A DNA stretch of 64,000 nt. It comes from Bacteroidales bacterium (lineage in GTDB: Bacteria > Bacteroidota > Bacteroidia > Bacteroidales > UBA7960). The notes below the pieces were generated by a model. It had not been told where the DNA came from. It made no database searches and saw nothing but the letters and a program-made list of their open reading frames with translations. This document shows positions 1-64,000 of the stretch, one piece after another (the first letter of the stretch is position 1; each line of letters starts with the position of its first letter). The stretch is from the NCBI GenBank assembly GCA_007118495.1, contig SKRM01000026.1, positions 1-64,000 of the forward strand, written 5' to 3'. Both the position numbers and the translations under genes were made by a program.

Positions 1-701
1 ACATGTGTCGGATCAGCATGTGGCTCCAGCTGCAAGTAGTAATAGTAACCGAAACTTCCGTAGTGATTGAATATGAAGTCGGGTGCGAAACGGCGTATGG
101 TTTCTCCATTGAGTACGATGGAGGCATTGAAATGATTCTGGCGGGGGATGTCTTCCATGATGCCGGTAATCTGCACAGGATGTTCTCCCTGTAAATACAA
201 AATATTGCCCATGGGATCCTGATCCCCGAATAGTCTCCTGGCGGTTGACTGGTCAATGACCATGCTGTGGTCATCCTGCAGAACCTGTTCTGGCTGTCCC
301 TCAATCAGGGGTAGGGTGAAAAATGAAAAAAAGTTTGAGTCAACCAGCATGATCCCTTTGTCCACATGGACGTCTTCCCTGTCAGTGAGCCATAAAAACA
401 TATAATCACCGGGCCTGATACGTGTTGTTGCCTTGATATCGGGGATGTCAGGGTATATCAGGTCGTCGAGCAAATAGGGCCCCAGCGGAACCCTTTCGTT
501 CTGAATGCCGAACTGGGTGTTGAACCGGTAAATATGTTCTGCCTGCTCATGGAAACGGTCGTAACCGTATTCATCAAAGGCAAATAGCAAGATATAGAGG
601 GCGCAGCAAAATCCGGCGGCAAGTCCCAATAGGTTAATCAGTGCGCTGAATCGGTTGCGCATGAAGCTGCGGATAGATGTGAGCAGGTAGTTTGTAATCA
701 T
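1..701 (-). CDS. ABC transporter permease, FtsX/MacB-like N-terminal part (truncated by window edge)
   Basis: Manual reverse translation from ATG at 701: MITNYLLTSIRSFMRNRFSALINLLGLAAGFCCALYILLFAFDEYGYDRFHEQAEHIYRFNTQFG..., typical MacB_PCD start; open to the window edge. Confidence 0.8.
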   Translation of the reverse strand, partial: MITNYLLTSIRSFMRNRFSALINLLGLAAGFCCALYILLFAFDEYGYDRFHEQAEHIYRFNTQFGIQNERVPLGPYLLDDLIYPDIPDIKATTRIRPGDYMFLWLTDREDVHVDKGIMLVDSNFFSFFTLPLIEGQPEQVLQDDHSMVIDQSTARRLFGDQDPMGNILYLQGEHPVQITGIMEDIPRQNHFNASIVLNGETIRRFAPDFIFNHYGSFGYYYYLQLEPHADPTH

Positions 702-965
702 GGCAGGTTGTTTACGTGTAAATATATGCACATGCAATTAATATACCATCGGATGTAAATCGCATTTAATCAATTTGGTATGATGAAATAAGCGCCAATA
801 CAAGGTTTTCTGTATATCACAAGCTGTCCGCATGCGAACACTGCCGTTGCGGGCAATCCTTGCTTGACGGTATGCGGATAATTTGCCAGTGGTTTTTGAG
901 CGCATGCACAATTTTAAACTATTTTTGACCTGATGAATGCAAACCCAAAAGACATATAATCTGCT

Positions 966-1532
966 ATGGAAACCATCGAATATAACATAGGTACAAAAGT
1001 TGAGCATCCCCAGTTTGGTGTGGGCATTGTGACCCGGAAAACATTGACAACCACACGTGTATTCTTTTTACATAAGGGTGATAAAGAAATAGCAAACAGC
1101 TTCACGGGGCTGAAGCTTCTGGAAGAATCTCAGGCTGTTGACAGCGGTGAAGGTGGCAGCGGGAGCGGATCTATCAGCCTGGCTGACCTTGAAAAGGTTT
1201 TTTCAGGTGTATTGAGACGCTATGCAGATTTTCCCGAAATGATTGACATGGGTGATCGCTGGAAAAAGGGTGTCATGATCCTCAAGCCTGGTTCACCCGA
1301 GTTGCAGGCAAAAGAAATACCCATTGATGCGTTTTTTAAAAAAATCGTATTGATCCGTGACCGTTTGCGTGTGCTTGAACAGCGAATCAACAGCAATGAA
1401 AAACTGGAAGATGACGAAAAGGTTAACTTGCAACAGTATATTACCCGTGTTTACGGATCATTAACCACTTTCAATGTGCTGTTTAAACACAAGGAGCAAC
1501 AGTTTGTGGGTGAACGTGGTTCAGAGCGCTAG
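966..1532 (+). CDS. Conserved hypothetical protein with N-terminal UvrD/PcrA-Tudor-like (HPQFGVGIV) domain
   Basis: 188 aa ORF; GTKVEHPQFGVGIVTRK...VFFLHKGDKEIA resembles the GxxVxHxxFGxGxV Tudor-like fold. Confidence 0.6.
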   Translation: METIEYNIGTKVEHPQFGVGIVTRKTLTTTRVFFLHKGDKEIANSFTGLKLLEESQAVDSGEGGSGSGSISLADLEKVFSGVLRRYADFPEMIDMGDRWKKGVMILKPGSPELQAKEIPIDAFFKKIVLIRDRLRVLEQRINSNEKLEDDEKVNLQQYITRVYGSLTTFNVLFKHKEQQFVGERGSER

Positions 1533-2953
1533 GCATCCGGATCTTGTCCGTGTTTAATCACAGCTTTCTTTTTCCAGCGTCCGGTCAAAAAGTAGGCATA
1601 GGCTGCAATAAAGCCGAACACCCAGGCGATGGGAATGCCCCACCATATCCCGTCTGTTCCCCATATCCCTGATAAGTAGTGGGAGAGAGGTATTCGCAGC
1701 AGCCACAGTGAAATCAGTGTGATAAACATCGGAATAATGGTGTCTCCTGCACCCCGCATCACCGACTGGGTAACGAACATGGCTGAGAATACCACGTAAA
1801 ATGAGCTGATAATCACCAGGTAATCATAACCCAGATCAATTACTTCAGGGTTGTTGGTAAAAATGCCCATGAGTTCACGTCCGAATAGCCAGGCAACAGC
1901 TGTGGCTGTGAGCGAGACGGCGGTTGTCATTTTCAGTGTGGCAATGAGCCCCTTGCGTATGCGTTCAGGTCTATTGGCTCCCAGGTTCTGACCAACGAAA
2001 GTACTCAGTGCCAGCCCGAAGTTCATGGCCGGCATGGCTGCAAAAGAGTCAATGCGCCAGGCGATGGTGTAAGCCGCAATGGTGTTGGTTCCAAACCGGT
2101 TTACGATACTCATCAGGGCCATCATCCCCAGTGAGACAAATGTATGTTGCAAGCCGGTGGGGATACCAATTCGCAGGCTTTTTCCAAAAATATCCCGGTC
2201 AAAAACCAGCCCTCTGAATGCAAAGCGGATGAGGGTGTGTGTGCGATTCAGGTAGATGATTGAAAGCGCAAAGGCAATACCCTGGGCCAGCACGGTGGCA
2301 AAGGCTACACCGGCAATTCCCCAATGAAAAACCAGGACAAATAGCAGGTCGAACCCAATGTTCAATATGGTTGAAATAATCAGAAAATACAATGGTGTCT
2401 TCGAATCACCCAAACCCCTTAATACAGCACTGGTCACATTGTAGCCAAACATAAGGACCAGGCCACTGGCATATACGCTAAAGTATAGTGTAGCATCAGC
2501 GGTCAATTCGGCCGGTAGCCCAATGAGCCTCCAGATGTCTTCAATAAATACCAGTCCGAGAATTGTCAGGGCAATGGAAGCGAAAAAAAGGAAGATAAAT
2601 GCGGTATCAATGGCCCGTTTTACCTGTACAAAATCTTTGGCTCCGTAGTATTGTGAGATGATGATGGTAGTTCCGGTGGTAATGCCAATAACCAGGCTGA
2701 CCAATACGAAAATGACGGGAAATGAAGCGCCTGCAGCGGCCAGTGCCTGGGTGCCAATATATTGACCGATGATGATCGTATCAACAATATTGTACATCTG
2801 CTGAAAAACATTGCCCAGCAACATGGGCAATGCGAATATGAAAATTTGTTTCCCAACAGGTCCCTGGCTCAGATCGCGCATCGTGTGTTTTTGCAAAGGT
2901 AGGTGTTTAGCGCCTAATTGGTTTAATGAAAATAACGTACATTTGTTCAGCAA
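1529..2953 (-). CDS. MATE family efflux transporter
   Basis: 474 aa, 12-TM-like; GPVGKQIFIFALPMLLGNVFQQMYNIVDTIIIGQYIG; true start probably internal MRDLSQGPVG. Confidence 0.93.
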   Translation of the reverse strand: MLNKCTLFSLNQLGAKHLPLQKHTMRDLSQGPVGKQIFIFALPMLLGNVFQQMYNIVDTIIIGQYIGTQALAAAGASFPVIFVLVSLVIGITTGTTIIISQYYGAKDFVQVKRAIDTAFIFLFFASIALTILGLVFIEDIWRLIGLPAELTADATLYFSVYASGLVLMFGYNVTSAVLRGLGDSKTPLYFLIISTILNIGFDLLFVLVFHWGIAGVAFATVLAQGIAFALSIIYLNRTHTLIRFAFRGLVFDRDIFGKSLRIGIPTGLQHTFVSLGMMALMSIVNRFGTNTIAAYTIAWRIDSFAAMPAMNFGLALSTFVGQNLGANRPERIRKGLIATLKMTTAVSLTATAVAWLFGRELMGIFTNNPEVIDLGYDYLVIISSFYVVFSAMFVTQSVMRGAGDTIIPMFITLISLWLLRIPLSHYLSGIWGTDGIWWGIPIAWVFGFIAAYAYFLTGRWKKKAVIKHGQDPDA

Positions 2954-2987
2954 GGTTCAGCCGCTATGCTTATTAATGTGATGTGCC

Positions 2988-3941
2988 ATGGATATTTCAG
3001 TTGTCATTCCGCTTTTCAACGAAGAAGAATCTCTCCCTGAACTTGTGAGATGGATAGAGCGAGTCATGGATTCTGAAAAGCTTACCTATGAGGTTCTGCT
3101 TATTGATGACGGAAGCCGTGACGGGTCATGGGGGGTGATTGAGGAACTTTCAGAGAAAAACAGCAGGGTGCATGGCCTCAGGTTCAGGCGCAATTACGGA
3201 AAATCTGCTGCCCTGAATATGGGTTTTCGTCATTGCAACGGCAATGTGGTCATTACCATGGATGCTGATTTACAGGATAGTCCGGATGAAATTCCGGCCC
3301 TCTACCGCATGATTAAAGAAGAGAGGTTTGATATGGTCAGTGGCTGGAAAAAGAAGCGACACGATCCCTTATCCAAGACCATACCCACCAAGATTTTCAA
3401 TGGAGCAACCAGGTTTGTGTCAGGCATCAGGCTGCATGATTTTAATTGCGGCCTCAAGGCCTACGACCATAAAGTGGTTAAATCAATAGAGGTATATGGT
3501 GAGATGCACCGGTATATACCCGTATTGGCAAAATGGGCCGGCTTTGACCGTATTGGCGAGAAAGTGGTTGTGCACAGGGAGCGGAAATACGGTACCACAA
3601 AATTCGGACTGGAGCGCTTTTTTAATGGTTTCCTTGATTTGATTTCCATAAGTTTTGTGACCCGTTTCGGGCAAAAACCCATGCACCTTTTTGGTTTGCT
3701 TGGGACCATCCTTTTTATGGCCGGTTTTATCATTGCCGCTTATCTGGCCTATGCTAAATTCTTCTGGATGGGCTACCGCATGACTGAAAGGCCATTGTTT
3801 TACTTTGGATTGCTGGCAATGATTCTTGGTACCCAATTGTTTCTGGCAGGTTTTATTGGTGAAATGATCTCCCGTAATGCCCCCGACCGCAACGACTACC
3901 TTGTGGAATCACGCACCAAACTGTTCGGAAAAGGACAGTAG
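2988..3941 (+). CDS. Glycosyltransferase family 2 (DPM1/ArnC-like, two C-terminal TM helices)
   Basis: MDISVVIPLFNEEESLPELVRW...DADLQDSPDEIP; C-terminal TM segments. Confidence 0.93.
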   Translation: MDISVVIPLFNEEESLPELVRWIERVMDSEKLTYEVLLIDDGSRDGSWGVIEELSEKNSRVHGLRFRRNYGKSAALNMGFRHCNGNVVITMDADLQDSPDEIPALYRMIKEERFDMVSGWKKKRHDPLSKTIPTKIFNGATRFVSGIRLHDFNCGLKAYDHKVVKSIEVYGEMHRYIPVLAKWAGFDRIGEKVVVHRERKYGTTKFGLERFFNGFLDLISISFVTRFGQKPMHLFGLLGTILFMAGFIIAAYLAYAKFFWMGYRMTERPLFYFGLLAMILGTQLFLAGFIGEMISRNAPDRNDYLVESRTKLFGKGQ

Positions 3942-4089
3942 GTGTTCGCCAGCGTACACCAATCCACGTAAATACACTTAAATTTGTTGTTTAACGTTAT
4001 TATTACTTGTTTTGTATGTAAATTGGCTTAATTGTTGTAGCATGTTTTTGCCAAACAGATAAATGTACAGATAGAAGCTGAATGAGTTT

Positions 4090-6783
4090 ATGTTGTTATT
4101 GAAGACTTTTTTATTATGTTTTGGGTTCACCATAGCTTGTGTTTCCCCTGCCCACTCACAGAGCCGGCAATTAGTTGATACACTCGATACCCATGAGCTT
4201 ATCAATCACCTGGAGAAAAAACATCAGGTGGTTATTTTTTATGATGATAAGTGGTTTGCCGGTGATGCCATGCGACGTGAATTGATTGATTTGCCATTAC
4301 AACAGGCCATCAGTGAAATGATCAGGGGCAAAAACCTGGCCGTATTGTTTTTTCCGGGCAATGTGGTCATCTATTCTCCTGAAACAGCCCGTGAGAGAAC
4401 CGCGATAGCCCGGTCAGAGCAACTTGTCATTGGAAATACCCTTGAAATGGGCCGCCACCCCAGGGTTGACATAACAGGCAGGGTGCTTGATGGAACTACG
4501 CAAGAAGGGGTTTTTGGGGCTGCCATTTACAGCCACAGAACCCAAACGGGTGTCACCACCGACGAAAACGGTTATTTTTCATGGCGTATACCCACAGGAG
4601 AGCATCGCTTGCGCATCACATCCATGGGCTATGAAGAGGCGAATTATGATGTATTGGTTGCCTCAGCGGGGTCTGCTGAATTTCAGGTGTTCGAACGGAC
4701 GCTTGAACTGGATATCCACACCATCACTGCAAGGCGTGCCGAGGCCAATATTGCCAGTACCCGTATGAGTGTGATGGAACTTGATGCACAAATGCTCAGC
4801 GAATTGCCGGGTACCATGGGAGAACAGGATATTATCAGGAGTTTCACCATGCTGCCGGGTATTCAGTCAATGGGAGAGTTTGGTACAGGTTTCAATGTAC
4901 GTGGAGGAGGGGCTGACCAAAACCTGTTGTTGGTTGAGGATGTCCCCTTGTTTAACTCATCACATTTATTTGGTCTTGTTTCAGTTGTTAATCCTGATAT
5001 GGTGACCAATGTCACTCTTATGAAGGCAGGAATGCCGGCCAGATATGGTGAGAGGGCATCGTCGGTTATTGATATCCGCAAATCAGGCTCTCATCCGGAG
5101 CGTACATCGCTCAAAGGCGGACTTGGTTTACTATACAGCCGGGCCCACCTTGAAGCTCCATTGCTTAATCAAAGGGCCACTTTATCGCTGGGAATGAGGT
5201 CATCATACTCAAATTTACTTCTGGAGCAAATGCCCGACATTGACCTGATGAACAGCAAGGCATCTTTTTATGACCTGAGTGCAGTGCTTTCGTTTCCCAT
5301 TGGACAGAAAAACACCTTCAGTTTATTTGCCTATCAAAGTCAGAATGATTTTAACCAGGCGGGTGAAACCGACCATTTTTACACCAACAGGATGGCTTCT
5401 TTCCGGTGGAACGCTGCATTTACTCCTTCACTTTTGTCCCGCTTTACCCTGGGGACAAGCCAGTATTTCAACCGCATGCGCGAACTGGAAGAGTTCAGAC
5501 CCCGGCAGGCATTTGAATTGCAAAATGCAATTGATTACCACACCGCCAAGTGGGATCTGAGTTATGAAGCCGGAAATGGTTTTGGGCTTGATTTCGGACT
5601 GCAAGGGGTTCTGTATGAAATTGACCCGGGTCAGATCGTGCCCATGGGTGATGAATCATATATTCAGGCCCTTGATCTGGAGGTTGAAACTGGCCTTGAA
5701 CTGGCTGCTTACCTTAGTTCAATGGTTGAACTTTCTCCTACATTAGGCCTTGAAGCTGGCGTCAGGCTGGTACATTTCCGAAACCTGGGGCCATCCGGGG
5801 TTTTTATCTACGATCCTGACCAGCCCAGGTTTACCGAACACATCACAGATACTGTATTTTATGGCAAGGGAGAAACCATATGGCAGGATACAGGCATTGA
5901 ACCCCGGATCAGCCTGCGTTACCTGATCAGCAGTAACAGCTCAGTAAAGCTGAGCTATAACCGCAACCATCAGTTTATTAATTTGCTCACCAATACCTCG
6001 GTGATGACCCCAACCGATGTCTGGAAACTGAGTGATCTGCATACCCCGTCGCTGGTAAGCAATCAGTTGGCAATGGGTTATTACCACAACTTTTTGGACC
6101 ACACATTGGAGACATCCTTTGAGGTCTATTACCGTTCCATGCACAATATACCCGAGTTCCGCCAGGGTGCCAGCCTGTTGCTGAATGAAGCACCTGAAAC
6201 CGACCTGGTCAGGGCCAGGGGATACAATATAGGAGGGGAGCTGTATATCCATAAGAAAACCGGGCGGTTCACCGGTTGGATAAGTTACACCTTATCCACT
6301 TCGCGTAGAAAAACCCTTGAAACCCATTCCAGCCACCAGGTTAATCGCAATACATGGTTTCCATCTGGCTTTGACAGGCCACACAGCTTAACCCTCAATG
6401 CCAATTATCATATTTCCAGGCGCTGGAGGTTTAATGCAACCTTTACCTTCAATACCGGAAGGCCTGTCACCTATCCTGAATTGATATTTGATTATCAGGG
6501 CCACCAGGCCATATATTATTCTGACCGGAATAAATACAGGCTGCCTGATTATCACAGACTTGACCTGGCTGTTACCTTTGGTGAAAACCTGCGGCTCGAT
6601 GCCATTGGCAAGGGCAGCTGGACGGTTAGCCTGATAAATGTGTATGGCCGGAAAAACCCCTATTCTGTTTTCTATAAAAAGGATATACCACACGCAGATA
6701 ATAATTACAGAAATTATAGCTTGTACAAGCTGTTTATCATCGGAAGACCTCTTCCGACAATTACCTATAATTTCTCTTTTTAA
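4090..6783 (+). CDS. TonB-dependent receptor with STN-like and carboxypeptidase-regulatory-like N-terminal domains
   Basis: Signal peptide, STN-like region, DITGRVLDGTTQEGVFGAAIYS, plug MLPGIQSMGEFGTGFNVRGGGADQNLLLVEDVPLFN, beta-barrel C-terminus ending in F. Confidence 0.9.
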   Translation: MLLLKTFLLCFGFTIACVSPAHSQSRQLVDTLDTHELINHLEKKHQVVIFYDDKWFAGDAMRRELIDLPLQQAISEMIRGKNLAVLFFPGNVVIYSPETARERTAIARSEQLVIGNTLEMGRHPRVDITGRVLDGTTQEGVFGAAIYSHRTQTGVTTDENGYFSWRIPTGEHRLRITSMGYEEANYDVLVASAGSAEFQVFERTLELDIHTITARRAEANIASTRMSVMELDAQMLSELPGTMGEQDIIRSFTMLPGIQSMGEFGTGFNVRGGGADQNLLLVEDVPLFNSSHLFGLVSVVNPDMVTNVTLMKAGMPARYGERASSVIDIRKSGSHPERTSLKGGLGLLYSRAHLEAPLLNQRATLSLGMRSSYSNLLLEQMPDIDLMNSKASFYDLSAVLSFPIGQKNTFSLFAYQSQNDFNQAGETDHFYTNRMASFRWNAAFTPSLLSRFTLGTSQYFNRMRELEEFRPRQAFELQNAIDYHTAKWDLSYEAGNGFGLDFGLQGVLYEIDPGQIVPMGDESYIQALDLEVETGLELAAYLSSMVELSPTLGLEAGVRLVHFRNLGPSGVFIYDPDQPRFTEHITDTVFYGKGETIWQDTGIEPRISLRYLISSNSSVKLSYNRNHQFINLLTNTSVMTPTDVWKLSDLHTPSLVSNQLAMGYYHNFLDHTLETSFEVYYRSMHNIPEFRQGASLLLNEAPETDLVRARGYNIGGELYIHKKTGRFTGWISYTLSTSRRKTLETHSSHQVNRNTWFPSGFDRPHSLTLNANYHISRRWRFNATFTFNTGRPVTYPELIFDYQGHQAIYYSDRNKYRLPDYHRLDLAVTFGENLRLDAIGKGSWTVSLINVYGRKNPYSVFYKKDIPHADNNYRNYSLYKLFIIGRPLPTITYNFSF

Positions 6784-6789
6784 AACAAT

Positions 6790-7875
6790 ATGAGACAAAA
6801 AATATTCATATGCGTTTTTTCTGTGATACTGCTTATTGCATGCACAGAGCCATTTGATCCGGTGATCAGTTCACCAGACGATGTCATGGTGGTAGAGGGC
6901 TTGGTTACCAATGTCAAAGGGTCAAATTTTGTGCGGCTTTTTATGACATCTTCTTTCAATGAAGGCGTACAGGACAGGCCGGTCCGTCATGCCAGGGTGG
7001 TGGTAACTGATCAGGATTTAAAACAGGTGGTATTTAATGAAAATGCCCCCGGGTTATATGTTGCTCCTGATGGGTTTGCAGGGCAGGTAGGACATACCTA
7101 TGAGCTTGAAATTGAAACGTCAGATGGCGAAGTTTACCGCTCAGGTCGCCAGACCATTGTACAAGGCATAAAACTTGAGGAGCTTGCGGTTGAATTTACG
7201 CATGAAGAAATGCCTGTTGAAAATGTATTTGGTGTGGTTGAGTATAAGCAAGTGCCTGGCCTGAAGTTTTTTGTGGATATTGAGAACTATGATTTGTCCT
7301 CACCCAGAATGCGTTTTGAAAACCAGACGCTGGTGCAGTATGTCTTGGAAGAGTCAGATCCACAGCGTGCCAATGACCCTGACCTGAGCTATTGCCGAAG
7401 AAAATTGGCCATAGACACCAAAGTAAATGTGGCTGTTCCGTTCAATGAATATGCCAGTGGCCGGAACCTGCAACATGAACTGGTTTTTATGCCCATCCCT
7501 TTGACTTTTTATGGAGGGTCTGATGACTGGAATTTCAGGCGCATAGACAGGCGCGCTGTAATTGTCAGGCAGTTTACCCTGAATGAAGAAAGTTATGCAT
7601 TCTATAAATCCCTTTATGAGCAGATGTCGGCCGAGGGCCGCATATTTGACCCCATTGCAGCACAGCTGAGGGGCAATGTGGCTTGTGTGACTGACCCCGA
7701 TCGCTTGGTGATGGGGCACTTTGAAGCCTCTTACTTCTTTAGTGCAAGTTTTAAGCTGAGTCCTGAGCCCATCACTGTCAACCGATTCTGGGCCAGAACA
7801 AACCCTGACCTGGAACACATACCTGAAGAAGAAGATTGCTATGTCAACTTCAGACCTCCGGGCTGGATTTTTTGA
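6790..7875 (+). CDS. DUF4249 family lipoprotein
   Basis: Lipobox LLIACTEPFDPVI; VVEGLVTN; position directly after TonB receptor is typical of DUF4249. Confidence 0.8.
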   Translation: MRQKIFICVFSVILLIACTEPFDPVISSPDDVMVVEGLVTNVKGSNFVRLFMTSSFNEGVQDRPVRHARVVVTDQDLKQVVFNENAPGLYVAPDGFAGQVGHTYELEIETSDGEVYRSGRQTIVQGIKLEELAVEFTHEEMPVENVFGVVEYKQVPGLKFFVDIENYDLSSPRMRFENQTLVQYVLEESDPQRANDPDLSYCRRKLAIDTKVNVAVPFNEYASGRNLQHELVFMPIPLTFYGGSDDWNFRRIDRRAVIVRQFTLNEESYAFYKSLYEQMSAEGRIFDPIAAQLRGNVACVTDPDRLVMGHFEASYFFSASFKLSPEPITVNRFWARTNPDLEHIPEEEDCYVNFRPPGWIF

Positions 7876-7927
7876 TTGATTTTTAAATGAATATTGATTT
7901 ACACCGATTGTTATTAAAGTATTTCAC

Positions 7928-9691
7928 ATGTCACGAATGTTTCAGACCATAAGCTTTCTGGCTCTCATTTATTTAATACATGTAATGGCTTTGGGCGCTT
8001 TAGCATCACCAGCTTCTGAACGTGAAAACATTCTGTTGCACACTGACCGTGATGTGTATGTTGCCGGTGAAGATGTGTTTTTCAGGATTTTTCAGACAAA
8101 TGAAAACAAGCGCGAAGGCCTTTCAGCACGGATAGCCTATATTCTGTTGCAAACTCCTGAAGGAGAAATGGTTGAGGGTTATCTTGTTTCTTTAGATGAA
8201 ACAGGTGGCTATGGGAGCATATACTTACCTGATACTTTAAGCAGTGGTTTTTACGCATTGAGGGCTTATACCCGTAATATGCTCAACAGGGGGGCGGAGC
8301 ATATGGCGCAAAAACATTTATTTATTTCAAATCGTTTTGACGATCAGCTTGATGTACTTATGGAGCTTGAAGAGCAACCATCAGAGGCCATCAAGGCACC
8401 ATATGTTGATAGCCTGTTATCGGCCTCAGACAATAGAATATCTCCGGAGGTGGAGCTTTCGATCAACATGGATAGCAGAATGTATGGCCGCCGTGAACAG
8501 GCTAATTTCGAACTTGAACTCACTATGCCTGAAAGCCAGGTGGCTGATGTTACCCTGGCAGTAGTGCCTGCTTTATCATTATGGCCCTTTTTGAACCCCG
8601 ATGAACAGCCGGGAGTTATTGCTGAAATATCCACAAATGGCCTGAACGCCCTCCAAATTGCAGAAGAAACGGTGTATCCTCTGCTAACCGGAAGAGTGAC
8701 CGACAAGCGTGATCATGCGCCCGTTGAAGGCGTCAGGGTTTTATTGAATACCCTTGATTCACTGACCACCCTGACCTACACAAAAAGTGGTGAGAACGGT
8801 TATTTTTCATTTGCCATCGACCCATTTTTACAGGATAAAACCATTTACCTTACCTGGGAAAACCCTGGTGATGACCGAAGCCTTGACCTCAGCATTACCG
8901 ATGTGTTTGAAGCCGCCGGAACTTTTGAAGCATACCGTGGTGGCATTCATCCTTCAATTCCACTATATGTCAGGGAAAGTCAGGATGTACTCAAGGTGCA
9001 AAAAGCCTATGGATCTGTTTATACACAAACTGAAGTGCAGGATACTGTATTACAGATTAACCCCCATCTGCTTTATTCACAGCCTATTCGCATCATTGAC
9101 CCCTCAAGATATGTTCCCCTGGATGATTTCCAGGAGATTGCCCGTGAAATTATTCCCTGGCTCCGGATCAGAAGGGCTCGGGGAGAATGGACCATGCAGA
9201 TGCATAACGAAAGAACGGCCTACACTTTTTTCAGCACTCCTCCGGCCATATTCATCAATGGTCTGCCTGTTGGCAATAAAGACACCCTCATGGGGTTTAC
9301 TTCTGAAATGATTCAGCATATTGAATTGCAAAATATTCCATGGCGGTACGGAGATATGTCTTTTACAGGCATACTGTCAATATTTACCCGGCATAACCTT
9401 GATCCTGATCCGTTTCTGCCCCGGCCTTATGTTATGGTTGATCCCATCAGGCTTCATCCTCCGGGCCGGCATTTTGTCCCGGTGGCAGATGATGAAAACA
9501 GGCAGGCCAATACACCTGATTTCAGGCAGCTGCTTTTCTGGGAGCCTTCTGTCATCATTGATGGAGGACAAAAGTCTTCTTTTTCATTCCATACCGGCGA
9601 TCTGGGTGGTACCTATGTAATTGTGGTAAAGGGAATGCTAAAAACAGGCGAAGTGTTTTACCAAAGCAAAGTATTCGATGTGGTATTATAA
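7928..9691 (+). CDS. Secreted MG2-like/carboxypeptidase-regulatory-like domain protein
   Basis: Signal peptide; ENILLHTDRDVYVAGEDVFFRIF (macroglobulin MG2-like); GRVTDKRDHAPVEGVRVLL domain. Confidence 0.7.
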   Translation: MSRMFQTISFLALIYLIHVMALGALASPASERENILLHTDRDVYVAGEDVFFRIFQTNENKREGLSARIAYILLQTPEGEMVEGYLVSLDETGGYGSIYLPDTLSSGFYALRAYTRNMLNRGAEHMAQKHLFISNRFDDQLDVLMELEEQPSEAIKAPYVDSLLSASDNRISPEVELSINMDSRMYGRREQANFELELTMPESQVADVTLAVVPALSLWPFLNPDEQPGVIAEISTNGLNALQIAEETVYPLLTGRVTDKRDHAPVEGVRVLLNTLDSLTTLTYTKSGENGYFSFAIDPFLQDKTIYLTWENPGDDRSLDLSITDVFEAAGTFEAYRGGIHPSIPLYVRESQDVLKVQKAYGSVYTQTEVQDTVLQINPHLLYSQPIRIIDPSRYVPLDDFQEIAREIIPWLRIRRARGEWTMQMHNERTAYTFFSTPPAIFINGLPVGNKDTLMGFTSEMIQHIELQNIPWRYGDMSFTGILSIFTRHNLDPDPFLPRPYVMVDPIRLHPPGRHFVPVADDENRQANTPDFRQLLFWEPSVIIDGGQKSSFSFHTGDLGGTYVIVVKGMLKTGEVFYQSKVFDVVL

Positions 9692-10454
9692 ATTCAGATC
9701 ATTACGTACAAATGTGGGCATAGGCAAGTCAGTAATTTTTGCCTTGCCATTATTCTTGCTTTTTATAAAACCTGTTATGAGTCAGGCAGTTTCAAACTCT
9801 GAATACCATCACCACAGGGCATTGGCCGGTGAGATCATTTCGCCTGTGATTCGCTATGCCGGGTCACCTTATTTATTCGAACAATGGAGCAGTGGAGAAG
9901 TGATATTGCGGTCTGGAGCAGTGATTCAGGTTGAACGTATCCGCTATGATGGACTTTCTGATGTATTGCTGTGGCTTACCCCCGATGATAATTCTCATGT
10001 GGCGGTTGATAAGGGTTTGATACAAGGTTTTCATATGCGTCATCCCCAGCGGGATGACGTCCTTTTTTTCTATATGAATGATTTGCTTGAAGAACCGCCA
10101 CTGGATTGTGAACAATGTTTTGTCCAGTTGCTTGAAACCGGTTCGTTCTCTTTATACGCCAGACGAAGCATCAGGGCCACAAGCCGCACAGAAAATGTAG
10201 TGTTTGGAGGCGAATCACACCAGATGCGGCTGCTGGCCAATGATTTTACTTTCTATTTGTCAACTCCTGACGGAAATACTTTCAGGATCAGACCCGACAG
10301 GCGGTCTTTTACGAGGGTATTTTCTGATTATCCAAGAGAAACCAGACAGGCTGTGAGGCGAATCGGCAGGCAGGTGGGTGGTGAAAGCGACCTGGTTCAC
10401 GCTGTGCGTGATCTTAATGCGCTGTATGCTTCTGATCCGGCCCTGTTTGACTAA
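9678..10454 (+). CDS. Hypothetical exported protein
   Basis: 258 aa with hydrophobic N-terminal segment; overlaps upstream CDS by 14 nt. Confidence 0.6.
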   Translation: MWYYKFRSLRTNVGIGKSVIFALPLFLLFIKPVMSQAVSNSEYHHHRALAGEIISPVIRYAGSPYLFEQWSSGEVILRSGAVIQVERIRYDGLSDVLLWLTPDDNSHVAVDKGLIQGFHMRHPQRDDVLFFYMNDLLEEPPLDCEQCFVQLLETGSFSLYARRSIRATSRTENVVFGGESHQMRLLANDFTFYLSTPDGNTFRIRPDRRSFTRVFSDYPRETRQAVRRIGRQVGGESDLVHAVRDLNALYASDPALFD

Positions 10455-10475
10455 GGGCCGCGATTTGCTTAAAAA

Positions 10476-11645
10476 TTGTACTTTTACGGCAATAAAAAAC
10501 CCATCAGATTGGCCCATATTGTTATATTAGGCTCAGCATACCCCCTGCGCGCAGGAGGGCTTTCAACCTTCAATGAGAGGTTGTCGCGGGCTCTGCAGGC
10601 ACAAGGCCACCACGTCACCATTTTCACCTTCTCGCTTCAGTATCCGGGCTTACTCTTTCCCGGAAAAACCCAGTATGCTGATGGCCCGGGCCCTGATGAC
10701 CTGCATATTAAAATCAGGCTAAACAGCGTGAATCCCTTGAGTTGGCTTAGTGTTGGCAAAGAGATCAAAAAACTTCGCCCTGATTACCTGATCATCAGGT
10801 ACTGGATTCCATTTATGGCTCCCAGTCTGGGTACCGTGGCTTCATTGGTGAAGCGCAACCGGCATACCCGGGTGGTTGCTCTGGCTGATAATATCGTGCC
10901 GCACGAAAAAAGACCAGGCGACGCCATACTAACCCGCTATTTTATCAGGCATATCCACCGTTTTGTGGCCATGTCACAGCAGGTCAGAGATGACCTGACC
11001 AAATTTGGCATTAGTCCTTCACGGATAAGCCTCTGTCCCCATCCGTTGTACGACAACTTTGGTGAAATGGTACCCAAATCAGCGGCCAGAAAAATGCTGA
11101 ATCTACCTGAAGATAAAAGCCTGATTTTGTTTTTTGGTTTCATCAGAGACTACAAAGGGCTTGATTTACTGATCAAGGCCATGGCAAGACATAAGCTTGA
11201 AAAACAAGAAGTAATACTGTTGGTTGCCGGTGAATTTTACACAAGTGGCAGGCCCTATCATGAACTTGCCAGAGAAGCTGGGGTTGAGGGACAAATTATC
11301 TGGAACACGCAATTTATTCCCAGTGAAATGGTGAGGTATTATTTTTGTGCCAGCGACCTGGTTGTACAGCCCTATAAATCTGCAACCCAGAGTGGAGTCA
11401 CACAGATAGCCTATCATTTTGAAAAACCCATGGTGGTCACTGATGTGGGTGGCTTGCCTGAAATGGTGCCCCATGGTAGGGTTGGATATGTAGTAAAGCC
11501 AGAAGCAGAAGCCATTGCAGAGGCAATAACCGACTTTTTTGAAAATAAAAGGGCTTCATATTTTATAGAACAAATCAAAACAGAGAAAACCCGTTTTTCA
11601 TGGAGCAGGCTGGTTGAGTCGCTCCTTTACGAGGATAATAGCTGA
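10476..11645 (+). CDS. Glycosyltransferase family 4
   Basis: GSAYPLRAGGLSTFNERLSRALQAQGHHVTIFT ... ILFFGFIRDYKGLDLLIKA; start codon uncertain (TTG). Confidence 0.9.
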   Translation: MYFYGNKKPIRLAHIVILGSAYPLRAGGLSTFNERLSRALQAQGHHVTIFTFSLQYPGLLFPGKTQYADGPGPDDLHIKIRLNSVNPLSWLSVGKEIKKLRPDYLIIRYWIPFMAPSLGTVASLVKRNRHTRVVALADNIVPHEKRPGDAILTRYFIRHIHRFVAMSQQVRDDLTKFGISPSRISLCPHPLYDNFGEMVPKSAARKMLNLPEDKSLILFFGFIRDYKGLDLLIKAMARHKLEKQEVILLVAGEFYTSGRPYHELAREAGVEGQIIWNTQFIPSEMVRYYFCASDLVVQPYKSATQSGVTQIAYHFEKPMVVTDVGGLPEMVPHGRVGYVVKPEAEAIAEAITDFFENKRASYFIEQIKTEKTRFSWSRLVESLLYEDNS

Positions 11646-11651
11646 AAAGCC

Positions 11652-12221
11652 ATGGAAGTGAAGAAACAAATTGCCGATTCAATAGCCCTCAGAAAAATAA
11701 TGCTGCATGATGAAAGGATTGAAAGCCTGCTCATACAGGCCATTGACAAAATTGTGGCGGTATACCAGAATAATGGCAAGGTTTTGCTTTGCGGTAATGG
11801 AGGCAGTGCAGCAGATGCCCAGCACCTGGCAGCCGAACTGAGCGGTTCTTTTTACCTGAACCGTCCACCTTTGAATGCCGAGGCCTTGCATGTAAACGGG
11901 TCGTTTCTTACTGCCACGGCAAATGACCACTCTTTTGACCAGGTTTATAGCAGGATGGTTAGGGCCGTGGGGCATAAAGGGGATATTCTGATGGCTTTTT
12001 CTACTTCCGGAAAATCTGAAAATGTGCTGCAGGCACTCAGGGCCGCACGCGATCTCTCCATGTTTACCATTGGTTTTAGTGGTTCAGAAGGCACCATCAT
12101 GGCAGATTACTGTGATATCCTTTTCGCGATTCCTTCAAGTGATACACCGCGCATACAAGAAATTCATATGCTGCTGGGCCATATCATTTGTGAGCAGGTT
12201 GAATTGATCATGTACGGATAA
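11652..12221 (+). CDS. gmhA: SIS-domain sedoheptulose-7-phosphate isomerase
   Basis: LLCGNGGSAADAQHLAAELSGSF; DILMAFSTSGKSENVLQAL. Confidence 0.88.
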   Translation: MEVKKQIADSIALRKIMLHDERIESLLIQAIDKIVAVYQNNGKVLLCGNGGSAADAQHLAAELSGSFYLNRPPLNAEALHVNGSFLTATANDHSFDQVYSRMVRAVGHKGDILMAFSTSGKSENVLQALRAARDLSMFTIGFSGSEGTIMADYCDILFAIPSSDTPRIQEIHMLLGHIICEQVELIMYG

Positions 12222-12230
12222 AAATAGCTT

Positions 12231-12794
12231 ATGCTTGAAAATGAGAGCCATACATGGACTTTATTCCTTGACAGGGATGGTGTTATAAATCAAAGACCCG
12301 GTTCTGGATATGTTTGCAAGCCGGAACAATTCATTTGGCTGCCACAGAGCCTTGAAGCCATGAGGCTATTGTCAGGGGTTTTTCCGACCATTGTCCTGGT
12401 GACCAACCAACAGGGAATCGGAAAAGGGTATATGCAAGAAGTCGACCTAAAAGCAATACACCAGCATATGCTTGAGCAACTCAGCGATGCGGGTGCAAGA
12501 ATTGATGGCATTTACCATGCAGCAGGAATCAGGGCATATGACAGCTTTAAACGGAAACCTTCGCCAGGCATGGCCCTGCAGGCAAAATCTGATTTTCCTT
12601 CCATAAACTACAATTATGCAATCATGGTAGGGGACACATTCACCGATATGATGTTCGGTAAGCGCCTGGGTATGAAAACCGTATTCATAGCACCGGGTTA
12701 TTTAAACTTCATGGGCAATTATTGGCCCCTGATTGACTACCGCTTTAATTCCCTGTACCACTTTGCCCGTTTTATTTCCAAAGCATTCATGTAA
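12231..12794 (+). CDS. HAD-IIIA family phosphatase (GmhB-like heptose bisphosphatase)
   Basis: LFLDRDGVINQRPGSGYV...VTNQQGIGKGYM...KPSPGMALQA...MVGDTFTDMMFG; adjacent to gmhA. Confidence 0.82.
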   Translation: MLENESHTWTLFLDRDGVINQRPGSGYVCKPEQFIWLPQSLEAMRLLSGVFPTIVLVTNQQGIGKGYMQEVDLKAIHQHMLEQLSDAGARIDGIYHAAGIRAYDSFKRKPSPGMALQAKSDFPSINYNYAIMVGDTFTDMMFGKRLGMKTVFIAPGYLNFMGNYWPLIDYRFNSLYHFARFISKAFM

Positions 12795-12814
12795 AAAAAC
12801 CACACGTATTACAA

Positions 12815-13405
12815 TATCTATTCCTTTAAAAACACAAAAGAATAGATTAAAATAATATTTAAGCAGTTTTTAACCCGTTTAGATTCTCCTGTTTTAGCAA
12901 TGGAGCAGGGGAGGGTGTATTTACTCGCTTTACCGGCAAATTACATTTTTTAAAAAAATCATGGCAATTCATTTATGTAAAATGTATACAAAAATGAACA
13001 ATAGAGTACAATTTACATAAGTACACTAAAATCACATAAGTATACAGAATATCCGTAAATGACATCATAGTAATAAGATACACTTTTGTGACATAGTGTA
13101 CACAAAAGGTAATTTGTCTTATTTACCAGATATTTGTTATTATTAGGATGCTAAAAGACACATTACCATGCTAATATGTAATATATATAAACCAATACAT
13201 TAAAATATCATATGGTTTGTATTTGTAAACTACAAAATAAATTATTATTACTTAAAATACTGTATAACAGTTAAATATCTTGATTACACAAAGTAATAAA
13301 CGAACTTTTGTGTGTATTTACAAATGTGAACTATCATTTACTTATACATGTGATTAGTGTTTGTATATTTTTTTATACATTTACAATAATGTAAACAGTA
13401 TAGAT
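12815..13405. promoter_or_regulatory. Long AT-rich intergenic region with direct and inverted repeat motifs (operator-like)
   Basis: ACATAAGTACAC (13015-13026) and ACATAAGTATAC (13034-13045); perfect inverted repeat CTTTTGTG-N10-CACAAAAG (13083-13108); ACACAAAG...CTTTTGTGT (13286-13313). Confidence 0.45.
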
Positions 13406-13407
13406 CC

Positions 13408-13914
13408 ATGCCCATGATTGACCGGATAAAAAAAATAATGGCAGTAAAAAATCTGAATCCGTCTCGTTTCGCAGACAAAATTGGTGTACCTCGTTCAACC
13501 ATCTCACATGTATTGTCAGGAAGAAATAATCCAAGCCTTGAGCTGGTACAGAAAATCCTTGATAACTTTCCTGACATTAAAACCGAATGGCTTCTCAGAG
13601 GAAAAGGTTATATGCATGACAGCGTACAAACCCTGTTTCCTGAAGCTGAAGAACAGATGACACCTCAGCATGAGCTCGAAGATGACGACAGCCGCGATGA
13701 TTCTGAGCGCCCGGGTAACGAATTATCCGCTGGTATGGCTGAGAGCCCTGAACGCCGTGTATTAGGCCCTGAACACCCTAAAAATGATTATCCGGACGAA
13801 CAGCTTATGTCAAATGAAAAAACTATCCGCTCCAGACAGGGTGGCGGAAAGATCATAAAGCTTATTACCCTGATGGATGATGGATCATTCCTTGAGTATT
13901 CACCTAAAATTTAG
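13408..13914 (+). CDS. XRE-family helix-turn-helix regulator with acidic linker and conserved-looking C-terminal tail
   Basis: MIDRIKKIMAVKNLNPSRFADKIGVPRSTISHVLSGRNNPSLELVQKIL; tail KIIKLITLMDDGSFLEYSPKI. Confidence 0.85.
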   Translation: MPMIDRIKKIMAVKNLNPSRFADKIGVPRSTISHVLSGRNNPSLELVQKILDNFPDIKTEWLLRGKGYMHDSVQTLFPEAEEQMTPQHELEDDDSRDDSERPGNELSAGMAESPERRVLGPEHPKNDYPDEQLMSNEKTIRSRQGGGKIIKLITLMDDGSFLEYSPKI

Positions 13915-14330
13915 AACCTCTCAAGTGTAGAAAAGAAAAATGCCGACTCTCTGAGGGCATTCTCGTCTGAATCTGACCCATGTACTGCATTTAACTCAAC
14001 ACTTGCTCCGAATAATTTTCTCAGGGTGCCTTCGGCCGCCAGTTTTGGGTCTGTGGCTCCAATCAGCTTTCGGTATGATTCAACGGCATTCTCCTTTTCC
14101 AGAATTGCTGCAACAACTGGTCCCTGGGTCATAAACTTTACCAAACGGTCAAAGTAAAGTGTTCCACGGTGTATGCCGTAAAATTCTTCAGCCTGTAACT
14201 TGGTTAATTGTAGGTACTTTAAGGCTGTAATTCTGAATCCTGCTTCATTGATCTTTGCAAGGATAGGGCCCACAAAACCGTGACGAACGGCATAGGGCTT
14301 AATTAGGGTAAGTGTGATTTGTCCAATCAT
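13911..14330 (-). CDS. ndk: Nucleoside-diphosphate kinase
   Basis: MIGQITLTLIKPYAVRHGFVGPILAKI...NAVHGSDSDENALRESAFFF; start placed at internal Met of the 13911..14405 ORF. Confidence 0.93.
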   Translation of the reverse strand: MIGQITLTLIKPYAVRHGFVGPILAKINEAGFRITALKYLQLTKLQAEEFYGIHRGTLYFDRLVKFMTQGPVVAAILEKENAVESYRKLIGATDPKLAAEGTLRKLFGASVELNAVHGSDSDENALRESAFFFSTLERF

Positions 14331-14456
14331 AAGTGCTGTTAAATGATATACAAATCTAAATTTACACCAATTTTTGGCAATGTACAATGCATGTTGCTTA
14401 TTCATTGAGCGTGAAATACATTCTGTTGACTCTGTGCACCGTCATTTTTTATACCT

Positions 14457-15497
14457 TTGTATCTTATGCAATTCAAATCAGGCATGTTGGGCAAAAAGCA
14501 GATCAATGAAGCGGCCATGCGGTTGAAAGACAAAAGCTGTTCAGTTTGCCTGGTAGTACACACCAATCCTGATGGAGATGCCATTGGATCTGCACTTGGA
14601 CTATACCATCACCTTACTGAACAGGGTTATGAAAATGTTTCTGTGCTGGCCCCCAATGAATACGCCTCTTTCTTGCACTGGCTGCCCGGAAACGACAAAG
14701 TTATCATAGCCACGGTTCAAAAAAAACTGGCTTTAAAACTGATTGCAGATGCACACATTCTGTTTTGCCTTGACTTCAACGGTCTGAACCGGGCTGAGGG
14801 TCTTGATGAAGCCATGCGTAAAAGCCCTGCCTATAAAATACTGATAGATCATCATCCCCAGCCAGCCAATGAGTTTGATCTGATGTTTTCTGATACCTCA
14901 GTAAGCAGTACGGCTGAACTGTTATATGAGTTTATTGCTGCCTTAAATGGAGATAGTACCTTGTCACTTGAATCGTCGCAGTGTTTGTATGCCGGTATTG
15001 TTACCGATACCGGTTCATTCAGTTATGGAAGCAATAATCCCCGCACCTATGAAATAACCGCCAGACTGATTGAAAAAGGAGTCGATGGAAACAAAATACA
15101 CCAGCTTATTTACAACACCTACAGCGAAAAACGCATGCGGCTGCTGGGCTATTGCCTGAGCGAAAAACTCGAGGTTATGCATGATCAGGGTGTTGCCTTT
15201 ATTAGTCTGACCGAGAAGGATCTTCAGCGGTTCGACCATCAGGAGGGTGATACCGAGGGAGTGGTGAACTATGCCCTGAGTATTGAGGGTATTTCATTGG
15301 CAGCTTTGTTTATGGAAAAAAATGGCCATGTTAAAATATCACTTCGTTCAACAGGTGAGGTGAATGTCAATGAGCTGGCAAGAAAATACTTTAACGGAGG
15401 CGGGCATAAGAATGCTGCCGGAGGAAAAAGCTTTAACAGCATGGAAAGCACCTTAAACAGTTTCAGAAATGTGGTAACAAATAAGGGTGTTGTATGA
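14457..15497 (+). CDS. nrnA: Bifunctional oligoribonuclease/PAP phosphatase NrnA-like (DHH/DHHA1)
   Basis: VVHTNPDGDAIGSALGL; LIDHHPQ; GGGHKNAAGG. Confidence 0.9.
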   Translation: MYLMQFKSGMLGKKQINEAAMRLKDKSCSVCLVVHTNPDGDAIGSALGLYHHLTEQGYENVSVLAPNEYASFLHWLPGNDKVIIATVQKKLALKLIADAHILFCLDFNGLNRAEGLDEAMRKSPAYKILIDHHPQPANEFDLMFSDTSVSSTAELLYEFIAALNGDSTLSLESSQCLYAGIVTDTGSFSYGSNNPRTYEITARLIEKGVDGNKIHQLIYNTYSEKRMRLLGYCLSEKLEVMHDQGVAFISLTEKDLQRFDHQEGDTEGVVNYALSIEGISLAALFMEKNGHVKISLRSTGEVNVNELARKYFNGGGHKNAAGGKSFNSMESTLNSFRNVVTNKGVV

Positions 15498-16039
15498 TGC
15501 ATTATCGTCATTTACATTATATACCCGTATTATGGCTCATACTGATAGGGTGTTTGTCATTTCAGGGGTGTCAGCAAGAAGCAATGGAAAGTCCGCTTCC
15601 TGAACCGGCAGAGATACATGAAGCCCTTGCCCGGTCAAACATCAGTTTGATTAAGCTTGAAGAAGAAAGCATTGATGGTTTGGTTGAACGCCTGGGTTAT
15701 ACCATGCATAAAACCGGATCAGGATTAAGGTATAAGATTCTGGAACCCGGTGAGGGGCCAAGGGTCGGATACGGACAAAGGGTAAGCATACTATATACCA
15801 TGTACCTGATCACTGGTGATCCGGTATATTCTTCAGATGAATCAGGACCCCTGAGTTTTACTGTGGGCCGGGGAGGTGTTGAGGGGGGCCTTGAAGAAGG
15901 CGTCAGGTTATTGAACAAAGGAGCCCGGGCACTTATGATCATGCCCTCACATTTGGCCCATGGCGTGCCGGGTGATGGTCTTCATATTCCCAAGAGGGCT
16001 ACAATTATTTATGCATTGGAATTGACAGAAATACTTTAA
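15494..16039 (+). CDS. FKBP-type peptidyl-prolyl isomerase-like lipoprotein (GldI-like)
   Basis: Lipobox IGCLSFQGCQQ; FKBP-like core (SFTVGRGGVEGGLEEGVRLLNKGARALMIMPSHLAHG). Confidence 0.82.
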   Translation: MMHYRHLHYIPVLWLILIGCLSFQGCQQEAMESPLPEPAEIHEALARSNISLIKLEEESIDGLVERLGYTMHKTGSGLRYKILEPGEGPRVGYGQRVSILYTMYLITGDPVYSSDESGPLSFTVGRGGVEGGLEEGVRLLNKGARALMIMPSHLAHGVPGDGLHIPKRATIIYALELTEIL

Positions 16040-16062
16040 ATTTATCTTCAACTTTTTACATT

Positions 16063-16953
16063 ATGAAAAAACTATCTTTTTTGATTATAGGGGCCATGAT
16101 GGTCTTGCTGGCTGCCTGCGGCGGTTCAGGTGAACGTGGATTCAGTAAAGGAAGCGGAGAGCTTACCTATAAAATCCATTATACAGCCGGGGGTGAAGAA
16201 CCTGCTTTAAACAGTATCCTGAGTATGGAAATGGTTTATGGTATGCAAGATACCATCTTGTTTGACAGCCGTGATTTTGGTATGCCCATGTTTTTGCAGC
16301 TTGTTGAGCCCGAATTTCCTGGTGACATATACGAGGGACTGGCCATGCTTTCAGTGGGCGACAGCGCTACATTCAAAGTCAGTGCCGAAGAGTTTTTCCT
16401 TTACACAGCCGGGGTCATGGAATTACCTCCGTTTGTGACCCCCGGAAGCATACTTACTTTTGAGGTAAAACTGCTTAAGGCCATGAATGAAGAAGAGTTT
16501 GCTGAAGAACAGGCCAAAATGATGGAAGAGCAGATGCAGGCTGATATGCTCAGAGCAGATGCTGAAGAAGGGAATATGCTTGAATATCTTCTTGAAGAAG
16601 GAATAACGGCAAGCCCAAGAGAAAGTGGTCTATACTATGTTGAGCGTGAGGCTGGACAGGGCGCAAGAGTCAATTCAGGCGACAGGGTAGCGGTTCATTA
16701 TGAAGGACGCCTGCTTGACGGTACTGTGTTTGACTCATCATACGAACGTGGCGAACCCCTTGAATTTGTTGTTGGCCGGGGTCAGGTAATTTCAGGCTGG
16801 GACGAAGGTATTGGGCTTATGCGTGTAGGTGGTAAAGCCACCCTGGTGATTCCTTCTTTTCTGGCTTATGGAGATCGTGGTGCCGGACAGATCATTCAGC
16901 CCTTCAGTACACTGGTCTTTGATGTCGAAGTAGTAGACGCAATACCGCAATAA
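16063..16953 (+). CDS. FKBP-type peptidyl-prolyl isomerase lipoprotein (degenerate N-terminal plus canonical C-terminal FKBP domain)
   Basis: Lipobox LLAACGG; VHYEGRLLDGTVFDSSYERGEPLEFVVGRGQVISGWDEGIGLMRVGGKATLVIPSFLAYGDRG. Confidence 0.9.
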   Translation: MKKLSFLIIGAMMVLLAACGGSGERGFSKGSGELTYKIHYTAGGEEPALNSILSMEMVYGMQDTILFDSRDFGMPMFLQLVEPEFPGDIYEGLAMLSVGDSATFKVSAEEFFLYTAGVMELPPFVTPGSILTFEVKLLKAMNEEEFAEEQAKMMEEQMQADMLRADAEEGNMLEYLLEEGITASPRESGLYYVEREAGQGARVNSGDRVAVHYEGRLLDGTVFDSSYERGEPLEFVVGRGQVISGWDEGIGLMRVGGKATLVIPSFLAYGDRGAGQIIQPFSTLVFDVEVVDAIPQ

Positions 16954-16966
16954 AACCAACACGAAC

Positions 16967-17869
16967 ATGATTCGAGCCCGATGCTGCATACCTGCTTTAA
17001 CTGGCAATTACCTGTTCAGAATGGTTTTTCTGATAATGACCATATGGCTGGTAAATGGGTGCAGAACCACCCCTCCGGCAGTTTCTGTCGAAGTTGAGAA
17101 ACCTGAAGAAGTAGAAGCGGTGGTTGAAACATTTGAAATTGAAGGCCTTGACCGACTTTATACAGGTTCTGGCCTTGAGTATGCCGTGGTTGAACCTGGG
17201 TCGGGTGTTGCATTGGAAAGAGAAATGTATGTCAGCCTTCATTACACCGGTTTCTTTGACGACGAAAAAACTGTGTTTGACAGTTCAAGGCAAAGAGGAG
17301 AGCCAATAACCTTTATTCTCGGCCGAAACATGGTAATACCCGGTTGGGAAGAAGCGCTGATTAACCTGAGAGTTGGTGACAAAGCCAGGTTATGGATACC
17401 CAGTCACCTTGCCTATGGTAAAGAGGGCAGGGGGCCTATTCCACCAGGAGCTGATCTGGTGTTCGATCTGGAAATACTTGATGCTGCTTCCCTTACAAGG
17501 CCTGAGCCATTCAGCGTTGAAGGTCTGGACACTTTAGATACAGAGTCTGGCCTCCAGTATATTATGGTGAGAGAGGGCTCCGGAAATACACCGCTAAACG
17601 GACAAATTGTGGTTATTCATTATACGGGATTTCTAACCGACGGAACCATGATTGATTCATCTGTTCAGCGCAATGAACCCTTTCGTTTTGTGCTGGGCAC
17701 AAGTCAGGTGATCAGGGGGTTAGACGAAGGGATTACCTTCCTTCAGGAGGGCGGCAGAGCCAGGTTTATCATCCCGCCAGATTTGGCTTATGGCGACCGT
17801 GGTATTGGGCCTGTTCCACCAGCATCTGTCCTGATATTTGATGTTGAGTTGATTTATATTGAAAATTAG
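16967..17869 (+). CDS. FKBP-type peptidyl-prolyl isomerase with two tandem FKBP domains
   Basis: Two copies: LHYTGFFDDEKTVFDSSRQRGEPITFILGRNMVIPGWEEAL... and IHYTGFLTDGTMIDSSVQRNEPFRFVLGTSQVIRGLDEGI... Confidence 0.92.
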   Translation: MIRARCCIPALTGNYLFRMVFLIMTIWLVNGCRTTPPAVSVEVEKPEEVEAVVETFEIEGLDRLYTGSGLEYAVVEPGSGVALEREMYVSLHYTGFFDDEKTVFDSSRQRGEPITFILGRNMVIPGWEEALINLRVGDKARLWIPSHLAYGKEGRGPIPPGADLVFDLEILDAASLTRPEPFSVEGLDTLDTESGLQYIMVREGSGNTPLNGQIVVIHYTGFLTDGTMIDSSVQRNEPFRFVLGTSQVIRGLDEGITFLQEGGRARFIIPPDLAYGDRGIGPVPPASVLIFDVELIYIEN

Positions 17870-17892
17870 CAAACCTACAATTGTTTTATATT

Positions 17893-18723
17893 ATGCAGAT
17901 TCTACAGGTAAGCTGGGATGTCAGCCCGGAGATATTCCAGATTGGAAGTTTGGCAGTGAGGTGGTATGGTCTTTTTTGGGCCTTGTCATTTTATATTGGA
18001 TATGAAATTATCCTGCGCATTTTTAAGAAGGAGGGGCTCCCGGTAAAACATGTCGACAGTTTGTTGATTTATATGGCCATAGGTATTATAGCCGGAGCCA
18101 GGCTGGGACATTGCTTTTTCTATGATTTTTCATATTACATTTCAAACCCCGTTGAAATATTGTATATATGGCAGGGGGGGTTGGCCAGCCATGGCGGTGC
18201 CATAGGCATTGTCATTGCCTTATATTACTATCAGCGAAAGGTGAGCAGCAAATCTTTTCTCTGGCTGTTAGACAGGTTGATAATTCCTTTTGCACTCGGA
18301 GCCTTCTTTATTCGCATGGGTAACTTAATGAACTCAGAAATTTATGGTATAGAAACATCCCTTCCGTGGGGTTTTATATTTGAGAACAGGGGTGAGATTG
18401 TGCCAAAACACCCTACTCAAATTTATGAAGGTGGGGCCTACCTGGTGCTGTTAGCGATACTCTCATGGATGTATGTGAAAAAGCGGAAGCTGATTCCTGA
18501 GGGGTTTATGACCGGATTTTTTGGAGTATTTATGTTTACTGCCAGATTCAGCATAGAGTTTATTAAAGAGCCACAATCTCCCTTTGAGGCAGATATGCTA
18601 TTGAATATGGGTCAGATACTCAGTTTGCCGGGCATTATTGCAGGTATTGTACTTATGGTGTATTCGCTGAAGAAACGAAAGAAAGATCAGGCCCACAACA
18701 AAAAGATGGCCGGACGCTTGTGA
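17893..18723 (+). CDS. lgt: Prolipoprotein diacylglyceryl transferase
   Basis: VRWYGLFWALSFYIGYEI; GGLASHGGAIGI; HPTQIYEG. Confidence 0.93.
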   Translation: MQILQVSWDVSPEIFQIGSLAVRWYGLFWALSFYIGYEIILRIFKKEGLPVKHVDSLLIYMAIGIIAGARLGHCFFYDFSYYISNPVEILYIWQGGLASHGGAIGIVIALYYYQRKVSSKSFLWLLDRLIIPFALGAFFIRMGNLMNSEIYGIETSLPWGFIFENRGEIVPKHPTQIYEGGAYLVLLAILSWMYVKKRKLIPEGFMTGFFGVFMFTARFSIEFIKEPQSPFEADMLLNMGQILSLPGIIAGIVLMVYSLKKRKKDQAHNKKMAGRL

Positions 18724-19412
18724 AGCTGAGGTAATCCTGATTGTTTCCATTGTGCTGCTGATTGCGTCAATATGTACTCAGACTCTCTTGTGAGGTCAGC
18801 AGCTATGCAAATTTGTGTGCCTGGTTTACAATGTCTTGTAAGGTCTTCAACCAGTGCATTGTTCCGGTAGGGGGTTTCCATGAATATCTGGGTTACTCCC
18901 GTGCGCATACTCTCATCTTCAATTTCCCTGATTTTTTTCAGTCTGTCAGATTTTTCAATGGGTAAATACCCGTGAAACTGAAAGTGTTGCCCATTCATCC
19001 CTGAAGCCATAAGCGCAAGCATAATAGAACTGGGCCCGGTTAGTGGCGTTACACGAATGTGATGCTTGTGTGCAAGGGCAACTACCTTTTGCCCGGGATC
19101 AGCTATGCATGGGCTGCCTGCCTCTGACAGCAGACCTGTATGACAGCCGCTGAGGTTTGGTTGTAAAAATGACAACAAATCGTGGTCAGCCGTTCTTTTA
19201 TCGAGTACATTGAATATGACACCATCAAAGTTTTTGGTGTATCCGGCCCTGCGCAGAAAACGCCTTGCGGTTCTCACATTCTCTACGATAAAAATATCAA
19301 GACTGTCGACCAGTTGCCTGTGCCCGGCGGGCCAGATATGATCAATATCTTCTTCACCCAGCGAAGTGGGTATCAGATACAATATGCCTGTTTTGTTGCC
19401 CTGTTTGCTCAT
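18687..19412 (-). CDS. SAM-dependent methyltransferase, RsmI-like (tetrapyrrole methylase fold)
   Basis: GILYLIPTSLGEEDI; LLSEAGSPCIADPGQKVVALAHKHHIRVTPLTGPSSIMLALMASG. Confidence 0.87.
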   Translation of the reverse strand: MSKQGNKTGILYLIPTSLGEEDIDHIWPAGHRQLVDSLDIFIVENVRTARRFLRRAGYTKNFDGVIFNVLDKRTADHDLLSFLQPNLSGCHTGLLSEAGSPCIADPGQKVVALAHKHHIRVTPLTGPSSIMLALMASGMNGQHFQFHGYLPIEKSDRLKKIREIEDESMRTGVTQIFMETPYRNNALVEDLTRHCKPGTQICIAADLTRESEYILTQSAAQWKQSGLPQLHKRPAIFLLWA

Positions 19413-19421
19413 GGTTGAAGC

Positions 19422-20399
19422 TCAATGGTTTGAAAAGTAGGTACTCTCCAGCCATGGCAAGCGGTTAAGATCGGCGTTGCCCCCTGAAAGAATAATCCCT
19501 GTCCGTTTGCCTCTGAATAGCTCAGGTCGGTCAAAAATGGCCGCAAGTGGAACTGCTGCACTTGGTTCTACTACAATTTTCATTCTCTCCCAAATGAGTC
19601 GCATGGCCTCAATGATCGAGTCTTCACTGGTGGTCAGAATATCTTCTGCTCCGTCTCTGATGATTGGAAAAGTCAGTGTCCCAAGTGAAGTGCGCAATCC
19701 GTCTGCAATAGTATTGGGGTGTTTAACAGGAATGAGTTTCTTTTTTTGAAATGACTCCCAGGCATCATTGGCCCTTTCAGGTTCTGCACCGAAAACCTTG
19801 GTTTTAGGGGAGAAATACCTGGCACTGAGAATACTTCCGCTGAGCAAACCTCCACCTCCTACAGGGGTTACCAGGTAATCCAGCTGATGTGTTTGTTCAA
19901 AAAGTTCAGCCGCGGCAGTGGCCTGGCCGGCAATAATACGGTAGTCATTATAGGGGTGGATTTCTGTGGCTCCTGTTCTGGCTATAACCTCTTTCAGGGT
20001 TGATTCTCTGTCAGCCAAGGTTGGTTTGCAGAATGTTATTTCGCCTCCATAGGCTTTTACTGCATCCACCTTTATTTTTGGAGCATTTTCAGGCATTACA
20101 ATATGGGCTTTTACACCCTGCATCCGGGCAGCCAGTGATAAAGCCTGGGCGTGATTGCCCGACGAATGTGTAGCCACACCACGTTGGCGATCTTCGTTGG
20201 GTAGAGTTAACAGGGCATGCGATGCTCCCCTGAATTTAAAGGCACCACCTTTTTGCAGGTTTTCACACTTGAAAAACAGGTGGCTGCCCGACATCTGGTT
20301 CAGGGTGGTGTTTGTCAAAACCGGAGTTCTGTGTACCTGATTGCCAATAATTTGTCTTACTACAAGTATATCGTGTTGGGTTGGAATGTCTGATTTCAT
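19422..20399 (-). CDS. PLP-dependent threonine/serine dehydratase
   Basis: FFKCENLQKGGAFKFRGASHAL; THSSGNHAQALSLAA; VTPVGGGGLLSG. Confidence 0.92.
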   Translation of the reverse strand: MKSDIPTQHDILVVRQIIGNQVHRTPVLTNTTLNQMSGSHLFFKCENLQKGGAFKFRGASHALLTLPNEDRQRGVATHSSGNHAQALSLAARMQGVKAHIVMPENAPKIKVDAVKAYGGEITFCKPTLADRESTLKEVIARTGATEIHPYNDYRIIAGQATAAAELFEQTHQLDYLVTPVGGGGLLSGSILSARYFSPKTKVFGAEPERANDAWESFQKKKLIPVKHPNTIADGLRTSLGTLTFPIIRDGAEDILTTSEDSIIEAMRLIWERMKIVVEPSAAVPLAAIFDRPELFRGKRTGIILSGGNADLNRLPWLESTYFSNH

Positions 20400-20410
20400 A
20401 TCCAGGCTGT

Positions 20411-20878
20411 TTAATCTATGGCATGTGAAAGCTCTGACAGAATGTTATCACAACATTCGTCAAGCATCATATATACCTTGTCAAAGCCGTCTCTGCCTCC
20501 ATAATAGGGATCTGGAACCACCAGGTTTTTTCCCGGGTGCGTAGCATCTCTGATGAGTTTGACTTTGTCAAGGTCATGCTGGTTGCGGGCAAGGTCTTTA
20601 ACGTTTTTCAAATTGCTCAGATCCATGACATATATTCTGTCAAAATGGTCAAAATCACTCACATGGAATTGACGTGCCTGTTGGCGTGAAATGTCAACAC
20701 CGTGCTTCTGAGCCACTTCTTGTGATCTGATATCAGGAGGTTCTCCAACATGGTAGGCGGCTGTCCCTGCAGAGTCAACCATGATGTCGAGTTGATTTTC
20801 ATTTGCTTTGTTCTGAAGGATTCCCTCAGCCAGGGGAGAGCGGCAGATATTCCCCAGGCATACCATTAATATCTTCAT
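20411..20878 (-). CDS. Low-molecular-weight protein tyrosine phosphatase
   Basis: MKILMVCLGNICRSPLAEGIL; VPDPYYGGRDGFDKVY. Confidence 0.93.
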   Translation of the reverse strand: MKILMVCLGNICRSPLAEGILQNKANENQLDIMVDSAGTAAYHVGEPPDIRSQEVAQKHGVDISRQQARQFHVSDFDHFDRIYVMDLSNLKNVKDLARNQHDLDKVKLIRDATHPGKNLVVPDPYYGGRDGFDKVYMMLDECCDNILSELSHAID

Positions 20879-20906
20879 TATAACTGTATTTTGGCTGCAA
20901 AGTAAA

Positions 20907-20940
20907 TAAAAAAACCCGGATACTGGTAATATGTCCGGGT
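20907..20940 (-). terminator. Rho-independent terminator downstream of dnaA
   Basis: ACCCGGA-N13-TCCGGGT inverted repeat (20914-20940); on the minus strand followed by a T tract (20907-20913). Confidence 0.8.
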
Positions 20941-20967
20941 GAATTGGCCATTTGTCAAGAAGCTGAC

Positions 20968-22419
20968 TTAATGGATTTTTATCATGTTGTCAAGGTCGTC
21001 AACATATTTTTTGAATCGCTTATCGGTATCCACCAGGTTTTTGATGGTCTTACAAGCGTGCAGCACCGTAGCATGGTCTTTATTGCCGCATTTGCTTCCG
21101 ATGGCTGCCAGTGAAGACTTTGTATACAATTTTGAAAAGTACATGGCAAGCTGTCGTGCCTGAACCGTTTCACGTTTTCGGCTTTTCGACTGAAGCTTTT
21201 CCATGGGAATGTCAAAATATTTGCAAACCGTTTGCTTGATAATGTCGATGGTGACTTCTCTTGGAGTATGTTTTACGAATTTCTCAATAACATGGGCTGC
21301 AAGCTCAAGGGTGATGTCTTTTTTGTTCATTGAAGACTGAGCCAGGATCGAAATAAGGGCTCCCTCCATTTCACGGACATTGGTGTTGATTTTTGAACTA
21401 ATCAGTTCAAGCACTTCAGCAGGCATTTCGACTCCGTCGTTTCTGATTTTTTTCTGTAGTATGGCAATTCTGGTTTCAAAGTCAGGTAGCTGAAGGTCTG
21501 CAGAAAGGCCCCACTTAAACCTTGACAACAACCTGGGCTCTATTCCGCTCATTTCAACCGGGGGCATATCGCTGGTAATGATAATTTGTTTACCGCTTTG
21601 GTGTAATTGGTTAAAAATGTGGAAAAAAACATCCTGGGTTTTGGGTTTTCCTGCAAGGCAGTGAATATCATCTACAATAAGTACATCGATCATCTGGTAA
21701 AAATGCACAAAGTCATTTTGGTTGGAATTTCTGATGGAGTCAATGAACTGATTGGTGAATTGTTCTGCCGTAACATATAAGACGGTTTTTTCAGGGTAAT
21801 GGCTCTTGACCTCAATACCTATTGCGTGGGCCAGATGGGTTTTTCCCAGGCCATTTCCACTGTAAATAAGCAGGGGGTTAAAAGAAGTTTTTCCCGGATT
21901 TTGACCAACTGCAAGGCCTGCACTGCGGGCAAGACGGTTGCAGTCACCCTGGATAAAATTGTCAAAATTATAAGAGTCAATTAATTGTGGGTGAATGTTC
22001 AGCTTTTTCAACCCGGGGATAACAAAAGGGTTGGGTATGGAACGCCCTCCGGCCTTGTCTCTGTTAAGATCAATGGGCAAGCTGATGGGCGGGTTTTTTA
22101 ATGCCTTTTTATTAAGGGTGGGAGCATGCACGGTGAATGGTTGTCCCTGGCTGGTATGGTAGTTATTATCCATGACAATGCTGTACTCAAGCCTTCCGTC
22201 AGCGCCTAGTTCTTTTTTGATTGTCTTTTTTAATAAATCAATGTAATGCTCCTCAAGCCACTCATAAAAGAACTGACTGGGAACCTGCAGTGTTAGCACA
22301 TTGTTCTTAAGACGAACAGGCTTAATAGGGGCGAACCAGGTATTGAAGCTATTGGGACTTATATTATCCTTTATAACTGTCAAACATCCCGACCAAACCT
22401 TTTCGTAAAAATTCTCCAT
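20968..22419 (-). CDS. dnaA: Chromosomal replication initiator protein DnaA
   Basis: NPLLIYSGNGLGKTHLAHAIG; DVLIVDDIHCLAGK; GNKDHATVLHACKTI (DnaA C-terminal box-binding motif). Confidence 0.97.
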   Translation of the reverse strand: MENFYEKVWSGCLTVIKDNISPNSFNTWFAPIKPVRLKNNVLTLQVPSQFFYEWLEEHYIDLLKKTIKKELGADGRLEYSIVMDNNYHTSQGQPFTVHAPTLNKKALKNPPISLPIDLNRDKAGGRSIPNPFVIPGLKKLNIHPQLIDSYNFDNFIQGDCNRLARSAGLAVGQNPGKTSFNPLLIYSGNGLGKTHLAHAIGIEVKSHYPEKTVLYVTAEQFTNQFIDSIRNSNQNDFVHFYQMIDVLIVDDIHCLAGKPKTQDVFFHIFNQLHQSGKQIIITSDMPPVEMSGIEPRLLSRFKWGLSADLQLPDFETRIAILQKKIRNDGVEMPAEVLELISSKINTNVREMEGALISILAQSSMNKKDITLELAAHVIEKFVKHTPREVTIDIIKQTVCKYFDIPMEKLQSKSRKRETVQARQLAMYFSKLYTKSSLAAIGSKCGNKDHATVLHACKTIKNLVDTDKRFKKYVDDLDNMIKIH

Positions 22420-22568
22420 TCGATGACCTTGATTATTTTGGTTAGTGCGTGAAATATTGATTGGAATTGATAATCAGTACTTAGATGTTGAGCAGATATG
22501 CATGCTAACTTATCAACAAATTTTAACGAAAAAAAGTGAAAAAAAAAATTTAAGACCCCTTGTAAATA

Positions 22569-23477
22569 TTAAATTTTTGTTGTATTTGATTCGACAAACA
22601 TTTCTTCAGAATGGGGGGCAACCACCACATCCATACAGCCCATATATACACCTCCTGATCCAGCCTGGCCAATGTACACTGTTTTTCCTTTCTCATTTAT
22701 GATTTGTGCGGGGGGATCAAGCCTTGTGTGGGTATGACCTCCTATGATGATGTCTGTATGTCTGGTGTGGGATGCAACCATGGTATCACTGACCCTGTCA
22801 TCTCTGTAATTATACCCGAGGTGTGAAAGGCAGATGATGAGATCACACCGGTGCCTGCTCTTGAGCAATACTTCAAATTCACGGGCTCTCTCAATGGGAT
22901 CAGTATAAACTGTATCTCCGTAAAGGGTGCGGCTAACAAGGCCTTCAGGGTTGATCCCCAGGCCGTATACACCTATAATCAAATCATTTCGTCTGAGTAC
23001 AATATGTGAATGCACCTTTGAGGCAAGAATGGTTTGACTAAAATCATAATTGGCTGCCAGAAAGGGGAATGTTGCATGTGGATGGACATTTGCAAATCCA
23101 TCAAGGCCATTATCAAACTCATGGTTGCCAAATGCTGCCGCATCGTAGCCCATTTTGCTCATCATTCTGAGTTCAGGTTTGCCGCCATACATATTGTAGT
23201 AGGGAGTACCTTGAAAAATATCTCCGGCATCAAGTAGTATCAGACCGGGATCTGCCTCTCTGTATTCTTTGATTAATGCTGCCCTTCGGGCGTAGCCGCC
23301 CATTCCCGGATATCTGGGGTCGTTCGCAGGAAAAGGATCGATGCGGCTATGTGTATCGTTTGTGTGGAGCAGGCGGATCTTTCTGACTCCCATATCTTTT
23401 AAAGCCATCAGTGGCAAACCTGCCAGGGCAGCTGAAGCTCCAACTCCAATGGTTTTCAGAAAGTGTCTCCTGTTCAT
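22569..23477 (-). CDS. Metallophosphatase, 5'-nucleotidase catalytic domain, Tat-like signal
   Basis: MNRRHFLKTIGVGASAALAG; LLHTNDTHSRIDPFP; AFGNHEFDNG; DIIIGGHTHT. Confidence 0.9.
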   Translation of the reverse strand: MNRRHFLKTIGVGASAALAGLPLMALKDMGVRKIRLLHTNDTHSRIDPFPANDPRYPGMGGYARRAALIKEYREADPGLILLDAGDIFQGTPYYNMYGGKPELRMMSKMGYDAAAFGNHEFDNGLDGFANVHPHATFPFLAANYDFSQTILASKVHSHIVLRRNDLIIGVYGLGINPEGLVSRTLYGDTVYTDPIERAREFEVLLKSRHRCDLIICLSHLGYNYRDDRVSDTMVASHTRHTDIIIGGHTHTRLDPPAQIINEKGKTVYIGQAGSGGVYMGCMDVVVAPHSEEMFVESNTTKI

Positions 23478-23484
23478 AATGGGT

Positions 23485-24261
23485 TTATTCTATACTGATA
23501 CGACCATCAAGTTTACTCTGTATTTGTCTGCCTGCCTGGTTTTCTTCAATCAGGTGGGCAATGATGGCATCCCGAATTTTCACACCAAGAAGTTCAAGGC
23601 TGACGGGTTCCATGAAAAATGTCATATTATCGCCTCCACCAGCCAGGTAATCTGAAGTAAGTACTTTATAGTTTCTGTCAGGCTCAAAAGGGACTTCGCC
23701 AATGCGGATGTTTCTCACCGCTCCGTTTTCTATTTGCAGCTGAATATCCGATACGGGCATTCCCACAGTGGCCCCGGCCAGATATTCAAACAACTCCATG
23801 GTTTTTTCAGGTGTAAGGGTAACAACTACCATTTCGTTTTCAAACGGCATCAATTCAAATATCCTTGACCTGGTAACCGGGCCTTCAGGAATGCCTGTTC
23901 TGAGCCCGCCATAGTTAAGAAGGCAGAAATCAATGGGTTTATCGTCAGCGGGTTGGTAGATGTTGCGGCCTTTGTAAAGAACCAGGTCTGCCACAAAGTT
24001 ATTCAGCAAGCCCTCGGGAGTTCCCCTTTCCATTCGATGGGCCGAATAACCCAAAACTTCATTCATGACCTTTTCAAGGTCTTCACGATATTCAGCAATT
24101 ACAGATTCTATCAATTGATCTGTTTCGGGGGCATGTAAACTATCAACTGCCACCAGAGCACCCTCAACCCTGACTTCATATTGTGGAGAACTACACCCCC
24201 ACAAAAGAATGAGTATAAGGAAGATGTTACCGATTGGATGAATCAGGTATTTAAACATCAC
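23485..24261 (-). CDS. 5'-nucleotidase C-terminal domain lipoprotein
   Basis: Lipobox LLWGCSS; NNFVADLVLYKGRN...DFCLLNYGGLRTGIPEGPVTRSRIFELMPFENEMVVVTLT. Confidence 0.88.
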   Translation of the reverse strand: MMFKYLIHPIGNIFLILILLWGCSSPQYEVRVEGALVAVDSLHAPETDQLIESVIAEYREDLEKVMNEVLGYSAHRMERGTPEGLLNNFVADLVLYKGRNIYQPADDKPIDFCLLNYGGLRTGIPEGPVTRSRIFELMPFENEMVVVTLTPEKTMELFEYLAGATVGMPVSDIQLQIENGAVRNIRIGEVPFEPDRNYKVLTSDYLAGGGDNMTFFMEPVSLELLGVKIRDAIIAHLIEENQAGRQIQSKLDGRISIE

Positions 24262-24373
24262 AATTATATGTTTGGTGGAAACAAACGAAAGACAATGATA
24301 AGCTTATTTCAGATAAAAAACAACAGGCAAATGGAATATTTTGGATATTCAGAACAGGTCAGTCAAAGCCTGA

Positions 24374-24988
24374 TTATTTTATGGCCAGACGATCAATTTT
24401 AACGCCCTGAATATTGGTGAAAAGAGCTGTGACCTCTTCGGCCATCGACGCCCTGACCGAAAACTCAAGGGCGCAGGATAAATCAAAGGTGTGTGCGTGC
24501 TGGGGCAAATCATATTCCTTGAGAATACGCATCACATCATTCATTTGTAAATAATCAAATGTAATCTGGTAATAGTGGGTGATATGGCGGGTTACCACTT
24601 CACTGTTTCTGAGAGCATCACTGGTGGCTCCCTTATAGGCATTGATCAAGCCCCTTACACCCAGTTTTGTTCCGCCAAAATACCTGACTACGATAATGAG
24701 AATATTGGTAAGTCGGGCAGAGATGATCTGCCCGTATATGGGTTTACCTGCCGTACCCGAGGGCTCACCGTCATCATTTATCCTGAAGTTTTCACCACCG
24801 TAACCCGTAACCCAGGCGTAACAGTGATGCCTTGCGTCGTGATATTGGCCTTTTACCTGTTGGAGATGGTCTTTGATTTCTTCTTCATTATTTACAGGAA
24901 AAGCCAGTGCAATAAACTTGCTGCCCTTGTCTTTGTAGTATCCTTCTGAGGCTCTTGAAATAGTCTGGTATGTGTCATCATGCCCCAT
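24374..24988 (-). CDS. YigZ/IMPACT (UPF0029) family protein
   Basis: KGSKFIALAFPV; DARHHCYAWVTGYGGENFRINDDGEPSGTAGKPI; VVRYFGGTKLGVRGLINAY. Confidence 0.92.
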   Translation of the reverse strand: MGHDDTYQTISRASEGYYKDKGSKFIALAFPVNNEEEIKDHLQQVKGQYHDARHHCYAWVTGYGGENFRINDDGEPSGTAGKPIYGQIISARLTNILIIVVRYFGGTKLGVRGLINAYKGATSDALRNSEVVTRHITHYYQITFDYLQMNDVMRILKEYDLPQHAHTFDLSCALEFSVRASMAEEVTALFTNIQGVKIDRLAIK

Positions 24989-24990
24989 AG

Positions 24991-26040
24991 TTATTCATTG
25001 TTCCTTAACCAGAAAAAACTCTCTTTACCTATCACCACCTGCGACATGGATGGGCTTAAACCAATATCCGGCGCTTTAATACCATTACCGAAAAACATGG
25101 TCCCCACAAAAATCCTGGCTTCATCCCACTGCTTTGTATTGATTAATGACTGCAGCAATTCTCTTCCTCCTTCAACAAGCAATGACTGGATATTCTCTGC
25201 GTACAGATATTGTAAGATCTGCCCAAGGGGATCCTGTTCATAATCAATTTTTACATAGCGCGTAGATCCGTTTGTTTTATCAAGTTTTCCATTAAAGATG
25301 ATGGTGGGCTGGCTGCCGTCGAGCAGAAAAAGCTTTCCACCAAGACCCAACTGACGGTCGGTAACAATTCGAAGTGGCTGGGGACCGCTCCAGTCTCTGA
25401 CATTGAGTCTTGGGTTATCTTTCAGCGCAGTTTGGGTTCCAACCATGATGGCTGGTTCTTCTGTTCGCCATTTATGCACCAGCATCCGAAGCTTTTCGCT
25501 GGTAATCCAGTTTGGTTTTTGTGCAGCACCGGGTAACCTGTTAACGTCAATAAAACCATCGGCTGTTTGTGCCCACTTTAAAATGATAAATGGGCGCTTT
25601 TTTTCATGAAAAGTGAAAAAACGTTGGTTCAGCCTCCTGCTTTCTTCTTTCATAACTCCCACACTTACCCGGCAGCCGTTACTTCTAAGTTTGGCGATCC
25701 CCTTACCTGCAACTTCATCGTACGGATCAGTTGTGCCTATAACAATTCTTGGAATGCGGTAGCGGAGAATCAAGTCTGTGCAGGGTGGTGTTTTTCCATG
25801 GTGACAGCACGGCTCAAGGTTTACATAAAGGGTAGAGTGGGGCAAAAGCGATTGGTCTTTCACTGACTGTAAGGCCATTACTTCAGCGTGGTGACCTCCG
25901 TATTTTCTGTGATATCCTTCACCGATTATAACGCCATTGTGCACGATTACTGACCCCACCATCGGATTTGGCGCTGTCAGGCCGAGGCCCTCCCTGGCCA
26001 GGTCGATACATCTTTGCATGTACAAATGATCTTGCTCCAT
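24991..26040 (-). CDS. ribD: Bifunctional diaminohydroxyphosphoribosylaminopyrimidine deaminase/5-amino-6-(5-phosphoribosylamino)uracil reductase
   Basis: MQRCIDLAREGLGLTAPNPMVGSVIV; HAEVMAL; LEPCCHHGKTPPCTD; reductase half LLVEGGRELL. Confidence 0.94.
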   Translation of the reverse strand: MEQDHLYMQRCIDLAREGLGLTAPNPMVGSVIVHNGVIIGEGYHRKYGGHHAEVMALQSVKDQSLLPHSTLYVNLEPCCHHGKTPPCTDLILRYRIPRIVIGTTDPYDEVAGKGIAKLRSNGCRVSVGVMKEESRRLNQRFFTFHEKKRPFIILKWAQTADGFIDVNRLPGAAQKPNWITSEKLRMLVHKWRTEEPAIMVGTQTALKDNPRLNVRDWSGPQPLRIVTDRQLGLGGKLFLLDGSQPTIIFNGKLDKTNGSTRYVKIDYEQDPLGQILQYLYAENIQSLLVEGGRELLQSLINTKQWDEARIFVGTMFFGNGIKAPDIGLSPSMSQVVIGKESFFWLRNNE

Positions 26041-26091
26041 GGAATCATGCGTTTAAAAGATTTTCAAAGATATTACTTTTAAAGCGTTTGC

Positions 26092-27276
26092 TCAGATGTA
26101 GCGAAGACTGACTTCTTTTAGAAGTTTGTTTTCAAGTACACGGGCTATCCTTTTGATAACGGTGCGGCGTATTTCAAGTTCAACCGGAAGGTTAGGGTCT
26201 TGATGGGCCACGTTAATGGCTGTCCCAACCAAAAAATTGATTTCATCACTCTCAATAAACTGTTTGATGATCAGGTCAGCAGGGCCTTTCCCCAGTTCTG
26301 ACCTGGGGCCATATTTATCAAGCAGTTCGGCCGTTTTGCTTAAGGTAAGTATTCCTTCTGTAACCAGATCAATCCCCTCCATATATGACAGGGGTGGCAA
26401 GTCAGGATCTTCAAATTCTAATGTATCGGTTATTTTAATTCCCAGTTCTCTTGCAACTATGTCTGCCGTGGTTCCCCCGCAAAGAATTTTCCTGCCATTA
26501 AAACCTTTCACAATTCCTGCCAGTTCTTTGTCTTTTTCTTTGTCAAAAGGAGGACCGGAGCTTAATAAAAGTCTTCTTGGTTCTCTGAAGTAAACCACAG
26601 CAACACTGGTATCGTCTTTTGCCTGGTAACCATCATTGGCGTGGGCTTTATTCACCAGATGGGCCGACATGCGTGAAGCGGAGATATCAGGTTGATCCCT
26701 GACTACTGCAGCAAGGGTTTCCAATACGTTTTCCATGCCCCAACCCAACAGATATTTTCCCTTGCCAAGCCCCGACTGGGTGATTCCGTCGGTCATCAGC
26801 ACAATCCGGTCTTCTTTTTGGGCCATAAAGGTACAGGCATGAATTTCTTTGTGGCCTCCTTCGGCGGCTTCCATGGTAATGGTGTGCCAGTCAGGATTAA
26901 GTTGATCATGACTTCGCATGATAACCGGCTCAGGATTGTCATAGTTGATAATGGTGGTTTGCCCGTCTTTTTCTACATCAACAACGGTAAAGGTGGCGTA
27001 GCTTATTTTTCGTTCACTGCATACAGGCAGTGTGTTCATAATAATCTCTGCGATTTTGTGTGCATCGCGGTGTTCTTTGGTAAAATTCAGCGCCATGGTG
27101 GCGGTTAGTGTGGCCAGCAAGTTGGCCTTTACCCCATGTCCCATCCCGTCTGAAAGCACCACAACAGTCCGGCTCTCTTCCTTTACCTTTTCTGAAAGGA
27201 ACATATCTCCGCAAATCCTTTCACCCATATGGTTGCGCTGTGATGAGCCTACTTCAATATAGAATGCTTCATTCAT
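26092..27276 (-). CDS. SpoIIE/PP2C-type serine phosphatase with C-terminal extension, hydrogenase-locus associated
   Basis: VVVLSDGMGHGVKANLLATLTA; IVLMTDGITQSG; AKDDTSVAVVYF; ~160 aa extension. Confidence 0.88.
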   Translation of the reverse strand: MNEAFYIEVGSSQRNHMGERICGDMFLSEKVKEESRTVVVLSDGMGHGVKANLLATLTATMALNFTKEHRDAHKIAEIIMNTLPVCSERKISYATFTVVDVEKDGQTTIINYDNPEPVIMRSHDQLNPDWHTITMEAAEGGHKEIHACTFMAQKEDRIVLMTDGITQSGLGKGKYLLGWGMENVLETLAAVVRDQPDISASRMSAHLVNKAHANDGYQAKDDTSVAVVYFREPRRLLLSSGPPFDKEKDKELAGIVKGFNGRKILCGGTTADIVARELGIKITDTLEFEDPDLPPLSYMEGIDLVTEGILTLSKTAELLDKYGPRSELGKGPADLIIKQFIESDEINFLVGTAINVAHQDPNLPVELEIRRTVIKRIARVLENKLLKEVSLRYI

Positions 27277-27314
27277 GCTGGTTACTTTGATTTACAGATG
27301 CCGGATGCTTTACT

Positions 27315-29165
27315 TTACTTGCTTGTCTTTTTATAGGTTTCGATAATAGAATTGAGCATTTTTTCAGTGGTGCTGGCACCTTCACCAAGTGAAAAGGCTA
27401 TCTTTTGTACCATTTTGAGGTTTTCATCAATGACCTCACTTACACGGTTTATGATTTCTTCTTGTCTTACTTCAGCCACATACATATCACGGATAACCCC
27501 ACCGGCAATTTTGTTGGGTTTAAGTGAATAAATACTCACATTCAGTAAGCGGTCATTGTGCTGCACATCTTTTCCGATGATGTTTTCATCATTTTCAAGC
27601 ACATAAGAAAACAGATGGGATATGTTATAGGGCAGCAGTGTCTTCAGATCAGCTCCGGCCAGACCGGGTATGACCTCATTGATCATTTCGGCATCTTCGC
27701 CCAACACCTTTATAAAGCTTTGGTTTGATTCAATAATCTTGAGCTTTTCGTCAACAATAACAGCGGCCGATGGCAGGTTTTGCAGCAGGGCTGAAGTTGT
27801 TTCTGACCTTTGGCTTATTTTCTGGTTCTCATCTCTGAGTATTTTTTCCTTGTCAAGTAACTCTTCCTGGTTGGCCTTGAGTTTTTCGTTATTGGTTTTA
27901 AGGGTCCGGATGTAGTCTTGTTTACTCTTGAGCGAATAATTCAGGCACATTTCTGGCTTGCTGAGACCCTGGCTTATTGAAATGGCAAAATCACGGCAAC
28001 TTCTGTGTCCGCATGCGGTGCATGAAGCGGTCTCATTAACGCTTTTGCCAAGGCTTTTGAGTATTTCTTCTATTCTGTCGTTCTCAGGTTCCGGAAGGCG
28101 TTGGTCGTCTTTGACAAAACTTCGCTTTAGTTCAAGGCTTGAATATGTTTCCATTTCACTTTCCCACAGGTCTTTGTCAAAATCTTTGAGTCTTTTGTGG
28201 GCATAGTCAACCACCATGGTTCGGCGCAGGTATTTATTTGATTTGTCGGTAGTTCCCGGCCCCATGATACAACCCGAATGGTAAAAGACGTTGAAGTGCT
28301 TTTTGAGTAATTCAGTGTGTCTGCTGAATTCATCTACTATATCCAGAAAATTGATTTTGTCTTCAACAGTAATCACTTTGCCTTCAAGCAGTGAGCCATC
28401 TACACCGGCAGCTGTAAGAATGCCTTTGCTGATGGGGTATAGTGAGCCCAAAAATCCGATGGGGGGATCAAAGTCAGAATACTCAACTTTTGATTCCTTA
28501 ATGTTGAATCGGTTGAAAAGTGTCCTGAGTTCGCGGAAAGTGAGAACTGCATCAACCTTTGCATTGCCCTTAAACAATTTGGCGTCATGTTTTGCTGAAA
28601 GACATGGTCCGATGAAAACAACTTTAAGGTCGTTGCCAAAAGCTTTTCTGACTACCATGGCCGAAGCTGTCATGGGTGTGACAATGGGAGAGAGGTTTTC
28701 TGTAAGCTCGGGATAAAATTTTTCAACAAATGAAACCAGGCTGGGGCAGTTTGACATGAGGTAATACTTGCCCTTGAAATTCGACAAAAGTTCGTTGTAT
28801 TTACGGGCAACCAGGTCAACACCAAAAGAAACCTCATTCACATATTCGAAACCCAGTGTCCGGATCATTTCAACGAACTTCCGGTAATCGGTTATGTCCG
28901 GAAACTCTCCACTGATGGTGGGATCAACAATGGCTGCAACCTTTTTATCTGATTCAAGCAACCCAATGGTTGTATCAAGGTCGCTGAAGTGAGAAACTGC
29001 ATCTGATGAGCATACTGAAAGACAACTTCCACAGCCAACACACCTTTCATGATTGACAACCGGATAACCGTCTTTGCCATGGGCACTGATTGCCTTGACC
29101 GGGCATGATCTGATGCATGCATAAGACCTGTTGCAGCGTTTATGGTCAATGTCAATGATTCGCAT
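27315..29165 (-). CDS. HydS-like [FeFe]-hydrogenase-domain sensor with N-terminal ferredoxin domain, Cys-cluster domain and PAS domain
   Basis: CNRSYACIRSCP / CVGCGSCLSVC; SNCPSLVSF, GPCLSAKHDA, YHSGCIMGPG (degenerate H-cluster motifs); CTACGHRSCRDFA...C; PAS-like LLQNLPSAAVIVDEKLKIIESNQSF. Confidence 0.87.
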   Translation of the reverse strand: MRIIDIDHKRCNRSYACIRSCPVKAISAHGKDGYPVVNHERCVGCGSCLSVCSSDAVSHFSDLDTTIGLLESDKKVAAIVDPTISGEFPDITDYRKFVEMIRTLGFEYVNEVSFGVDLVARKYNELLSNFKGKYYLMSNCPSLVSFVEKFYPELTENLSPIVTPMTASAMVVRKAFGNDLKVVFIGPCLSAKHDAKLFKGNAKVDAVLTFRELRTLFNRFNIKESKVEYSDFDPPIGFLGSLYPISKGILTAAGVDGSLLEGKVITVEDKINFLDIVDEFSRHTELLKKHFNVFYHSGCIMGPGTTDKSNKYLRRTMVVDYAHKRLKDFDKDLWESEMETYSSLELKRSFVKDDQRLPEPENDRIEEILKSLGKSVNETASCTACGHRSCRDFAISISQGLSKPEMCLNYSLKSKQDYIRTLKTNNEKLKANQEELLDKEKILRDENQKISQRSETTSALLQNLPSAAVIVDEKLKIIESNQSFIKVLGEDAEMINEVIPGLAGADLKTLLPYNISHLFSYVLENDENIIGKDVQHNDRLLNVSIYSLKPNKIAGGVIRDMYVAEVRQEEIINRVSEVIDENLKMVQKIAFSLGEGASTTEKMLNSIIETYKKTSK

Positions 29166-29193
29166 GCGTTTGTGTTTTGGTTCGTATTGTACG

Positions 29194-29469
29194 CTATACC
29201 AGGTAGCTTTCGAGAATGTCGATGATGTCGGCTGAAGAAACCCTGGTGTGTGTATTTCCGTTGATCATCAACACAGGGCCGTTTTCACACGCTCCAAAAC
29301 AGTGAGACCCCCTAAAGGTGACAGCATCATACAACCCGTGGCTTTTAAGGTACTGCTGTATTACACCCAGGAGTTGTTTGTTACCCCTCGAAAAACAACT
29401 GCTGCCCATGCAGATAACAATCTCTCTGATTCTCGCCTGGTTCATGTCCTGGTTTAGGTTTGATGTCAA
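29194..29469 (-). CDS. (2Fe-2S) thioredoxin-like ferredoxin (NuoE-type fold)
   Basis: VICMGSSCFSRGNKQLL...FRGSHCFGACENGPVLMING. Confidence 0.9.
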   Translation of the reverse strand: MTSNLNQDMNQARIREIVICMGSSCFSRGNKQLLGVIQQYLKSHGLYDAVTFRGSHCFGACENGPVLMINGNTHTRVSSADIIDILESYLV

Positions 29470-29514
29470 TTGATACGCTTTGTTAACAAAAATACAGAAA
29501 CCTTTTCAGAAAAT

Positions 29515-29532
29515 CGGTTAATTCGTTAACAT
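29515..29532. promoter_or_regulatory. Candidate Rex operator
   Basis: cgGTTAA-TTCG-TTAACAt: perfect 5-bp inverted repeat with N4 spacer, 11/14 to the Rex-type TTGTTAA-N4-TTAACAA. Confidence 0.45.
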
Positions 29533-29639
29533 CTTCAATATGAGTACGCTCTTAAGATTTAATCTAAATAACATTAACGTTCTGCATCCTTTGTTTTGAT
29601 TACCCCAATAGTTGACTTTTCTTGCTTTTATAGGCTCTT

Positions 29640-29657
29640 TTGTGATATTATTCAGAA
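29640..29657. promoter_or_regulatory. Candidate Rex operator upstream of hydC
   Basis: TTGTGAT-ATTA-TTCAGAA, 12/14 to the Rex-type TTGTGAA-N4-TTCACAA. Confidence 0.5.
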
Positions 29658-29704
29658 GATGCAAATGCCACCTGTAAGTTTATATTTTTTACTTTTTCAG
29701 ATAT

Positions 29705-30217
29705 TTGCCTTATATTGTGAAACAAATAGCAACACCACCTTATATGGAAAGTGATTTTCAACAAGTGTTCGAGCAATTTCCCAACAAGCGGAGAGAAGAT
29801 TTAATTCCCTTGCTCCAGCATATTCAGGATATTCACGGCTTTCTGTCTGAAGAAATTATAAAAAAAGTGGGCACCTACCTCGACATAAGTGTGAACAAAA
29901 TTTATGGGGTAGCTACCTTTTATGATAACTTCCGCTTTGGACCGGTTGGAAAGTACCATATCAGACTTTGTCACGGTACGGCCTGTCATGTATCAGGTGC
30001 AGGAACTCTGTTAAAGGAGTTGGAAAAGATTCTCCGTATCAAAGATGGAGAAACAGATAAACAAGGTTTATTCAGCCTTGAAGTTGTCAGCTGCATCGGA
30101 GCCTGCGGACTGGCTCCTTTGCTTGAGATAAATGAGCAATATTATACAAACATTACCCTGGAATCATTGAAAGAGCTTCTGGTATCGTTCAGGGAAAAAG
30201 AAAACCTATTGCCATGA
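29705..30217 (+). CDS. hydC: NADH-dependent [FeFe] hydrogenase subunit HydC (NuoE-like, 2Fe-2S)
   Basis: FEQFPNKRREDLIPLLQHIQDIHGFLSEE; LCHGTACHVSGA; SCIGACGLAPL; TTG start in track, ATG at 29744 plausible. Confidence 0.92.
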   Translation: MPYIVKQIATPPYMESDFQQVFEQFPNKRREDLIPLLQHIQDIHGFLSEEIIKKVGTYLDISVNKIYGVATFYDNFRFGPVGKYHIRLCHGTACHVSGAGTLLKELEKILRIKDGETDKQGLFSLEVVSCIGACGLAPLLEINEQYYTNITLESLKELLVSFREKENLLP

Positions 30218-32163
30218 GTTCAGAATCAACCCAAGATGTGAGAAATTTTCTGGTTGACCAGATTCTTCTTGATCCGGGCCGGGATGCAGCGGTAGCCCTG
30301 AAAAAACAACTGTCGTATATTTCAGGCGATCGGGTTCATAAACCAATGATCTATGTTGGTATGGCCACCTGTGGCCGCATTGCCGGTGCAGAAAAGACTT
30401 TCAAGGCAATAAAGGCCTATTTGTCTGACCACCAAATTGATGCCGATTTGGTTGAAGGTGGTTGCAATGGCTTCTGTCAGGCCGAACCCATTGTTGATAT
30501 TCAGCTTCCGGGAAAAGCACGGCTTTCTTTTTCGCACATTACCGATGACCTTGTTCAACCTCTGCTTGATGATGTACTAAATAACATCATACCTGATATG
30601 CCGGCTCTTGGTCAGTACCGAAGTCAACTTCTGCAGCAATGGGAGCAGATGCCATTTATTGATGAGCACCCCTATTTTAAACACCAGCACAAAGTATTGC
30701 TTGAATTATGTGGCGTTATTGACCCGGTTTCGGTATCTGCCTACATTGCAAAGGGCGGATACTGGGCATTTACCGACACTATCTCCAGGTATACACCGGC
30801 CAGGGTATGCGATATCATTGAAAACAGTGGCCTCGCCGGAAGGGGTGGGGGCGGCTATTCAACCGGAAAAAAATGGCGGCTTGCCCTGCAGACTACCAGC
30901 GATCAAAAATATTTTGTTTGTAACGCCGTTGAGAGTGATCCCGGCAGTTACATGAACCGGGCCATTATTGAAAGCAACCCCCACAGGCTGATTGAAGCGC
31001 TATTGATCGCTACCTATGCCATTGGTGCCACCAAGGCGTTTATATTTATTCGAAAAGAGTTTAAACTGGCCATTGAAAGGCTTGAGGCTGCACTTGAACA
31101 GGCAAGGGCCTACGGCATAACTGGTCATCACATACTTGACTCAGGTGTCAATATTGAAGTGGTTGTTAAAAAAGGAGCCAGGGCATTTGTTTGTGGCGAA
31201 GAAACGGCCCTGAACAGCAGTATTGAAGGGAAAAGGGCCATGCCATCATCCAAACCTCCCTATCCATCTGAATCAGGTTTGTGGAGTAAGCCTACCATTG
31301 TAAACAATGTGGAGACCCTCTTTAACGTACCGCTGATAATGCGAAACGGTGCTGAGTGGTTTCAATCATCGGGTACAGATATAAGCAAGGGCACCAAACT
31401 GTTTACCCTGTCGGGCTCTGTAAAGCGCTATGGAACCGTTGAGGTACCCATGGGTACAACTTTCGGAGACATTTTAGACAAGGTGGGGGGTGGTATGTCG
31501 TCAGACAAAGAATTCAAGGCCATCGTACTTGGGATAAACAGCGGTAGCTACATTACCAAGGATATCCTTGATACCCAGGTTGATTTTGATGCCTTGAAAA
31601 ATGTGGGCGCAGCTCTTGGTAGCGGAGCCTTTGTAGTGCTTGACCAGGGGGTTTGCATGGTCGACCTGGCCAGGTTCTTTACCGCGTTTTTTAAGAAGGA
31701 AAGTTGTGGTAAGTGTATCCCATGCAGAGAAGGAACCGCAAGAATGCTTGAAGTGATGGAAAACGCCACCAGCAGGCCTTCTGAAAACCATTCATTTCAG
31801 ACCCTTGAACGTTTCAAGGGAGTTATGCAGTTGAAAGGGCTTGCAGCCGTTATCAAGGATACTTCATTATGTTCGCTGGGCAAGTCATCACCCAATGCCA
31901 TTCTGAACACACTGAAGCATTTTAAGGAGGAGTTTGATACCCACTTGTTTGAAAGAAAATGTGCTGCAAATGTATGTACCGACCTGAGAATTTTTTCCAT
32001 TGACGTTGAGGCCTGCACCGGTTGCACGGCTTGCTTTAAGAAGTGCCCTGTTGATGCCATCATTGGTTCTCCGAGGTATCCCCACTTTATTGTTGAGGAA
32101 AAATGCATAGGTTGCGGAACCTGTTATGATGTTTGTAAATTCAATGCTGTTCTCATAAAATAG
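30214..32163 (+). CDS. hydB: NADH-dependent [FeFe] hydrogenase subunit HydB (NuoF-like, FMN, Fe-S)
   Basis: GLAGRGGGGYSTGKKWRLA; CNAVESDPGSYMNR; ESCGKCIPCREGTARMLE; C-terminal 2x[4Fe-4S]. Confidence 0.95.
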   Translation: MSSESTQDVRNFLVDQILLDPGRDAAVALKKQLSYISGDRVHKPMIYVGMATCGRIAGAEKTFKAIKAYLSDHQIDADLVEGGCNGFCQAEPIVDIQLPGKARLSFSHITDDLVQPLLDDVLNNIIPDMPALGQYRSQLLQQWEQMPFIDEHPYFKHQHKVLLELCGVIDPVSVSAYIAKGGYWAFTDTISRYTPARVCDIIENSGLAGRGGGGYSTGKKWRLALQTTSDQKYFVCNAVESDPGSYMNRAIIESNPHRLIEALLIATYAIGATKAFIFIRKEFKLAIERLEAALEQARAYGITGHHILDSGVNIEVVVKKGARAFVCGEETALNSSIEGKRAMPSSKPPYPSESGLWSKPTIVNNVETLFNVPLIMRNGAEWFQSSGTDISKGTKLFTLSGSVKRYGTVEVPMGTTFGDILDKVGGGMSSDKEFKAIVLGINSGSYITKDILDTQVDFDALKNVGAALGSGAFVVLDQGVCMVDLARFFTAFFKKESCGKCIPCREGTARMLEVMENATSRPSENHSFQTLERFKGVMQLKGLAAVIKDTSLCSLGKSSPNAILNTLKHFKEEFDTHLFERKCAANVCTDLRIFSIDVEACTGCTACFKKCPVDAIIGSPRYPHFIVEEKCIGCGTCYDVCKFNAVLIK

Positions 32164-32180
32164 CTTAGTGTGATAAGCCT

Positions 32181-33908
32181 ATGGAAATTCAGATAGATGT
32201 AAATGCGAAGCAAATCAGTGCCGTTGAAGGGGAAACCCTGCTGACGGTTTTGCGAAAGCATGGGTTTAAGATTCCCACCATGTGCCATATGAACAGGTTT
32301 TCACCCACGGGCGCCTGCAGACTTTGTGTGGTTGAGGTGGAAGGTAAAAGAGACCTGATTACCTCGTGCTCATACCCGGTTGAACAGGGAATGAAAGTGC
32401 GGACCAACTCCCAGCGGGTTATGCGTGCAAGAAAATCTTTGGTTGAGTTATTGCTTTCGAACCATCCTGATGATTGTCTGTACTGTGTAAGAAATGGTCA
32501 TTGCGAGCTTCAGTGGCTTGCTGAAGAAATGAATGTCAAAGAGCGAAAGTATTTTGGCGAAAAGAATGCAACATATCCCGACTATTCAAGTACCAGTGTG
32601 GCAAGAGATCCTGCCAAATGTGTTTTATGCAGTCGCTGTGTGCGTATCTGTGAAGAAGTTCAGCTGGTTACTGCCATTGATTTTATATCAAGAGGAAATC
32701 AAACAAAGGTAAATAGTGCTTTTAACCAGGGCCTGAATGTGTCGAGTTGTATCCATTGCGGCCAATGTATTCAGGTGTGCCCTACGGCAGCCCTTACAGA
32801 CATCAGCCATGTAGAAAAGGTGCAGGCGGCGCTGGGGAATCCCAGGCAAAAAGTTGTTTTTCTGATCAATCCCGGAGCATCTGCTTCAATGGCAGTTGAA
32901 CTCAAATGGAAACCCGGTGAAAACCTGGGTGGACGCCTGGCGGCTGCGCTGAGAAGCTGCGGCGCTTTCAGGGTATTTGACATGGGTTATGCCACTGATC
33001 TTCACATTGTAGAAGAAGCCAGAATGCTGGCGACCCATATTCGTGCAGGTAAACCTGGTCCGATGCTTTCAAGTTGCTGTCCGGCCTGGGTCAGGTATGT
33101 AGAAGAGTTCAGGTCAGACCTATTGGATAATCTGGCGCCGGTTAAATCATCGCAACAGTTTTTGGGAACCCTTGTAAAAACCGTCTATGCCCATGAAAAT
33201 AAACTTGATGCAGATACAATTTTTACAGTGGGAGTTACGCCTTGTGTTGCCAACAAGTATGAGGCCTCAAGAGAAGAAAACACACACAGGGGTATCTCTG
33301 AGGTCGATGCTGTGTTGACTGTCAGGGAGCTTTTCCATCTTTTGCGTGCATACGGTTTAGAAATGAAACAAATAGATGAAGAGCTGATGGATGAACCATT
33401 TGCAACATCATCTGCATTTGCATATAAGGTAAATTATACGGGTGGCAAGGCAGAAGCTGTAGCCCGTGAACTATTCAGGATATGGGCTGACAGCGACAAA
33501 GAAACCTTTAAATTCAACCTGCCAAAAAACCAGGCCATAAAAAGAGAAACCAGGGTAAAGATCGGAGAAAGGGAGTTTGGATTTGCATGGGTCAGCAGCA
33601 TAGAAGAAGCAGATTCTTATTTGCGCGAAATTGCTGAAGAAGGCCGTGATGACATACACTACATTGAAGTTATGGCTTGTTTGGGAGGATGTGCAGGTGG
33701 CGGTGGACAGCCCATTAGCCGGGGATTCGAGAAACCTCTGGCACGAAAGCGCATATGCCAGGATGTGGAAAAGGGTCATTCAGCCAAATCGGCCTGGGAA
33801 CATGCTGACATCAGGGCTTATTACAATAAAAATAAAACCGGCCGGCCAGCTGGCCAGGCTGATGAGTGGCTTGAAGCAAGGTTTAGGGAAAGAACAGACC
33901 TGAAGTAG
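32181..33908 (+). CDS. hydA: [FeFe] hydrogenase catalytic subunit HydA (group A, trimeric bifurcating type)
   Basis: N-terminal 2Fe-2S and 4Fe-4S domains; H-cluster motifs SSCCPAWVRY, TPCVANKYEA, EVMACLGGCAGGGGQP. Confidence 0.96.
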   Translation: MEIQIDVNAKQISAVEGETLLTVLRKHGFKIPTMCHMNRFSPTGACRLCVVEVEGKRDLITSCSYPVEQGMKVRTNSQRVMRARKSLVELLLSNHPDDCLYCVRNGHCELQWLAEEMNVKERKYFGEKNATYPDYSSTSVARDPAKCVLCSRCVRICEEVQLVTAIDFISRGNQTKVNSAFNQGLNVSSCIHCGQCIQVCPTAALTDISHVEKVQAALGNPRQKVVFLINPGASASMAVELKWKPGENLGGRLAAALRSCGAFRVFDMGYATDLHIVEEARMLATHIRAGKPGPMLSSCCPAWVRYVEEFRSDLLDNLAPVKSSQQFLGTLVKTVYAHENKLDADTIFTVGVTPCVANKYEASREENTHRGISEVDAVLTVRELFHLLRAYGLEMKQIDEELMDEPFATSSAFAYKVNYTGGKAEAVARELFRIWADSDKETFKFNLPKNQAIKRETRVKIGEREFGFAWVSSIEEADSYLREIAEEGRDDIHYIEVMACLGGCAGGGGQPISRGFEKPLARKRICQDVEKGHSAKSAWEHADIRAYYNKNKTGRPAGQADEWLEARFRERTDLK

Positions 33909-33927
33909 CCAGACAAATTGGTGGGCC

Positions 33928-36006
33928 TTGAGCCATAAAATAAATTGTTTAATGCAGAAGAAAACGGAATTTATTTATACAGTCAAAGACCGGTGCAGGG
34001 TTTGTTACACCTGCGTAAGGGAGTGTCCTGCCAAAGCCATCAAGATAATGAATGGCCAGGCAGAGATCATCCCGAACCGCTGCATTGCCTGCGGAAACTG
34101 TATCCGTGTCTGCAGTAGGGATGCCAAAATGTTTGCCTTTTCAATAGATAAGGTTAAGAAACTATTCAAGGACGAACAAAAGGTAGCTGCTATTGTAGCT
34201 CCAAGTATTGCCGGCGAATTTACTGATATTGCTGATTATCACAATTTTGTGGGTATGATCAAGGCCCTTGGGTTTGATTATGTCAATGAGGTTGCATTTG
34301 GTGCTGAACTCATCGCCAGCAAATACAAAGAACTGCTTGAATCAAAACCTGACAGGCCGCTGATCTCAACCAGTTGTCCTGCCATAGTCAGTTATGTTGA
34401 AAAGCACCATCCCCAAATTATAGATTCGCTTGTTCCCGTTGTTTCACCAATGATAGCAACGGCCAAGGTGTTGAGAAAAATGCATGGTGATGATCTTCGT
34501 ATTGTTTTTATCGGTCCGTGCATTGCCAAAAAGGTAGAAGCTGCCGAAGAACAGTTCAGTGGTTTGATTGATGAGGTCATATCTTTTGTAGAGCTTCGCA
34601 GAATGTTCAAAGAAAAGGGCCTGAATGAGACCAATGTTGAACCCTGTGAGTTTGACCCCCCGATTGCGGGTAAAGGTTCTATATTCCCCATCAGCGGAGG
34701 CATGCTGCAAACTGTTGACCTTGAAGAGGATTTCATAAAGGGAGATATTGTTGTTGCCGAGGGCCGTCATGATATTATTGAGGTGCTGAGAGAATTTGAG
34801 GAAGGACACCTTGAGGCCAAAATGTTTGACCTGCTGTGTTGCAACGGATGTATCAACGGTCCGGGTATGAGCAGCAAACACCAGTTTTTTCATAAGCGGA
34901 AGAATATTTCAAATTTTGCCAAGAGAAAGTATGACAGTCTGGACAGGGATCAATGGCAAAAAGACCTTGAAAACTACCTGGGTCTCGAGTATGGTCGCAT
35001 TTTTCATGCCGATGATCAGAGGTTTCCCACCTTACCAAGAGATGAAGAGATCAGAGAAGTACTTAAGGCCTTTGGCAAAAAGGAACCTGAAGATGAGCTT
35101 AATTGTGGTGCATGTGGATATGATACCTGCTATGAGCATGCTGTAGCCATACTTCAGGGTCTGGCTGAATCAGAAATGTGTCTGCCCTTTACCATTGACA
35201 AACTACATGAATATATTACCGAGCTTGATGTTTCAAACAAAAAGCTTGCATCTACCCAGGCAGCATTGAAGCAAAGTGAAAAACTGGCCTCGATGGGGCA
35301 GCTTGCTGCAGGTATTGCCCACGAAGTGAATAATCCGCTTGGGGTGGTGATTATGTACAGCCACATCCTTTTAGATGAGATGGATCCAACATCTCCATTA
35401 TACCGTGATCTGAAACTGATAGTTGAACAAGCCGACCGTTGCAAGAAAATCGTGGGAGGGTTGTTGAATTTTGCCCGCAAAAGCAAGGTGATCATAGGTG
35501 AGGTAAATGTTAAGAAAATCATCAACGATGGGCTTAAAACATTTGTTTTGCCTACAAATATTGATTTGCAGATAAGGGTAAATACACGTAACCAAACCCT
35601 CGAATGTGACCATGACCAGATGGTGCAGGTATTCTCCAATTTGTTTAAAAATGCCGTTGATGCCATGCCCGATGGTGGGGTACTGAAAATCCTTGTCGAT
35701 GATGCACGCGAAAAAAACTCCCTGTTGTTTCGTGTTGAAGATACTGGCACTGGCATAAACAAAGAAAATATCGAACGGATGTTCGAACCATTTTTTACCA
35801 CCAAAGAGTCAGGACATGGCACTGGTCTGGGGCTTCCCATCATTTACGGGATCATTAAAATGCACAGGGGAAATATCCGCGTTGAATCAAATGATGACCC
35901 CACAAAGGGCCAAACAGGTACCAGTTTTATTGTTACGGTACCCAGAAAATCTGAAACCAATAAAGATGATAATGACGTTATCTCCGATGATGAGTTCATT
36001 GGGTAA
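33928..36006 (+). CDS. HydS-like [FeFe]-hydrogenase-domain protein fused to a histidine kinase
   Basis: CRVCYTCVRECP/CIACGNCIRVC; STSCPAIVSY, GPCIAKKVEA, CCNGCINGPG; CGACGYDTC...C; HisKA IAHEVNNPLGVV and HATPase FEPFFTTKESGHGTGLGLPI; probable start 33952. Confidence 0.92.
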   Translation: MSHKINCLMQKKTEFIYTVKDRCRVCYTCVRECPAKAIKIMNGQAEIIPNRCIACGNCIRVCSRDAKMFAFSIDKVKKLFKDEQKVAAIVAPSIAGEFTDIADYHNFVGMIKALGFDYVNEVAFGAELIASKYKELLESKPDRPLISTSCPAIVSYVEKHHPQIIDSLVPVVSPMIATAKVLRKMHGDDLRIVFIGPCIAKKVEAAEEQFSGLIDEVISFVELRRMFKEKGLNETNVEPCEFDPPIAGKGSIFPISGGMLQTVDLEEDFIKGDIVVAEGRHDIIEVLREFEEGHLEAKMFDLLCCNGCINGPGMSSKHQFFHKRKNISNFAKRKYDSLDRDQWQKDLENYLGLEYGRIFHADDQRFPTLPRDEEIREVLKAFGKKEPEDELNCGACGYDTCYEHAVAILQGLAESEMCLPFTIDKLHEYITELDVSNKKLASTQAALKQSEKLASMGQLAAGIAHEVNNPLGVVIMYSHILLDEMDPTSPLYRDLKLIVEQADRCKKIVGGLLNFARKSKVIIGEVNVKKIINDGLKTFVLPTNIDLQIRVNTRNQTLECDHDQMVQVFSNLFKNAVDAMPDGGVLKILVDDAREKNSLLFRVEDTGTGINKENIERMFEPFFTTKESGHGTGLGLPIIYGIIKMHRGNIRVESNDDPTKGQTGTSFIVTVPRKSETNKDDNDVISDDEFIG

Positions 36007-36023
36007 AAAAAATCCTTCTAACC

Positions 36024-36422
36024 ATGTTGAAAACAGAAAAGAAAAAAATACTGATAGTTGACGATGACGCAGACTATCTATTTCAGTTGAAAGTAGCAGT
36101 TCAGGATATGGGTTTTGATGTAATAACTGCCGAAACACAAAAAGAAGCTGAAAGCATCTATGAAAAAATGCGTCCTGATCTGGCCATTCTTGATTTGATG
36201 ATGGAAAGCCAGGATACCGGATTTATCCTTTGCCACAAGATCAAGGGCAAATACCCTGATGTCCCCATTATTATTGCCTCTGCTGTAACTGCTGAAACAG
36301 GAATGTTGTTTGATGTAAACACGCTTGAAGACCAGGAGTGGATCAAGGCTGATCTTTTTCTGGATAAGGGGATAAGAATGGACCAGCTTCATAAAGAAAT
36401 CAATAAGCTTTTAAAAATCTGA
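36024..36422 (+). CDS. Stand-alone response regulator receiver
   Basis: KILIVDDDADYLFQ...LAILDLMM...FLDKGI, no output domain. Confidence 0.93.
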   Translation: MLKTEKKKILIVDDDADYLFQLKVAVQDMGFDVITAETQKEAESIYEKMRPDLAILDLMMESQDTGFILCHKIKGKYPDVPIIIASAVTAETGMLFDVNTLEDQEWIKADLFLDKGIRMDQLHKEINKLLKI

Positions 36423-36425
36423 TCG

Positions 36426-37556
36426 ATGGGAAAACTTAAGCTCCTTGTTGTGGATGATGAGCCAGGTATCCGAAGTGGGGTAAGCCGGATACTTGAAAAC
36501 TATACCGTTAGCTATCCCTTTATGGATGAGGATTTTGAATTTGATGTGGTTGTGGCTGAGACCGGCGAGGAGGCACTTGAAATTTTAACGGGCAGCAAAC
36601 TGGATATAGTACTTCTTGACAACAAACTGCCAGGCATTCAGGGCATAGAAGTTCTTGAATTTATCAATGAGCAGAAGATGGATGTAGTTGTGGTAATGAT
36701 AACCTCATATGCCTCACTTGACCTGGCCGTGAAAGCAACACGTCAGGGAGCCTATGATTTTGTTCCAAAACCTTTTACACCAAAAGAGTTGCGTGCGTCA
36801 ATTGAAACCATCACCAAGCAACTTTTTTTAAGACGCATGACCCAAAAACTGAATGTTGAAGGTCGCCAGGTAAGATTTCAGTTTTTGTCCGTATTGTCAC
36901 ATGAATTAAAATCGCCGCTAAATGCCATTGAAGGATATCTGCGGTTGATGCAGGATAAAAAGTACGGAGACTCTTTGCATGAATACATGGAAATGATAGA
37001 CCGTTCGCTCTTCAGGGTTCAGGCCATGCGGAACCTTATTCTTGATATGCTTGACTTTACCAGGATAGAATCAGGTAAAAAAAGCAGAAAACTTGAGCCC
37101 ATTTACCTTTGCGAGGTTGTTCAGCAATGTATTGATGCATTTCAGCCCTTTTCTATTCAGAAAGATGTAGACGTATACCTTAATTGCAGTGAAAAAATAA
37201 GTATTCAGGCCGACCGGCAGGAAATGGAAATCATTATTAATAATTTGATTTCAAATGCCATCAAATACAACAAACAAGGCGGAAGGGTAGATGTTAACCT
37301 AAAGCGAGATGGCAGCAGATTAATCCTGAGCGTTGAGGATACGGGTATTGGTATGAAAAAGGAGGATACAGAAAAGCTGTTTGAAGACTTTGTCCGCATA
37401 AAAAGTGAACACACAAAACATATCAGCGGCAGTGGTCTGGGGTTATCAATTATCAGAAAACTGCTTGATCTTTATGACGCAGATATTAGTGTTGAAAGTG
37501 AACCCGGTGAAGGTAGCTGCTTTACCGTTATGTTTAAATTAACTGAAGATGTCTGA
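36426..37556 (+). CDS. Receiver-histidine kinase hybrid
   Basis: LLVVDDEPGIRSGV; LDIVLLDNKLP; FVPKPF; HisKA SVLSHELKSPLNAIEGYL; HATPase NAIKYNKQGG...GSGLGLSI. Confidence 0.93.
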   Translation: MGKLKLLVVDDEPGIRSGVSRILENYTVSYPFMDEDFEFDVVVAETGEEALEILTGSKLDIVLLDNKLPGIQGIEVLEFINEQKMDVVVVMITSYASLDLAVKATRQGAYDFVPKPFTPKELRASIETITKQLFLRRMTQKLNVEGRQVRFQFLSVLSHELKSPLNAIEGYLRLMQDKKYGDSLHEYMEMIDRSLFRVQAMRNLILDMLDFTRIESGKKSRKLEPIYLCEVVQQCIDAFQPFSIQKDVDVYLNCSEKISIQADRQEMEIIINNLISNAIKYNKQGGRVDVNLKRDGSRLILSVEDTGIGMKKEDTEKLFEDFVRIKSEHTKHISGSGLGLSIIRKLLDLYDADISVESEPGEGSCFTVMFKLTEDV

Positions 37557-37582
37557 AAATTAATGCTTTAATTTTTAACTAT

Positions 37583-38215
37583 ATGGCAAAAAAGCAATCT
37601 ATGGAACTGCCCGGAAAAACGGTTGAGAGGCTGAGCCAGTATCGCAGGATACTTTACGACAGTATCAGAGAAGGGAAAAACTACATTTACTCTCATGAGC
37701 TGGCAAAAATGATGAACCTCACATCTGTACAGGTCAGGCGTGATTTGATGTTGATTGGCTATTCAGGGAGCCAAAGCAAGGGTTATGTAATCAAAGATCT
37801 TGTTGCCCTGATCGGAAAAATAATTGACAGTGATCAGGGACAGCATATCATCATTGTCGGAATGGGTAATCTGGGACGTGCAATCACCAGTTATTTTGCA
37901 GGTAAAAGAGATAAATTGGTTATTGTAGCGGCCTTTGACAATGACCTGCAAAAGACTGATCGTATCGTTGCCGGCATCCCATGCTATCATATAAATAAAC
38001 TCAGGGAGGTTGTTGAAGCAGAAAAGGTCAGCATCGCTGTACTCACAGTGGCACCAGAGGCTACCCATGATGTTGCCAAAAAGCTTATGGAGGCGGGCGT
38101 AAAAGGAATTCTCAATTATACCTCAGTTCCCCTGACTGTGCCACCCGATGTCTACCTTGAAGAATATGATATCGTCACTTCGCTTGAAAAACTTGCCTAT
38201 CTCGTTAAATCCTGA
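37583..38215 (+). CDS. rex: Redox-sensing transcriptional repressor Rex
   Basis: Winged helix (QVRRDLMLIGYSGSQSKGY) and Rossmann IIVGMGNLGRAITSYF. Confidence 0.95.
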   Translation: MAKKQSMELPGKTVERLSQYRRILYDSIREGKNYIYSHELAKMMNLTSVQVRRDLMLIGYSGSQSKGYVIKDLVALIGKIIDSDQGQHIIIVGMGNLGRAITSYFAGKRDKLVIVAAFDNDLQKTDRIVAGIPCYHINKLREVVEAEKVSIAVLTVAPEATHDVAKKLMEAGVKGILNYTSVPLTVPPDVYLEEYDIVTSLEKLAYLVKS

Positions 38216-38261
38216 TACCCTGGGTTATTGACCGTACTGTATCAAAAATGAACAGTGTATA

Positions 38262-39182
38262 ATGAAAGTTTATTATGGTACCCTGGAAGCCTCAGGGAAA
38301 ATCAAGAATGCTGTAGTCACCACCGGATCGTTTGATGGCGTGCATATTGGACATAAGCTGATCATTGACCGGCTTAATGAAATGGCCAGAGAAATAGATG
38401 GAGAGTCTGTACTGATTACATTCAATCCCCATCCCCGCAAAGTATTGTATCCTGAACAAACTGATCTGATGTTGATCAACTCGCAGGAAGAGAAAATTGA
38501 ACTGCTTAGAAAGGCGGGGTTGGATAACCTGATTATTATTCCGTTTTCACTTGAATTCTCAAAGACAACACCCGGCGAATTTGTAGCAGAAATGCTCGTT
38601 GGTCATTTGGGTGCAAAAATTATTGTGGTTGGTCATAACCATCATTTTGGACATGCCCGACAGGGTGATTACTCTTACCTGCATCAGCTTAGCAGAGAAC
38701 TTGATTTTCATGTTGAAGAAATCCCCCTTCAGGTTATTGAAAATGAGACAGTCAGCTCTACCAAAATCAGAAAGGCCATCAAAGAGGGGAGTATCCAGCG
38801 GGCCAATGCTTACCTTGACCACCAATACATCATTATCGGTGATTTGTATCAATTTTCTGAGTTGCCACATATGTCGGGTTTAACCACCATCGGCATAAAG
38901 GTTTCTGCAAGGGAAAAACTCATTCCGCCACCTGGTATTTATGCAGGCAATCTGTTTTGTGATGGTCAGTGGCTTAAGTCTATGACATTTGTACTTGACG
39001 ATGTTGAAGGGAACCATCAGGTAGTAAATTACCTGATATATGATGCACTTAATCCGCATGGTAAAAGGGGTTGTGTGTACTTCTACAAGCAGGTCTGGTC
39101 GGGCAACCCGGCCAATGGCGATGAAATGACTCCCGAAATTATTGATGAAGCCAAAGAGATGGTTGAAGATTTAATATATTGA
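38262..39182 (+). CDS. RibF-like FAD synthetase (FMN adenylyltransferase) with divergent C-terminal flavokinase region
   Basis: TTGSFDGVHIGHKLII; ITFNPHPRKVL; VSSTKIRKAIKEG; C-terminal half lacks recognisable GFPTAN/PT...E flavokinase motifs. Confidence 0.82.
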   Translation: MKVYYGTLEASGKIKNAVVTTGSFDGVHIGHKLIIDRLNEMAREIDGESVLITFNPHPRKVLYPEQTDLMLINSQEEKIELLRKAGLDNLIIIPFSLEFSKTTPGEFVAEMLVGHLGAKIIVVGHNHHFGHARQGDYSYLHQLSRELDFHVEEIPLQVIENETVSSTKIRKAIKEGSIQRANAYLDHQYIIIGDLYQFSELPHMSGLTTIGIKVSAREKLIPPPGIYAGNLFCDGQWLKSMTFVLDDVEGNHQVVNYLIYDALNPHGKRGCVYFYKQVWSGNPANGDEMTPEIIDEAKEMVEDLIY

Positions 39183-39185
39183 CAT

Positions 39186-39965
39186 ATGTCTGACACCCCC
39201 ATGCAAATTACTTTTTTAGGAACAGGAACTTCAACGGGAGTTCCTGTTGTGGCCTGCGACTGCAAAGTGTGTGTCAGTAATGATTTGCGTGACCACAGGT
39301 TACGAACTTCAGTAATGATTGAAACCGGCGGGCATAATTTTGTTGTTGACTGTGGGCCGGATTTCCGTTACCAGATGATACGTGAAAAGGTTGACGACCT
39401 TGATGCCATTTTATTTACACATGGACACAGAGACCATATTGCCGGCCTTGACGATGTGCGGGCTTTCAACTATGTGTTGAACAAGACCATGGATATATAC
39501 GCCACCCGCGAGGTTATTGAGGCTATCAATAAAGAATACCCCTATATTTTGCATGAAAAGCGTTTTTTCGGGTCGCCTCAGCTTTGTTTTCACGAAATTG
39601 AAAATAAACCTTTCCATATAAACGGTGTCAGGTTTACACCCATAGAGGTGATGCACCATAAAATGCAAGTGTTTGGTTTTCGTGTGGGCGATTTTACATA
39701 TATCACCGATGCAAGCTACATATCCGATGCAGAAAAGCAGAAAATTAAAGGCTCGAGCGTACTTGTGATTAATGCCCTGAGAAAGTCAAAACACATTTCA
39801 CATTTTTCGCTTGAAGAAGCATTGCATGAAATTAATGAACTGCAGCCCGAACGCGCCTATATAACCCATATAAGCCATTTTCTTGGTTTACACCACGATA
39901 TTCAGACCATTTTGCCAGAGAATGTATTCCTGGCATATGACGGACTAAAAATCATTTTAAAATAA
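39186..39965 (+). CDS. MBL-fold metallo-hydrolase (PhnP-like)
   Basis: ITFLGTGTSTGVPVVACDCKVC; FTHGHRDHIAGLDDVR; ITHISHFLGLH. Confidence 0.9.
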   Translation: MSDTPMQITFLGTGTSTGVPVVACDCKVCVSNDLRDHRLRTSVMIETGGHNFVVDCGPDFRYQMIREKVDDLDAILFTHGHRDHIAGLDDVRAFNYVLNKTMDIYATREVIEAINKEYPYILHEKRFFGSPQLCFHEIENKPFHINGVRFTPIEVMHHKMQVFGFRVGDFTYITDASYISDAEKQKIKGSSVLVINALRKSKHISHFSLEEALHEINELQPERAYITHISHFLGLHHDIQTILPENVFLAYDGLKIILK

Positions 39966-40123
39966 TCATCATCACCTACCAAAATTTACAAAATTCGTCA
40001 GCTTTTTCACTGATTAAGGTAATTTAGCCATTTAAATATTATAATGCATTTTTTTGCCCCCACAAAGGGTTCTGGAAGCAAAAGAATATTTACCTTTGCA
40101 GTGAAAATTGAATACCTTGTGAT

Positions 40124-41551
40124 ATGATCTACTACCCTGAGAAATATGCCATTGAAGATAAGAGGATGCAAGCTTTTATTGACCCTGACGAAATTTGGGG
40201 CTACCTGAACAGGGTTAAAGCTGATAAAAGCAGGGTAAGAGAAGTAATCAAATCTTCACTTGACAAGAAAAGGCTTTCATTGGAAGAAACCGCTGTATTG
40301 CTTAATACCACTGATCATGAGCTGATTGAAGAGATTAAAGAAGGTGCACGCACTTTGAAAGAAAAGGTCTATGGTGAGCGCATTGTTCTTTTCGCCCCCC
40401 TTTATGTTGGTGACTTGTGTACCAACAACTGCCAATATTGCGGATTCAGAAGCACCAACAAAGGAATCCAAAGGTTAACACTCAGCAGTAATGAATTAAT
40501 TGAAGAGACCACGGCTCTGATTGATCAGGGGCACAAACGCCTTATTCTTGTGTATGGAGAGCATCCAAAGTATTCGGCCGAATTCATTGCCGAGACAGTG
40601 CGGGTTGTATATGGTGTAAAGCATGGTAATGGAGAGATCAGGCGCGTTAACATCAATGCAGCACCATTCGATATTCCCGGATTCAGAATCATTAAAGATG
40701 CAGGGATCGGTACCTTTCAGATTTTTCAGGAAACATATCATGAGCCCACCTACAAAAAGGTGCACCTGGGTGGCTTAAAACGAAATTACGACTGGAGGCT
40801 TACTGCACTTGACCGTGCGCAAGAAGCCGGCATCGACGATGTGGGTATAGGAGCACTTTTCGGACTATATGACTGGCGGTTTGAAGTTATGGCACTGGTT
40901 CGGCATGTAAACCACTTTGAAGCCGTGTACAATGTGGGTCCCCACACAATTTCATTTCCCCGGATACAGAATGCGCTCTCACTTGATATATCGAAAGAAC
41001 ATCTTGTAAAGGATGATGAGTTTGTGAGACTGGTTTCAGTGCTGAGGCTCGCCGTTCCCTATACCGGGATGATTCTTACAGCCAGAGAGCCTGCCGAAAT
41101 CCGTGACCAGATACTCAGGTTTGGGGTATCTCAAATTGATGGTGGAACCAACCTTGAGCTTGGAGGATATTCAAAAGGCAAGCAAGAAGTGCAAGATCTG
41201 AGCAGGGAACAGTTTCAGATAAACGACAACAGATCGCTTTCAGATATCATGGACGAATTGATAAAAACAGGTTATATTCCTTCATTTTGTACTGCCTGCT
41301 ACCGTCTGGGACGAACAGGAGAGCATTTTATGGAATTTTCGGTACCGGGCTTTATTAAAAGGTATTGTTCGCCCAATGCACTCCTGACTTTGGCTGAATA
41401 CCTTGAAGATTACGGACGTGATGACACCAAAGAGGCTGGCTATAAACTTATTGATGAGAAGGTGAAGGAGTTGTCCAAACACCAGAAGGTTGACAAACTT
41501 AAAGAAAAGCTGGGAGAGGTTAAACAAGGGAAAAGAGATCTTTACTTCTAA
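40124..41551 (+). CDS. hydG: [FeFe] hydrogenase H-cluster radical SAM maturase HydG
   Basis: LFAPLYVGDLCTNNCQYCGFRSTNKGIQR (CxxxCxxC with HydG context); C-terminal FCTACYRLGRTGEHFMEF cluster motif. Confidence 0.95.
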   Translation: MIYYPEKYAIEDKRMQAFIDPDEIWGYLNRVKADKSRVREVIKSSLDKKRLSLEETAVLLNTTDHELIEEIKEGARTLKEKVYGERIVLFAPLYVGDLCTNNCQYCGFRSTNKGIQRLTLSSNELIEETTALIDQGHKRLILVYGEHPKYSAEFIAETVRVVYGVKHGNGEIRRVNINAAPFDIPGFRIIKDAGIGTFQIFQETYHEPTYKKVHLGGLKRNYDWRLTALDRAQEAGIDDVGIGALFGLYDWRFEVMALVRHVNHFEAVYNVGPHTISFPRIQNALSLDISKEHLVKDDEFVRLVSVLRLAVPYTGMILTAREPAEIRDQILRFGVSQIDGGTNLELGGYSKGKQEVQDLSREQFQINDNRSLSDIMDELIKTGYIPSFCTACYRLGRTGEHFMEFSVPGFIKRYCSPNALLTLAEYLEDYGRDDTKEAGYKLIDEKVKELSKHQKVDKLKEKLGEVKQGKRDLYF

Positions 41552-41563
41552 ATATTTTCAGTT

Positions 41564-41830
41564 ATGCAAAAAACCATGATTCTTGGAATATTGGTATTTG
41601 ATCGCATCAAAGAGGCTGGCCGTACCCAGGAGGTGCTCAGCAAGCATGCAGAAATTATCAGAACACGATTGGGCTTCCATGAATTGTCCGAATCAGTCTG
41701 TAGCAGGGTAGGAACTATTCTGTTGATTTTACAGGGTGAATCTGAAAAATGGGTACAACTTGAAAAAGACCTGGAAGAGATTGGAGGCGTCGAAATCAAA
41801 AAAATGACCTTTGACTATATGTTTAAATAA
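41564..41830 (+). CDS. TM1266-type putative iron-only hydrogenase system regulator (copy 1)
   Basis: 88 aa; ILGILVFDRIKEAGRTQEVLSKHAEIIRTRLGFHEL...GTILLIL; adjacent to hydG. Confidence 0.8.
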   Translation: MQKTMILGILVFDRIKEAGRTQEVLSKHAEIIRTRLGFHELSESVCSRVGTILLILQGESEKWVQLEKDLEEIGGVEIKKMTFDYMFK

Positions 41831-41841
41831 ACCGTTATACC

Positions 41842-42093
41842 ATGTCTGAAATCAGAATATTGGGCGTACTCGTAGAAACCAGGAGCCAGGCTGCGGATAA
41901 GGTACAGGAAGTGCTTACCAAATATGGTTGTAGTGTAAAAACGCGTCTTGGATTACATGTTCAGGAAACGGCAGGTTGTCAGGGCTGTGGACTGATCTTG
42001 CTTGAACTGACCGGAAGCGCTGACGAATGCATTCGTCTCGAAAATGAATTATGGGCGCTTGATGGTGTCAGGGTCCAAAAAATGGTATTTTAA
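41842..42093 (+). CDS. TM1266-type putative iron-only hydrogenase system regulator (copy 2, CxxCG-containing)
   Basis: 83 aa; ILGVLVETRSQAADKVQEVLTKYGCSVKTRLGLH...GCQGCGLILLEL; homologous to preceding ORF. Confidence 0.8.
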   Translation: MSEIRILGVLVETRSQAADKVQEVLTKYGCSVKTRLGLHVQETAGCQGCGLILLELTGSADECIRLENELWALDGVRVQKMVF

Positions 42094-42122
42094 CAAACTC
42101 AACCATGTAAAAACAAACTACT

Positions 42123-42530
42123 ATGGCAAAATTGGTCTACTTTTCTGAAGCTGCTTCCCTGGCATTGCATGCCATGGTGCTTATTGCTAAAACTGATACC
42201 CATATTAACGTAAACACCCTGGCCGCTGAAATGGAAGCTTCAAGAAACCATCTGGCTAAAGTGCTTCAACAACTGGTAAAACACAATTTTCTTAAATCGG
42301 TGAGGGGGCCCAGCGGGGGCTTTATGCTTAGTAAAAAACCTGACCAGATATCCATTTTGGAGATATATGAAGCCATTGAAGGGAAGATTGATGTCCCCGA
42401 ATGTCCGCTTGACAGAAAAATATGCCCATTTGACAAATGTCTGATGAACAATCTTGTCAATGATGTTACCATGCAATTCAAAAATTATTTTGAAGGGCAA
42501 ACCCTTGAAGATTTTGTGACACGCTCATAG
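42123..42530 (+). CDS. Rrf2 family transcriptional regulator
   Basis: LAAEMEASRNHLAKVLQQLVKHNFLKSVRGPSGGFMLSKKP; CPLDRKICPFDKC. Confidence 0.93.
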   Translation: MAKLVYFSEAASLALHAMVLIAKTDTHINVNTLAAEMEASRNHLAKVLQQLVKHNFLKSVRGPSGGFMLSKKPDQISILEIYEAIEGKIDVPECPLDRKICPFDKCLMNNLVNDVTMQFKNYFEGQTLEDFVTRS

Positions 42531-42538
42531 GGATTTTC

Positions 42539-44494
42539 ATGAGTTTACAGGCTGGAAATCTGCTTTCCCGAATACAATACCCTTCTGACCTGAAGGCGCT
42601 GACTTATGATGAGCTGGCTGAGTTATGCAATGAACTTCGGCAATTTATCATTGAATCGGTAAGCCTTAATCCGGGTCACTTTGGTGCCAGCCTTGGCGTG
42701 GTTGAATTGACAGTTGCCATTCACCGCACTTTTAATACTCCTGATGATAAATTGATCTGGGATGTTGGTCATCAGGCCTATGCGCACAAAATACTTACAG
42801 GGCGCAGAGACAGTTTTCATACAAACAGAAAATACAAGGGGATAAGCGGGTTTCCAAAAATGGATGAAAGCCCTTATGATGCCTTTGGTACAGGCCATTC
42901 ATCAACCAGTATTTCAGCTGCACTTGGCATGGCCATTGCCAGTAAGCTCAAAGGAGATGAACGTCAGCATATAGCTGTAATTGGTGATGGTAGTATGACA
43001 GCTGGGCTAGCCTTCGAAGCATTGAATCATGCAGGTGTATCCAATACCAATATATTGATCATTCTTAATGACAATGGCATCTCAATTGACCAGAGTGTGG
43101 GTGCCCTGAAAGAATCGCTGACGGATATCTCAGCGTCAAAAACCTATAACAAATTCAAGGATGATGTCTGGCGCATGCTTGGTGGTATTGGCAAAGCCGG
43201 TCCGCAGGCACGCAGGGCCATTCAGAAGGTCGAGGGAGCTATCAAGTCAACCTTGTTTAAACAAAGCAACTTTTTTGAATCTCTTAAGATCAGATATTTT
43301 GGACCGGTCGATGGCCACAATGTCAAACACCTTACGAGCATATTAACAGACCTGAAAGAAATTCGCGGACCCAAGCTCTTGCATGTTGTAACAGTTAAGG
43401 GCAAAGGATATCCATTTGCTGAAGAGCACCAGACCCGTTTTCATGCACCGGGTTTGTTCAACCCAAAAACGGGTGAGATTCAGATAAGTAAAGATGATAC
43501 AGACCAACCGGCCAGGTACCAGGATGTATTCGGGCATACCGTACTTGAGCTTGCCGTAAATGATACGCGCGTAGTTGGGATCACACCCGCCATGCCAACA
43601 GGTTGCTCGTTAAATATCATGATGGGTGAGATACCTGAACGAACCTTTGATGTGGGTATTGCCGAACAACATGCTGTTACCTTTGCAGCAGGTCTTGCAT
43701 CGCAGGGATTGATTCCTTTTTGTAATATATATTCCAGTTTTTTTCAAAGAGCCTATGATCAGTTGGTACATGACGTAGCCCTTCAGAAGCTTCCAGTGGT
43801 CTTTTGTCTGGATAGGGCAGGACTGGTGGGTGAAGATGGCCCGACGCACCATGGTGCCTTTGACCTGTCTTTTCTGCGATGTATACCCAACCTGGTTATT
43901 GCTTCGCCCATGGATGAAGAAGAGATGCGCAACCTGATGTATACGGCCTATCTTGATCGCAGCAGACCTTTTGTTATCAGGTATCCGAGAGGACGAGGGG
44001 TTTTGAAAGATTGGCAAACCCCATTCAGAAAACTCACAACAGGCAAGGGCCGCAAATTGAAAGACGGCAAAAATATCGCACTGATAGCCTTCGGACCTGT
44101 AGGAAATGAAGGATTGGCAGCCTGCCAGAAACTGCAGGATGAGGGTTTGGGGTCTGTTGCATTTTATGACCTGCGTTTTCTGAAACCACTTGATGATGCA
44201 CTGCTGCATGAGGTATTTTCAGCCTACCAGCTTGTATTGACTCTTGAAGACAATACCATATCGGGTGGGATGGGCAGTGCTTTGCTTGAATTTATGTCAG
44301 ATAATGGTTACCTGGTAAGACTTAAGCGTCTGGGCATCCCCGACCGCTTTGTTTCACACGGAAAACCCCACGAGTTATATGCTGAGTGTGGATTTGACAG
44401 GGAGTCTATATATACAACCTTGTTGGAGCTTAGTTCGGTTATGAACCCACCCAAAGGAGAAAAAGAAATAAAGTATGTACGATTCAATCACTGA
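42539..44494 (+). CDS. dxs: 1-deoxy-D-xylulose-5-phosphate synthase
   Basis: GHFGASLGVVELTVAIH; DVGHQAYAHKILTGR; GDGSMTAGLAFEALN; DRAGLVGEDGPTHHGAFDLSFLR. Confidence 0.96.
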   Translation: MSLQAGNLLSRIQYPSDLKALTYDELAELCNELRQFIIESVSLNPGHFGASLGVVELTVAIHRTFNTPDDKLIWDVGHQAYAHKILTGRRDSFHTNRKYKGISGFPKMDESPYDAFGTGHSSTSISAALGMAIASKLKGDERQHIAVIGDGSMTAGLAFEALNHAGVSNTNILIILNDNGISIDQSVGALKESLTDISASKTYNKFKDDVWRMLGGIGKAGPQARRAIQKVEGAIKSTLFKQSNFFESLKIRYFGPVDGHNVKHLTSILTDLKEIRGPKLLHVVTVKGKGYPFAEEHQTRFHAPGLFNPKTGEIQISKDDTDQPARYQDVFGHTVLELAVNDTRVVGITPAMPTGCSLNIMMGEIPERTFDVGIAEQHAVTFAAGLASQGLIPFCNIYSSFFQRAYDQLVHDVALQKLPVVFCLDRAGLVGEDGPTHHGAFDLSFLRCIPNLVIASPMDEEEMRNLMYTAYLDRSRPFVIRYPRGRGVLKDWQTPFRKLTTGKGRKLKDGKNIALIAFGPVGNEGLAACQKLQDEGLGSVAFYDLRFLKPLDDALLHEVFSAYQLVLTLEDNTISGGMGSALLEFMSDNGYLVRLKRLGIPDRFVSHGKPHELYAECGFDRESIYTTLLELSSVMNPPKGEKEIKYVRFNH

Positions 44495-45299
44495 TAGCCA
44501 ACAAATATGGATTGCCTTCGGACTGACCTTATTTGCAGGTCTTTCAACAGGAATTGGCAGCGCCATAGCATTCTTTGCGAAAAGGACAAACACCAAGTTT
44601 TTGTCCATTGCGCTGGGTTTTTCAGCCGGGGTTATGATATACCTGTCATTTGTTGAGATTTTTCCGAAATCAAGGGAGATATTGTCTGATGAAGTTGGCC
44701 CCCAGCTAGGCTATCTGTACACCGTAATGGCTTTTTTTATAGGGATGCTACTGATAGCTTTCATCGACAAATTGGTTCCTGCCTTTGAGAACCCCCATGA
44801 GCTCAAGCGCGTAGAGCAAATCAGAGACAGCGAATACGTCAAGAATAAAAAGCTCTACAGAATGGGTCTTATGTCTGCTGTGGCCATTACCATACACAAT
44901 TTTCCGGAAGGCCTTGCTACGTTTTTGGCCGCACTTCAGGATATCAGGCTTGGATTGCCCATTGCCGTGGCCATTGCCATACACAACATTCCCGAGGGTA
45001 TTGCCATTTCTGTTCCTATCTATCATGCAACCGGCAGCCGTAAAAAAGCTTTCATGTATTCTTTTCTGTCGGGCCTGGCCGAACCCCTGGGTGCACTTGT
45101 GGGTTTTTTCATCCTCATGCCTTTTATGAGTCAGACATTGTTTGGCTTCATGTTTGCATCGGTTGCCGGGATTATGGTTTTTATTTCGGTTGATAACCTC
45201 TTGCCTGCAGCGCGCGAATACGGTGAGCCCCATCTTTCAATATACGGTTTAACACTGGGCATGGCCGTTATGGCCGTCAGCCTGGTATTTTTTCTGTGA
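44475..45299 (+). CDS. ZIP family metal transporter (ZupT-like)
   Basis: TIHNFPEGLATF; AIAIHNIPEGIAISVPIYHATGSRKKAF. Confidence 0.93.
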   Translation: MYDSITDSQQIWIAFGLTLFAGLSTGIGSAIAFFAKRTNTKFLSIALGFSAGVMIYLSFVEIFPKSREILSDEVGPQLGYLYTVMAFFIGMLLIAFIDKLVPAFENPHELKRVEQIRDSEYVKNKKLYRMGLMSAVAITIHNFPEGLATFLAALQDIRLGLPIAVAIAIHNIPEGIAISVPIYHATGSRKKAFMYSFLSGLAEPLGALVGFFILMPFMSQTLFGFMFASVAGIMVFISVDNLLPAAREYGEPHLSIYGLTLGMAVMAVSLVFFL

Positions 45300-45301
45300 T
45301 T

Positions 45302-46360
45302 TCAGGGATAGGTGATGAGAAAGCTGTCTAGAAAACCATGGTCTCTGAGCCTGCTTCTGAGCGCAATGGCCTGCTCTCTTTCAGGAAAATTACCTATACT
45401 TATTTTATAAAGCGTCCGGCGGTTCTCTTTGCTCACGTGGATATAAACCGGATGCCCGAACTGATGCTGATAGCCTGAAGCAATTTCGGCCAGCCTGTCA
45501 GGATTTGTAAAAGTAACCATTTGGATGCCAATGCCTCGCGGCCTTACCTCTTGAAGATCAACATTATAGTACCCTTCTTCAAGTTTTCTGAGATCGGGAG
45601 GATCAAGTCGCTGGTTCAGCATTTCGGTTTCTTTTTCCCAAACCTCTTCTTTTCTGGCCGGTTGGTGGGGAGTGACGGCTTTTGCCAAATATGTGGCGGC
45701 CTCATCTTCTTGCCCCAGTGCCACATATGTCTGTCCAAGAAAATAGAAAAGTTCCCCATCGTCTTCAAAGGTGTTTTTTGCCAATAAAAGGTCAGACAGG
45801 GCTTCTGCAAACAGACCGGTTAAATATCTGGCTTTGCCACGATATAGATATGCATCGGCAAAGCCGGGATTCAGGCGCAGCGCCACATCAAAATCCTGAA
45901 GCGCCCTGCCATATTCTTCAACTGACAGGTAGGCGAGCCCACGTTGAAAGAACGAATAATGATCCGGACTAATTCTGATGGCCTCACTGAAATAATGTAT
46001 GGCTTCATGATATTGACCAAGCGATGATTTTGCTAATCCTATAAAATAATTAGCCTGCTCTGCCATCTTTCCATCCATTCTGATGGCTGTCTCAAAGTCT
46101 GTGAGGGCATCTGCATATTGCGCAAGTTCAATGAGCGCCAGGCCACGGTAAAGATATGCGTCTGTATGCAGGGGGTCGAGGCGGATGGCTTCATTGAAGT
46201 GTTCAAGGGCTTTGGAAAAATCATTGGCTACACCTTTTCTAATACCTTCGCTGAAAGCTTCTCTGGCCATTCTGATCTCACGGTCAGTAGGCTGCTCCAA
46301 TATCCCGCTAAAAGAAGCAGGCATAAAAAGCAGCATGAGATAAATGCCGATTGTTGTCAT
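45302..46360 (-). CDS. TPR-repeat protein with C-terminal SPOR domain
   Basis: Multiple TPRs (AFSEAIRISPDHYSFFQRGLAYL...); SPOR-like YKISIGNFPEREQAIALRSRLRDHGF. Confidence 0.82.
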   Translation of the reverse strand: MTTIGIYLMLLFMPASFSGILEQPTDREIRMAREAFSEGIRKGVANDFSKALEHFNEAIRLDPLHTDAYLYRGLALIELAQYADALTDFETAIRMDGKMAEQANYFIGLAKSSLGQYHEAIHYFSEAIRISPDHYSFFQRGLAYLSVEEYGRALQDFDVALRLNPGFADAYLYRGKARYLTGLFAEALSDLLLAKNTFEDDGELFYFLGQTYVALGQEDEAATYLAKAVTPHQPARKEEVWEKETEMLNQRLDPPDLRKLEEGYYNVDLQEVRPRGIGIQMVTFTNPDRLAEIASGYQHQFGHPVYIHVSKENRRTLYKISIGNFPEREQAIALRSRLRDHGFLDSFLITYP

Positions 46361-46415
46361 GGTTTTTAAATGATATTGTTATACAGCCGTATTATACAAA
46401 TATAATCAATAATTA

Positions 46416-47291
46416 CTATGACGAAGCTGCCTTTGCCTTGCAGTAATCACTGGCTTTGGTATTGAGCATATGCACGAAAACGGTGGTTTCGCGGTTTTGG
46501 TAGGTTTTGTCCTTGAATCGGGAAACCCACCTGATACCCTGGATTGTGTTTGACAGAAAGACCTCATCGGCCAAATTCAGGTCTTTGGGTGTAATGGGCT
46601 TTTCTTTTACGTGTATACCCTTATCACTGAATATGCCTAGCATTACACTTCGCATAACACCATCCACACAGCCTTCGCTTAATGGTGGGGTGATAATCTC
46701 CTGGTTTTTTATGATGAATATGTTTGAACTTGTTGATTCAACAATGCCCCCATGGTCATTGACCAGGATGCATTCGCCCAGACCCTGATCACGTTTGTAT
46801 ATGCCGGCCATGACGTAGATCAGGGCACTGATTGCTTTCAGGTTAGACAGTTTGTTTGTTGATTTGGGAATTTCTGTGTACAGACTTACCTCAAGCCCCC
46901 TCGTATTCAAAGAAAAGAATGGGCTGTCAAGGTTTTCTGACTCAATGAGCCATGATGCCGTATTTGTAAGCGGTGTGTAAAGTCCGCCGGCATTTCTGAA
47001 CAATGAATACCGTATTCTTGCCGGCCCATGATCAGGATGGTTCTGATAGTACAGTGACAGGATATCATTCTCAAACCGCTCCTGGTCCCAGCTGTTCCCG
47101 ACATTCATATGCAACAATCTGGCCGATTCTGAAATACGTCTGAAGTGCTTCTCCGACCACAGGATTATTCCTTTTTCTATTCTGATGGTTTCAAAGATCC
47201 CATCACCATAGCGAAATGCCCTGTTGTCAGGTTGTAACCGGAATTCATCCCTTTCAAGGATATTTCCGTTGTATGATAGCAGCTGCTCCAT
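46416..47291 (-). CDS. Aminotransferase class IV
   Basis: RYGDGIFETIRIEKG; GGIVESTSSNIFIIKNQEIITPPLSEGCVDGVMRS. Confidence 0.9.
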   Translation of the reverse strand: MEQLLSYNGNILERDEFRLQPDNRAFRYGDGIFETIRIEKGIILWSEKHFRRISESARLLHMNVGNSWDQERFENDILSLYYQNHPDHGPARIRYSLFRNAGGLYTPLTNTASWLIESENLDSPFFSLNTRGLEVSLYTEIPKSTNKLSNLKAISALIYVMAGIYKRDQGLGECILVNDHGGIVESTSSNIFIIKNQEIITPPLSEGCVDGVMRSVMLGIFSDKGIHVKEKPITPKDLNLADEVFLSNTIQGIRWVSRFKDKTYQNRETTVFVHMLNTKASDYCKAKAASS

Positions 47292-47309
47292 AACCTTTAT
47301 CCTGATGTA

Positions 47310-47918
47310 TTAAAATACATATTGCAGAAAACTTAAAAAGAGCGCCGGATCTAATACTGTTGTAAATACTACTCCAAAAATAGCCCCCCAGAAATGCACA
47401 TCGTGACCCACATTGTCTGTGCCCCTCCTGGCCATATAGGCTGAGTATACAAGATAAAGCAGCCCGAAAATAAATGCTGGAATAGGTACGGGGAAAAATA
47501 TAAACATTACCGATCCCTGGGGGTAAAGCAGTATGCTTGAAAATAATACGGCTGATACGGCTCCACTGGCACCAACTGCGTTGTAATAATGATTTTTGTT
47601 GTGCTTAAAGTATGAAGGAATGACACTGCAGACAAGTCCTGAAATGTATAACAGCACAAAGAATAATCCACCGATCTTACCAAAATGGACCATAAACATG
47701 GCTTCAACATTGCGACCAAATGAATACAACACAAACATATTCACCAGCAGATGCATATAGTCAACATGCAGCAGACCATAGCTCAGGAACCGGTAGAATT
47801 GCTTTTTACGCCTGATCTCATAAGCATTGAACTTCATGCGTTCAAAAGCTATCCCATGACCAAAGCCTGAAATACTTACCAGAACAGTAGCCAGAATAAT
47901 AAACAGTGTAATACTCAT
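47310..47918 (-). CDS. Rhomboid family intramembrane serine protease
   Basis: LLHVDYMHLLVNMFVLYSFG; AVGASGAVSAVL; GHDVHFWGAIFG. Confidence 0.87.
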   Translation of the reverse strand: MSITLFIILATVLVSISGFGHGIAFERMKFNAYEIRRKKQFYRFLSYGLLHVDYMHLLVNMFVLYSFGRNVEAMFMVHFGKIGGLFFVLLYISGLVCSVIPSYFKHNKNHYYNAVGASGAVSAVLFSSILLYPQGSVMFIFFPVPIPAFIFGLLYLVYSAYMARRGTDNVGHDVHFWGAIFGVVFTTVLDPALFLSFLQYVF

Positions 47919-47943
47919 ATGATTTGTGTAAAGGTATTAAGCC

Positions 47944-49557
47944 TTAGTACTTGATGTTCAGCTGATCAAAGGTATCATCCTGAATAATTTCTATGGCTTT
48001 AAGAAATGCCTGGTCTTGCAGCATGATTACCCTGGTAAAAGCAGCAAAATCAAAAAGATTTCGGGCTATAAGGCCTTTTAGCTGATTTCTCATGTACACA
48101 AGCGATTCAGCTTCTTCTGCAATTTCTTCTGACCTCTCCAGACCATTTTCAGCCGCGTAGGCGTAAAGCTCTTCGAGCAACTTGTCGTCAACATGGAATT
48201 GCGCAATAAAGTTATCGACAGTGGGATACTGGTTCTGTAAAGCCTGTCTGTTCCGGTTGGTAAATTCTATACCGAAATTGTTTAAAATTCCCCTTCTTAA
48301 CAAGCGGGAGTAATAGGGTGAAACTTCAGTTGTGTCAAGGGGGATAAAAAAGTCTGGCATGATGCCTCCACCGCCATATACCACCCGCTGGTTGATTTTT
48401 GTAAAGTGTTTCAGTGAGTCGGGAAATGTAATATTTTCGGGGCTTACCAGCTCACCGGATGCCAACCTCGAGGCCAGGTCATTGTAGTAGCTGTCTGCGC
48501 CTTCATCATAGGGCTTTTGAATGCTTCGTCCGGTTGGGGTATGATATTGAGCTGTTGTTAGCCTGATGGCTGATCCATCCGGAAGTTCGAACGGACGTTG
48601 AACCAATCCTTTGCCAAATGATCTGCGGCCTACCAAAAGGGCTCTGTCCCAATCTTGTAATGCTCCGGCAACGATTTCGCTGGCAGATGCACTGCCCTCA
48701 TTGATAAGTACCACAACCTTGCCTTCTAAAAAATTTCCTCTGAAAGTACTTTTGAATTCCTGGGTGGGTGCAGCGTGTCCTTCGGTGTACACAATCATTT
48801 TGTCTCTTTGGATAAATTGATCTGCCAGATCTATGGATACGTCAAGGTATCCACCTGAATTATAATTCAGGTCAAGGATCAGGTGTTTCATCCCTTCATC
48901 CTTAAGCTTAGCGGCGGCCTCCCTGAATTCACGCATGGTGGTCCTAGCAAAACGGTTTAGCTTGATATACCCAATTTCAGGCGTAGCCATAAATGCAGCA
49001 TCTACCGAGTGGATAGGGATACGGTCTCTGGTGATTGAAAAATCAAGTAACTCTTTACTCCCGACGCGGTGGATGGCAACATCCACTTTTGACCCCCTTT
49101 CACCACGCAGCCTGTCTTGTACAAACTGGTTGGTAATGTGGCTGCCGTGCGCAGTTTCGTCATTGATTCTAATGATTTTATCGCCTGGCATCAGGCCGAC
49201 TTTTTCTGATGGACCACCCGGTATGGGACTGATCACAACGATGGTGTCATTTATCAGGTTAAACTGAATGCCAATGCCTTCAAAACTTCCTTCAAGGGGT
49301 TCGTTGGCCCTGCGAAGTTCATCAGCAGATAAATAGACACTATGCGGGTCAAGCTCGCTGAGCATGCCCCGAATGGCATCCTCCACCAGTTTTTCGTCAT
49401 CCAGTTTATTTATATAGGCAAATTCAATAAATTGGAGCGCACGCTGAAGTTTTTCAAGTTGGGTTTGCCTGACCTGGGCCTGTGAAAGCGGCGAGAATGC
49501 AGTCAGTATAATGATAATCAGTATGAACGCTCGAAATTGACAGGAAACAGTTTTCAT
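47944..49557 (-). CDS. S41 family C-terminal processing peptidase (CtpA-like, PDZ)
   Basis: FEGIGIQFNLINDTIVVISPIPGGPSEKVGLMPGDKI; LILDLNYNSGGYLDVSI; NEGSASASEIVAGALQDWDRALLVGRRSFGKGLVQ. Confidence 0.95.
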   Translation of the reverse strand: MKTVSCQFRAFILIIIILTAFSPLSQAQVRQTQLEKLQRALQFIEFAYINKLDDEKLVEDAIRGMLSELDPHSVYLSADELRRANEPLEGSFEGIGIQFNLINDTIVVISPIPGGPSEKVGLMPGDKIIRINDETAHGSHITNQFVQDRLRGERGSKVDVAIHRVGSKELLDFSITRDRIPIHSVDAAFMATPEIGYIKLNRFARTTMREFREAAAKLKDEGMKHLILDLNYNSGGYLDVSIDLADQFIQRDKMIVYTEGHAAPTQEFKSTFRGNFLEGKVVVLINEGSASASEIVAGALQDWDRALLVGRRSFGKGLVQRPFELPDGSAIRLTTAQYHTPTGRSIQKPYDEGADSYYNDLASRLASGELVSPENITFPDSLKHFTKINQRVVYGGGGIMPDFFIPLDTTEVSPYYSRLLRRGILNNFGIEFTNRNRQALQNQYPTVDNFIAQFHVDDKLLEELYAYAAENGLERSEEIAEEAESLVYMRNQLKGLIARNLFDFAAFTRVIMLQDQAFLKAIEIIQDDTFDQLNIKY

Positions 49558-49748
49558 GATAAATGGATTGTATATTCAGCTTGTACAGGTTTTGAAGAAC
49601 ATTTTGATTAAAAAAAGAACAAGCTTAGGTATTTTATTGATTTTGTTGTTTGTATTTTAGCCATCAATGTGATGTCATTTGATTAAGTTAACAAAAACAG
49701 GGCCAAAAAAGTTGCATGAAGCCTGCTTATTAAAATTGAAAACATCCC

Positions 49749-50444
49749 GTGGCTGTAGAAACATACAAAAGTAATAAATTGACAGATAAAAGGCATATTT
49801 TACAAAGTCTTGCCTTTCCGGTGTCGTTTGTGGTTTTGCTCTGGTTGGTCAAGTCGGCTGAATTGCTGTTTGGCATTTCACTGCATCAGTTTGGCATATG
49901 GCCACAGAGCCTTTCGGGTCTTAAAGGAGTTATTTTTGCACCTTTTATACATGGCAGTATCTCACATCTTGCATCCAACAGCTTGCCACTGCTGGTTCTG
50001 GGTTTTGTCTTGTTTTACTTTTACCGTGAGATAGCCATAAGGGTGCTTATCTGGGGCGTGATTATAACTGGTCTATGGGTATGGGTGTTTGCCCGGTCAT
50101 CTTATCACATAGGGGCTTCGGGAGTAATTTACCAGCTACTTGGATTTTTGTTCGTTAGCGGGGTACTACGCAAACACCCGCGGCTTATGGCCATATCGCT
50201 CCTGGTTGCTTTTTTGTACGGAAGTTTGATTTGGGGGATATTTCCGATTCGTGTCCAAATGTCGTGGGAGTCGCATATGATGGGGTTGCTAGCCGGGGCC
50301 TTGCTGGCTTATTTTTTCCGCGGTCATGGCCCCCAAAGACCTGTTTATTCATGGGAGCTTGAAGAAGACGGGGAGTCGGATGTACAAGAGGATTCTTTGG
50401 AAGAAGGTGAAGATTCTGTGGCAGAAAGAGATGAGCCTACGTAG
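49749..50444 (+). CDS. Rhomboid family intramembrane serine protease with acidic C-terminal tail
   Basis: [52 protein letters not shown]. Confidence 0.85.
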
Positions 50445-50880
50445 ATCTGTCTATCTCGCGCTGCTGGTCTTTCTTTTTTAACGTATCTCGCTTGTCATAA
50501 AGTTTCTTTCCTTTGGCGAGGGCAATCTCCAGCTTGGCAAGTCCTTTTTCATTTATAAACAACAGTGTCGGAACAATGGTTAGTCCTTTTTCATCAAGCT
50601 TCGACTTTAATTTTTTAAGTTCTCTTGAGGTTAGCAGAAGTTTACGTTCGCGCTTGGGCTCGTGGTTGTTATATGTACCATATTCGTAGGGTGCGATATG
50701 CATATTTTTAACAAACAACTCTTTGCCAATAAATGCACAATAGGCCTCATTTATACTTGCTTTTGCATACCTGATCGATTTGATCTCTGTACCAGTTAAT
50801 ACAATACCGGCTATGAATTTTTCGATCAGAAAAAATTCAAATGAAGCTTTCTTGTTTTTGATATGAATCTTACCCGACAT
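50437..50880 (-). CDS. smpB: SsrA-binding protein SmpB
   Basis: [60 protein letters not shown]. Confidence 0.96.
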
Positions 50881-50966
50881 GGTGTTTTAATGAACCGCGA
50901 ATATAGGAAAAATTAAGGCTTTCATGTTTTTTTTACTCCCCATTAAACCAAATTAAAAAAATAATG

Positions 50967-50996
50967 TTGCTTTAGTAATAAAAAAATATACTTTTG
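50967..50996 (+). promoter_or_regulatory. Bacteroidota-type promoter (TTG -33, N19, TACTTTTG -7)
   Basis: TTG 50967-50969, TACTTTTG (TANNTTTG) 50989-50996, upstream of 51022 ORF. Confidence 0.5.
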
Positions 50997-51021
50997 CAAA
51001 AAAAAACAAACTTATTATCAT

Positions 51022-51243
51022 ATGTACTGGACTTTAGAGCTTGCTTCAAAACTTGAGGACGCCCCATGGCCTGCCACCAAGGAAGAACTTATCGATTATG
51101 CATTGCGTTCCGGTGCACCTATGGAAGTGATTGAGAACTTGCAAGAAATTGAAGATGAGGGTGACGTGTACGAAAGTATAGAAGACATCTGGCCCGATTA
51201 TCCCACAAAAGACGACTTCTTTTTTCATGAAGATGAGTATTGA
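51022..51243 (+). CDS. DUF2795-like small acidic protein
   Basis: 73 aa; ASKLEDAPWPATKEELIDYALRSGAPMEVIENLQEIEDEGDVYESIEDIWPDYPTKDDF; own promoter and terminator. Confidence 0.82.
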   Translation: MYWTLELASKLEDAPWPATKEELIDYALRSGAPMEVIENLQEIEDEGDVYESIEDIWPDYPTKDDFFFHEDEY

Positions 51244-51273
51244 GACCTGCATTTGTCTTTGTCATCAGGAAAT

Positions 51274-51297
51274 ACCGGCCATGTGCCGGTTTTTTTA
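51274..51297 (+). terminator. Rho-independent terminator after 51022 ORF
   Basis: ACCGGC-CATGT-GCCGGT followed by TTTTTTT. Confidence 0.8.
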
Positions 51298-51363
51298 TGT
51301 TTAGCTGTCATCCCTTATGTCTATAGTTTTGATTAACTTTGTAACCTTCAAAAAACTGCATTT

Positions 51364-54300
51364 ATGCTATCATTGGTAAAGAAATTATTTGGCAGTAAGG
51401 CCGATAGAGATTATAAAGAAATCAAAGGGTTGCTTGATAGAACGCTTCAAGCCTACGAGACCATCAAGCTGCTTGACAATGATCAGCTCAGGGCTAAAAC
51501 CGCTGAGTTTCGTCAGCGTATTGCAGACCACGTTAAGGAAGAACAAAAACAGATTGATACCCTTCGTGAACACCTTGAAACAAACTATGATATTGACATA
51601 GAAGAAAAGGAACGCACCTACGAACAGATAGACAGGCTTGATGATCTGCAAAACGAAAAAACGGAAGAACTCCTTGTAGATCTAATCCCTGAAGCTTTTT
51701 CTGTTATCAAGGAAACCGCCCGGCGGTTTGCTGAAAACACCGAAGTTATTGTTGATGCAACAGACTTTGACCGGAATCTGGCTGCAACAAGGCCAAGCAT
51801 TGAGATCAGAAACGACAAGGCCGTTTTTAAGAACCAATGGATGGCAGGTGGTAATATGATCACCTGGGATATGGTTCATTACGATGTGCAGCTGATTGGA
51901 GGTATCCATCTACACAAAGGAAAAATTGCCGAGATGGGAACAGGTGAGGGTAAAACCCTGGTGGCCACACTTCCTGTTTACCTGAATGCACTGCCTGGCA
52001 AGGGTGTGCATGTTGTAACTGTAAATGATTACCTGGCCAAGCGTGACTCAGAATGGATGGGTATGCTGTTTGAATTTCACGGCTTAAGGGTTGATTGTAT
52101 TGATAAACATTCTCCGCACTCTGATGAGCGGCGGCAGGCATATTTGTCAGATGTGGTCTATGGCACAAACAATGAGTTTGGGTTTGATTACCTGAGAGAT
52201 AATATGTCGCGCAACCCCAATGAACTGGTTCAGCGAAAACTTAATTATGCCATTGTTGATGAGGTCGACTCGGTTCTCATCGATGATGCGCGTACCCCCC
52301 TTATTATTTCGGGTCCTACACCACAGGGCGAGAAGCATGAGTTTCACGTCATGAAGCCCAAGGTTGAAAAGCTTTACAGTGCCCAGCGAATGTTGGTGAC
52401 CAATCTGCTTTCAGAGGCAAAAAAACTGCTGACACCCAAAGAAGGTGAACCAGATGAGAAGAAGGGAGGCGAGGTGCTCTTGCGCTGCCACCGTGGTTTG
52501 CCCAAGAATAAGGCGTTGATCAAATTTCTTTCTGAGCCTGGTATGAAGACCATTCTGCAGAAGACTGAGAACTACTATATGCAGGAACAAGGCAAGCACA
52601 TGCATATTATTGATGACGACTTGTTTTTTGTTATTGAAGAAAAGACCAACTCCATTGAGCTGACTGAAAAGGGTATCGACCTAATTACAAGTCAAACAGA
52701 TGACCCGGGATTCTTTATTCTGCCTGATATTGGCTCTGAAATGGCTGAGCTTGAAAAATCAGACCTCCCGCAAGAGAAAAAGCTCGACCGGAAAAATGAA
52801 CTGCTCAACGACTTTTCAATCAAAAGCGAGAGGGTTCATACCATCAATCAGCTGCTAAAGGCCTATACGCTGTTTGAAAAAGATACAGAATATGTTATCA
52901 TGGATAACAAGGTTAAGATTGTTGATGAGCAGACGGGGCGTATCATGGAGGGTCGTCGCTATTCAGACGGGTTGCATCAGGCCATCGAAGCCAAAGAAAA
53001 TGTCAAAATTGAGGCCGCCACCCAGACTTATGCCACTGTTACCTTGCAGAATTATTTCAGGATGTACCGAAAACTGGCAGGGATGACTGGTACGGCCGAA
53101 ACTGAAGCAGGAGAATTTTGGAATATTTACAAATTGGATGTGGTTGTTATTCCTACCCACAGACCCGTTGTGCGCGTGGATAAAGAAGACCTTATATATA
53201 AAACCAAGAGAGAAAAGTACAACGCCATCATTGATGAGGTAAGTGATTTGGTCAATGCCGGCAGACCTGTGCTTGTGGGTACTACTTCAGTTGAAACTTC
53301 AGAGCTTTTAAGCCGGATGTTGAAACTCAGGACCATCGCCCATAATATTCTCAATGCCAAGCACCACCAGAAAGAAGCCCAGGTGGTGAAAGAAGCTGGC
53401 CAGGCAGGAACGGTTACCATTGCCACGAACATGGCAGGTCGCGGTACGGATATTAAGCTTGGTGCCGGTGTTCGTGAAGCCGGAGGCTTGGCTATACTGG
53501 GAACTGAAAGACATGAATCAAGACGGGTTGACCGTCAGTTAAGGGGGCGTGCAGGGCGACAGGGTGACCCCGGTTCATCACAGTTTTTCGTTTCACTTGA
53601 AGATGACCTGATGCGTGTGTTTGGCTCTGGGCGTATTTCTTCATTGATGGACAGGATGGGCCTGAAAGAAGGTGAGGTAATCCAGCACTCTATGATTACC
53701 AAGTCAATAGAAAGAGCCCAAAAGAAAGTTGAAGAAAACAACTTTGGCATCAGAAAACGCCTGCTCGAGTACGATGATGTAATGAATGCCCAAAGGGAAG
53801 TCATCTACAAGAAACGCCGCAATGCCTTGTTTGGTGAGCGCCTGGCTGTGGACATTGCCAATATGATGTTCGATACCTGTGAGCAGATGATCTTTGAATA
53901 CCAGGAATCAGGCGACTTTGAGGGCTTTACATTTGAACTGCTCAGAACCTTTGGTATTGAGGCACCATTTAACGAGAAAGACTTGCTTGAAGGTAAGGCA
54001 GAACTACTTACAGACCAATTGTATGCCAAGTCTCTTGAGGCCTATAAAAGAAAGAATGAACAAATTGCTGCATCAGCCCATCCGGTAATTCGTGAGGTGT
54101 ACGAAAAGGCTGGTCAGAAATATGAGAATATTGCCATTCCGATTACCGATGGAATGAAAACCATGAATGTGATCACCAACCTCAAAAAGGCTTATGATAC
54201 AAAAGGCCGTGAGGTAAGCCTTTCAATCGAGAAAGGAATTACATTGGCGATCATTGACAATGCCTGGAAAGATCATCTTAGGGAAATGGATGACCTGAAG

Positions 54301-54648
54301 CAATCAGTGCAGGGTGCAGCCTATGAGCAAAAAGATCCTTTGCTGATTTATAAATTTGAATCATTTGAGCTCTTTAAGCGCATGATCCAAAAGGTCAATA
54401 AAGACATAATTTCTTTCCTGGGTAAAGCCAGGTTGCCTGTGAGAGATCCGGATCAGATTGAACGGGGAACCCAGCAAGAACGTACCGACATGAGCAAGAT
54501 GCAGATGAGCCGGAGTGATTTACCCGGAAGCAGGGGAAATCAGGCCAAAACCCAACCTGTGCGGGTTGAGAAGAAGGTTGGTCGTAATGAACCCTGTCCT
54601 TGTGGTAGCGGAAAAAAATTCAAACAATGTCACGGAAAATCTGCCTGA
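51364..54648 (+). CDS. secA: Preprotein translocase ATPase SecA
   Basis: [34 protein letters not shown]-terminal [21 protein letters not shown]; 1094 aa. Confidence 0.97.
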
Positions 54649-54675
54649 TCGTTAAAAATCATTAAAGTATTTTCT

Positions 54676-55083
54676 ATGTTTACATTTGAGACGAAACTGC
54701 GGGTTCGATATGCTGAAACGGATCAGATGGGTTACGTGTACTATGGTAATTACCCACAATATTATGAGGTAGCCAGAGCTGAGGCGATGAGAAACCTGGG
54801 AATGACCTACCGCGATATGGAGGCGAAAGGAGTAGTTATGCCCATAGCCAGCATGCAGATCAAATATATCCGTCCTGCCCGTTATGATGATCTGCTTACC
54901 ATTAAAACCCTTGTTCCTGAAATTCCGGGGGCAAGGATGCATTTTGATTATGAGATTTATAATGAGTCAGCCGTGCTGATCAATAAGGGATCAACCATTC
55001 TGGCATTTATTGACAAACTAACCGGTCGACCTTGTCAGGCACCCGAGTGGTTTGTTGAAAAACTGGTGTCCTTTGCAAAGTAA
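54676..55083 (+). CDS. Acyl-CoA thioesterase, YbgC/4-HBT family
   Basis: LRVRYAETDQMGYVYYGNYPQYYEVARAEAMRNLG. Confidence 0.93.
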   Translation: MFTFETKLRVRYAETDQMGYVYYGNYPQYYEVARAEAMRNLGMTYRDMEAKGVVMPIASMQIKYIRPARYDDLLTIKTLVPEIPGARMHFDYEIYNESAVLINKGSTILAFIDKLTGRPCQAPEWFVEKLVSFAK

Positions 55084-55085
55084 AA

Positions 55086-55535
55086 GTGAATTGCCAGCTA
55101 ATATTTTTTTTTAATCAGATTAATTGTATGTGTATGCAAGAAATGAAAATAGTTTTGGGTGAGAATTTAAAGGTTGAGGCACACTACAAGGGCTTCAAAA
55201 TACTAACCGACCAACCTTCGTCAGATGGTGGTGATAACAGTGCACCTTCACCTTTTGATCTTTTTCTGGCATCTGTAGGTGCTTGTGCCGGTTATTATGT
55301 CAAGGCGTATTGCCGGCAGCGAGGCATATCTGAACAAGGCATTCACCTGACACAAACCATGCATAGAGATAGAGACAGTAAAATGATTTCCAGAATAGAG
55401 ATTAACATTGTTCTTCCTCCTGACTTCCCCCGGCAGCATATACAATCGGTAGTCAGAGCAGCAGAAGCCTGTACCGTAAAAAAACACATTGCCGCAGCCC
55501 CCGGGTTTGTTCTAAATACAACAATGGCTGAATAA
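55086..55535 (+). CDS. OsmC family protein
   Basis: GGDNSAPSPFDLFLASVGACAGYYVKAYC; AEACTVKKHIAAAP; likely internal start. Confidence 0.87.
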   Translation: MNCQLIFFFNQINCMCMQEMKIVLGENLKVEAHYKGFKILTDQPSSDGGDNSAPSPFDLFLASVGACAGYYVKAYCRQRGISEQGIHLTQTMHRDRDSKMISRIEINIVLPPDFPRQHIQSVVRAAEACTVKKHIAAAPGFVLNTTMAE

Positions 55536-55572
55536 TTACAACTTCAAAATTTTCCGGAGTAATCGGTAGTTT

Positions 55573-55929
55573 ATGAAAACACTCGTAATTGGAGCCAGTC
55601 CTAACCCTATGCGATACGCACACAAGGCAGTAAGGCGTTTGAGGTCATATGATATAGAGGTGGTGGCCATCGGATTAAGAGAAACAGATATTGAGGATGT
55701 CAGGGTCATAAAAGGCAAGCCTGCACTGGATGGAATTCATACGGTAACCCTTTATTTGGGGCCGGCTAATCAGAAAGATTACCTGAACTACATCATCTCG
55801 CTGAAACCCAAACGCATTATTTTTAACCCCGGTACCTATAACAGGCAGCTTGAAGAAAAGGCCCGGGATGCAGGTATAGAAACTGTTGAAGACTGCACAC
55901 TTGTGATGCTTGACACAGATACATATTGA
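55573..55929 (+). CDS. CoA-binding domain protein
   Basis: VIGASPNPMRYAHKAVRRL; RIIFNPGTYN; EDCTLVML. Confidence 0.87.
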   Translation: MKTLVIGASPNPMRYAHKAVRRLRSYDIEVVAIGLRETDIEDVRVIKGKPALDGIHTVTLYLGPANQKDYLNYIISLKPKRIIFNPGTYNRQLEEKARDAGIETVEDCTLVMLDTDTY

Positions 55930-55962
55930 TTATTTATTATACAATCTTTAACTTTTGGTAAA

Positions 55963-57144
55963 ATGAAAAATAAAGACATGGGTTTTTCCTCAAAGCTCAT
56001 TCATTCGGGCATGTTTGAAGATCAGTTTGGCAGTGCAACGGTACCCATATACCAGACGAGTACTTTTAAATTTAATAACGCTGATCACGGTGCAGCCTGT
56101 TTTTCAGGTGCATCAGACGGGTATATCTATACCCGTTTAAAAAATCCTACCATCGATTCATTGGAGAAACTCATTGCTGATCTTGAAAATGGCTACAGAG
56201 CCATAGCAGTCAGCTCTGGTATGGGAGCTGTCAATACCATATACATGGGTCTGCTCAGCCAGGGTGATCACATGGTCAGCACCGATGCTGTTTATGGTCC
56301 TTCAAGGATTGTCATGGAAAAACAATACAGCAAATTCGGGATTGAGTCAACCTATGTTGACACCACAGACCCCGCGAATATTATCAAAGCCATCAGGCCC
56401 AATACCAAGATGTTGTATATTGAAACTCCTGCAAATCCCACCATGGCTATTGCAGACCTTGAGCAGGTGGTTAAAATCGCCAGAGAACATGGATTGATCA
56501 CCGTATCAGACAATACGTTTTGCAGTCCTTTCTTGCAGAGACCCATTGACTATGGTTTTGATGTGGTCTTTCACTCCGTTACAAAGTTCCTCAACGGACA
56601 TGCTGATATAGTAGGAGGGGTGATTATCACAAAGAATAAAGAACTTGACGATTTGCTCAGGCCCATGATGATAAACCTTGGTTGCAATATGGATCCCCAC
56701 CAGGCGTACATGGTTATAAGGGGTCTTAAAACCTTGTCATTGCGCATTGAGCGTGCCCAGCAAAATGCCATGAAGATTGCCGGTTTTCTTGAAAATCATC
56801 CCAAAGTGTCATGGGTGAGGTATCCGGGTTTGAAGTCGCACCCACAATATGAACTTGCTTGCAGGCAAATGGCAGGACCGGGTGCCATGATCAGCTTTGA
56901 ACTAAAAGGAGGCATTGAAGCAGGAAAAACCTTAATGGACAATGTACAACTTTGTCTGTTGGCCGTATCGCTGGGAGGTGTAGAGACACTCATACAACAC
57001 CCGGCCTCTATGACACATTCAAAAGTTGATCAAAAATCACGTGAGTTGGCAGGTATTACCAATGGTCTCGTCAGGTTCTCAGTTGGGATAGAGGATGTAG
57101 AAGACATTATAGATGATTTGTCACAGGCATTGGATAAAGTGTAG
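55963..57144 (+). CDS. Cys/Met metabolism PLP-dependent enzyme (methionine gamma-lyase/cystathionine gamma-synthase family)
   Basis: VPIYQTSTFKF; YTRLKNPTIDSLEKLIADLE; AVSSGMGAVNTI; HSVTKFLNGHADIVGG. Confidence 0.92.
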   Translation: MKNKDMGFSSKLIHSGMFEDQFGSATVPIYQTSTFKFNNADHGAACFSGASDGYIYTRLKNPTIDSLEKLIADLENGYRAIAVSSGMGAVNTIYMGLLSQGDHMVSTDAVYGPSRIVMEKQYSKFGIESTYVDTTDPANIIKAIRPNTKMLYIETPANPTMAIADLEQVVKIAREHGLITVSDNTFCSPFLQRPIDYGFDVVFHSVTKFLNGHADIVGGVIITKNKELDDLLRPMMINLGCNMDPHQAYMVIRGLKTLSLRIERAQQNAMKIAGFLENHPKVSWVRYPGLKSHPQYELACRQMAGPGAMISFELKGGIEAGKTLMDNVQLCLLAVSLGGVETLIQHPASMTHSKVDQKSRELAGITNGLVRFSVGIEDVEDIIDDLSQALDKV

Positions 57145-57183
57145 GTTACCAAAAAAATATTTCTATTTTTGCAGCGTAAACCC

Positions 57184-57251
57184 ATGTGCCTGTTTGAAGC
57201 GAATGGCACATTGCCTTTAAATAAAAGGTTGTCACACTTGGTTTTAAGTGT
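57184..57251 (+). other. Three consecutive short hairpins in the leader of the DUF349 gene
   Basis: ATGTGCC-N14-GGCACAT (57184-57211); CCTTT-AAATA-AAAGG (57214-57228); ACACTT-N6-AAGTGT (57234-57251). Confidence 0.4.
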
Positions 57252-57309
57252 AGTTTGTATGTAGACATGCTTCTTTGACTTTAATTAGTAACATCTAATT
57301 TTTCTTCTG

Positions 57310-59373
57310 ATGGAAAATAAGGAAAAACTTGACCCCCTGGCTGATAAACAAACCAATGAAACAGGGGAGGAGCTTACGGCCAATGAAAGGGCTGATCTGA
57401 AAGAATCTGAAACAACAGAACCCCAGGTAACAGAACCCGAAGCCAGGGAACCCGAAGCCACGGAACCCGAAGTCACCGAGCCCGAAGCCAAGGATCCCGA
57501 GGCGACAGAACCTCCAACTTCCGAACTTCAAACTCCGGAACCCGAAGCCAGGGAACCCGAAGCCACGGAACCTCCAACTTCCGAACTTCAAACTCCGGAA
57601 CCCGAAGCTTCTGAATCCCCAATCACCAGAGAAGAAGAAGACTACGATGCTTTGGCTGCCCGTTATGCTGAAATGGACAGACCTGCCCTTGTTGAGACCA
57701 TTGAGGCCCTGGTTAAGGAGGAAGATGTAAACCATATACGTCGCCATATTGGTTTTATCAAAGTTGCATACAGAAAAATACTGCGCGAAGAAAATATCGC
57801 TGCATATGAGAAACAAATGGGTAAGGACACCGAAGGCAGTGAAGCCCAGGATGTACCGGCTGATTCGTTAACAGAAAGATTTGAGGCTGCGTTTTCGATA
57901 TACAGAGACAAAAAACTTATATACGACCAAAGTCTTGAAAAGGAGATGCAGCAAAACCTGAGGGTTAAAGAAGAAATTCTTGAAGAACTCAGGCAGCTGA
58001 TTGAGTCAGAAGAAGAATTGAAGAAGACCTATGACCAATTTCACAGTTTGCAAGAAAAATGGCGTGAGGTAGGTCCGGTTCCCAGAAATGCTAAAAGTAC
58101 ACTCTGGAACAACTATCACTTTTTGGTAGAGAAGTTTTTTGACAAGGTGAACATCAACAAAGAGCTCAAAGACCTTGATCTCAAGAAAAACCTCGAAGTC
58201 AAAACTGAATTATGCGAGAAAGCAGAAGAGTTGCTGCTTGAAACATCCATAACAAAATCTTTTCAGCAACTACAAAACCTTCACGAAGCCTGGAAAGAGA
58301 CAGGTCCTGTTCCCAAAGATAAGAAAGATGAAATATGGGAACGCTTCAGGGCAGCCACGGAGAAGTTGAATAAGCGCCGCCAGGATCACTATGAGCACTT
58401 AAGGGAAGAGCAGAACAAAAATTATGCAACTAAGCTTGTTCTCTGTGAAAAAGCCGAGGCAGTTCTTGTACACATTCCCAACTCTCCTCGTCAATGGCAG
58501 CAAAAAACAGAAGAAATCAATGAATTGTTCAAAATTTGGAAAACCATTGGTTTTGCACCAAAAAAGGTGAATAATGAAGTATGGAACAGGTTCCGTAAAG
58601 CCCTTGATTCATTCTTTTCGGCAAAAAAAGAATTTTTCAAAAAATATAAGGATCAGCAGAAGGATAACTACAACCAGAAACTGAATCTGTGCCTGCAGGC
58701 CGAAGCTTTGAAAGATAGTGATGACTGGCGTTCAACTACAGAAGAATTGATCAGGCTTCAAAATGAATGGAAAAAAATTGGTCCTGTCCCAGCAAAGTTT
58801 TCTGATAAAATATGGAAGCGATTCAGACAGGCCTGCGATCATTTCTTTAACAATAAGGCATCTCATTTTTCAAATATTGGTGAAAAACAAGAAGATAACC
58901 TGCAGAAAAAGAAAGATCTGATTGAAGAGATAAGGTCATATGCCTATACCGACGACAACAAAGAAAACCTTGATGTTCTTAAAGACTTCCAGCGACGTTG
59001 GATGGATATTGGCCATGTCCCCATCAAACAAAAGGATAAATTACAGGCTGAATTCAGGAAAGTCATTGATAAACAGTTTGAATTGCTGAATATCAGCAAG
59101 AAGGCAAAAAGTACACTTTCATTTCAGTCGAAGATCGAAAATTTGAAGAATGTCCCCAATGCCGGTAATATTATTCAGAAGGAGAGGAATTATATCGCTG
59201 GAAAGATAAAGAGTCTTGAGGCTGATATCAAGGTGTTGGAGAATAATATCGGTTTTTTTGCGTCTTCAAAGAAAGCAGATATTTTAAAAGCTGAATTTGA
59301 GGAAAAAATTGAGCAGGCCAGAAATGAGATTACTGTGCTCAAGGATAAAATGAAAATTCTGCGTGAAGCCTGA
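57310..59373 (+). CDS. DUF349 domain protein with acidic Pro-Glu-rich N-terminal repeat
   Basis: Repeated KxxWKExGPVPxxxxxxxWxRFRxAxDxFF units; N-terminal PEAREPEATEPE repeats. Confidence 0.9.
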   Translation: MENKEKLDPLADKQTNETGEELTANERADLKESETTEPQVTEPEAREPEATEPEVTEPEAKDPEATEPPTSELQTPEPEAREPEATEPPTSELQTPEPEASESPITREEEDYDALAARYAEMDRPALVETIEALVKEEDVNHIRRHIGFIKVAYRKILREENIAAYEKQMGKDTEGSEAQDVPADSLTERFEAAFSIYRDKKLIYDQSLEKEMQQNLRVKEEILEELRQLIESEEELKKTYDQFHSLQEKWREVGPVPRNAKSTLWNNYHFLVEKFFDKVNINKELKDLDLKKNLEVKTELCEKAEELLLETSITKSFQQLQNLHEAWKETGPVPKDKKDEIWERFRAATEKLNKRRQDHYEHLREEQNKNYATKLVLCEKAEAVLVHIPNSPRQWQQKTEEINELFKIWKTIGFAPKKVNNEVWNRFRKALDSFFSAKKEFFKKYKDQQKDNYNQKLNLCLQAEALKDSDDWRSTTEELIRLQNEWKKIGPVPAKFSDKIWKRFRQACDHFFNNKASHFSNIGEKQEDNLQKKKDLIEEIRSYAYTDDNKENLDVLKDFQRRWMDIGHVPIKQKDKLQAEFRKVIDKQFELLNISKKAKSTLSFQSKIENLKNVPNAGNIIQKERNYIAGKIKSLEADIKVLENNIGFFASSKKADILKAEFEEKIEQARNEITVLKDKMKILREA
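57421..57610. repeat. In-frame tandem repeat (60-bp period, built of 30-bp/15-bp units)
   Basis: CCTCCAACTTCCGAACTTCAAACTCCGGAACCCGAAGCC... recurs exactly 60 bp apart; GAACCCGAAGCCA sub-repeats. Confidence 0.85.
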
Positions 59374-59404
59374 TATTCAATTTTTTCGTATCTTTAGGTA
59401 ACCA

Positions 59405-60043
59405 TTGAATGAAGTCATGAAGAAAATTGCTTTTGTCGGTTTATTCATTCTGGCTTTAACTTGCTTTCAACAAGCCGGGGCATCGGGGTTTGGTATCCGT
59501 GGTGGGCTGAACTTCTCGGCCCGTCCTGAGGCAAAGCAGTTTAATCTGGAAGGATCCAGGATGGTAGAAATGCTCCCTGATTCATACACTGGCTATCATT
59601 TTGGTGTATTGGCCAACATTAAGCTGGGAGGTATTTTTATCCAACCCGAGTTGCTATACTCAGAAACCGGACAGATGATGGTTCTTACAGATGTTGAGTC
59701 TGGAGCTGACAATACCTATTTTACCCCCAAATTCAGCAATCTCACAGTTCCGATTATTGCAGGTTTTAAGCTGGGGCCCCTTCGCATTGGAGCAGGCCCC
59801 GTATTCACTTATATGCTTGATCAAACCTGGGGCCATTTTGATGATATTTCCTTTTCATACCATGATACATTTGCGGGGTATCAGGCCATGATCGGACTTA
59901 AGATCGGCAACCTGATGTTTGACTTTAAATATGAAGGCAGCCTCAGCAAGTTTGGTGAAGGGATACATGTGGGAGGGCAGGTTTTTGAGTACGATAACCG
60001 TCCCCAGCAATTCATCTTGAGCCTTGGAATCATCATTTTTTAA
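59405..60043 (+). CDS. Outer-membrane beta-barrel protein, PorT-like
   Basis: Signal peptide; GIRGGLNFS...YHFGVLANIKLGGIFIQPELLYSETG; C-terminal F. Confidence 0.82.
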   Translation: MNEVMKKIAFVGLFILALTCFQQAGASGFGIRGGLNFSARPEAKQFNLEGSRMVEMLPDSYTGYHFGVLANIKLGGIFIQPELLYSETGQMMVLTDVESGADNTYFTPKFSNLTVPIIAGFKLGPLRIGAGPVFTYMLDQTWGHFDDISFSYHDTFAGYQAMIGLKIGNLMFDFKYEGSLSKFGEGIHVGGQVFEYDNRPQQFILSLGIIIF

Positions 60044-60045
60044 AG

Positions 60046-61266
60046 TTACCTGAATATCATCGCCTTTACGGGTGATATGCGGGCAATGATATATGTAGGG
60101 ATGATCAGCATGGCCATGGAAACTGCAAAAGTTCCGGCATTGAGAAGGAGTATGTGACTAAGTTGAACATTCACAGGAACCTGGCTCACATAATATGATT
60201 CCGGATTAAGTGTTAAAACTCCAAATTGATCTTGAATAAAACAGACTGCCAGACCAGCAATATTTCCCCATAGCATTCCCTTCCAGATCAACATACCTGC
60301 ATGGTATAGAAAAATTTTCCTGACAAGGATATTTGACCCTCCCACCGCTTTAAGTATTCCTATTGAACTTGTCTTTTCAAGGATATTTATCAGAAGGGTA
60401 GTGATCATATTGATGCCGGCAACCATGATCATCAATACAATGATGACGTAGACATTCATGTCGAGTAATGAAAGCCAGTCAAAAATCTGGGGATACAGGT
60501 CACGAATGCTTTTTGCATCAAGGGTATAGGGGATAATATCCAGCATTTTTTCAGTGATTTCAGAGATCATCCCAAAATCAGAAACAAGTACCTCAAAACC
60601 CCCTACCTGATTTGATGACCAATCATTTAACTGTTGTATATGCCTGATATCGCCGAGTACAAATATCTTGTCAAGCTCCTCAAGCCCTGTATCGTAAATA
60701 CCGGCAATGTCAAGTCGCCTGATCCGTGGCGGATCTTGTATGAAATAAATGAAAACATGGTCACCGGTTTGCAGGCGCAGGCGGTTTGCTATATGGGCAG
60801 AGATAATGATCTCGTCAGAACGCACAGTATCTGAAACAGCAATTGTTCGTCCTTCAACGAGTCGTTGTTCGAAAAAATCCCAATTAAAGTCATGTCCAAT
60901 ACCTTTGAGGATGATACCATGAATGTCTTCATCAGTTTTGATTATACCCGGCTTGGTGGCGAACACCTGAATATGGTCAACACCCCTTATTTTATGTGCC
61001 TCATGGAGAAATTCCTGTTCCCTTCCAATGGGTCTTGACTCAAAAGATATGTTGTAGTCGAGGTTGGTGATCTGTATATGCGATCCAAACCCGATTACCT
61101 TGTCTCTGATTTCATTCTGAAAACCAGTGACAACGGCCATTGAAATAATCATAACCGATAATCCGAGGGCAATGCTCAATATGGCTATGATCCTGATATG
61201 GGCAGTAAAGCTTTTTGTGCCTTTGCTGCTGCCCATTCGCCTTGCTATGAAGAGAGGGGTATTCAA
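60046..61266 (-). CDS. FtsX/LolE-like ABC transporter permease
   Basis: FIARRMGSSKGTKSFTAHIRIIAILSIALGLSVMIISMAVVTGFQNEI; C-terminal FtsX TM domain. Confidence 0.9.
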   Translation of the reverse strand: MNTPLFIARRMGSSKGTKSFTAHIRIIAILSIALGLSVMIISMAVVTGFQNEIRDKVIGFGSHIQITNLDYNISFESRPIGREQEFLHEAHKIRGVDHIQVFATKPGIIKTDEDIHGIILKGIGHDFNWDFFEQRLVEGRTIAVSDTVRSDEIIISAHIANRLRLQTGDHVFIYFIQDPPRIRRLDIAGIYDTGLEELDKIFVLGDIRHIQQLNDWSSNQVGGFEVLVSDFGMISEITEKMLDIIPYTLDAKSIRDLYPQIFDWLSLLDMNVYVIIVLMIMVAGINMITTLLINILEKTSSIGILKAVGGSNILVRKIFLYHAGMLIWKGMLWGNIAGLAVCFIQDQFGVLTLNPESYYVSQVPVNVQLSHILLLNAGTFAVSMAMLIIPTYIIARISPVKAMIFR

Positions 61267-61321
61267 GGGTAAAAATTTTCTCTAAAAGTACATGAATTTT
61301 TTCATTCGAAAAGTTGCATTG

Positions 61322-63916
61322 TCAGCTGACTTTGAATACCAGGCTGTCAAGATCTTTATCTATGAAAACGCTGCAGCCTGCACCCACACTCCCCTTGAGT
61401 ATTTCTCTCGACAATTCGTTGAGAATTTCGCGTTGAATAACCCTTTTAAGAGGCCTTGCCCCAAATTGGGGATCAAAGCCAGCGTTACCAATCCACTCGA
61501 TGGCATCGGGGCTAACTTCAATTGAGATATCGCTCTGTGCAAGCATGTTCTTTAATTGGGCAAGCTGAAGGTTAACAATGCCTTTGATCTCAGCCCTGGT
61601 AAGGGGTTTAAACATGATAACCTCATCGATCCGATTCAAAAACTCGGGTCTGATGGTTCTTTTCAGGAGCTGTAAAACGCTTTCTCTGGTTTCGTTTAGG
61701 ATTTGTTCCCTGTTATGGTCGTCAAGTTTTTCCATTTTTTCCTGAATCAGACCTGACCCAATATTTGAAGTCATGATTATCACGGTGTTCTTAAAATCAG
61801 CAGTCCGTCCTTTATTATCTGTTAGACGGCCATCTTCGAGAACCTGTAACAGAATATTGAAAACGTCAGGGTGCGCTTTCTCAATCTCATCCAGCAATAC
61901 AACTGCATATGGCTTTCTTCTCACAGGTTCAGTGAGTTGGCCACCTTCTTCATAGCCAACATATCCGGGGGGGGCACCGATTAGCCGGCTCACAGCATGT
62001 CTTTCTTGGTATTCAGACATATCGATCCGAACCATGGCGTGTTCATTATTGAATAGAAATTCAGCCAGTGCTTTGGCAAGTTCGGTTTTCCCAACGCCGG
62101 TTGTCCCCAAAAAAATAAATGACCCCACAGGTCGTCGGGGATCCTGAAGACCGGCTCTGCTTCGCCTGATGGCATCTGAGACAGCTTCAATGGCCTCTGC
62201 CTGACCAACAACCCTCTTGTGCAATTCTTCTTCAAGACCGATAAGCTTTTCTCTTTCGCTCTGAAGCATGCGGTTTACCGGAATCCCTGTCCACCTTGAA
62301 ACAACATCAGCAATGTCTTCTGCACTAACCTCTTCTTTGATGAGTGCTGAATTGGCTTGCATTTTTTGAAGTTTCTCGTGAAGAGTTGAAAGCTTTTGCT
62401 CAGCCTCCTTTATGCGGCCATAACGCAGCTCTGCAACTTTTCCATAATCACCGCTACGTTCAGCCTGTTCTGCCTCAAACCTGAGTTGTTCCATCAATAG
62501 TTTAACCTGCTGTATTTCGTCTACAACAGCCTTTTCACTTTGCCAGTTGGCGTGCAGCCGGTTTCTTTCTTCTCTGAGGTTGGCCAGTTCTTTGTTCAGA
62601 TGCGCCAGCTTTGGCTCATCCTTTTCTCTTTTTATTGCTTCTTTCTCAATTTCTAACTGCCTGATTCTCCTTTCGGCCTCATCAAGTTCTTCGGGAACCG
62701 AATTCATTTCAAGCCTGAGTTTTGAAGCTGCTTCATCAATAAGGTCAATGGCCTTGTCAGGTAAAAAGCGATCTGAAATATAGCGCTGTGAGAGCTCAAC
62801 GGCGGCAATAATGGCTTCATCCTTGATCCTTACCTGGTGGTGGGTTTCGTATCTCTCTTTTAACCCTCTTAATATGCTAATTGCATCTGCTTTAGAAGGT
62901 TCATCGACCAAAACGGTCTGGAATCGCCTTTCAAGTGCTTTGTCCTTTTCAAAATATCTCTGATACTCCTTTAGTGTGGTGGCTCCAATGGCCCGTAATT
63001 CACCTCTTGCCAGAGCGGGTTTCAGGATGTTGGCAGCATCCATGGCGCCTTCTCCTGCTGCGCCTGCCCCCACGAGTGTGTGTATTTCATCAATGAACAA
63101 TATATATTCACCATCTGAAGAGACAACCTCTCTGATAACAGACTTGATCCTTTCTTCAAATTCACCCTTATATTTTGCCCCGGCCACCAATGAACCCATG
63201 TCTAACGAGAATATTTTCTTTGATTTCAGATTGTCCGGAACGTCGCCATTGATTATTCTGTGTGCAAGACCTTCAGCTATAGCGGTTTTGCCTACACCTG
63301 GTTCACCAATTAAGATAGGATTGTTTTTTGTTCTTCTTGAAAGGATCTGCAGAATACGCCTGATTTCATCATCTCTGCCAATAACAGGGTCTAGCTTACC
63401 TGAGAGTGCCAGGTCATTCAGGTTATTGGCATATCTGTTCAACGAATTAAAGTTTGCCTCAGCACCCGGGGTGTCAACCCTGGCTCCCTGTCTAAGTTCT
63501 TTGATGGCTTTTTTAAGACCAGTCTTGCTAAGACCTGCGTCCCTGAGCAATTGCGCCACATCATCATGGCCGGTAACGATTGCCAGCAGAAGATGTTCGA
63601 TTGAAATATATTCATCTTCAAACTCTTTCAGTAATGAAAAGGCTGATTGCAAAAGGGTTTTAACATCAGTTGACAAATAGGCTTCGCCTCCTGAAACCCT
63701 CGGGTAGCCGGCAATGATGCGGTCAAGTGCCTGTTGGATAGCGGATATCTGTACCTGGTTTTTTTTTAGGAGAAAGGTGGTGACATTTTCGTCAACAACA
63801 AGGATGGCTTTTAGCAGGTGGCCGTTTTCAATGGCCTGGTGCTGATATCCAAGGGCAATTTCCTGAGCCTTTTGTATGGCCTCTTGTGATTTTATGGTTA
63901 AACGATCAAAATGCAT
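61322..63916 (-). CDS. clpB: ATP-dependent chaperone ClpB
   Basis: Clp_N repeat; NPILIGEPGVGKTAIAEGLA; GTTGVGKTELAKALAEFLF; coiled-coil M domain. Confidence 0.96.
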   Translation of the reverse strand: MHFDRLTIKSQEAIQKAQEIALGYQHQAIENGHLLKAILVVDENVTTFLLKKNQVQISAIQQALDRIIAGYPRVSGGEAYLSTDVKTLLQSAFSLLKEFEDEYISIEHLLLAIVTGHDDVAQLLRDAGLSKTGLKKAIKELRQGARVDTPGAEANFNSLNRYANNLNDLALSGKLDPVIGRDDEIRRILQILSRRTKNNPILIGEPGVGKTAIAEGLAHRIINGDVPDNLKSKKIFSLDMGSLVAGAKYKGEFEERIKSVIREVVSSDGEYILFIDEIHTLVGAGAAGEGAMDAANILKPALARGELRAIGATTLKEYQRYFEKDKALERRFQTVLVDEPSKADAISILRGLKERYETHHQVRIKDEAIIAAVELSQRYISDRFLPDKAIDLIDEAASKLRLEMNSVPEELDEAERRIRQLEIEKEAIKREKDEPKLAHLNKELANLREERNRLHANWQSEKAVVDEIQQVKLLMEQLRFEAEQAERSGDYGKVAELRYGRIKEAEQKLSTLHEKLQKMQANSALIKEEVSAEDIADVVSRWTGIPVNRMLQSEREKLIGLEEELHKRVVGQAEAIEAVSDAIRRSRAGLQDPRRPVGSFIFLGTTGVGKTELAKALAEFLFNNEHAMVRIDMSEYQERHAVSRLIGAPPGYVGYEEGGQLTEPVRRKPYAVVLLDEIEKAHPDVFNILLQVLEDGRLTDNKGRTADFKNTVIIMTSNIGSGLIQEKMEKLDDHNREQILNETRESVLQLLKRTIRPEFLNRIDEVIMFKPLTRAEIKGIVNLQLAQLKNMLAQSDISIEVSPDAIEWIGNAGFDPQFGARPLKRVIQREILNELSREILKGSVGAGCSVFIDKDLDSLVFKVS

Positions 63917-64000
63917 GAATCAAGATTTTTTAAAAAAGATACAAAAGTTAAACCAATCAAGGATAAATGGTTTTTTCAGACAAAATGGCACTTCAACTGG

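Follow-up and report, generated by a model that had tools for sequence, protein, structure and literature searches.

Histidine at a predicted H-cluster ligand position in a phosphatase-linked HydS-type protein of Bacteroidales

How should a hydrogenase-like protein be read when it retains just three of the four cysteines expected at an H-cluster site? The question is raised by a gene in the window analyzed here, the whole 64,000-nucleotide stretch of contig SKRM01000026.1 from a Bacteroidales bacterium. The gene (27315-29165, minus strand) encodes a protein of 616 aa, P0001, just as the first-pass annotation had it. The motifs quoted there are present in the translation: SNCPS contains N139 and C140, GPCLSAKHDA contains C188, and VFYHSGCIMGPG contains Y295, H296 and C299. 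Those given for the catalytic HydA of the same locus (SSCCPAW, TPCVANKYE and MACLGGC) match as well.

The domain order of P0001 (27318-29165) was deduced from the translation, Pfam matches and the secondary structure of an AF2 model. Two [4Fe-4S] ferredoxin motifs (residues 1-60, 28986-29165) precede an H domain (about residues 74-310, 28236-28946; PF02906, E=2.4e-37), the model of which matches [FeFe]-hydrogenases in the PDB. Next comes a C-terminal FeS domain, CTACGHRSC..C (residues 382-407, 27945-28022; PF04060), whose cysteines C382, C385, C390 and C407 are conserved in 137-138 of 138 orthologues and whose Cx2Cx4Cx16C spacing is the one published for sensors of groups C and D (PMC8163306). 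Beyond a coiled coil lie a PAS-like domain (about residues 458-560) and a helical tail, RVSEVIDENLKMVQKIAFSLGEGAS..E, with many conserved positions; together these occupy 27330-27794. The PAS match in P0001 is weak and below the cut-off (E=0.0025), PAS_8 was matched in 12 of 33 family members (best 5.3e-6), and the strand and helix order of the AF2 model is PAS-like. In a Foldseek search with the P0001 model, the best matches were [FeFe]-hydrogenases (prob 1.00, whole-chain TM about 0.4); around L3 the model is weak (block mean pLDDT 52-65), and it contains no placed cofactor. For the H domain, dN/dS is about 0.025 across four usable pairs, most pairs being saturated, which points to purifying selection.

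By this predicted domain order, P0001 belongs with the HydS-type (group C) homologues of sensory [FeFe]-hydrogenases, and it is phosphatase-linked. The HydS-like assignment made earlier is borne out by the H domain, the Cx2Cx4Cx16C motif near the C-terminus and the absence of the proton-shuttle Cys (C299 in CpI). P0001 is also co-encoded with a SpoIIE-type Ser/Thr phosphatase, the defining feature of HydDB group C3, which is phosphatase-linked and of putative function; our C3 label is based on gene context and that description (PMC5037454). For group C proteins in general, a role in sensing H2 is unproven (PMC8924675), and a non-catalytic sensor role would fit the architecture. P0001 resembles both the HydDB C3 proteins and the Thermotoga maritima protein TmHydS (group C, M2f; PMC10055695): it has two N-terminal motifs of the [4Fe-4S] type, the first of them with one Cys replaced, an H domain, a Cx2Cx4Cx16C FeS domain and a putative PAS-like domain, is devoid of the shuttle Cys, and adjoins a group A hydrogenase; the phosphatase linked to group C3 has its counterpart in the SpoIIE gene. 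P0001 differs from them in having His for one H-cluster Cys, an L3 of the Cx2C type, Ser in the first ferredoxin motif and a weak PAS match. TamHydS of Thermoanaerobacter mathranii (group D, M2e; PMC8163306, PMC13104023), a low-activity putative sensor, shares the F-H-FeS core, but it lacks a PAS domain and has an active H-cluster bound, whereas P0001 appears to have a replaced ligand. The group C1 proteins of Hydrogenedentota (PMC11406978) are likewise group C sensors with H-cluster motifs off the signature. Those motifs were described as hardly recognizable and H2 sensing as uncertain; the authors did not find the motifs, whereas in P0001 one defined ligand seems to be replaced and three are kept.

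Which ligand, then, is missing? The search for orthologues covered 247 genomes belonging to the same order, GTDB contigs and 299 genomes drawn from the phylum. All named matches among the GTDB contigs were from Bacteroidales or other Bacteroidetes, the nearest being mostly sediment MAGs, and the 299 genomes of the phylum yielded no full-length orthologue outside the order. In the orthologue alignment, L1 (28746-28751) places N139 at the shuttle position (CpI C299), so the Asn reported there stands, and C140 at the ligand position of CpI C300. In L2, C188 (28602-28604) occupies the position of CpI C355 and is followed by K192. In L3, C299 (28269-28271) corresponds to the bridging cysteine, CpI C503, and Y295 and H296 lie at 28278-28283. 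A profile-profile alignment to HydA did not reach all the way through L3.

The first-pass annotation had Tyr in place of the ligand Cys, and on this point it must be corrected. Position 295 is Y in 116 and F in 18 of 138 distinct orthologues (134/138), whatever the ligand state, and merely adjoins the ligand position. At position 296, Cys stands in 77 of the same orthologues, Asn in 27, His in 18, Asp in 11, Lys in 2 and Arg in 1, and 2 have a gap. The typical L3 motif of the family is F-Y/F-C-E-G-C, so that most members have Cx2C in place of the Cx3C of catalytic enzymes. Judged by the alignment, the replaced H-cluster ligand is a Cys, to His296 in P0001. The His is no accident of sequencing or assembly, as 18 orthologues from separate assemblies carry it.

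The absence of one ligand Cys, as originally noted, holds. P0001 contains 14 Cys (residues 11, 17, 21, 42, 45, 48, 52, 140, 188, 299, 382, 385, 390 and 407): three and four in the ferredoxin motifs, three in the H domain and four in the FeS domain. All are accounted for, so no spare is available to refill the site. A nearby Cys filling the site had been proposed as grounds for abandoning the claim; no other Cys is present in the H domain of P0001, nor is a compensating one found in 15 of the 18 His rows. What P0001 offers in place of the four Cys of [4Fe-4S]H is thus C140, C188, C299 and His296, for which reason we refrain from describing P0001 as a functional hydrogenase. An altered cofactor, suggested at the outset, is a possibility that we uphold.

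Is the site still used? C140, C188 and C299 are Cys in 56/56 orthologues with His, Asn or Asp at 296, a count to be read with the tree in mind, as conservation among relatives is not independent row by row and the tree gives just four N/D/H origins. In this set, 39 of 237 H-domain columns are invariant (84% vary), and the chance of finding three given columns among them is about 0.0045. Two trees were computed, one of 236 rows and one of 107 rows under a mixture model. In both, Cys at 296 was lost about six times, four of these to N, D or H. His has a single origin in the tree, inside an Asn/Asp clade, and on the tree it is independently that sister lineages put Asn or Asp at this position. 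On the tree, the His/Asn/Asp lineages cover about 11.8 substitutions per site, and in none of them was C140, C188 or C299 lost; the five Lys/Arg/gap rows cover 2.7, and every one of them lacks one or more of these three Cys. From a Cys codon, it takes two base changes to reach Asn, Asp or His, and one to reach Ser, Tyr, Gly, Phe or Trp. None of these one-step replacements occurs at 296 among the 138 orthologues. That the three other Cys are conserved in His, Asn and Asp members speaks for continued cluster binding by P0001, and their retention over 11.8 substitutions per site, together with replacements that are not the cheap ones, suggests that the site is still used.

In the explanation we favor, which we consider to have an even chance of being correct, P0001 would hold an H-cluster-type site on three Cys and a non-Cys fourth ligand, most likely H296, and relay its state to the SpoIIE phosphatase. 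The [4Fe-4S] half of the site would be held by C140, C188, the bridging C299 and, most likely, H296, and the occupant would probably be an H-cluster with shifted redox properties. Besides the conservation and tree patterns above, we count in favor of this explanation the presence of HydE, HydF and HydG in the genome, the purifying selection on the H domain, the synteny with the phosphatase and the [2Fe-2S] protein, and the precedents from [NiFe]-hydrogenases and engineered ligands given below. Against it, Cx2C is itself non-canonical, which makes residue 296 no more than a putative ligand; the conserved Cys would also fit a plain [4Fe-4S] or [3Fe-4S] cluster without [2Fe]; five members without full ligands keep their operon partners; and the AF2 model is weak at L3.

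The second of these objections leads to an alternative that we regard as rather unlikely, albeit the strongest of the rivals. The cluster on the three Cys may be a plain [4Fe-4S] or a labile [3Fe-4S] one, its iron open or His-capped, and [2Fe] may be absent; P0001 would then sense redox state or a small molecule, and H2 would be left to the histidine-kinase paralogue. That paralogue, P0002, is encoded at the same locus and keeps every ligand, and the equivalent of C299 is a cluster ligand even without [2Fe]. The residue that might speak against a plain cluster, K192 (the position of CpI K358, near the [2Fe] site), is kept in 55/56 His/Asn/Asp rows, yet it is also retained in 4/5 eroded rows, and thus it is indecisive on the presence of [2Fe]. 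A hint of general redox retuning, which would suit a plain cluster, comes from the first ferredoxin motif.

There, Ser14 (29124-29126) occupies the second Cys position, giving CxxS for CxxC; the second motif is complete. This position is non-Cys in 55/137 orthologues versus 0/103 histidine-kinase paralogues, from which it appears that the cluster of the first motif may also be altered. We considered whether Ser14 is linked with the loss of Cys at 296: the raw counts are suggestive, but independent pairs on the tree are not supportive, and the link was rejected.

A further alternative is that residue 296 was never a cluster ligand. After the change from Cx3C to Cx2C, the fourth ligand could be water, the main chain or another residue, with the residues at 296 in the second sphere. 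The spacing of L3 does differ from that of solved [FeFe]-hydrogenases, and both HydA and 594-aa relatives have their L3 Cys at -4. However, Cys is the commonest residue at 296, and in 25 histidine-kinase paralogues, which have F, L, S or G at -4, Cys at the 296-equivalent is the sole L3 partner with the other ligands invariant. Moreover, a one-residue insertion in three members (L049, L050 and L062) restores Cx3C around the same Cys. We therefore regard a second-sphere role for 296 as improbable. The histidine-kinase paralogues mostly have CC at L3 positions -4 and -3, some having the -3 Cys alone, and in shorter PAS-bearing relatives Cys is at -4 alone. Given these patterns, it is plausible that the ligand Cys moved by one position via a double-Cys or loop-length intermediate.

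Some family members are eroded. Two H-cluster ligands are gone from L038, and most or even all from L057, L060, L061 and L072. The genes for the phosphatase and the [2Fe-2S] protein are nonetheless present in all five cases, and hydA lies nearby in L057 and L072. Retention of these partners suggests that the family can work without an H-cluster, that is, that the H-domain scaffold can outlive the cofactor, and this keeps the rival readings for P0001 alive. The extreme case is that the H domain of P0001 is itself a cluster-free relic that does no more than link the ferredoxin domain to the output domains as a scaffold, as the eroded members with intact flanking genes would suggest. This we consider very unlikely: P0001 does not show the eroded pattern, and the other three Cys are invariant in its own clade and in all His/Asn/Asp members.

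If the favored explanation is correct, the genes around P0001 suggest where a signal would go. Downstream, the SpoIIE-type PP2C phosphatase (26095-27276, minus strand; PF07228, E=7.5e-18) is the probable output partner; its D24, D43, D163, D221 and D222 are invariant in 121 sequences, and the gene lies downstream of the sensor in 106/118 loci. Its C-terminal region (about residues 240-394, 26095-26560) is highly conserved (GGTTA, PPLSYMEG, TEGILTL), and no Pfam match was found for it beyond the phosphatase domain. Upstream, as in 108/127 loci overall, is a small thioredoxin-like [2Fe-2S] protein of the NuoE C-terminal type (29197-29469, minus strand; PF01257), with C20, C25, C57 and C61 invariant in 113. 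Divergent from these genes is hydC-hydB-hydA (29705-33908, plus strand), which encodes a trimeric HydABC-type hydrogenase; the best match of HydA is the group A6 model NF040763, with a score below its cut-off, and a divergent HydA is found in 57/75 loci with enough sequence. P0002, another HydS-like protein, this one with a fused histidine kinase (33928-36006, plus strand; L3 CCNGC), follows, and after it come response regulators, a Rex-like regulator and the HydG maturase (40124-41551, plus strand; TIGR03955, E=1.2e-149). HydE and HydF are encoded elsewhere in the genome, on contig C14.

The redox or H2 state of the site would be relayed by way of the C-terminal FeS domain, the coiled coil and the PAS-like domain to the phosphatase, which would tune expression of the divergent hydABC operon via a putative target. 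Control of the phosphatase by the sensor, and of hydrogenase expression by way of this target, is the most likely arrangement, given the conserved trio of [2Fe-2S] protein, sensor and phosphatase, the invariant phosphatase aspartates and the divergent hydABC.

Variation at H-cluster motifs was also seen in other proteins of these genomes. In 14 related loci (e.g. L135, L142 and L154), the catalytic HydA carries Asp where the shuttle Cys would be (SSDCP, NSDCP); in CaHydA, Asp is the sole replacement at this position reported to retain high activity (PMC3485046). The genome has a further HydA, L001 (G000:C14:72386-73294), with TSCSPGW and thus Ser at the position of ligand C300 in CpI; the feature recurs in six more HydA, and Ser in the same motif is noted as common in BfuA of Hydrogenedentota (PMC11406978). 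Near this second hydrogenase is L006 (G000:C14:75704-76363), a 475 aa H-domain protein with ferredoxin motifs, ISTFCPAI and ELRACDQSCAGG; relatives of it occur in L059, L065 and L071.

Histidine at a ligand position has been engineered. A His variant of Chlamydomonas HydA1 is said to be at C417, the equivalent of CpI C499. Cys-to-His ligand variants of this enzyme are cited in PMC11376134 and PMC11966682; they resemble P0001 in having His for one [4Fe-4S]H ligand Cys and differ in being engineered, in a catalytic enzyme and in a Cx3C context, whereas P0001 is natural, a sensor and of the Cx2C type. In the former, a review, Cys-to-His at a [4Fe-4S]H ligand is reported to shift catalytic bias and raise overpotential (PMC11376134). 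In [NiFe]-hydrogenases, Asp, His and Asn occur for cluster Cys, and tested cases retained activity (PMC4070099). Our search, which covered few subscription journals, found no paper on a natural His, Asn or Asp at this H-cluster ligand with the other three kept. The engineered equivalent is already known, and the natural Cys/Asn/Asp/His series is apparently unreported.

His at the ligand position across a clade, with Asn or Asp in its sisters, suggests a natural metal-site variant of a kind so far made by mutagenesis only; in the literature that we found, [4Fe-4S]H ligands have been varied in no other way. We put forward tentatively, as possible but less probable than the favored explanation itself, that a natural His-ligated H-cluster is the sensor head of a phosphatase-linked protein, and that Bacteroidales have repeatedly swapped the ligand from Cys to Asn, Asp or His to tune its redox set point. 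The series bears on the mechanism of H2 sensing by group C [FeFe]-hydrogenases. With Cys, Asn, Asp, His and fully eroded sites in one conserved operon, it makes it possible to ask directly whether an H-cluster is needed by the sensor, whether the ligand sets the redox point and how H2 sensing becomes redox sensing.

Follow-up and report, generated by a model that had tools for sequence, protein, structure and literature searches.

Hydrogenases that sense H2 and control a histidine kinase are known from the [NiFe] enzymes of group 2b, in which HoxBC acts on the kinase HoxJ, much as we propose here for an [FeFe]-hydrogenase fused to its kinase; HoxBC and HoxJ differ from the fusion in their metal centre, in being separate polypeptides and in having an evolutionarily unrelated hydrogenase. 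Group 2b is listed in the HydDB paper (2016), which also designates [FeFe]-hydrogenases of group C1 as 'Histidine kinase-linked (putative)' H2 sensors (PMC5037454). A 2024 study of Hydrogenedentota describes BfuT, a group C3 sensor with a histidine kinase domain encoded beside bfuABC; its passages on BfuT place the same arrangement in Caldithrix abyssi, mention that three Bacteroidota carry another bfuT upstream of bfuC and call the meaning of the two copies unclear; Tenuifilum and Williamwhitmania are among the cultured Bacteroidota that it names as having such an operon (PMC11406978). We found no biochemical assay of any fused member in the literature. The present analysis bears on how sensory [FeFe]-hydrogenases relay their signal; none of the characterized HydS proteins offers a kinase activity that could be assayed.

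Domain organization of the fused protein

The window analyzed here is a stretch of 64,000 nt (positions 1 to 64,000 of contig SKRM01000026.1, from the Bacteroidales assembly GCA_007118495.1). A forward-strand open reading frame of 692 aa (33928..36006) had been read, from its letters alone, as an [FeFe]-hydrogenase domain joined to a histidine kinase, and the Pfam order confirms this. In a single chain, all on the forward strand, an N-terminal 2x[4Fe-4S] ferredoxin domain (Fer4_10, residues 17-62, 33976..34113; Cys 23, 26, 29 and 33 plus Cys 52, 55, 58 and 62) is followed by an H-domain (Fe_hyd_lg_C, residues 84-312, 34177..34863; E 7e-51, 173.7 bits) with a fold match to [FeFe]-hydrogenases, a C-terminal FeS domain (PF04060, residues 391-420, 35098..35187; E 4.7e-9), HisKA (residues 456-518, 35293..35481; E 6.5e-13) with the phospho-acceptor His465 in AGIAHEVNNP, and HATPase_c (residues 561-674, 35608..35949; E 1e-24) with N575 in the N-box and the G-box GHGTGLGL. 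The motifs on which that reading had relied (STSCPAIVSY, GPCIAKKVEA, CCNGCINGPG, IAHEVNNP and GHGTGLGLPI) were all found in this frame. The four cysteines of the C-terminal FeS domain (393, 396, 401 and 418) form the motif Cx2Cx4Cx16C, which is the same in TmHydS and TamHydS (PMC8163306). The fused protein (HydS-HK) has these sequence features of a group C HydS: 2x[4Fe-4S], an H-domain with four H-cluster cysteines and Cx2Cx4Cx16C. It also has those of a two-component kinase, with the H-box His, N-box and G-boxes all intact. No PAS domain was called in it by the Pfam scan, and HisKA comes directly after the C-terminal FeS domain. Because most orthologues begin to align only at residue 8-10, the TTG start of the frame is doubtful, and an in-frame ATG at 33952 (Met9, 684 aa) is likelier to be the true start.

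An AlphaFold2 model of the protein has a mean pLDDT of 82.5, and for its N-terminal half the PDB matches are [FeFe]-hydrogenases (E 1e-22). The linker and the beginning of HisKA (residues 440-468) are modeled with low confidence (pLDDT below 50). A helix at residues 419-443, in a stretch of low confidence, joins the C-terminal FeS domain to HisKA.

Distribution and genomic context

The sequence-only reading had called for the taxonomic spread of the fusion to be established. In the window's family 25 genomes were sampled, the source genome among them, and each has the fused orthologue, either whole or cut off by a contig end; two further genomes of the same order have orthologues of 50-53% identity. 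A scan of GTDB species genomes yielded at least 552 confirmed relatives, of which the best 80 were examined; among these the kinase box is present wherever the contig reaches far enough. The best 80 belong to Bacteroidota (51), Planctomycetota (15), Fidelibacterota (3) and Calditrichota (2), with one each in Caldisericota, Latescibacterota, Sumerlaeota, Eiseniibacteriota, Fermentibacterota and Hydrogenedentota and three of unassigned phylum, so that the fusion extends over at least 10 phyla. Of 390 good genomes sampled from the window's phylum, about 1 in 15 had a match in an open frame of about 656-710 aa, a count made on frame length, which is in the range of the fusion. One scan of viral contigs found no relatives of the fused protein, and a viral origin was rejected.

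This spread also bears on whether the frame is a chimera of two genes created by an error of assembly or annotation, as the fragmentation of the source assembly (78 contigs) might allow. The same open frame, however, recurs in dozens of independent assemblies, mostly with no internal stops, and genomes of one or a few contigs also contain frames of this size. A chimera is thus refuted by dozens of independent orthologues, syntenic across the window's family, and we regard its probability as negligible.

The fused gene lies on the forward strand in an operon with the subunits of an NADH-linked [FeFe]-hydrogenase, hydC (29705-30217), hydB (30214-32163) and, directly upstream of it, hydA (32181-33908). 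It is followed on the same strand by a stand-alone receiver of 132 aa that has no output domain (36024..36422), a likely partner of the fused kinase, by a receiver-HisKA-HATPase hybrid (36426..37556), a likely second partner, and by the NAD(H)-responsive repressor Rex (37583..38215). Pfam found no DNA-binding domain in either receiver protein. In the window's family the gene order is hydC-hydB-hydA-[HydS-HK]-receiver-(receiver-kinase)-rex, with TrxFd-[HydS-PAS]-SpoIIE divergent. Among the matches listed, HydA is directly upstream in 69 of the 72 loci with a called fused ORF, a receiver comes next in 57 of the 72, and in 56 the hybrid kinase follows the receiver; many of the exceptions to the receiver/hybrid-kinase order are contig ends or overlapping ORF calls. 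Near-constant adjacency to HydA is what one might expect if the protein served HydABC chiefly as a structural or electron-transfer partner, as an extra subunit with a vestigial kinase half. Against this, His465, the N-box and the G-boxes are strictly conserved and the receivers are kept alongside across phyla, and we consider an extra-subunit role very improbable.

Several further features of these loci were observed. Many relatives have an extra stand-alone receiver (about 145-180 aa) 5′ of hydC (loci L050, L052, L084 and L059), and these lack the divergent HydS-PAS cluster at that place. Few genes of the locus evolve as fast as hydA: the median identity of HydA to the window within the family is 63%, compared with 79% for HydS-HK and 85% for HydG. 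The window's HydA has N, G, S, T and N at the positions of CpI A230, S232, P324, M353 and K358, and 11 of 28 HydAs of the family carry N or E at K358; all four H-cluster cysteines remain. A second HydA of the source genome (locus L009, C14:72386-73294) has the L1 motif TSCSPGW, with Ser at the position of cubane ligand C300, as do 20 HydAs near HydS-HK, mainly in Planctomycetota (the HydA of L051, L056, L061, L108 and others). Downstream of hydG are two small tandem TM1266-like genes (41564-41830 and 41842-42093; putative iron-only hydrogenase system regulator), the first with a sub-threshold Pfam match, and after them an Rrf2 regulator (42123-42530). Other H-domain fusions occur in the same taxonomic order: of L026:1568-5590, L027:292-4077 and L030:2667-4490, two combine an H-domain, FeS domain, PAS repeats and SpoIIE phosphatase, and one carries an MCP chemotaxis signaling domain with the H-domain.

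Conservation of the cofactor site

To assess the cofactor site, we compared 90 non-redundant fused proteins, which were picked by their kinase H-box (the His box being a selection criterion) and from which near-identical rows had been removed, and counted ligand conservation by alignment columns. The putative H-cluster cysteines 150, 198, 305 and 308, the eight ferredoxin cysteines and the four cysteines of the C-terminal cluster are kept in 90/90. The same is true of the residues equivalent to CpI A230-P231-S232, P324, K358 (the Lys holding the di-iron ligand, here K201) and E361. The N-box Asn is present in 86 of the 90, with an alignment gap in the remainder. The equivalents of C299, M353 and M497 are Ser149, Gly196 and Leu303, and replacement at these three positions is the sensory-type pattern of TmHydS and TamHydS (PMC10055695, PMC8163306). 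At the C299 position, Ser occurs in the window's family, and the other fusions have mostly Asp or Thr, or else Ala, Asp being the commonest.

The earlier reading also held that the fusion keeps L3 cysteines that the other HydS of the window lacks. The L3 motif of the fused protein, LLCCNGC, is a CxxC, one residue shorter than the CxxxC of CpI-type enzymes. Of its cysteine pair, the first (C304) varies, with Ala, Ser or Leu in its place in 12 of the 90 homologues, and when the protein is aligned by profile to CpI-type enzymes it is C305 that falls on C499, one residue being deleted; C304 was therefore rejected as the ligand and C305 taken as the conserved one. Since L3 is a residue shorter and Gly and Leu stand in for M353 and M497, H2 chemistry in the fused protein may be slow or altered. 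The related group C protein TmHydS assembles an H-cluster (PMC10055695). The maturase HydG is encoded in the window (40124..41551, forward strand) and HydE and HydF on another contig of the same genome (C14), so that the HydEFG set of the source genome is complete.

A second, divergently encoded HydS

The second HydS of the window (HydS-PAS; 27315..29165, reverse strand) is divergently encoded and, by Pfam and residue alignment, has a degenerate H-cluster site; a SpoIIE-type phosphatase lies downstream of it (26092..27276, reverse strand, by Pfam). Its L3 motif is YHSGC, with His at the ligand position where the fusion has a cysteine, as had been claimed, and the contrast between the two copies proved to be family-wide: in 15/15 copies of HydS-PAS from the window's family, His, Asn or Asp takes the place of the L3 ligand. 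One N-terminal cluster cysteine is likewise Ser or Thr in 15/15, and CpI K358 is replaced in 34/34 copies examined. The L3 Cys is retained in 17 of 19 copies from other Bacteroidota. One homologue (L022:2228-4174, reverse strand) no longer has the H-cluster cysteines of L1 and L2 or either of those of L3, but keeps its ferredoxin and C-terminal cluster domains. Pfam calls a PAS domain in this homologue and not in the window's own copy, for which the designation 'PAS-type' therefore rests on homology. In a quick tree the fused and PAS types cluster apart, with an unsure root given the long outgroup branches, and a single origin of the fusion is for that reason not asserted.

Because the ligand Lys is lost and, within the family, so are the L3 Cys and one ferredoxin Cys, HydS-PAS would respond to a signal other than H2. 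HydA is also losing di-iron pocket residues in the family, and the fused sensor would then be the best-preserved H2 site of the operon. We tentatively suggest a division of labor, which we rate as somewhat short of an even chance, in which H2 is sensed by an H-cluster in the fused kinase only, the PAS/SpoIIE-linked paralogue is a pseudo-hydrogenase sensing a non-H2 signal and HydA is decaying.

The retention of HydS-PAS proteins despite the loss of di-iron pocket residues raises the alternative that the fusion, too, senses redox state in general through its ferredoxin-type clusters, the H-domain holding at most a [4Fe-4S] cluster with no di-iron site and H2 not being the ligand. Replacement of the proton-relay Cys299 (Ser in the window's family; Asp, Thr or Ala elsewhere) and the shortened L3 are consistent with this possibility. 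However, the pocket residues listed above and the four H-cluster cysteines are invariant in the 90 fusions while the PAS copies drift at several of these positions, which argues that selection keeps the di-iron pocket in the fusion. Furthermore, Asp, the commonest residue at C299 in the other fusions, is the sole tolerated substitution there in prototypical enzymes (PMC10055695). Based on these results we think a purely redox-sensing role unlikely.

A proposed model for signal transduction by HydS-HK

We favor as probable a model in which HydS-HK is a soluble sensor histidine kinase with a group C [FeFe]-hydrogenase as its input, responds to H2 and tunes the co-encoded HydABC via the neighboring receivers. 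That H2 or redox state is converted directly into phosphorylation would be the most economical reading of the sequence. What the sequences themselves show is the order of the domains, strictly conserved residues for both cofactor and kinase, and an operon linkage that holds across phyla; on this basis we infer H-cluster occupancy, the H2 response and its sign, the phosphotransfer route and the final output. The HydEFG proteins of the host cell would mature the H-domain, and H2 would bind at its H-cluster, with electrons exchanged with the N-terminal [4Fe-4S] clusters. A redox or conformational change would then travel by way of the Cx2Cx4Cx16C domain and the helix at its C-terminal end to the HisKA dimerization helices and alter kinase or phosphatase activity at His465. 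Phosphate would be passed to the stand-alone receiver, to the receiver of the hybrid kinase, or to both, and the production or activity of HydABC would thereby be tuned to H2.

In the model structure, the helix at 419-443 is a plausible route for a conformational signal into HisKA. In TamHydS (group D), H2 alters secondary structure yet leaves the C-terminal cluster unreduced (PMC13104023), and a conformational signal is therefore favored over an electron relay. Since the fusion combines an autophosphorylation readout with linked receivers, H2-to-phosphate transduction is testable in one purified protein, and as the family spans at least 10 phyla, the result would hold for many anaerobes.

Comparison with known systems

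TmHydS of Thermotoga maritima (group C / M2f) resembles the fused protein in its 2x[4Fe-4S] domain, H-domain with altered C299/M353/M497, C-terminal four-Cys cluster and encoding together with another hydrogenase; it ends in a PAS domain, whereas the fusion ends in a kinase. TamHydS (group D / M2e) similarly shares the 2x[4Fe-4S] domain, H-domain and C-terminal cluster, but has no output domain of its own, and a kinase-like ATPase gene adjoins it (PMC8163306). The C1 hydrogenases of HydDB are likewise predicted H2 sensors acting via histidine kinases (PMC5037454); they differ in that genome papers show them beside separate kinase genes, and BfuT is filed as C3.

The fusion is not as novel as had been implied, being widespread and described before, as HydDB C1 and, in the passages on BfuT, as C3; on the same two sources a categorically new fusion was rejected (PMC5037454, PMC11406978). 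As far as those passages show, three points are additional to the published accounts: how the two sensors contrast residue by residue, the shortening of L3, and the receiver and hybrid kinase conserved as a pair. Orthologues of about 50% identity in the same gene order as the window occur at a Hydrogenedentota locus (L105) and two Calditrichota loci (L108 and L114). Like BfuT of sub-type V, the window protein has an H-domain and histidine kinase in one chain and adjoins a bifurcating HydABC, its gene lying next to hydA of a group A3-type HydABC. The passages describing sub-type V disclose no defining difference from the window protein, and they give Bacteroidota clusters of this sub-type one BfuT on each side, an arrangement of which the window is an instance (PMC11406978).
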